In this document: positions 1-33,155 of the stretch, one piece after another
Layout: every line of letters starts with the position of its first letter
Numbering within the stretch: the stretch's first letter is position 1
Source: Planctomycetota bacterium
Lineage (GTDB): Bacteria; Planctomycetota; Phycisphaerae; Sedimentisphaerales; Anaerohalosphaeraceae
NCBI GenBank assembly: GCA_021157685.1
Contig: JAGGWF010000035.1
Coordinates: 1-33,155 of the forward strand
Direction of reading: 5' to 3'
Length of the DNA: 33,155 bases
Program-made: the position numbers and the translations under genes
Notes under the pieces: generated by a model
What the model was told of the DNA's origin: nothing
Databases searched by the model: none
The model's input: only the letters and a program-made list of their open reading frames with translations

Positions 1-1168
1 ACCAATAGGCCGTGGAGCATACATCATCAACCCGTTCAAAGTTCCCACTCTTATGGTCTTTTTTGTAATATCCTTTTTTGATCAATTCGCTTAAAGGCCC
101 GTCAGGATCAGAAGGTTCAATTTTTCCATCATTGCCAATTTGTTGTATTGTAACCTTGATGTCTCTGTTGAAATATATAGGGTCGCGTACATGAAAACGG
201 TAGTAAGAAACATACTGATCCTTAATCAGCGGCGCCCCCATCTCCTGCGCGTGAAATTGTCCCAACCCCCAGCCAGATCCGATATAGTCTTCGCTGCCTG
301 TACCGCATATCGTAGGATAGTCTTCGTCTCCATCGATGTACATTTTGACCTCTCCTTCGCCCCACCATACACCTTTTCCGGCGAATCTATCGACAAGGCC
401 GATATTGGCACCAAGGTATCGTCCCTTGCCCTTGACTCCGTCCAGAATGACATAATCTTCATACAGGGTTGTATTGAGATCCCGGCGGAACTGGGCATGG
501 AAATAGGGGCACTCTTCGTCAACTTCGTCACCCAGGGTATAGTCAACCTGGTAGAAAAACATCCCCTGGTCTTCTCCGGTTTCGTTGGTCACCGTCAATT
601 TCGCCTGTTTGGCAAAGGGCATGGGAAAATAACAGTTAAATCCCTTTCCTTCCGGCATGGTAATGTAAGCCGACTCATAGGCGACCGTACAACCATGGCT
701 GACACCAAAGAAATCTGATAAAGGAGCCTCTACAGACGGTGCTTGCTGGCCGTCCCAGTAAAATCTTAAAATCAGGTTTCGCATCTTAAGCGAACCGGTG
801 TTTTGAACGGTAATCCATATATGCCGGATCATCCCCGGGCCTTCGATGTCCGCGAAAGTATAGACCTGGTCCTTTTTGAGATTCCATAAACAAGGTAACC
901 CTTTTCGGCCATTGAGTTCTTTTCCTCCCTGACCTTTGGCGCCGGTTTTGTTTTCTGCGGTAACAGCCCGGCTGTGCAAGGTTGAACTGCATAAAGGGGT
1001 GCCTGACAATAAAATCTGATTTTGCATTTTAATGCCTCTCGTATTGTTATTGTTCTCAAATGAGTTTGAACAGCCGATATTGATCACCAAAACAGGTAAG
1101 ACCGCCAAAACAAAGCCGACAACATTGTAATGTACAGAATCAGCCCATCTTGTCTTTTTTTGCCTCAT
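1..1168 (-). CDS. DUF2961 / GH172-like protein, 3' end truncated by the window edge
   Basis: Open minus-strand frame from ATG at 1168 to the window edge; absent from the ORF track because no stop lies in the window. Encodes ...GEGEVKMYIDGDEDYPTICGTGSEDYIGSGWGLGQFHAQEMGAPL..., typical of DUF2961. The N-terminus has a lipobox-like LVINIGC. An alternative start is the internal Met at 1027 (MQNQILLSG...). Confidence 0.85.
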   Translation of the reverse strand, partial: MRQKKTRWADSVHYNVVGFVLAVLPVLVINIGCSNSFENNNNTRGIKMQNQILLSGTPLCSSTLHSRAVTAENKTGAKGQGGKELNGRKGLPCLWNLKKDQVYTFADIEGPGMIRHIWITVQNTGSLKMRNLILRFYWDGQQAPSVEAPLSDFFGVSHGCTVAYESAYITMPEGKGFNCYFPMPFAKQAKLTVTNETGEDQGMFFYQVDYTLGDEVDEECPYFHAQFRRDLNTTLYEDYVILDGVKGKGRYLGANIGLVDRFAGKGVWWGEGEVKMYIDGDEDYPTICGTGSEDYIGSGWGLGQFHAQEMGAPLIKDQYVSYYRFHVRDPIYFNRDIKVTIQQIGNDGKIEPSDPDGPLSELIKKGYYKKDHKSGNFERVDDVCSTAYW

Positions 1169-1291
1169 CCTAAAATTCTCCACTAAAAGTAATCGTCAAC
1201 GGATCTTTGCGATGTCTCGGACAACACACCCAAGATTGAAAACCTATCTTTAAATTTCCAATTCACTTATACAATAAATTCAAGGTTGTCA

Positions 1292-2239
1292 TTAATAACA
1301 CGGTATCATTTCGACATCAATGTCTTTTTGAATATCAAGCCAAGGTTTGATCCCGACCCATCCCCATGCTTTTGCGGTTGCCACTTTTACGCCCACCATA
1401 AGTTTTTGACCGATATCCGCAGGATGCGAAACGGACATATATCCGGCCAGCAGGTGATCTCCGCAACCCACCGTATGCACGACACAATGATGACTTTTAA
1501 TTCTGCAATAAAAGGCCTCCGTCTTTGTTACAGCCACGGCCCCCTGCCGTCCTAAACTGACAATGACAACTTTGACTCGATCACACAGTGTTTTGGCCGC
1601 GGCGATCACCTCATCGATGTCCTCGCCGATAGATTGATCTAAAAGCTCTGAAAGCTCTTGGAGATTAGGCTTTATGACGCCAATATTGCCACCGTTAATA
1701 ATTTTTCGAAGGGCACCGCCGGAGGTATCCACGATCAGGCTGGCACATTGACCACCTGCCTTTTTGATAAGGAAAAGGCATTCATCCTGAAGCACGCCTT
1801 CCGGCATGGAGCCAGCGAAAATAACGGCCGCCTGCGGATCCAGCCGGCCCTGAAGGTCTTGGCCCAATCGTGTTAAAGCCTCCTGCGTAACCAGCGTCTT
1901 TGGGGACCGCAGATGCAGTTCCCGGTTTCGGCGCGTATCGACAACTGTCACATTTTCCCGAGTTCGGCCCTTGACCACGGTAAAAGCAAGCTGAATAGAA
2001 TCCTGAAATCCAGACAATGCTTCGGTCATGTCCGAGTAATCTGCCGCCCCCCATAAACCGGCGGCCGTTGAGGGGACCGACAGCCACGCCAATGCCTTGC
2101 TAATGTTCAGCGCCTTGCCCGCAGGCACCCGTGTTTCAGATGCCATAACCGTATGGTCACCCCACTCGACCCCGTCGACATAACAAGTCCTATCCCATAC
2201 AGAATTGAAGCTTATGGTTACAATCTTCTTGGTATTCAT
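1292..2239 (-). CDS. PfkB-family hexose/phosphosugar kinase, 1-phosphofructokinase-like
   Basis: 315 aa; N-terminal VTISFNSVWDRT..., GSMPEGV, C-terminal VGCGDHLLAGY (PfkB signature region with catalytic Asp). Confidence 0.8.
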   Translation of the reverse strand: MNTKKIVTISFNSVWDRTCYVDGVEWGDHTVMASETRVPAGKALNISKALAWLSVPSTAAGLWGAADYSDMTEALSGFQDSIQLAFTVVKGRTRENVTVVDTRRNRELHLRSPKTLVTQEALTRLGQDLQGRLDPQAAVIFAGSMPEGVLQDECLFLIKKAGGQCASLIVDTSGGALRKIINGGNIGVIKPNLQELSELLDQSIGEDIDEVIAAAKTLCDRVKVVIVSLGRQGAVAVTKTEAFYCRIKSHHCVVHTVGCGDHLLAGYMSVSHPADIGQKLMVGVKVATAKAWGWVGIKPWLDIQKDIDVEMIPCY

Positions 2240-2261
2240 TCTTAAAACAGTTACCCTTTAA

Positions 2262-3323
2262 TTATTCTTCAAGTTCAGACATGATCTCTCGGATCAGGGC
2301 GAGATCTGAGGAAATCTGGATTTCCAAATGGTAATCTCTCGTTTCCCCCGGTTCAAGCATAATCAATGTGTTTTGCTGCCGGGCCTTGTTTTGACCGATC
2401 GGGGGATTGGTTCCAGGTTCCAGAGCACAGACATATTCCCCCTGTCCCCAGTGCTGCCAATTGGTTAAATGGGGAAGCTGGTTTTTCGGATATCTCATCA
2501 CCAGAGCCAGCGGCAATTTTCGATTGACCAAACCAACCTGACACATACCATCAGTATCCGGTTTCACATCAATAAATCCGCAGGACTCTCCACCGCCTTG
2601 ATGGCTCTTAAGCGGTTTTTGGCATTTTTTATAATCATGGTCGTTGTTAAACAGTTCATTGTCAAAATCCATCCCCCGGGATCGGCAGGTTCCCGTGTAA
2701 ACAATCTCCGTTCCCTCATCTACCAGCGGCCAGCCGAAATTACAGTGATACAGTATCATGTGAGGACAGGGGGTATTGCCCCGGTTGATAACTTCATCTG
2801 AGATTTTCATAGAAGACTTGCCCAGCGTACTTGTAATGGTTCTTCTTAGCTCCAGATGAGGGCCAAAAACTCTGGATTCCTTTATGATGGCAGTAATCGA
2901 CATATCCATTTGGCCGGATGATGGATCCGGCTGGATAACAGATTCCACTGCTGCGGGGATATTGCTGATTCTGCCATGTATCCCCCTCTCCTCAAGCTCA
3001 TCTTTTTCCGGACCACCAACATGCGAAAGCCCACAAGTAGTGACCAACCCTCCGGCAAAAGAATACAGCCACTCCAACCCTCTGTTAGCGTCCGGATGCG
3101 GGAATGTCTGACCCCCGTGGCTTAGCCAGGCCAGGTTATACTGATTGCAGGAGGCCTCGGTAATATCAAGACATCGATCGATCACCACCTTATAACGAAG
3201 CCCACTGCCGGTATTGACCCAAGCGATCCGCGAACCTCTGGCCGGTCCATTATCCAACACCGAAGTTTCAATGCCTCCGATCTGCTGAATATTGCCAATC
3301 TTGTCCTTCCAAAGTTCTGCCAT
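2262..3323 (-). CDS. DUF4432 family protein (aldose-epimerase/galactose-mutarotase-like fold)
   Basis: The ORF track gives 2262..3380, but the internal Met (MAELWKDKIGNIQQIGG) is preceded by AGGAG and avoids a long overlap with the upstream gene. Contains DRCLDI, MILYHCNFGWPL and ALEPGTNP motifs. Confidence 0.75.
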   Translation of the reverse strand: MAELWKDKIGNIQQIGGIETSVLDNGPARGSRIAWVNTGSGLRYKVVIDRCLDITEASCNQYNLAWLSHGGQTFPHPDANRGLEWLYSFAGGLVTTCGLSHVGGPEKDELEERGIHGRISNIPAAVESVIQPDPSSGQMDMSITAIIKESRVFGPHLELRRTITSTLGKSSMKISDEVINRGNTPCPHMILYHCNFGWPLVDEGTEIVYTGTCRSRGMDFDNELFNNDHDYKKCQKPLKSHQGGGESCGFIDVKPDTDGMCQVGLVNRKLPLALVMRYPKNQLPHLTNWQHWGQGEYVCALEPGTNPPIGQNKARQQNTLIMLEPGETRDYHLEIQISSDLALIREIMSELEE

Positions 3324-3334
3324 AGTATCAACTC

Positions 3335-4627
3335 CTATAAATGCTGGTTCAAAAAATCTATTTCTTTTTTCTTGTCCCAATAACCCACCCTCTGAAGCGG
3401 GGTTTGTTTGATATGCGGATATAAAATCGCCTTGCCGTCAATCTTTGTTTCCTTGATCATTTTTAACACATCAATCGCATTATCCAGTGAACCAACCGCG
3501 GCCACATAATTGCCGGGGTCGATATCATTGTTATGGATCGCTTTTAATGTTGCGGTCATATCAGAGGGCTCTCCCCCGCTGGAACCGACCAACTTGATCT
3601 CCTGATAATGGACCTTCAGAGCATCCAACTGTAAGATGTGCTTGCCCTTGGGGAGGCCCCCGAAGAGATTGGCCACGCCACCGGCAGCCAATAATTCCAT
3701 CGCATGCTGCTGAACGGGATTAACACCCACGGCAAGGATCATATCATCGGCACCTCTGCCATCGGATTCCGACTTGACTATTGCATCCAGTTTATCCGGC
3801 AGGACACAGATCAGCTTAGTTCCCTTGTCTTTCGCTTTTGGGCCAATGCTTTTAACAACTTCATCAAGCCTTTCCTGCTGGAGATCAGATACGATCAAAA
3901 CGGCCGGGTTGTACCTCAGTGCCAGTTCTGCGTGTATCCTTCCCATGGCACCGGCGCCGATAACAACGGAAACACCCTCTTGCAGCAAACCAAGCTTGGG
4001 AACTCTGGAGGCGTGCGGACCGTCCTTTTGGATATGATAATTCCTGTCCTGAGCGGAAACGATACAACTGATCGGTTCTGCCATCGAGGCGGCAAAATAC
4101 GCCATATCATCATCAGGCAACGGCAGCATACAATCCGCTTTTAAGACCTCTTCCTGCACGACAATATATTGTGCCAAGTGCCCGCCAAGGGTGTAACCCA
4201 CCGCACATTTGTGCATATTTTCAACATCGGTGTACCTTTCCCTGTGGTTGATCGGATCAGCATCGACAGCCGGCTGAATGGCGAACCGCTGACCGACGCT
4301 GTATTTGTCTTTTAAATTACCACCAACCTTAACCAGTGTAATCGCACCTTCATCACCGAGAATAACCGGGTATTTAGCCATATCCCAGCCGCGAATGAAG
4401 GTGTGATCCAGTCCCTGGTCAACCAGCTTTAAAATGCTGGTGCAGACACCCGCCGCATCAACACGAGCCAGTATCTGGTCGGGGTTAATTTCCGGCACCG
4501 GAACCTGAGCTACTTTTAAGTTTTCAAATCCCCTGCCGCAAGCGATCACCGCCTGCATCACAGAGGGAACTTCATATTCTTTGACTTTTGAGAAATTGCT
4601 GTAAGAGTCCAATTTTTTCCCTTTCAT
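3335..4627 (-). CDS. MDR-superfamily (zinc-type) alcohol/polyol dehydrogenase
   Basis: 430 aa; GVCTS, VILGDEGA, MAEPISC, Rossmann motif VIGAGAMGRIHAELAL. 4-bp ATGA overlap with the upstream kinase gene. Confidence 0.8.
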   Translation of the reverse strand: MKGKKLDSYSNFSKVKEYEVPSVMQAVIACGRGFENLKVAQVPVPEINPDQILARVDAAGVCTSILKLVDQGLDHTFIRGWDMAKYPVILGDEGAITLVKVGGNLKDKYSVGQRFAIQPAVDADPINHRERYTDVENMHKCAVGYTLGGHLAQYIVVQEEVLKADCMLPLPDDDMAYFAASMAEPISCIVSAQDRNYHIQKDGPHASRVPKLGLLQEGVSVVIGAGAMGRIHAELALRYNPAVLIVSDLQQERLDEVVKSIGPKAKDKGTKLICVLPDKLDAIVKSESDGRGADDMILAVGVNPVQQHAMELLAAGGVANLFGGLPKGKHILQLDALKVHYQEIKLVGSSGGEPSDMTATLKAIHNNDIDPGNYVAAVGSLDNAIDVLKMIKETKIDGKAILYPHIKQTPLQRVGYWDKKKEIDFLNQHL

Positions 4628-5826
4628 TTGTTATGTTTATCATAAGGTCCGTAATAAACCAATTTGTCAGCACAATACTGCCAACCCATATCATTAACCG
4701 TCAACGAATTACGCGACATACAATCGTCATTGATCATCTCTAACGTTTTGGGCCAGTCTTCAATGCCGCTAAGCGTATCAACCTGGCGAACATTCTGCCA
4801 GCCCAGCACATTGGCCGCCTTGACACATTGAATCGGGCCAAGCCCTCTCAGAAAAGCTGTCAGGAACCCTGCGATCGTCGCATCGCCTGCGCCGTTAGCA
4901 GAACCAAACTCATCCGCCCTGTAGGAACCAGCCCATAGTTCTCTATCCGCCCAGCCATTAACTCCGCCAACTGAGGCGGTTAGAGTCCCTAAGGCAACCT
5001 TGCCTGCCGTTCGCAGATAATAACCATTGATGCCAAGCTTAATCGAAACAATCTTAACGCCTAAATCCAGCAGCACACCGGAAAGCATCGAGCAGTCATG
5101 CCCAGTGTAGCTAAGTACCGGATCCCGACCATTAGTCTGAGCTTTTCGCTTTTCAAATAAATCCCTGTCAAGCATATAAGCTAATTCTTCAACGCTTGGC
5201 AGAAAAATATCCACGAATGGCAAGACCCGCTTGAGAATCTTTTGCCAGTTTGCTTGCCCCGAATCACTATTCGGGTCCGGCAGAGTCATATCAAGACTTG
5301 TCACAACACCAAGTTCTTTAGCCTTTTTGAAAACCCTGAAAAGTTCATGACCCTCATTTTCATACATTTTCCGCATCAGAGTTGGATAGCCAAAGTGCAG
5401 CAAAGAACACCCCGACAAAGCATGATAGTCAATATCATCCGCTACAAAAGTGTCATTGGTTCCCGGGTGATGCAGAAATACCCTGTCAACACCGGGCAAA
5501 GCCAAAACAATACTGTAGGAGCTGCTTTGGCCAGACACCATCCTGAAAGCAACCGATCGGTCAAGCCCGATCCTGTTTCTGATGATCCTTCCAAACACAT
5601 CATCCCCCACTTTGCCATTGAGACAGACATCCATACCCAACCTGGCCATCGCAAGACCGGTATTGGAGACAGTCCCACCGGCGCCTATCACCGCTTCTTC
5701 GACATTAATCAGTTTGCCCGGAGTAAATATCCGGTCAAAACCACCGGCAAGCAACGGGTTAAAACCCGGTGTAATGTCAAGGCAAATATGTCCGGCAACC
5801 ATGGCCCTGATTGTTTTGTTTTCCAT
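4624..5826 (-). CDS. PfkB-family carbohydrate kinase
   Basis: 400 aa; GGTVSNTGLAMARLGMDV, NGAGDATIAGFLTAFLRG. Paralog of 16054..17259. Confidence 0.85.
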   Translation of the reverse strand: MENKTIRAMVAGHICLDITPGFNPLLAGGFDRIFTPGKLINVEEAVIGAGGTVSNTGLAMARLGMDVCLNGKVGDDVFGRIIRNRIGLDRSVAFRMVSGQSSSYSIVLALPGVDRVFLHHPGTNDTFVADDIDYHALSGCSLLHFGYPTLMRKMYENEGHELFRVFKKAKELGVVTSLDMTLPDPNSDSGQANWQKILKRVLPFVDIFLPSVEELAYMLDRDLFEKRKAQTNGRDPVLSYTGHDCSMLSGVLLDLGVKIVSIKLGINGYYLRTAGKVALGTLTASVGGVNGWADRELWAGSYRADEFGSANGAGDATIAGFLTAFLRGLGPIQCVKAANVLGWQNVRQVDTLSGIEDWPKTLEMINDDCMSRNSLTVNDMGWQYCADKLVYYGPYDKHNK

Positions 5827-5827
5827 A

Positions 5828-6778
5828 CTAACCTTTGAAAAGTCCAGCTAACAATGGCATTCTCATAATCTCCTGGCCACGATAGAACCAATCGGTTGTC
5901 ATATCAGCGCTGCCCTTTGGAGGAACAAGACCTTTAGCGTATTTTGAGTTCACCGGGGGTTTGGCAATCACCAAGTCTAAGGGAACCGCTGAATTTTCAT
6001 TGACCACCGCCAATTGATTATTATCCGGATGGATATTGGTCCAACCGTGTGCACACGGACCAAAATCCGTTGTCGCCACATATAATTTTTCATTCTGATG
6101 AAGAACCACCGGCACCAGACCCTCGAATTCATCTTGGATCGCCTCTGGAATCTTAAACTCACCAGCCATTTCCTGGCCTCTATCGCAGGCAGCGTCAAGA
6201 TAAGGCCTGCTTTTGTTTACGGGATGGGCAAATGCCTTTGTTGAAATAAATATACAAAGCTTGCTCGCGTTGTGGTCGCTCATCATTGTAAAATCTTCAA
6301 ACTTTGCGGGAATCATATCAATATACCCCTTTTCCTGCCAAAGACTCTCGAAGCTTCGAGCGGGGTCTTTGATCATCACATAAGTCCAGTCGGGGACCCA
6401 AGTATCATTTGGGGCCTCGAAGCCGGACAAAATTGACCTTGCATCAGCCGTTCCAGACGGCACATCGTCGCCCCCGGAATAGACCTGGTTGTCAAACACA
6501 AACACATTATTGTGCCCGTGCTGAGGCAGCAACTCCGTCACCAACCCCTTGTTACAAACCGCATCGTTGATGCCGACATATATCGCAAGGGCTGTTTCGG
6601 GTACTTCAGGGATTAAATGAGCTAACTCAAGGCAGTTGATGTCCTCATCAGGAGTGAAATAGTGACAACAATCGGCCATTAAGTTATATGACTGCTTCAG
6701 AAAATCGGAGTACTGAGCTTCTGTACAAGGTGATCGATCAGGTATATCAAAAGCCCTTTTAATGTTCAGCTCATCCAT
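5828..6778 (-). CDS. Hypothetical protein of unknown family, first gene of a kinase/dehydrogenase operon
   Basis: 316 aa uninterrupted ORF, 1 bp from the downstream kinase gene; no family recognised by eye. Confidence 0.75.
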   Translation of the reverse strand: MDELNIKRAFDIPDRSPCTEAQYSDFLKQSYNLMADCCHYFTPDEDINCLELAHLIPEVPETALAIYVGINDAVCNKGLVTELLPQHGHNNVFVFDNQVYSGGDDVPSGTADARSILSGFEAPNDTWVPDWTYVMIKDPARSFESLWQEKGYIDMIPAKFEDFTMMSDHNASKLCIFISTKAFAHPVNKSRPYLDAACDRGQEMAGEFKIPEAIQDEFEGLVPVVLHQNEKLYVATTDFGPCAHGWTNIHPDNNQLAVVNENSAVPLDLVIAKPPVNSKYAKGLVPPKGSADMTTDWFYRGQEIMRMPLLAGLFKG

Positions 6779-6881
6779 CTGTGCTTTTCCTTAATATTAG
6801 TTTACCATTGTAGCCTGCTCATATTTTATACTATTAAGAGGCAAAGTAAAAGTTTCAATTTATATTTCTACTACTTGATTC

Positions 6882-6929
6882 AATGCCGGCACTGCTGTAT
6901 CAGCTTTGGGTCGAGGTTTTCCGGTCCAA
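6882..6929 (-). pseudogene. Decayed fragment of a PfkB-family kinase gene
   Basis: 48 bp matching 16833..16880 with about 4 mismatches; encodes GPENLDPKLIQQCRH versus GPENLNPKLIQQCRH in the intact kinase. Confidence 0.75.
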
Positions 6930-7007
6930 GACTTCATCGAGTCAATTCATAAAAACACCCTTTTCTTTCATCGTAATATTTGTTTGAAATACAAAACTTG
7001 ATAGTGG

Positions 7008-9455
7008 TTATTTTTGCTTTCTTATAACATTTTGAAGATATTTAAAATTATACTTACAGGCACGCAACTCGCCTTTCAAATTAGTTGGATTGCCGGCTGG
7101 CAGTTGCTCATTTTTTGCTGTTTTACTACCAAGTGCAATCGTTGCTTTATTAAATAAAGAATCAGTTTCAGTAAGCAATCTCTCTATATTCTCATCACAG
7201 ACAAATTGAGCGCTTTTAGTTTCAATTATTCTTTTGATCTTCAATATATTTTCTTTGATTTTCGTAAGCGATTCAATCGCTTCTGGATTATCTGTACCTG
7301 CCCACCAGTTATTGGGGTAATCTCTTTTGAGAAGAATGTTGTCAATTCTGAAAATCACGGAAGAAGCTATTTTCTGAGGAAGTATTGGCAGATATTTTTC
7401 CATAGATGCTTTGTCGAAATAGTCCGGGTTATAGAATGGCGGGACATCACTCATTTCAACAACAACCTTGCCATTCTTTTTGTAATAAACGGGGAATTCA
7501 CTAACCGAAATAATCTGCTTAGGAGCATCAGCCATACCAAGAGCCTTGCACCATCTCCCAAAGAAGTTATGGTTTTCAATAGTGACTTCCCACCAATAGC
7601 CCATATAGCCGGTATCTGTCCATCGCTTTTGGTGAGTTAGGTATGTAATCAGTTTCTGAATATCTTTAGCATCTTCTGACATGCCTCTTTGCCCCAAAGC
7701 ACCCATCACATCTCCATAGCTGTAAAAATTTCTTGGCTGAATCCACTTGCCATTAATATAAAGCCCATCCTTTTCAGATATCTTGAATGCCGACCTTCCT
7801 TTTTCAAAGGATTGTTTATATCTGGAATCCCGGGTTAATTCATAAGCTCTCCATAAAGCCATCATATCTCTTGCACCAAGACGACCCTCCTTCACAAGTT
7901 TACCTGCCCAGGTTTTCATCCATTTTTTATAATAATCGCTTTTCTCAGGATTGTTAAATCTGCCAGGCATGTTATAAATCATAGACAGATAGCAAGCACC
8001 ACTTGCATACTCATGATAGTTGCTGCTCTTTCGGCCTCTTTTCCACATCGCAATGCGATCATCAACCAGTTTTGTGGCAATATTTACAGCGTCCTGGCTG
8101 AAATCACCTCCAAATTCATCCTCTTGCTCATCAAACATGGTAAGAACATATGCGGCAGCAGGAAACGCGCAAACAGGTTCCTCAAGCCAGGCACTTTCTG
8201 TACAGAGACGGCCGGACATGCCAACTTGGCCGGTCGAGCAAATATTACGAGCAATATGATGTAAATGGCTCAAACTCAAGGACGGGTCAACACCTTGAAA
8301 CCGTTCCATCCAAACAGTTTTCTGAATATCTGTTTTATCGTCATATTCAAAATCAACACGATAATATCCGCCAGAGTAGACATCAGCCATAACATCTGTT
8401 TTGCCCTCTGTGCCAGGATAAGCCTGCTGGAAAGACGATTCTGAATCATCACTCCAATGTACCATAATCTTTGAAGGCGTCTCTCTCCATCCAAACATCA
8501 TAGCATTTTGATATTCAAACCCACTCCTATCAGCATCTTTAGTGTAAATTATTATGTAGCTGTAGTCAGGATTTTCGACAGACCAAGGCTTTGATGATAT
8601 TTCGCTGCCATCGGGCAGTTGTATTGTTTCCGGGATTTCTGTGGGGTAAGGCGCCGAAAACCCCATTCCTTTGTCTGTTAAATTTGAGAACACAAGTTGA
8701 GCTTTTTGGCGATTCGCATCAGCAGGCATACTCAAAGTCAACTCAAGCACCTTATCTTGAAGTCCTTCCCAGCCAACGCCCTTTATTTTTATAGACGCTG
8801 TTTCTGGACAAGCATAAAGACGCTCTGTTGTAAAGGACTGCCCATTCTCATCAGCAAGATTACACTTCAAATCCTTAAATTTCATATCAGAGTCATCATG
8901 CCATTCCCCGTTAACCTGAACACGAGGCCAGACTAATGCCAGTTTCTCTGGTGCAGTATCAGGTAAATTGCGAGCTATGAGTTTACTTGCGGAATATCCA
9001 GAAGCAGGACTGAAATTAGGGCCTGACTTATGAGTTGGACTTACAAATGACACTTGCCTTTCAGTTCCTGAATAAACCAACCATAAGGCATCAGCATTTT
9101 GGTAATGCGAATCATACATCGCTTTATAAATCTTTTTGATCAGTTCAATCCTGACAACAGGAGTATAAATTGCCTCTTCACAAAAGGATAATAAATCAAG
9201 CCCGGTATTACCGAAATAATACAAGTCAGGAAAACGCTCTGTTGAAATCTTGCCTCTACCTATAAAATTTTCACTTAGTGCCGGAAGATTCGATGAATCA
9301 TAAAATAGTGCCTGCATGTAATTTCCAACACGCCAATTGGCCTCTTCATAGCTATAAGGTGCTTCATCCTGAGTCATAAGCTCCCATGCAAAAATGCAGG
9401 ATTGAATACTCAATAATACTCCAAAAACGAATGTGATTATTTTTTTACTATTCAC
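7008..9455 (-). CDS. Large secreted protein of unknown family, putative alpha-helical glycan-active enzyme
   Basis: 815 aa with an N-terminal hydrophobic signal (KKIITFVFGVLLSIQSCIFAW). Shares block patterns with the neighbouring 9472..12363 gene. Confidence 0.75.
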   Translation of the reverse strand: MNSKKIITFVFGVLLSIQSCIFAWELMTQDEAPYSYEEANWRVGNYMQALFYDSSNLPALSENFIGRGKISTERFPDLYYFGNTGLDLLSFCEEAIYTPVVRIELIKKIYKAMYDSHYQNADALWLVYSGTERQVSFVSPTHKSGPNFSPASGYSASKLIARNLPDTAPEKLALVWPRVQVNGEWHDDSDMKFKDLKCNLADENGQSFTTERLYACPETASIKIKGVGWEGLQDKVLELTLSMPADANRQKAQLVFSNLTDKGMGFSAPYPTEIPETIQLPDGSEISSKPWSVENPDYSYIIIYTKDADRSGFEYQNAMMFGWRETPSKIMVHWSDDSESSFQQAYPGTEGKTDVMADVYSGGYYRVDFEYDDKTDIQKTVWMERFQGVDPSLSLSHLHHIARNICSTGQVGMSGRLCTESAWLEEPVCAFPAAAYVLTMFDEQEDEFGGDFSQDAVNIATKLVDDRIAMWKRGRKSSNYHEYASGACYLSMIYNMPGRFNNPEKSDYYKKWMKTWAGKLVKEGRLGARDMMALWRAYELTRDSRYKQSFEKGRSAFKISEKDGLYINGKWIQPRNFYSYGDVMGALGQRGMSEDAKDIQKLITYLTHQKRWTDTGYMGYWWEVTIENHNFFGRWCKALGMADAPKQIISVSEFPVYYKKNGKVVVEMSDVPPFYNPDYFDKASMEKYLPILPQKIASSVIFRIDNILLKRDYPNNWWAGTDNPEAIESLTKIKENILKIKRIIETKSAQFVCDENIERLLTETDSLFNKATIALGSKTAKNEQLPAGNPTNLKGELRACKYNFKYLQNVIRKQK

Positions 9456-9471
9456 TAAAAAACTCCTTTTC

Positions 9472-12363
9472 TTATTTGCTCCATTTCCTTAGACTAAATT
9501 CGCCTAGGGTGAAGCCGCTGCCTTTGCCGTACCGGGCATTGGAAAGTCTGACATATATATTTTCAGAATCAAACACACCGTAGACCGTCAGCCGCCTCAA
9601 AAATGCGCCATGGCCGTCGTAGGCAGCCAGATCGTCCGCATTGGTGAATCTCATATAGATACAACCGTTACGGTTAAGATATTGGGTAACATCCACTATT
9701 CTAAGCCACGCGGCATTCGGCAACCGCTGGTCATTTCTGGTTTTTACCAGACTTGCATTCAGCAACTCATCCCAGTTTTTGCCGTCTTTGGAAAACTGTA
9801 CTTTGTAGGAATTACCCACAATAAGTTCCAAATGGCACTCAACTACATCAGCCAGGCCAAGCTTATAAATAAAGTAGCCATCCTTTTCTACATAACGACA
9901 GTACTCGCGCAGAACCGTTGTTTTGCTCTGTTCTGTAATAAAAGCAGTATCATCTTCGGGCGTAATTACCGACATTTTTAATAACTCATCCGGACTTCCG
10001 GTAAGAAATGAAATGTCAAGAGAATGCCTCGTTTGTTTTTCACTCCAGGTATTTAACCTTTCATACCATCTTTTACCATCAGGAGAAACTTCCACCGTAT
10101 AACCATCGCCTGACATAGTCATGTCTATCGCTGCACCCATTGCACCGGCAGTATCGAACTTATAAATAACAGGCTTGTCCTTTTTTCGAAAGACTCGACG
10201 ACCTGTTGATAATTTTCCGCTGGACTGGACAAGGTATTCGCTTTCAGTTTTGTCTCCAGGTTTGAATGTCATTGCGGCAATGTCGTATTCAATCTTTTTG
10301 TCTTCTTTTGAAAGTACTATCAGCTTATCTCCTGCCTTTGGGAAATAAGGATTATCCAGAATTGGCTGTCCTGTGATTTTGACATTGCCTTTAGCATCAT
10401 ATATCGGAAAGGCACCTAACGGTAAAACATATTTTTTCTCTTGTGGGATATCGCAGCCCTTTAAGCTGTAACCCACATATTCAGGATTAGCGTCGTCCTG
10501 CGCCCACGGCCCGGCACCGGCATCGTTCCATAACCTCTTAACGGGCACATCCGGACTATGCCATCCGTTGGGAACATCCAGATTTATCAGTTTATCAACC
10601 TTGTCCATTTTGCCAGCATGCCCCCATGCGCCCAGTGGTAAAGAACCGGAATATGTCTCAAATCCACCCGGTGCTTTAATGGCCTTACCATAACGATATA
10701 TACCCTTTTCATCAATATCATAAACCATCATAGCTCTCTTGTATGCATCAAGATATTCCTTGTTGCCTGTTGCATCATAGGCCATCCATACGGCCCGCAT
10801 AGAATAAAAATGTGCCCATCCACCCATCCACCCTTTACCATCATAGCCAGATTCAGGAGTAAGCATCCTGTGAGTCATTTTATCAATCCATGGTTTGTAC
10901 TTGGCGATAAGTCTCTTGTCATTAAGCAATTGGCCAATTTTTACCATCCAGACAGCGGCTCTGACTTCACTGAAAACCCTTATGAATTTCATATTATTAT
11001 TCTCAGGAAGCAACATCGCATCGACCGCCTCTTCGGCCTGGATTCTTGCGGTAATGGCAAACGGGTCATTGTACATAGATAATAAATAGGCGCCAGCGGC
11101 CATACCTGCAGGAATATTATTGAGCAATTGCTGAGCGGGAAAACCATTGTGCATTAGCTTGCCTGTTTCAAGAAAACATTCAGCATTGCTGAATATGTAT
11201 CCCATATCTTTATAGTTAACCCATGCGAAAGGGTATAGCCACACCTTCCCTTTTGTTTTGTCAGCGATGCTGTCATATGAAACCCTAATCTGGCCATAAC
11301 CGTTTTCCGCCAGGGCCTCAACTTGAGTCGGCTTTCCATCCCACATAATTAATAAAGCTCTTGAATACCCGGGGCAAGCCCAGGCGGTCTGCTTGGATAC
11401 TATTAAATATTGAAAATCAGGCGAACTAAATACTCTATTGCCATCTTCTTTGGAACTATAGGTCGTTGTCCTGTCCGGCAAATGTATAATACCGGTAGCC
11501 TCTTTATCTCCAAGTAGCGCCATCGGTTCGCCAGATGCGCCTACGACAATATCCAACATTTCAGCGTCATCCGAGGAAAAACCAAACTCCAAAGGCATAT
11601 CCTCATCACTGAACCAATACTTGCCTGTAAATTCGACATGCTTTCCCTCAAGATTATAATCACGATTAAAAACAAACGGCGACTCATTCCAATATTCCGA
11701 CAAAGCTTTTTTGGCCAATCCGCCACCGCTTGCTGGTTCGCGGGCTACTCTTGCGCTACCGGCATCGGCAGGTTCATCGGTATAACCGAACTTACCGGTC
11801 TCATACCACACATCATCAATCTTTGCTCTGAAACCTATTTTTGTATAACCTGTTACAGCATCGCCCCATGTGGAAAGAAGCAGTCTACCCTGGCTTGAGA
11901 CACCTCTGTCGTCGAAGATCAAAAAAGTTTTCCCCCCATTTCTATGTCGAAACGAGTAATACGCTTTTGTCCCGGGATAGCGTGCTGCCATAAGACCTTT
12001 GGCCAATTTCCGCACCAATTCCAGCCTGACCACCGGTGAATAGCGATCCTCAAAAACCAATGCCTCAATAAATCTGGCATTATCATCCGGGAACTGCAAA
12101 TGCCACGCATCCCACGAATTAATATCGTAATCGAGGTGCGTATAGCTTGACATATTGATGCGCTTATCCAGCAGGTTCTCATTATAATTTATGCCAAGGT
12201 AATTAAGCTCGACAAGGCTATACGGTGCGAACGAATGCCTCAACTTGTCCAGCGGCCCTAAGGGCTCAACGCCGCCAAACCATCCATCCGCAGATGAACA
12301 CAATGCCAAAGTAAATAAAACTGTGAGCAATGGCCCTGCCGTCTTTCTCGTTTTGTATGTCAT
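9472..12363 (-). CDS. Large secreted protein of unknown family with C-terminal beta-sandwich-like repeats
   Basis: The track ORF is 9472..12390; the internal Met (MTYKTRKTAGPLLTVLFTLALCSSADG) gives a clean signal peptide and follows AGGAG. Paralogous blocks with 7008..9455. Confidence 0.75.
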   Translation of the reverse strand: MTYKTRKTAGPLLTVLFTLALCSSADGWFGGVEPLGPLDKLRHSFAPYSLVELNYLGINYNENLLDKRINMSSYTHLDYDINSWDAWHLQFPDDNARFIEALVFEDRYSPVVRLELVRKLAKGLMAARYPGTKAYYSFRHRNGGKTFLIFDDRGVSSQGRLLLSTWGDAVTGYTKIGFRAKIDDVWYETGKFGYTDEPADAGSARVAREPASGGGLAKKALSEYWNESPFVFNRDYNLEGKHVEFTGKYWFSDEDMPLEFGFSSDDAEMLDIVVGASGEPMALLGDKEATGIIHLPDRTTTYSSKEDGNRVFSSPDFQYLIVSKQTAWACPGYSRALLIMWDGKPTQVEALAENGYGQIRVSYDSIADKTKGKVWLYPFAWVNYKDMGYIFSNAECFLETGKLMHNGFPAQQLLNNIPAGMAAGAYLLSMYNDPFAITARIQAEEAVDAMLLPENNNMKFIRVFSEVRAAVWMVKIGQLLNDKRLIAKYKPWIDKMTHRMLTPESGYDGKGWMGGWAHFYSMRAVWMAYDATGNKEYLDAYKRAMMVYDIDEKGIYRYGKAIKAPGGFETYSGSLPLGAWGHAGKMDKVDKLINLDVPNGWHSPDVPVKRLWNDAGAGPWAQDDANPEYVGYSLKGCDIPQEKKYVLPLGAFPIYDAKGNVKITGQPILDNPYFPKAGDKLIVLSKEDKKIEYDIAAMTFKPGDKTESEYLVQSSGKLSTGRRVFRKKDKPVIYKFDTAGAMGAAIDMTMSGDGYTVEVSPDGKRWYERLNTWSEKQTRHSLDISFLTGSPDELLKMSVITPEDDTAFITEQSKTTVLREYCRYVEKDGYFIYKLGLADVVECHLELIVGNSYKVQFSKDGKNWDELLNASLVKTRNDQRLPNAAWLRIVDVTQYLNRNGCIYMRFTNADDLAAYDGHGAFLRRLTVYGVFDSENIYVRLSNARYGKGSGFTLGEFSLRKWSK

Positions 12364-12648
12364 ATTCAGTGCTCCTAAAATTATTGACATTTTTCATTTA
12401 CAGAGTTAGCTGGGATTTCCCATATAATATTTTATATCCTAGCTTAACTACGCCGCTGGATCTCTTTCCTAATTATTTCACTATTTTACCTATTGTCTAA
12501 AGTAGATTCAACTCATAAGTGCGACTGAGTCGCCAAAATTATGGCGATCTGGTATATACTCTCTCACTGAATTTTAGTTACCTCAATAACTATCCATTTT
12601 GTCAAACAAAAGTTATCCAAGTGTCCGCCATCTGTTTAGCACCTCAGT

Positions 12649-13644
12649 CTATTTCAGATATTTATCCAGAAAATCCAGCAGCGTTTGCACACTGTCTGTT
12701 TGACAATTCGCTTCATGCGGAACGATTGGGAAGGCATGCTTACCCCCCTTTATCCTCACAAACTCATTTTCTACAGAATTGCCATCTAATAACTCGTGAA
12801 GGCGTCTCCCTTGGTCAAAAGGAACGACCTCGTCAGCATCACCGTGGATAATCAGAGTGGGTGGCGTTCTGCTGGAGACATAGCTCAATGGAGTCGCCCA
12901 ATAAAGTTCTTTCGCTGGATTCACGGTTTTCTCGTCAATGAACGACTCCAGGCCACAGCGATAAACATCCGTGATACCATATAAACTTACCACCACCGCA
13001 AGAGAATTAGATTGATCTCTATACTGTCCGCCTTTATTGAGACATTCATCATCCGCTGTATATCCCGTTAACAAGGCAAGATGCCCACCAGCCGATTCAC
13101 CCATAACCACTATCCTATCGGGCTGAATATGCAATAGCGCCGAATATTTCTTTAGGAACCTCACCGCAGTTTTACAATCATATAAATTCTCCGGCCAGGC
13201 AATTTGTCTTTTTGTGCCGTGATTATCCGCCCGTTGCATGAGCTTGTAATTAATGGACAAGACCGCATACCCCCCTTTGGTCAGCTCTCTCGCCAGAGAC
13301 ACTGAAAGATAACCTGCCTTATCCCCCTCGGCCCAACCACCCCCATGTATTTCCAACACGACGGGGTATGTTTTGTTGACATCCGATGCAAAAGAGACCG
13401 GTAAATATAAGTCTGATTTTTCTTTTCTAAGGCCCTCTCCAAGGTATTCGATATCCTGGTATAGAACATAGCTGTATCCAGATTCATTGATGACCGCTCC
13501 CTTTACGGACAGTATTTTTTTCAACTCCGGCCCATGGCAAACAGATGCATCTTCGTTTATAAATGCCTCTGCAGCACCATCAGTTCTATTGTCTGCACAG
13601 CCGAATAAAACTAACAGCGTCAATAATGCACAAAAAAGTACCAT
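12649..13644 (-). CDS. Alpha/beta-hydrolase esterase/lipase, probable lipoprotein
   Basis: 331 aa; lipobox-like LVLFGCADN, HGGGW oxyanion motif, GESAGGH nucleophile elbow, HGDADEVVPFDQG. Confidence 0.85.
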   Translation of the reverse strand: MVLFCALLTLLVLFGCADNRTDGAAEAFINEDASVCHGPELKKILSVKGAVINESGYSYVLYQDIEYLGEGLRKEKSDLYLPVSFASDVNKTYPVVLEIHGGGWAEGDKAGYLSVSLARELTKGGYAVLSINYKLMQRADNHGTKRQIAWPENLYDCKTAVRFLKKYSALLHIQPDRIVVMGESAGGHLALLTGYTADDECLNKGGQYRDQSNSLAVVVSLYGITDVYRCGLESFIDEKTVNPAKELYWATPLSYVSSRTPPTLIIHGDADEVVPFDQGRRLHELLDGNSVENEFVRIKGGKHAFPIVPHEANCQTDSVQTLLDFLDKYLK

Positions 13645-13670
13645 CTTAATTTCTTTCCTATTGCTTAAAC

Positions 13671-14684
13671 CTATCGATCCAATGCTGCCTCTGACATAGC
13701 CACGACATTTTCAGGTGACACATTCGGCAGCAGGGCTTCATGGCTCGGACTAATAATAACATTCGGTCCCAGAAGATCTTTAACCCGGGTCGTTTCCGCT
13801 TTCACATCTTTAGGGTTGCCATTGACGAGTAAATCCTGGGTATCAATTCCACCCATAAAAGCAACCTTTCCCTTAAAATCTCTTGCCAATGTTTCAGCAT
13901 CCATATTCGCAGCCAATGCCTGAAGAGGATGCAAACAATCAACACCGGAATCTATCAGTGTATCTATAACACTGTGTATAGAACCGCAGGAATGCAAAAT
14001 CACCTGACACCCATATCCCTTCGCCTGCTCAATAAACTTTTGCGTCCACGGTAAAATAAATTCGTTAAATTGAACAGAACCGCATATCAATCCGCTTTGA
14101 GTGCCAAAATCGTTACCAAAGAAAAAGCCGTCCATTTTATCCCCCGCAACCTTAAAAAAACGCTCATTGGCCTCATAATAAAATTGGCAGATTCTATCTG
14201 TCGCCGCATGTATCAATTCTGGATTTAAATGCATATTCATCAAATAGTTTTCCATGCCGAACAATTCCATCAAGTCATGATAAAAACAGCACCAAAAACC
14301 ACTTGCACGATAACAATCACCCGCATTGTCAAGATTTTGTATACCTTCATCGAAATTCAAATAGTCCGGATTGGGCCAATCATATTTTTCTATTTCACTG
14401 ACCTTTTCAACCTCTGCCAGCGGGCCCGCTCCGCTAAGCGTTCCCTTTTTACCATAATCGAATATCGGCTTTCCATCAGGATGTTGATATACAGATCCCT
14501 CAAACTGAGTACAAATCCACCTGAAATCATCCCCCAGTTTATGACGAATTTCTTCCTGCGAGTCCGTACCGAAATAATCATAATAAATGGGCCAGGTTTT
14601 CGGGTCGGGATTGCCCAGCCAAAAACCGCAACGGCCTGTATTCGTGCCGGAAATTATAGAATGAATCTTTTCCCTGCTCGTCAT
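13671..14684 (-). CDS. Uroporphyrinogen decarboxylase (URO-D)/MtaA-like family protein
   Basis: 337 aa; MTSREKIHSIISG, GNDFGTQSGLICG, ILHSCGSI (HxCG motif), FMGGIDTQ, SPSHEALLPNVSPENV. Confidence 0.8.
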   Translation of the reverse strand: MTSREKIHSIISGTNTGRCGFWLGNPDPKTWPIYYDYFGTDSQEEIRHKLGDDFRWICTQFEGSVYQHPDGKPIFDYGKKGTLSGAGPLAEVEKVSEIEKYDWPNPDYLNFDEGIQNLDNAGDCYRASGFWCCFYHDLMELFGMENYLMNMHLNPELIHAATDRICQFYYEANERFFKVAGDKMDGFFFGNDFGTQSGLICGSVQFNEFILPWTQKFIEQAKGYGCQVILHSCGSIHSVIDTLIDSGVDCLHPLQALAANMDAETLARDFKGKVAFMGGIDTQDLLVNGNPKDVKAETTRVKDLLGPNVIISPSHEALLPNVSPENVVAMSEAALDR

Positions 14685-14756
14685 TACCAGATACTCCCTT
14701 ATAACTCACAACTGATCGATAGTCAGTTTGAAGTGTCAAGTGCCAAAGGTTGAAAA

Positions 14757-15812
14757 CTATTTCCTATCATACCTGTAGGGTTCACCCCAAAATAGATGAA
14801 TCACTCTGTCTTGACTTTTTTGCCAAAATAGATAACTCTTCCAAAAGGGAATACGAGATTCTATAGAATGGCTCATCTCATTGGCATGGCCCGGTAAAAT
14901 AATTTTAGGACGCAAACCCGCTGCGACTCTGTCAGGAAAGGCGGTCCAAGAGTTCACCATAAGTACATCGACATTAACATCTTTGTGCACCGTATCAAGC
15001 CACTTAAAATCATCATTCCAGCTCTGGTCTCCGGAATGAGCAACTGTAATATTATTGGGCAAGGTAATCACTGTGAAATTATTATCAACCGCCGCATCAT
15101 CTGAGATGGCCTGGTGCCCCGGATAGATACGCACTAATATTTCCGCATCTGTCTCAGGAACCACAAACTTACTTTCTTTACCATCCGCCAGCCAATGTGT
15201 TACCCTGCCATAGAAATCTTCTTTCACAAATACCCCTGGTGGGGTAATTACCGGCTTGTTTTGTGACAAGAACTCTCCGGCAACAAATGAATCTGCATGA
15301 TCACCATGTATATGGCTAACAAAGAGAATGTCACATAATTCGACCATTTTTTTAGCCAGATTCTTATGCAAATCCTCATCTCCCTCTTTTCTCAGGGATG
15401 GAGGCAATCGGATCAAATCAAATGCGACCGTTATTTCAGATGTCTTAACAACATAGGACAGGTTATAAATATTCCATACTACCGCGCCCGTTTTGACTTT
15501 GGTTTCCTTGATACTCTCAAGTGCTTTCTCGTATCTACCGAGAAACATCTCTTTCAGACAATTATCGTGTGGAGAGGGATAATGAGTCAGGGCATCGACC
15601 AGATATAAAGCATTTTTCCTTTCAATAGAATGATAACCCGGTTTTTCATTATCGAAGTATGACCCCAATTCTTTGGAAAAAATCACATTCTGTGTTTTAT
15701 AATACTCCAAATCATTCGAGCTAAGAGACGCTCCTGTTCCAAAAGCTTCTGATAGAAACAGCACGGATCCCACAATACCCAAAAAGCAAATCTTCGACTG
15801 TCGAGTAGGCAT
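14757..15812 (-). CDS. Secreted metallo-beta-lactamase-fold hydrolase (UlaG-like)
   Basis: 351 aa with signal peptide; LFVSHIHGDHAD metal-binding motif, VAHSGDQSW, ILPGHANEM. RBS AGGAGG upstream. Confidence 0.8.
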   Translation of the reverse strand: MPTRQSKICFLGIVGSVLFLSEAFGTGASLSSNDLEYYKTQNVIFSKELGSYFDNEKPGYHSIERKNALYLVDALTHYPSPHDNCLKEMFLGRYEKALESIKETKVKTGAVVWNIYNLSYVVKTSEITVAFDLIRLPPSLRKEGDEDLHKNLAKKMVELCDILFVSHIHGDHADSFVAGEFLSQNKPVITPPGVFVKEDFYGRVTHWLADGKESKFVVPETDAEILVRIYPGHQAISDDAAVDNNFTVITLPNNITVAHSGDQSWNDDFKWLDTVHKDVNVDVLMVNSWTAFPDRVAAGLRPKIILPGHANEMSHSIESRIPFWKSYLFWQKSQDRVIHLFWGEPYRYDRK

Positions 15813-15836
15813 GTCGCCTCCTATCTCAAATCAACA

Positions 15837-15857
15837 ACCACCAGTAGAACTGGTGGT
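15837..15857 (-). repeat. Perfect hairpin, IS200/IS605-type right-end structure
   Basis: ACCACCAGT-AGA-ACTGGTGGT, 9-bp arms with a 3-nt loop, immediately 3' of the tnpA remnant. Confidence 0.7.
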
Positions 15858-15863
15858 ATGAGG

Positions 15864-15884
15864 AAGGCCCCTAAAAGGGGCCTT
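15864..15884 (-). terminator. Hairpin immediately 3' of the tnpA remnant, terminator-like
   Basis: AAGGCCCCT-AAA-AGGGGCCTT, perfect 9-bp GC-rich arms. Confidence 0.45.
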
Positions 15885-15889
15885 TCGGC

Positions 15890-16050
15890 TTAGTTAGTTA
15901 ATTCGTCTTTTTCATGTTTTTCTTGTTCTTGGATGTACTTACGGATCTTCGCTTCGTCAAGCCCGACTGTACTAACACAGTAGCCTCGCGACCAGAAACT
16001 TCGACCGAACAAGGTACCGGTAACACGCTTAATATGATTCTTAGAAATCA
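15890..16050 (-). pseudogene. tnpA: C-terminal fragment of an IS200/IS605-family transposase (tnpA)
   Basis: Minus-strand frame ...HIKRVTGTLFGRSFWSRGYCVSTVGLDEAKIRKYIQEQEKHEKDELTN*; the FWsRGYcVSTVG block is typical of IS200-like TnpA. The N-terminal HUH region is missing. The 5' boundary is approximate. Confidence 0.8.
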
Positions 16051-16053
16051 ACT

Positions 16054-17259
16054 TCAACCCTTCGAGAGCTTATCTTTCGCAGCCGACCATAGTTTATAAT
16101 CGTCGTGGTATTTCCAACCTGAATTATCCATCTTGGCATCAATCATTGGCATACCAGAAGCAATCATTTCAGTCGTATCATTCCAATCTTTACAGCCTGA
16201 AACCGCATCCAGAACGCGAACATTTTGATAGCCCAAACAGGTTGCATATTTCAGAGCTTCTTCGATTGTCAGTCCATTCAAATAGGCGGTAAGAAGTCCT
16301 GCAATCGATGAATCACCCGAACCTGTCGCTGAACCAAAACTATCTACGACATAGGCTTGTGCCCATAATTCACGATCAGCCCAGTTCTCTGCATCCGCCG
16401 GTTTGGCTGCACCAAGAGTCTCAAATTTATCTTTTGAGGCCGTCTTGATGTAGAATCCACGGTGACCTGATTTAAGGGTTGTCATCTTGGCCCCCATCGA
16501 CAAAATCTCATCGGCGATAGTCGAATACTGATCGGGTGTTATATAATCGATAAGTTCGGCATTGTTGTGTTCTGCCTTCATCTTAAGAAATTCTTCCGGA
16601 TAGAGCATGTAGAAGGTCTCTTCGATAGAGGGAACATGGATGTCGATATACGGCAGAATATTTTCCAGTATCTTTCGCCATGGCGCTGTGCCGGATGGTG
16701 AAGAAGGATCCGGCAGGGTCATATCACATGAGGTGGTGGCTCCAGCTTCCTTGGCTATCTTGAATATTTCAGCAAGCTCTTTGCCCTCATCGGCAAACAT
16801 CCGGGCCATTAACGGTGGGTAGCCCAAATGAAAATGCCGGCACTGCTGTATCAGCTTCGGGTTGAGGTTTTCCGGCCCGAAGTGATCATTGGTGCCCGGA
16901 TTGTGCAGGAAGATACGGTCGATGCCAGGAGGGGCCACGACCACCGTATAGGAACTGGCCTGGCCTTGTAATACCTTTATGCCATCGGCGTTACCGCTAT
17001 CCTTGAGGAGGTCAACCGTCAGTCGTCCCAAAATATCATCACCTGTACAGGCACAGAAACAGACCTCGTTGCCCAATGTCTTCATATTGATCCCCGTATT
17101 GGAGACCGGGCCGCCGGTGCTGATCTTAGCATTTTCAACATTCACCAGTTTGCCGGGGCGTAAAATTTCATCAATTCGCCTGGCTCCTGTATCCGGAAAC
17201 AAAGGAATAATATCCAGACATAAATGACCTGCCATCATCACATCGTACTGTCGATTCAT
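16054..17259 (-). CDS. PfkB-family carbohydrate kinase
   Basis: 401 aa; GGPVSNTGINMKTLGNEV, TGSGDSSIAGLLTAYLNG. Paralog of 4624..5826. Confidence 0.85.
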   Translation of the reverse strand: MNRQYDVMMAGHLCLDIIPLFPDTGARRIDEILRPGKLVNVENAKISTGGPVSNTGINMKTLGNEVCFCACTGDDILGRLTVDLLKDSGNADGIKVLQGQASSYTVVVAPPGIDRIFLHNPGTNDHFGPENLNPKLIQQCRHFHLGYPPLMARMFADEGKELAEIFKIAKEAGATTSCDMTLPDPSSPSGTAPWRKILENILPYIDIHVPSIEETFYMLYPEEFLKMKAEHNNAELIDYITPDQYSTIADEILSMGAKMTTLKSGHRGFYIKTASKDKFETLGAAKPADAENWADRELWAQAYVVDSFGSATGSGDSSIAGLLTAYLNGLTIEEALKYATCLGYQNVRVLDAVSGCKDWNDTTEMIASGMPMIDAKMDNSGWKYHDDYKLWSAAKDKLSKG

Positions 17260-17316
17260 AACTAAACCCCTAAATTCTTTCTTTCTCTATACAATCTGTT
17301 CTTTAATTAATTTTCC

Positions 17317-17328
17317 ATAAGCGTTTAC
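17317..17328. promoter_or_regulatory. LacI-family-like operator site 1
   Basis: ataagcgtttac (reverse complement GTAAACGCTTAT), close to generic LacI-type palindromes; pairs with 17444..17455. Confidence 0.4.
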
Positions 17329-17443
17329 GCAAAAACAATGTTTTTGAGCCAAAAACGCGGCACTGTTTCAAAAGAGTAATAAAACAGCCCATTTTTCGGT
17401 CAAAAATGCTTGTTTTTAGGCTAAAAAACGCTATTAAAACTGG

Positions 17444-17455
17444 GTGAACGCTTAC
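17444..17455. promoter_or_regulatory. LacI-family-like operator site 2
   Basis: gtgaacgcttac, same 12-mer with 2 mismatches in inverted orientation, centres about 127 bp apart. Confidence 0.4.
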
Positions 17456-17612
17456 AATTTTCCTATTTGTTAATTATGGGATAGCGAGATAATTCAAAAT
17501 ACAGTTTTATCGCTTCCATAAGTTATGTCACAGGGAATGTAATTGCCAATACACATCATATAACCTGGATCGTTCGCGCTGTTTCGACCATTGACTCAGC
17601 GTTTCACTCTTT

Positions 17613-18887
17613 TTACTTGTTCGAGTTGTATTCAAATGCATTCTCGTACTTATCAATACAACCAATCGCCTGAATGACCGCTTTGGGATTCAAGACAGTA
17701 ATTGGACCGTCAGCAACGTAGTTTCGCATTCTACAGCCCAACATAGTTATCGTAAGCTTGTCATTGCCTCGTGCCAGTAGAAAATCCTGTGACTTGCCCA
17801 GCGTTGTCAAAGCCCCATTCGGCCCAGAAAAGGCCTCGACATTTGTCAGTGAAGTATGCCCTTTGCCCTCAACAATCAGCGGATGTATATCTTGCGGCTT
17901 TTCTGCCGTATTGGCAATTATTGAGCCTTGGGCAATCTGCCAGTTGCGGTTGAAATTGTTGTCGCCGAGTTTGTGTATTCCTATGGTAACACAGTCGAGA
18001 TTGAAATTCGTCAACTGGCCGTAAGTGGCCGGGCCAAGATAAATCCCGCCATACACTCCGAAGGTAAACAAATCAATAAGCTGGGCATTATCTGCATGGT
18101 CAATCCGGTAGGTAAATGCTTTTCTTGCGACCACCGAGTCAATCACCGCTTTGCTGTATGAACCTTCGATAAACCGCCGGGTGGCTGGATTTACATGGCA
18201 GTGAAGTATCCGCGGAATGTCATAGCAATAGTCAATGCGGATAAATTCGCCACTGAGTGGATAACCGTAACAGTGCTCGAAAAGAACTTGTTCGACAATC
18301 GCTCTGGGAGTAGCATTAAAGTCCATCGCCAGAAATTCGCCATAAAAAGTGAGAGATGACAGTGTTACTCCCTGAGCACCTTTAGTCTGGGATGCCTGGA
18401 TGGTTGCTGGATATTCGATTATCTTTGTCGGATCCTTGATTGTTTGTTCCGGATACCAGAACTGAATCCCACGAATTTGTGTCGCATTTTCGACGGTAAT
18501 AAAAATGTTCTTTTCATCTTCAATAGCAAAAACGCTGCCGACAGGCTGGGCTTTATCGGGGTGGCTGGTTCCTCTTCCAACCGGTCCGTGTACACCTATC
18601 AGTGATACATTTGCCCTTAAAATAATCCCTCCATCGATATAGTAAGGCTCCGCCGATGGCTCAACATAAAGTGCGGCCCCTCGCGGATGCGCCCAGTCAA
18701 TAGCTTTTTGAAAATTATCCCTGTTAATCGCAGCAGCGTTTGTCGGCAGTACTCCAAAATCACGAATGCTCTTGAGGCACCTACCGGCAGATTGCAAAAC
18801 TGCACCCTTGGCTTTGTCAGGTTCAGCAGCCATAAGCCCGCCACATAATACGAACACCACCAAAAATAAACTTGTTAATTTTCTCAT
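17613..18887 (-). CDS. Secreted pectate-lyase-like / right-handed parallel beta-helix protein
   Basis: 424 aa; signal peptide LTSLFLVVFVLCGGLMAAEP, DFGVLPTNAAAINRDNFQKAIDWA.., YYIDGGIILRANVSLIG.. Confidence 0.7.
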   Translation of the reverse strand: MRKLTSLFLVVFVLCGGLMAAEPDKAKGAVLQSAGRCLKSIRDFGVLPTNAAAINRDNFQKAIDWAHPRGAALYVEPSAEPYYIDGGIILRANVSLIGVHGPVGRGTSHPDKAQPVGSVFAIEDEKNIFITVENATQIRGIQFWYPEQTIKDPTKIIEYPATIQASQTKGAQGVTLSSLTFYGEFLAMDFNATPRAIVEQVLFEHCYGYPLSGEFIRIDYCYDIPRILHCHVNPATRRFIEGSYSKAVIDSVVARKAFTYRIDHADNAQLIDLFTFGVYGGIYLGPATYGQLTNFNLDCVTIGIHKLGDNNFNRNWQIAQGSIIANTAEKPQDIHPLIVEGKGHTSLTNVEAFSGPNGALTTLGKSQDFLLARGNDKLTITMLGCRMRNYVADGPITVLNPKAVIQAIGCIDKYENAFEYNSNK

Positions 18888-18981
18888 CTGACATTGTCCT
18901 CACCATAATATTTACACCGCTAATGTTTTACACTTTTCATTCATGGCTAAAACTGCTTGTTCTGAAAAACACATAAGAGTA

Positions 18982-20079
18982 TCAGTAAGTACATTTTCTG
19001 GCTTCATCGGCAAACGCCATAATCAACTCAGGTTCCGCATCGAAAAAATGATCGGATGGACTTAAAATAAATGCACCATTTTGACCCGCCACCTCAAAAC
19101 ATCTTCTAACTTCCGCTCTGGTTTGTTCCGGAGTGCAGTCTGTAAAAAAGTGAAGCTGATCAAACCCACCAATCATGCAAATATCAGCAGGTACGCGCTT
19201 TCTGGCTTCGGCCAAATCGACATCACCGCCCATTCCCGATGGCGTAAATGTTTCCATGGCATCCGGTTTCATTACCGTAATGTTTTCCAATATCGGCATC
19301 ATGCCGCCACAGGTATGATAAACTATCCTCTGGTCAGCATCATGAACGATTTTAATAAGTTCAGCATCATAAGGGGCGACATATTCATCGAAAATCTTTG
19401 GCGAAATGACTGTCGAAGACGCATCTCCGCCACCTAATTCCAGGATATCGTACTTGGCTCCCTTGAGGGACTTACTGTAATCTTTTTTTCGTTTCTGGAG
19501 TATTTTCAGAAAGGAGTGTACCCACTGGGGATCATCGAAGGTCGCCATGATTAGTTTTTCGATCCCGAATAAACAAGCTGCATCCTGCCATGTCCCCGGC
19601 TGGCCAAATAAATCGAAGCAGCAGATATGACCGCGAATCAACGCCTTTTCGCCATAGTCGGCTGCAATACTGTTTACCGCTTCTGTATCGCAGACAGGAG
19701 ATGTTGCATACTTGCCTATAAGGTCGATATCCCTCTTATCCTTAACAAGATGTTCCATAACCCAACAAGTATAATCGTTATGTTGAATGACGGTGCTAAG
19801 ATTACCCTCGGGCGTAAAAATCGTATGTCGTTTGGCCTGATAATCCTGACCGGGAATATCTTCTGTTTCAATTCGCCACTTGTCAGACATTTCATCTTTA
19901 TAGGGTGTGGCCCAAACAATAGGGTCGAGCCCAAAATGGCCGAAAAATCCATCGTTGGATATGCCATTCATATATTTATCAAGAAAATACGGTTGGACAT
20001 GGTGCATAGTGACCGGCAGTCGATCCGGGACACCGCCATCAATTGCTGTCAACATGCGTTGTTTGGGACTAAGATTCAT
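18982..20079 (-). CDS. Uroporphyrinogen decarboxylase (URO-D)/MtaA-like family protein
   Basis: 365 aa; LSPKQRMLTAIDGGVPDRLPV, YHTCGGM (HxCG), MIGGFDQLHFF. ATG overlaps the symporter stop (ATGA). Confidence 0.8.
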   Translation of the reverse strand: MNLSPKQRMLTAIDGGVPDRLPVTMHHVQPYFLDKYMNGISNDGFFGHFGLDPIVWATPYKDEMSDKWRIETEDIPGQDYQAKRHTIFTPEGNLSTVIQHNDYTCWVMEHLVKDKRDIDLIGKYATSPVCDTEAVNSIAADYGEKALIRGHICCFDLFGQPGTWQDAACLFGIEKLIMATFDDPQWVHSFLKILQKRKKDYSKSLKGAKYDILELGGGDASSTVISPKIFDEYVAPYDAELIKIVHDADQRIVYHTCGGMMPILENITVMKPDAMETFTPSGMGGDVDLAEARKRVPADICMIGGFDQLHFFTDCTPEQTRAEVRRCFEVAGQNGAFILSPSDHFFDAEPELIMAFADEARKCTY

Positions 20080-22067
20080 TGGGAATCCTTTAAGTTCAAA
20101 CTGTCAAGACCGTTCAGTTTTCGATACCAGAAAATATACATACCGGCCAAACTCACGATAAAAATTATAAGTGTTACAAAAAAAGCCGTGTAACTCTTGA
20201 TTATCAATTGCATAGGAAGCAGTAATAAAGATATCTGCCAGCCAAGCGTGAACGGTAAAGCTATAATATCATTGAAGTGCTCTTTCTTTGTAGCTTCCCT
20301 GAGTTGTGGAGAAAGCGTCTTGTTCAGCTTGCCCCAAATTCCAAACGGACGAGTTGTTTTATAGAAATGCTCCAATATTTCCTTATCGGTCGGTTTGGTT
20401 AAATATGTGCCAACCACACTCGCTATCAGCCCTATCGCAAACATCATACAAAACAGCTTCCAATCGTTAAGCTCACCTAAAGGAAAAACGAATGTCAACA
20501 CAGTCCATATCTGCTTGTTTAGAATTGCTGCCATAAGTCCAACGGTCGTTCCTATGGCAAATCCACCGCCGTTGAATCTCCACCAGTATAATCTAAGTAC
20601 GGAGGGGGCAAGGAGACCGCCACCAAAGCCCATAATAACCCAACCCCAGATAGCGTTGACAGAAGGTATCCGATAGCCGAGTACAAAGCCTAGCACTACT
20701 AATGCTACACCAAAAGCCCAGCTTGCATAAATAAGTTCTTTTGTTGTAGCGTCAGGACGAAGCCTGCTATAAATATCTTTTGTAAAGAAACCCGTCGTCG
20801 CGTTAACAGTTGAGTCAAAAGTTGACATAGACGCCGCTATCAAAGCTATCAGGATTAACCCTCTAAAGCCTACATGAATATTGTGCAAAATAACCGCTGG
20901 TAGAATTCGCTCTGGATTAACTATGCCGTTATAACCAAGCAGAGGGAGACTGGCTTGCCATTTCTCCCCCAAAAGATTCTGTAATCCTTTGGATATTTCG
21001 GGATACTGCTCTGGTGAATTTGTAATTTTTGACAATAACTCAGGCCACATGCTCTCTTCAACAGCACCAACATTAACTTTTATCAATTCCGCTGAATCAA
21101 CAAGCACTTGCTGGTCAGGGAAAAGTGTTTGTACTAAAAATATACCTAACACAGCAAAAGAAATCATCAACGGCCAGCGAAACATCATCAGTGAACCCCA
21201 TAAGAAAGAAAGTAATCCGCACTCGCGGTCACTCTTTGCAGCAAAGTATTTTGGTTCAGCTCCCCCCCCCATACCACCAATCACATTTCTAAGTAAATAG
21301 AAAAATGAAAACATAGCAAGATGATTAAAACACTTATATCCTTCCGGAAATTCGGTGTACCAGGGCAGTTTTGACGATGTCCAGTTTTCACTGCCGGTGA
21401 CCGCGGTTGCAATTGCTCCAAAATCTTCAACGCCAGCCAATTTTGCAATCGCCATCGCAGATATGGCTATAACTGCGATAAGTATAATGCCTGATTGAAA
21501 TATATCGGTAAAGACAACTCCATAAAAACCCGAAGCAACAGTATATATTGTCGCTATCGTTACCATTACCAGAGCACACTGGAAAGGAGTGAACGGCAGG
21601 AACATTGAAAGAAATAATCCAACGCCTTTGACCATATAAGCTAACATTCCAACTGTTCCGACAATTGCGGAAATAACTGAAACAAATCTTGCAAACTGAC
21701 CGCCGAAACCACCACCAAATCTGTACGCCATCCACTCAGCACCGGTAATACATCCGCTTCGCCGGTGCCATTTGCCCGTCCAAAGCAAACAAACAGCTAA
21801 CACAAGTCCTGCCCCACCTCGAAATTCAATGTAAAGCCCCCTTGGCCCGAGCATATAGAGGAAAGAGACTATAAGCAGTGTCCCAGTAATATCCAGCCAC
21901 GAAGCCATACCGGAAATGCCCAACGCCCACCAAGGCAAGCTTCTGCCGCCAATGAAATAATCTTCTATGCTGGCCGAAGCCTTCTTCTTCAGGTACCAAC
22001 CTAAGCCAATCAGAAAAACAAAATATATAACGATAATACTATAATCCAGCGCATTGAGATACTTCAT
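20076..22067 (-). CDS. Sodium:solute symporter (SSS family)
   Basis: 663 aa multi-TM; DYFIGGRSLPWWALGISGMASWLDITGT.., about 75% similar by eye over the N-terminal half to 28986..30968. Confidence 0.88.
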   Translation of the reverse strand: MKYLNALDYSIIVIYFVFLIGLGWYLKKKASASIEDYFIGGRSLPWWALGISGMASWLDITGTLLIVSFLYMLGPRGLYIEFRGGAGLVLAVCLLWTGKWHRRSGCITGAEWMAYRFGGGFGGQFARFVSVISAIVGTVGMLAYMVKGVGLFLSMFLPFTPFQCALVMVTIATIYTVASGFYGVVFTDIFQSGIILIAVIAISAMAIAKLAGVEDFGAIATAVTGSENWTSSKLPWYTEFPEGYKCFNHLAMFSFFYLLRNVIGGMGGGAEPKYFAAKSDRECGLLSFLWGSLMMFRWPLMISFAVLGIFLVQTLFPDQQVLVDSAELIKVNVGAVEESMWPELLSKITNSPEQYPEISKGLQNLLGEKWQASLPLLGYNGIVNPERILPAVILHNIHVGFRGLILIALIAASMSTFDSTVNATTGFFTKDIYSRLRPDATTKELIYASWAFGVALVVLGFVLGYRIPSVNAIWGWVIMGFGGGLLAPSVLRLYWWRFNGGGFAIGTTVGLMAAILNKQIWTVLTFVFPLGELNDWKLFCMMFAIGLIASVVGTYLTKPTDKEILEHFYKTTRPFGIWGKLNKTLSPQLREATKKEHFNDIIALPFTLGWQISLLLLPMQLIIKSYTAFFVTLIIFIVSLAGMYIFWYRKLNGLDSLNLKDSQ

Positions 22068-22076
22068 TCGGCAAAC

Positions 22077-22215
22077 CTATTTTAAGTGCAGGGTCATGAT
22101 CTGTTTCGGTTTCATTTTGATTTTAAATTGACCACCTGTTATGTTAACCGGACCGTCACAGGCATTTCCTTCAAAGTTCACGCTTACAGCAGATTTGAAC
22201 TCTTTCATCAGGGAA
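22077..22215 (-). pseudogene. C-terminal remnant of a glycoside hydrolase (GH38-like beta-sandwich end)
   Basis: Frame LMKEFKSAVSVNFEGNACDGPVNITGGQFKIKMKPKQIMTLHLK*; the end resembles LLPKKILTIELQFDV of the resident GH38-like protein. 5' boundary approximate. Confidence 0.5.
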
Positions 22216-22272
22216 AAAAGGGATAATATCCAGGCATAAGTGCCCTGTTATCATTACATCATAATCTCTCAT
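22207..22272 (-). pseudogene. N-terminal fragment of a PfkB-family kinase gene
   Basis: MRDYDVMITGHLCLDIIPFFPD versus MNRQYDVMMAGHLCLDIIPLFPD at the start of the 16054..17259 kinase; homology stops abruptly. Confidence 0.8.
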
Positions 22273-22383
22273 TTCAATTTCCCTAAATCGATAATATTCC
22301 AACTACTTTCAACAGCATCCATTAGTAACCATAAAAACCTACCTGTAAAAGCTAGCAAATGACCCGTGGGAATCACAATACCC

Positions 22384-25230
22384 TTACACATCAAATTGAA
22401 GTTCAATCGTCAAAATCTTTTTAGGAAGCAAGCTGATATTTTTGAGTGCATTTTTGACAAACGGCAAATCCTCTTGCCTTTCTTCGTTCAGATTACATAT
22501 CCAGGCTGCGACAATTGAACTTTCGCCAAATAACACATCTGTATCCTGGGCACTGTCTGTTGGGTTGTAGAGGCGAACAATAAAGTTATCTGAATCAACC
22601 GCCTTCTTTATTGCCGAGAAACGCACCTGGGTATTTGAGATTTCGAAGAACGATGACTTCTCTCCGGACAATTTGTTACTAGGGGTTTTATTGCCAGTCA
22701 CCTGCACCGCTAAACAAGGAGCGTTAAACTTATCCGCCTCCAGGGGAATATTAGCCGCACTCCAAGTGCCTGTATGGGGAATGATAGAAAAACGATACTT
22801 ATGTAATCCCAGAGATTGCCCCCCCTTTTGCGATGGAAAATGCGAACCCGCCCTGCCGCCGGTACAAATCCAATTCTCAACACATCTGAGCAATGACAAT
22901 GCCACGGTACGCTTATCATCTTCAAACGCTTCATATTCGGTAAACGAATCATTAACAAAAGCCAGGCCAACTTGAGAATCATTTATGTCAATAAATGCGT
23001 TTTGAGGCTGCGTCGCCATGTCAGGCCAAACACTATGGTCCGTTGGGCCTTGCGGATGAATGCTTCTGCAATCAACATTAAAATGACCTCCAGAATAAAC
23101 ATTCTCAGCGGCGGTAATTCCTGTCGGGAATATCGCTTTAAGATAGTGGTCCTGATGTCCATTTTGAACCTCTACAGCAACATCAAGTTTCCTTTGGCAC
23201 CTCTTAAGGGTCAGAGAGGTCCGAATAACCATCGGTGCTGTTTTGTTTGATCTCTCATCGGTGTGTCGATCACCTTCGATCGGCAACGGGAAGTCAATCT
23301 CACTAACCAATGTCGCCTGTAGAGGCCCTGCGTTTTCACTCCAAATAACCGCCTGAGAACCCAGCGTATTGATACACCTATCACACATTGGCCTTTGGTT
23401 AATCCAGTAGTTTCCATGCTCACCTCGGTCCTCATAGAAATTCAGGTCATCATATGTCCTGCCGGTTTCCTTATCCAATATCGAATAGGTGCCGTTCGGA
23501 TTCATCCGAACTTTAAGGAATTCATTTTCCAAACAATTGTGCCCGCTAAGAACACTCGAAGTGAGCGATTGAGAATCCGACCATTGGTCAGCCGTTTCTC
23601 GGTAATCTTCAATATCCTTCACTTGGAAAATCTTATAGCCCCCGGCGGGGATCACCCCTGTATCAAAGAAGAGTCTGTGCCTTTCTGTCTGATAGGGGAA
23701 AACCCGTGTATGGATCTCGGCAACACAGTAATTAACATCTTCTCTGCCCACCCACTGAGTCCCCATCGGTTTGCACTGGCCATCCAAAATAATCAGGCCT
23801 TTGGGGAACCCCTCAAAATAGATCCTTTTGGGGTCCCCCGGAATCGTAACCCATGCCTCTATGACTTCACTGCGTTCATAGGGCAAGGGATTGAATACGA
23901 CAATAAAAGTCTGATCTTCCGGATATAGTGAAAGGTCGATATTTTTGATTATATTTTTGACCGATGCATGTGAGACAACATCGGCGAGTTCTATCACCTG
24001 CGCCAACCTGTACTCAACATCTTTTACACTCTTGTCCTGCATCACCCCATTAATAGAATCATGGGGATGTGACTTGAGCATATAATCCCATGCGATGTCA
24101 AGGAATGCGTACTGGGGGTCTTCTTTAAGCATAATCGAATAGGCCGCCAGCGGCTCAGAACGACGAATGAGTCTGTTTTGTGCCTTCTTATTAATCTGCT
24201 TAAGATACAATCTGGTGGTGAGCGCATTCCCTGTCAGCTCCGTCACCGGGCCATCACGCAGTTCACCTTTGACAACCTGCAGATCCTTCTTATTAATTTT
24301 TTCTTTGAACACCTTAAGGTAATCATGAATCGTTTCATGCCGCCAGAGCCGTCCCTCTAAATCGGTTTCATTCAACTTGGCAATCATGGCCTGCATTGAC
24401 TCTTGCGCAGCAGTGTAATCACAACCATTCATCATCAGTCTGTCAGATTCCAGGACACTCTCATCCATCGTCGACCAGACATCCTCAATCATGTCCTGAG
24501 ACAAAAATTCAACCACTGGCCGCGGTTGTTTCTCAAGAAAAAAGTGGTCCTGCTCAATCTCTTCAGGAGCTGTAAAATGATATAATGTCCCGATCGAAGA
24601 AGTGTATTCCCAATCGTCCGATTCATATTCAATTCCGTATAACATCGGCAAATGAATTTTAAAGTAAAAATTCTGCCTGCCCCAACCACCAAATCGGGTT
24701 GTCACGACCTCAGATCCATCAGGGGATTGCCAGACAAATTCGGACTTCGGGGCCCTTTCCTTATTGACCCTCTTTCCAACCATCACGGTGTCTATACCAA
24801 AACCTTTGTAAATTTGAGGCAACTGGCCTGTTTGCCCCCACCCAAAAGGTGTATAACCAACATCAAAAACCTTCCCCAGTTTCTCTGATTCACGGACACC
24901 TTTCAGGAGATTCCTAACCAGACACTCGCCATCAATCGGATATTCGTCAGGCAAGGTATACCAAGGACCAATTTGCAATTTCCCTTCCTTGATCAAACCA
25001 CAAACTGTCTTTTTCATGTGTGGCTTAATTTCAAGATAGTCAAGGATCGGTACCACCTGACCATCTAATAAAAAGCCCGGATAGGTTCCATCGCTCAGCA
25101 ACTTCACCAACTCATCCATAAACTCAATGAGATACCATCTGGTTTGCCAAATTGGATAACGCCATTCTCGATCCCAATGCGTGTGAGAAACGATGTGGCC
25201 AATTTTTTTGGAAGACTCTTTTGAATGCAT
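22384..25230 (-). CDS. GH38-like alpha-mannosidase family protein with a noncanonical nucleophile region
   Basis: 948 aa; VSHTHWDREWRYP, GQLPQIYKGFGIDTVMVGKRV, SHPHDSINGVMQDKS. Confidence 0.85.
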   Translation of the reverse strand: MHSKESSKKIGHIVSHTHWDREWRYPIWQTRWYLIEFMDELVKLLSDGTYPGFLLDGQVVPILDYLEIKPHMKKTVCGLIKEGKLQIGPWYTLPDEYPIDGECLVRNLLKGVRESEKLGKVFDVGYTPFGWGQTGQLPQIYKGFGIDTVMVGKRVNKERAPKSEFVWQSPDGSEVVTTRFGGWGRQNFYFKIHLPMLYGIEYESDDWEYTSSIGTLYHFTAPEEIEQDHFFLEKQPRPVVEFLSQDMIEDVWSTMDESVLESDRLMMNGCDYTAAQESMQAMIAKLNETDLEGRLWRHETIHDYLKVFKEKINKKDLQVVKGELRDGPVTELTGNALTTRLYLKQINKKAQNRLIRRSEPLAAYSIMLKEDPQYAFLDIAWDYMLKSHPHDSINGVMQDKSVKDVEYRLAQVIELADVVSHASVKNIIKNIDLSLYPEDQTFIVVFNPLPYERSEVIEAWVTIPGDPKRIYFEGFPKGLIILDGQCKPMGTQWVGREDVNYCVAEIHTRVFPYQTERHRLFFDTGVIPAGGYKIFQVKDIEDYRETADQWSDSQSLTSSVLSGHNCLENEFLKVRMNPNGTYSILDKETGRTYDDLNFYEDRGEHGNYWINQRPMCDRCINTLGSQAVIWSENAGPLQATLVSEIDFPLPIEGDRHTDERSNKTAPMVIRTSLTLKRCQRKLDVAVEVQNGHQDHYLKAIFPTGITAAENVYSGGHFNVDCRSIHPQGPTDHSVWPDMATQPQNAFIDINDSQVGLAFVNDSFTEYEAFEDDKRTVALSLLRCVENWICTGGRAGSHFPSQKGGQSLGLHKYRFSIIPHTGTWSAANIPLEADKFNAPCLAVQVTGNKTPSNKLSGEKSSFFEISNTQVRFSAIKKAVDSDNFIVRLYNPTDSAQDTDVLFGESSIVAAWICNLNEERQEDLPFVKNALKNISLLPKKILTIELQFDV

Positions 25231-25262
25231 AATAATCCCAATGACCCCATAAAATTATATTA

Positions 25263-25278
25263 TTGACGCCTGCGTCAA
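25263..25278. promoter_or_regulatory. Perfect inverted repeat upstream of the GH38-like gene, candidate operator
   Basis: TTGACGC-CT-GCGTCAA. Confidence 0.4.
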
Positions 25279-25282
25279 AAGT

Positions 25283-25313
25283 CAAAAAATGCCAAAAACA
25301 GTGGCGTTTTTTG
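25283..25313. repeat. Stem-loop candidate in the divergent intergenic region
   Basis: caaaaaatgcca / tggcgttttttg, 12-bp arms with one wobble-type mismatch and a 7-nt loop. Confidence 0.4.
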
Positions 25314-25390
25314 CCCATTATCACCGTTTTTTGTCGGCGATTCAGACTTTTGGCGAGCGCATCATTATTGTCCGAGACAAAGAAAAAATA

Positions 25391-25409
25391 GGCGCCAACC
25401 GTTGGCACC
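25391..25409. promoter_or_regulatory. Imperfect 19-bp palindrome, candidate operator
   Basis: GGCGCCAAC-C-GTTGGCACC, 9-bp arms with one mismatch. Confidence 0.35.
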
Positions 25410-25660
25410 CTCTTCATATCGCAACTCAACAAAGAACCAGAAAAGATGACTTGTCTTATTTTACGATTTTGTAAATACCATTGTCAAGTCGTTTTTGTCA
25501 ATTTGGCGAGTTTTCTCATTAGCCTGGATAAATTGCAACAATTTTAAACCTACAATCCCCTGTTCAGGAGGACGAAAAACCTTGACAAAACCAAGTTATT
25601 TAGCCCGAAATCACTATATACACTTTTTTTGAACAGAGATGATTTGTTTTCTTATTTAGC

Positions 25661-25689
25661 TTGACTCCCATATTCCATTTTGTTAAACT
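25661..25689 (+). promoter_or_regulatory. Sigma70-like promoter for the GntR-type regulator gene
   Basis: TTGACT - 17 bp - TAAACT, about 26 bp upstream of the start codon. Confidence 0.45.
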
Positions 25690-25715
25690 TGAAATTTGTA
25701 ATATCAAATTAGACC

Positions 25716-26867
25716 ATGGAGTACTCAGTGCGAGCAATTACAACGCCAAGAAAGACCAAACACAAGGCAATATATGATGATATATTTCATAAAATCAGTT
25801 CCGGTGTCTATAAACCCGGTGACAAAATCCCAACAGAAATCGAACTGGTAGATTCTTTCAATACCTCCAGGCCCACTGTTTCCAGGGCCTTGCGTGATCT
25901 GGAAAGCATTGGACTTATCTATCGAATACAGGGTTCCGGTTCTTTTATTTCTAAGAAACCAGCGTTAGAAAACCTCACATTGGGCCTACTTACAGCAAGA
26001 GATGCGATTAATCCGGTCTGTCCCCAAGGGCCCACGATTTTCAGCCAGATAATCCCCCAAATATCAAGATTTGCAAGTCAAAGCAATATGGCCCTTATCT
26101 TAGGAAATTCCCCCCCCTTGAACCAAAAGACACTGAGCACAGAAACAACAAAGATATGTGATGATTTTATAAAAAGGGGTGTCAAAGGTATATTTTTCCT
26201 CCCTTTTGAAACAACTGAAGAACCCCTTTCGCTCAACGAAATGATCACGGAAAAACTTGCCGCGGCTAATATACAAATCATACTTCTGGACAGAGACATC
26301 TATGATGTAACTTCCAAAAGAAGTAGATTTGACATAGTAGGACTAGACAATACCAGAGCTTCTTACACACTCACCCAACACCTTATTGAACATGGGTGCA
26401 AGAATATATGTATCTTGTCAGATGAATCCCACAACAGTGTCATCAATGACAGAATACAAGGTTACCAGAAAGCAATGTCTGACAATAACCTGCCCAGCAC
26501 TCCTACAAAACTGGTTAGATTCAGCGAGGGAAAGATTGACGAGGCAAGGTCTAAACTTTTACCTCTGAATTTTGATGGCATTGTTTGTGTCAATGATGCC
26601 ATTGCCGCAAAAGTGATGAATCTCTACACAGGGACAGGCGCTGAAATCCCACAGAAAATCAAAATCGTAGGCTTTGATGACCTTCCACTGGCAGCACATC
26701 TCAATCCGCCTTTAACGACGATTCACCAGCCCGTTAATGCCCTGGCGGAAGAAGCTGTTAGAGCAATGTTGAATCGCATTGAAAACCCGACAGACCCTGC
26801 CAAGGACATTAGAATACACGGGGAGATGGTTATCAGGCAGTCCTGTGGGTGCGGGGCATTACAGTAG
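25716..26867 (+). CDS. GntR-family transcriptional regulator with LacI/PBP1-type ligand-binding domain
   Basis: 383 aa; GntR HTH (ISSGVYKPGDKIPTEIELVDSFNTSRPTVSRALRDLESIGLIYRIQGSGSFI) followed by a LacI-like domain (VGLDNTRASYTLTQHLIEHGCKNI.., KIVGFDDLPLAAHLNPPLTTIHQP). Confidence 0.9.
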   Translation: MEYSVRAITTPRKTKHKAIYDDIFHKISSGVYKPGDKIPTEIELVDSFNTSRPTVSRALRDLESIGLIYRIQGSGSFISKKPALENLTLGLLTARDAINPVCPQGPTIFSQIIPQISRFASQSNMALILGNSPPLNQKTLSTETTKICDDFIKRGVKGIFFLPFETTEEPLSLNEMITEKLAAANIQIILLDRDIYDVTSKRSRFDIVGLDNTRASYTLTQHLIEHGCKNICILSDESHNSVINDRIQGYQKAMSDNNLPSTPTKLVRFSEGKIDEARSKLLPLNFDGIVCVNDAIAAKVMNLYTGTGAEIPQKIKIVGFDDLPLAAHLNPPLTTIHQPVNALAEEAVRAMLNRIENPTDPAKDIRIHGEMVIRQSCGCGALQ

Positions 26868-26882
26868 AAAAAGGACTCTATC

Positions 26883-28880
26883 TTGGCAATCATTAATCTT
26901 GAACAATTAAAATGGACCTTGAGTGGCTGGCGTCCATTCGCCTGGAAACTTTCTTTTTCAATGGAAACCGGTTGTCATATTATTCCGGATCTTGGACCGA
27001 TCAATATTAAATTGCCGTCTTCTGTCCAGGCGGCATTGTTACATGAAGGCATCATTCCGGATTGGAATGTTGGTTTGAATTCTCGGGAATGTGAATGGGT
27101 GGAGCACCGCCATTGGGAGTTTTCCGCTGTACTCGATGCCGGGCTAATCAGCAAAAGCGAACATGTCTGTATGAAAGCTCAAGGCCTTGATTATTCCGGT
27201 TGGATCTATGTCGACAAGGAGCAGGTTTGTAAATTTCACGGCACTTTAATAGAACATTGCTTTGATCTGACCAAGTTTGTCGATGATGGCAAAGAGCATT
27301 GTCTTCGAATTATTTTTGAAGAACCACCCCGGGAGCAGGGACAGATCGGATACACATCACATTCACATTTCATGAAGCCACGATTCAACTACAGTTGGGA
27401 TTGGTGCCCACGTTTTGTTCCTATTGGAATATGGGGAACGCTTAAAATTGAGCATGGCCGCTCATTAAATTTCGAACTCAAGGATATTCGGGCAGAGCTT
27501 GAAGAGGACAACTTGACCGCTCAATTATCTTTGGCGGTTGATATTAGCCGTGATCCCCCTGACGATGAACTGGAATTGGTCGCGGTCCTAACCGATGGCC
27601 AAGAGCAAGTTGGGTGTGTTCGCCAATGTGTCAAGGACGCCGGTGAGTACACATTAGACTTCAATTCTCTTACGGTTGAGCCGTGGTGGCCCAATATGAT
27701 GGGCCCTACAAAACTATATAAATTGGAGGTTTTTGCCCTCAATAACGGCCAGGCGATTCGGTCTCAAAGCCGAAAGATCGGTTTCAAGCGGATCAAATGG
27801 TTTCCGTGTCTGGGTGCTCCAACTAACGCGAAACCGTGGAAATGTGAAGTCAACGGCACAGCGGTTTTCCTGCAGGGTATCAACTGGACACCGCTGAATG
27901 CCAATTATATTGATACGCCCTTTGAGCAATATGAAGAGGTTGTTTCTTTGTATCGCGACATGGGCTGCAATATTTTCCGAGTCTGGGCCGGCGCCATAAT
28001 CGAAAAGGAAGATTTCTATCGGCTTTGCGATGAACAGGGTATTTTAATCTGGCAGGAGTTCCCATTGTCTTCCTCCGGAATAGAAAATTATCCTCCCGAG
28101 GAGGAAACGGTTATTTCGGAGTTGGCAACGATAGCAAAATCTTATGTCAATCGCCTAAAATCGCATGCTTCTTTACTGCTCTGGTCCGGCGGAAATGAGC
28201 TTACAGAAAAAGATGCGGCCATCACTCCGATCCACGAAAACCATCCCTGCATCGTTGCGATGCGAAATGTGGTTGAAGAATTTGACGCCGGCAGGCGGTT
28301 TGTTGAGACATCGCCTTCTGGCCCCTGTTTTCTGGCAACCCCGGCTGATTACGGCAAAGGACTCCACCATGATGTTCACGGCCCCTGGGGCTTTAGTGAA
28401 GTGGGTGAATTTTCTATGAGAAATCTGGATTCCTGGCGTACATATTGGATGGAGGACGACTCCTTATTGCGTTCGGAAGTTGGCATGCCTGGAGCGGCGA
28501 ATCTTGAAACCATCCAAAAATATGATGATGGAATGGCTTGGCCACCGGAAGGTGAATATTGGAACCATACTGCTATGTGGTGGACTCAGTGGAATCAGTA
28601 TAAAACAATTTTGCAGGATGAGAATGAGCAACAAGCCCTATTAGAGTATGTACATCTGACTCAAAAACAGCAGGCGGACGCCTATGAAGTTGCTGCGGTT
28701 TGTTGCAAGAAGAGGTTCCCTGAATGTGGCGGTTTTATTATCTGGATGGGCCACGACAGTTTTCCGTGTCCGGCCAATAATTCTGTAATTGATTATGACC
28801 GAAAACCGAAACCTGCTTACTATGCCTTGAAAAATGTTTTTAGAAATGACGACAAAACTTCCTTAAACAAAATTATATAA
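26883..28880 (+). CDS. GH2-like protein, beta-mannosidase / exo-glycosidase type
   Basis: 665 aa; NIFRVWAGAIIEKEDFYRLCDEQGILIWQEFPLSSS, WSGGNELTEKD (acid/base region), LRSEVGMPG (nucleophile region). Confidence 0.85.
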   Translation: MAIINLEQLKWTLSGWRPFAWKLSFSMETGCHIIPDLGPINIKLPSSVQAALLHEGIIPDWNVGLNSRECEWVEHRHWEFSAVLDAGLISKSEHVCMKAQGLDYSGWIYVDKEQVCKFHGTLIEHCFDLTKFVDDGKEHCLRIIFEEPPREQGQIGYTSHSHFMKPRFNYSWDWCPRFVPIGIWGTLKIEHGRSLNFELKDIRAELEEDNLTAQLSLAVDISRDPPDDELELVAVLTDGQEQVGCVRQCVKDAGEYTLDFNSLTVEPWWPNMMGPTKLYKLEVFALNNGQAIRSQSRKIGFKRIKWFPCLGAPTNAKPWKCEVNGTAVFLQGINWTPLNANYIDTPFEQYEEVVSLYRDMGCNIFRVWAGAIIEKEDFYRLCDEQGILIWQEFPLSSSGIENYPPEEETVISELATIAKSYVNRLKSHASLLLWSGGNELTEKDAAITPIHENHPCIVAMRNVVEEFDAGRRFVETSPSGPCFLATPADYGKGLHHDVHGPWGFSEVGEFSMRNLDSWRTYWMEDDSLLRSEVGMPGAANLETIQKYDDGMAWPPEGEYWNHTAMWWTQWNQYKTILQDENEQQALLEYVHLTQKQQADAYEVAAVCCKKRFPECGGFIIWMGHDSFPCPANNSVIDYDRKPKPAYYALKNVFRNDDKTSLNKII

Positions 28881-28985
28881 AATGGACGCTGCTATATTTC
28901 AGTGAAATAAATATTGCTACAGCTAATAGAAATGTCAAAAGAAAAAAAGTTACCTTGAAATTACTCACTCAAAAATGGAGCTGAC

Positions 28986-30968
28986 ATGCGTTATCTAGGT
29001 GGTTTGGATTACACCGTTATCGTGGTTTATTTTGCTTTCCTGGTTGGCTTGGGCCTTTATCTCCAAAAAAAAGCATCCGCAAGCGTGGAAGATTATTTTC
29101 TGGGTGGACGGCAGTTGCCATGGTGGGCCTTGGGAATATCCGGCATGGCCAGTTTTCTGGATATTACCGGAACGATGATTATTGTATCATTTTTGTATAT
29201 GCTCGGGCCAAGAGGTTTGTTTATTGAGTTTCGGGGGGGGGCGGTTCTTATCCTTTCCGTTATGCTGTTGTGGACGGGAAAATGGCACAGGCGTTCGCAG
29301 TGCATAACAAACGCCGAGTGGATGATTTACAGATTCGGCAACGGTTTTGGTGGAAACTTTGCCAGAATCGTCGGGGCGATCGCAGCCATCATAGGCACTC
29401 TGGGGATGCTGGCCTATCTTGTAAAGGGAGTCGGATTATTCCTTTCAATGTTCCTCCCGTATTCGCCCTTGACATGTTCGCTTGTGCTGATAAGTATTGC
29501 TACGATTTATACAATGATGTCAGGTTTTTATGGCGTCGTTTACACGGACATTTTCCAGTCAGGTATTATACTTATAGCTGTGGTTGTTATATCTGCCATG
29601 GCCATCGTTAAAATACCAAACGCCGAAAGTCTGTCCTCTCTCGCCTTTGAAGTAACGGGGCAAAGTGACTGGACGAGTTCATCCTGTAGCTGGTACACAC
29701 CAATGCCGGAAAGCTATGGGGCCTATCGCCATCTGATGATGTTTGCCATCTTTTATCTTTTGAGAAATATTTTTGGCGGTATGGGTATGGGCGGTGAGCC
29801 GAAATACTTCGGTGCCAAAAATGACAGGGAATGTGGAACACTGACTTTTCTGTGGACATGGCTGATGATGTTTCGCTGGCCAATGATGATCGCATTTGCA
29901 GTCCTGGGCCTTTATCTGGTTAAGGATTTATTTCCCGATCAATCCGTTTTGTCTCAGGCGGTCACACTGATTAAAACCAATCTGGGCCAGATAGATAAAA
30001 GCCGATGGGGCGATACGCTTTCCGGGATCATGCACCATCCAGAAAACTATCCGGAGCAGTTAATCGTAGGCCTCAAAAGTTTATTCGGACAGGATTGGCA
30101 AACTAAACTACACCTTCTGAGTTTTGAGGGCACGGTTAATTCGGAGCGTATTTTACCAGCCGTCATCCTTTTTAATGTCCCCCTGGGGTTCAGAGGTCTG
30201 ATACTGGTTGCGTTAATTGCCGCTTCCATGTCAACCTTTGACTCAACGGTTAATATGACAATAGGTTTCTTCACGCGCGATATATATCAGGGCTACCTTC
30301 GCCGTAAAGCAACGAATAAAGAGCTTATCTATGTCAGTTGGGCCTTTGGCATTGCGTTGGTTTCGGTAGGATTTTTGTTTGGTTATACCGTAAGAAGCAT
30401 CAATGATATCTGGGACTGGTTTATTATGGCCCTTGGCGGTGGATTACTGGTACCGCTCTTCCTAAGATTCTATTGGTGGCGTTTCAATGGCGGTGGTTTT
30501 GCAATAGGCACTGCCGCAGGTATTACCGGCGCTATTCTACAGCGAATATTTTTTCCGGATATGGATTCGAGACTACAGTTTGTTATCATGGTCCTTATTG
30601 GCATGGCCGGTTCGATTATTGGGACATTTATCACCGGTCCAACGGATCGTAAGGTGTTGGAAAACTTCTACAGAACAACGCGTCCCTTTGGCTTCTGGAA
30701 ACCATTGATCGGGATTCTTGACCCTGAGGTTCGTGTCACAATGCTTAAAGAACATCGTAATGATATGCTTGCACTGCCATTTACCTTAGCCTGGCAAATC
30801 GCATTGTTTATGTTACCGATGCAGTTAATCGTCAGGTCTTATCGTGCTGCGGTCGTCACTTCCGTGATATTTATTGTCGGGTTGATAGGGATGTATGTAT
30901 TTTGGTACAGAAATCTGCCCGAAGAAAATTTCCCAGGTGATGTAGAACAGATAAGGGATAGTCAATAA
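28986..30968 (+). CDS. Sodium:solute symporter (SSS family)
   Basis: 660 aa; DYFLGGRQLPWWALGISGMASFLDITGT.., close paralog of 20076..22067. Confidence 0.88.
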   Translation: MRYLGGLDYTVIVVYFAFLVGLGLYLQKKASASVEDYFLGGRQLPWWALGISGMASFLDITGTMIIVSFLYMLGPRGLFIEFRGGAVLILSVMLLWTGKWHRRSQCITNAEWMIYRFGNGFGGNFARIVGAIAAIIGTLGMLAYLVKGVGLFLSMFLPYSPLTCSLVLISIATIYTMMSGFYGVVYTDIFQSGIILIAVVVISAMAIVKIPNAESLSSLAFEVTGQSDWTSSSCSWYTPMPESYGAYRHLMMFAIFYLLRNIFGGMGMGGEPKYFGAKNDRECGTLTFLWTWLMMFRWPMMIAFAVLGLYLVKDLFPDQSVLSQAVTLIKTNLGQIDKSRWGDTLSGIMHHPENYPEQLIVGLKSLFGQDWQTKLHLLSFEGTVNSERILPAVILFNVPLGFRGLILVALIAASMSTFDSTVNMTIGFFTRDIYQGYLRRKATNKELIYVSWAFGIALVSVGFLFGYTVRSINDIWDWFIMALGGGLLVPLFLRFYWWRFNGGGFAIGTAAGITGAILQRIFFPDMDSRLQFVIMVLIGMAGSIIGTFITGPTDRKVLENFYRTTRPFGFWKPLIGILDPEVRVTMLKEHRNDMLALPFTLAWQIALFMLPMQLIVRSYRAAVVTSVIFIVGLIGMYVFWYRNLPEENFPGDVEQIRDSQ

Positions 30969-31056
30969 TGCTTTACAGCGGGTACTGATTAATCTTAGTG
31001 CTTGTGGATATACTTCTCTACTGAAAGTCGCGTTTTTAGTTTAAGGATAAGATTTA

Positions 31057-32973
31057 ATGAAAAATATCATACTGATACTCGCCCTGTTTATAAATGCTTG
31101 TGCTTTTTCGGAAAAAAATGACATCTACATTTATGATTTGACTTATACACTTGGTATTGATCTCAAAGATGCCAAACAGGTCAATAATACATGGGACCAT
31201 TGCCATGTCGTTTCTAGTTTACAAGGTATCGTAAACAGAGATCAGCCAAGATTGTATTTACGATATATAAATTCTCAAGATACGAATGTGAATATTGATG
31301 ACTTCTGGCTCGACAAGTATAAAAACCAGTGGTTATGTGGAAGAAACATAACCAAAATCAGTTCTCTGAAAAAGCTTGTCGAAAAATTTCGTGATTCTAT
31401 AAACGGTGTTGTTGTTTATGATCCAAATGTTCCGGCGACCAGTAATGTGGCTTCTACTGTGGCTGGCGTTAAAAATCTAATCGCCGTCAGATTTGATAAA
31501 TCCCCGAAAAGTGCTTTTAATATCCTTACTCTGGAATTGGATCTGCCTGTTAAAGTGTGGTTAGTCAACCCTGATGGGGGTTCAAAGTTTACGGGGGGCG
31601 GCCTGATCCCGGACACGAATCGGTATTCCACCGGTTCAGCCAAATGTGATGCTTACCTGTGGATGAAGGCAAATTATATCGACAAGGGATTGTGCGATTG
31701 CACGAATGCCGGTTATTACATCGACTACTATTGGACCAAGCATCCTGCGGCAGTAATAGAAAATCATCATACGCTGACAAATCACGATTATTTTATCAGC
31801 CAAAAAGGCTTCTTTTTTGACCTAAGTCCATGGGCAGATGAACCCGCAACAGATGATCCGACACAACGGCCAGGCACTGATCGAAATGTTCTGGAAGAAT
31901 TATTACTAAGCGCCTATCGACAAACCGAAGGCAAAAAAATGATCCATATCGGCGGATTCCCGCCTTGGGCATTTAAGTACACTGCACATGCGGGCAGCAG
32001 ACACGGCGATGTGGACTCGGAATGGGAATACACAGCTATCATAAGTACCTACAATGGATTTCAGGATGCTGACGCCATTGGCTACGGCGCCATGGCAAAC
32101 GCATCTTTCTGGCAGCATTTCCCGCTGAAAGACCAATACCCCCAGCAATGGGTCACGCATGAGGAACTCAGAAAACGCGGATACCTGACTGAGGATGGCA
32201 AGGTCGATTTTCAGGGTCGCGATTTCCTGATATTTTATGTTGGGGACTATGATTGTGCGGCATGGGTGTATCAGAAAACGCCAGCTATCTGGGACGATCC
32301 CAATAGGGGCAAGATTCCTTTGATGTGGTGCGTCAGCCCAATTATTGAAAAGCGCGCTCCAATGGCAATGGATTATATGCGAAGAACGGCGACACCCAAT
32401 GACTATTTCGCAGCTTCCGATAACGGCGCAGGTTATTTAAATCCGAGCATGCTGCAATACTCCCAACACCATTCAAATCTAAGATCTCTTTCAAATTTGC
32501 CGGGCGGCCTTACCATCTGGCAGGAACATTGCGATAAATACTATAAAAAATGGGGACTTACAATTACAGGTTTTGTGATTGATGGCTTTGCAGGAGGGAT
32601 GGGGAAGAAAGAACTGGATTGTTATGAAAAATTCAGTCCAAATGGCGTCGTTTGGCAAAAAGGAGCTATTTCCTATTTGCACAATAACCTGCCCGTTCTG
32701 AGAAGTGATTGGGACATTAATGATAAGGACCCCATTGAAGCCGCTAAAAAAGTCGTAAAGCGTGTCAATAAGCATCCGATACCCTTTCATTGGTTCCGCA
32801 ATATTTTGCAAACTCCTTCCTGGTATGTAGAGGTTAATGAGAATATAAAGAAAATCAATCCCCAAATAAAACTGCTGGATGCGCCAACTTTTTTTGAATT
32901 GTACAGGATATATCTAAAAAATAATCCTGATGCGGCGAATGGCAAGTATGGCTATTTTGAATCATTGTGGTAA
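31057..32973 (+). CDS. GxGYxYP-type putative glycoside hydrolase, secreted
   Basis: 638 aa; short signal peptide, VVSSLQGIVNRDQPRLYLRY N-terminal block, SDNGAGYLNPSML motif region. Confidence 0.75.
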   Translation: MKNIILILALFINACAFSEKNDIYIYDLTYTLGIDLKDAKQVNNTWDHCHVVSSLQGIVNRDQPRLYLRYINSQDTNVNIDDFWLDKYKNQWLCGRNITKISSLKKLVEKFRDSINGVVVYDPNVPATSNVASTVAGVKNLIAVRFDKSPKSAFNILTLELDLPVKVWLVNPDGGSKFTGGGLIPDTNRYSTGSAKCDAYLWMKANYIDKGLCDCTNAGYYIDYYWTKHPAAVIENHHTLTNHDYFISQKGFFFDLSPWADEPATDDPTQRPGTDRNVLEELLLSAYRQTEGKKMIHIGGFPPWAFKYTAHAGSRHGDVDSEWEYTAIISTYNGFQDADAIGYGAMANASFWQHFPLKDQYPQQWVTHEELRKRGYLTEDGKVDFQGRDFLIFYVGDYDCAAWVYQKTPAIWDDPNRGKIPLMWCVSPIIEKRAPMAMDYMRRTATPNDYFAASDNGAGYLNPSMLQYSQHHSNLRSLSNLPGGLTIWQEHCDKYYKKWGLTITGFVIDGFAGGMGKKELDCYEKFSPNGVVWQKGAISYLHNNLPVLRSDWDINDKDPIEAAKKVVKRVNKHPIPFHWFRNILQTPSWYVEVNENIKKINPQIKLLDAPTFFELYRIYLKNNPDAANGKYGYFESLW

Positions 32974-33024
32974 ATTTTCACGGTTGAATTCTAACTAAAA
33001 GTATATAGTGAAAAGGAATGAAAC

Positions 33025-33155
33025 ATGAAAAAACCAACACTGGTATATGTTTTTTTAATTTCAACCATATTTGTGACATCCGGTTGTTCAAAATCCATAA
33101 GTTACACCGATGTCCTGAATCGTCTTATTGATCTTGAGCATCTTTCAACAGTTCC
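33025..33155 (+). CDS. Lipoprotein, N-terminus only; probable second DUF2961/GH172-like protein
   Basis: Open frame MKKPTLVYVFLISTIFVTSGCSKSISYTDVLNRLIDLEHLSTVP to the window edge; the YTDVLNRLIDLEHLSTVP block is typical of DUF2961 N-termini. Confidence 0.55.
   Translation, partial: MKKPTLVYVFLISTIFVTSGCSKSISYTDVLNRLIDLEHLSTV

Follow-up and report, generated by a model that had tools for sequence, protein, structure and literature searches.

GH38-like proteins without the catalytic aspartate form a widespread bacterial group of candidate zinc-dependent glycoside phosphorylases

The window, the whole stretch of 33,155 nucleotides of Planctomycetota DNA analysed here (JAGGWF010000035.1), encodes a GH38-like protein whose catalytic nucleophile has been replaced, and which belongs to a large group, sister to the bacterial GH38 α-mannosidases, whose members lack the nucleophile. 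From its residues, we consider the chances about even that this protein is an inverting, zinc-dependent glycoside phosphorylase. The gene and the residues on which the argument turns are as follows.

22384–25230, minus strand: GH38-like protein without the catalytic nucleophile, 948 aa (open reading frame and translation, Pfam, AlphaFold2 model, Foldseek and N-terminus check)
25171–25185, minus strand: HTHWD (residues 16–20), in which H18 and D20 are equivalent to the zinc ligands His90 and Asp92 of Golgi mannosidase II (PMC13204073, PMC7609781)
25159–25161, minus strand: R24, a gained basic residue right behind the active-site Trp23; Asp-bearing relatives have Tyr here
24790–24864, minus strand: nucleophile block DVGYTPFGWGQTGQLPQIYKGFGID (residues 123–147), in which, by alignment, F129 (codon 24844–24846) replaces the Asp that serves as nucleophile and zinc ligand
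24694–24696, minus strand: R179, a gained Arg on the barrel strand leading to R185
24670–24678, minus strand: R185-Q-N187, with R185 at the active-site Tyr position (Tyr269 of dGMII, Tyr460 of SpAms1)
24418–24420, minus strand: D271 in MMNGCD, the general acid equivalent (Asp341 of dGMII)
24058–24063, minus strand: H390-D391 of SHPHD, equivalents of the zinc ligand His471 and the substrate-binding Asp472

Pfam searches placed GH38N, GH38C and GH38C2 domains above cut-off in the 948-aa protein, with Alpha-mann_mid, the middle domain, just under it (28.7 versus 31.1). Sequence comparison identified bacterial GH38 enzymes (3lvt, 5kbp and 2wyh) as the closest relatives of solved structure. An AlphaFold2 model built from 52 nucleophile-less sequences (mean pLDDT 90.4, pTM 0.93) returned 5kbp and 2wyi as the top Foldseek matches (TM 0.83 by query, 0.89 and 0.88 by target). 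The domains and the TM score to 5kbp make the protein a GH38 family member, and the model indicates a complete GH38 fold. Its score against the MngB equivalog model NF007331 (mannosylglycerate hydrolase) was 394 bits, below the cut-off of 1138, and a profile search found no nucleophile-less member among solved structures. The N-terminus check revealed no signal peptide in the window protein; the nucleophile-less GH38 proteins lack one and are predicted to be cytosolic.

An earlier note on this DNA had claimed that Phe replaces the expected catalytic Asp within the interval 24822–24869, which corresponds to residues 121–137. Residues 121–147 read VFDVGYTPFGWGQTGQLPQIYKGFGID, and ungapped alignments bear the claim out: F129 falls on the nucleophile Asp of 3lvt, 5kbp (GYFPDTFGNMGQTPQ) and 2wyh and on that of E. 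coli MngB (GYLPDSFGMSGQLPH), an Asp that sits in GYFPDTFG in the solved enzymes and in GYLPDSFG in MngB. In GH38 mannosidases, this residue doubles as a zinc ligand. The active-site set of dGMII is given in a review as His90, Asp92, Trp95, Asp204, Phe206, Tyr269, Asp341 and His471 (PMC13204073), and that of SpAms1 comprises His290, Asp292, Trp295, Asp402, Tyr460, Asp493, His615 and Asp616 (PMC7609781). The window equivalents are H18, D20, W23, F129, W131, R185, D271 and H390, with D391 in addition. Five of the eight positions are kept, and three are altered (Phe for the nucleophile Asp, Trp for Phe and Arg for Tyr). HTHWD and SHPHD are both intact, as had been stated, and three of the four zinc ligands (H18, D20 and H390) are predicted to be retained. 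Compared with a retaining mannosidase, the protein has the general acid/base Asp and lacks both the Asp that acts as nucleophile and zinc ligand and the active-site Tyr. In the secondary structure of the model, R185 begins helix 184–198, right after strand 174–179, which would put it, with F129 and D271, at the C-terminal side of the barrel; the locations of R24, R179 and R185 derive from alignment and secondary structure, not from coordinates.

The same pattern was found in 80 GH38-like homologues without the nucleophile Asp, which carry Phe (62), Thr (17) or Ser (1) at that position. H18, D20, D271, H390 and D391 are invariant in 80/80, in agreement with the earlier view that the site is not the product of random decay. 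Nucleophile loss by itself often marks pseudoenzymes, and such proteins might be binding proteins or degenerate enzymes without catalysis. However, because the acid and the three zinc ligands are invariant, the nucleophile-less proteins look catalytic rather than relics; the new residues are equally conserved, as is a partner gene described below, and we regard a non-catalytic role as very improbable.

The loss is accompanied by changes that the earlier note had missed, namely the active-site Tyr to R185, together with R179 and R24. At the active-site Tyr position, 79 of the 80 nucleophile-less proteins carry Arg and one carries Lys, while all 31 bacterial-type Asp-bearing proteins carry Tyr. 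This position was determined by counting residues from the preceding PDG motif: Arg occurs at +13 to +15 in 79/80 nucleophile-less proteins, and Tyr, never Arg, at +12 to +15 in 31/31 Asp proteins. When a bacterial Asp-bearing member was aligned with Ams1, the conserved Tyr fell beside Ams1 Tyr460, with a gap shifting it by three columns. Automatic alignments had presented R185 as part of an insert absent from all Asp-bearing sequences, an interpretation we rejected as partly a matter of gap placement, given that the PDG count puts R185 on the conserved Tyr. The change thus reads, in the sequences, as a Tyr-to-Arg substitution followed by an extra segment. Arg at position 24 is found in 83% of the nucleophile-less set versus 0% of the Asp set, and Arg at position 179 in 90% versus 0%; N187, Q133 and Y141 are also typical of the nucleophile-less set. 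Among the individual loci, one protein looks intermediate (L113:1351-4161), with LISSFGH at the nucleophile block and Lys instead of R185, and one nucleophile-less gene is split in two frames of 235 and 696 aa (L137, G028:C515) by a frameshift or an assembly error.

Many sequences, many phyla and a perfect co-change of D129 and Tyr strongly support the proposal of a GH38-like clade with an altered active site and, probably, a different mechanism. The relocated nucleophile that had been offered as one option did not find support. Another residue of the protein would then serve as nucleophile in a retaining hydrolase, and the family chemistry would be kept, but the clade gains no acidic residue at a plausible place: the residues that it has acquired and conserved are Arg, Asn, Gln and aromatics, and the sole Asp gained, D404, takes the place of a Glu in the helix that follows the H390-D391 motif. 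We therefore hold a relocated nucleophile to be highly unlikely.

A single scan of GTDB species genomes confirmed at least 579 relatives, and the best 80 loci were retained. Among these best 80 of at least 579, nucleophile-less loci were found in Planctomycetota, Verrucomicrobiota, Kiritimatiellota, Lentisphaerota, Hydrogenedentota, Ignavibacteriota, Bacteroidota, Bacillota, Spirochaetota and others. A homologue tree computed without the active-site columns requires three transitions between presence and absence of the Asp, only one of which is forced by the starred branches, and the nucleophile-less group may have a single origin. The window's own genome encodes another nucleophile-less paralogue (C245, TATSNGQ) as well as one with the canonical Asp (C197, CDMFGH).

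Clustering of neighbouring genes revealed that many nucleophile-less GH38 genes adjoin a gene for a HAD protein (motifs DLDGT or DMDGT, VTS, KPH and EDS). Leaving out two motif-only matches (L087 and L135), this HAD lies at most 4 genes away in 39/82 nucleophile-less loci (34 adjacent and on the same strand) versus 0/30 Asp-bearing loci (Fisher p 1.8e-7 and 2.2e-6, a guide only, as the loci are related). Using profiles across 59 relatives, we found the HAD in 16/20 genomes with a nucleophile-less GH38 versus 0/39 without; across 392 genomes of the phylum, the figures were 8/11 versus 2/381, the two exceptions being of a distant 450-aa type. Most genomes carry one HAD whatever the number of their nucleophile-less GH38 genes, as does G037, in which it stands alone. 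A reverse search from main-type HADs showed that 7/8 testable loci adjoin a nucleophile-less GH38. In HAD-linked members, positions 24, 179 and 185 are all basic in 37/37 (36 Arg and 1 Lys at position 24; Arg in 37/37 at position 179), and the window protein has all three.

The top NCBIfam matches of the HAD are β-phosphoglucomutase (β-PGM) family models, below their cut-offs, and its top PDB sequence match is the β-PGM 4gib (E 2.8e-5). Fold matches of its model (pLDDT 79.6) include mannitol-1-phosphate phosphatase, β-PGM and CbbY. On these matches, the partner is assigned to the β-phosphoglucomutase/sugar-phosphatase class. We found no HAD homologue in the window's own genome, nor in the same-genus genomes G002 (99% complete) and G005; with the HAD absent from the genus, the phosphorylase reading of the window protein draws on its residues. 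Between its nucleophile-less GH38 and HAD genes, Faecalicatena orotica encodes a further GH38N-like protein of 795 aa (L055:10479-12863), which is very divergent.

The genes that surround the GH38-like gene in the window include the following.

20076–22067, minus strand: sodium:solute symporter, next downstream gene (Pfam SSF, 1.8e-27)
18982–20079, minus strand: URO-D family protein, part of the same operon-like run (Pfam)
25716–26867, plus strand: GntR-type regulator with a sugar-binding domain, divergent (Pfam)

The symporter is the probable importer of the substrate of the GH38-like protein, and SSF proteins are among the commonest neighbours of nucleophile-less members that lack a HAD. Apart from the symporter, the operon encodes two URO-D proteins, three PfkB kinases, an ADH, a DUF4432 protein and secreted proteins without assignment; it does not name the substrate. 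The two URO-D family proteins lie at 18982-20079 and 13671-14684 in this sugar-use operon; elsewhere, in Bacillota, Desulfobacterium and others, URO-D genes are again found next to genes for nucleophile-less GH38 proteins. No confident Pfam match was obtained for four further products of the run (7008-9455, 9472-12390, 14757-15812 and 5828-6778), and a weak Pfam search of the unassigned operon proteins gave hints only: C5-epimerase and F5/8 for the 972-aa protein. The 316-aa protein recurs in another locus (L142), where its neighbours are a PfkB kinase and a nucleophile-less GH38. A probably secreted protein (17613-18887) has a weak pectate-lyase/rhamnogalacturonase-type match. The divergent plus-strand run includes a putative GxGYxYP glycoside hydrolase (31057-32973), whose neighbours are a GH2-like protein and another SSF symporter. 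Elsewhere, an operon conserved in Ignavibacteria/Bacteroidota (L067:1-17143) combines a hydantoinase-like protein, an FAD oxidoreductase, a phosphohexomutase, a HAD, a nucleophile-less GH38 and a GH94 phosphorylase.

Inverting phosphorylases need a single acid, and phosphate itself is the nucleophile (PMC8950772); at the level of sequence, the window protein offers such a single acid with no protein nucleophile or base at C1. In Golgi mannosidase II, zinc binds O2 and O3 of the −1 sugar (PMC13204073). We propose that the neighbouring symporter would import a glycoside from outside, that zinc would hold O2/O3 of the sugar in the −1 site and that D271 would protonate the leaving group as acid. 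Loss of the nucleophile Asp, with arginines around its site, would provide room and charge for phosphate opposite the acid, and R185, R179 and R24 would hold inorganic phosphate for its attack on C1 from the face occupied by Asp204 in mannosidases. The product would be a β-sugar 1-phosphate (β-mannose 1-phosphate if the sugar is mannose, which is the family default only and not established), and in most relatives the dedicated HAD of the β-phosphoglucomutase/phosphatase class would turn it over. HAD β-phosphoglucomutases are known to use β-sugar 1-phosphates beside GH65 phosphorylases. The gained arginines and the sugar-phosphate partner make phosphate as an external nucleophile a better fit than a relocated one. 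The wider proposal is that, in a GH38-derived superclade over many bacterial phyla, nucleophile loss and the Tyr-to-Arg change turned retaining zinc mannosidases into inverting zinc-dependent α-glycoside phosphorylases yielding β-sugar 1-phosphates, with one dedicated HAD mutase per genome serving several of them; we put this forward tentatively, as somewhat short of an even chance. The window's own genome also encodes a GH65-like phosphorylase, a GH65 call made by eye, fused to a β-PGM domain above the curated cut-off (L209, G000:C41:2938-3492 and flanks). This fusion might serve in trans, but its presence does not bear specifically on the GH38-like protein.

Several points count against phosphorolysis. 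A switch from retaining to inverting within one family is unusual, and the three PfkB kinases in the window operon suggest that free sugars are also made. Moreover, the HAD could be a phosphatase, and the arginines could bind an acidic group of the substrate instead of free phosphate. The latter is the basis of the strongest rival, a hydrolase for glycosides with a phosphate, sulfate or uronate group, in which the arginines would hold that group, water would attack directly or after neighbouring-group help and the HAD would dephosphorylate a phosphosugar product. The Arg gains suit a substrate anion as well as they suit free phosphate, phosphatases are among the HAD fold matches, sulfatases occur near HAD-less members and the relative MngB acts on an anionic mannoside. 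Yet MngB keeps its Asp despite that substrate, so that nucleophile loss is left unexplained. In addition, we found no PTS to make phosphoglycosides in the annotated neighbourhoods of nucleophile-less GH38 genes, where the transporters are ABC or SSF importers. Overall, we judge an acidic-substrate hydrolase unlikely, though a serious contender.

Zinc chelation of O2/O3, as in GMII (PMC13204073), would also suit a metal-dependent lyase acting on 3-keto glycosides. Here zinc would bind O2 and the 3-keto group, a base would take H2 and D271 would protonate the leaving group, making a nucleophile unneeded. Gfo/Idh and xylose-isomerase-like genes do neighbour some members, for example the own-genome paralogue C245, but they are a minority (3 and 3 of 99), and a lyase would account for neither the HAD partnership nor the arginine gains. 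Our search of open-licence papers found none on point for 3-keto-glycoside lyases, and we consider lyase chemistry improbable.

Automatic annotation would label nucleophile-less proteins α-mannosidase or mannosylglycerate hydrolase. Should they prove to be phosphorylases, the annotation of an entire branch of glycan use would be wrong, and phosphorolysis would extend to α-mannosides. They would then illustrate, in a zinc enzyme fold, how a handful of changes in the active site can convert a two-step retaining hydrolase into a one-step phosphorylase. Phosphorylases have a practical use as well, in the synthesis of defined oligosaccharides. A list of phosphorylase families does not include GH38 (PMC8950772), and we found no study of a GH38 phosphorylase or a nucleophile-less GH38 protein in open-licence papers.

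Among known systems, the bacterial GH38 α-mannosidases (MngB; SpGH38, 2wyh; the E. faecalis enzyme, 3lvt/5kbp) share with the window protein the fold, domain order, zinc ligands H18/D20/H390, acid D271, Trp23, Asp391 and cytosolic location. The nucleophile-less group differs from them in the replacement of the nucleophile Asp by Phe, Thr or Ser, of the active-site Tyr by Arg and of EWY by EWR, and in its extra segment behind the R-x-N motif and its HAD partner. The D204A mutant of Golgi mannosidase II (3bud, 3czn) likewise has a GH38 fold from which the nucleophile has been removed, with substrate still bound, but is a laboratory mutant without compensating arginines. GH130 is a mannoside-acting family that includes both phosphorylases and hydrolases, as GH38 would; in contrast, its fold is an unrelated five-bladed propeller and it converts β-mannosides to α-mannose 1-phosphate. 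GH65 α-glucoside phosphorylases have an unrelated (α/α)6 fold and no zinc, whereas the phosphorylase activity of the GH38-like group is putative. With their HAD β-phosphoglucomutase, they would nevertheless share its proposed logic: a single acid, phosphate as nucleophile, conversion of an α-glycoside to a β-sugar 1-phosphate with inversion, and a HAD partner.
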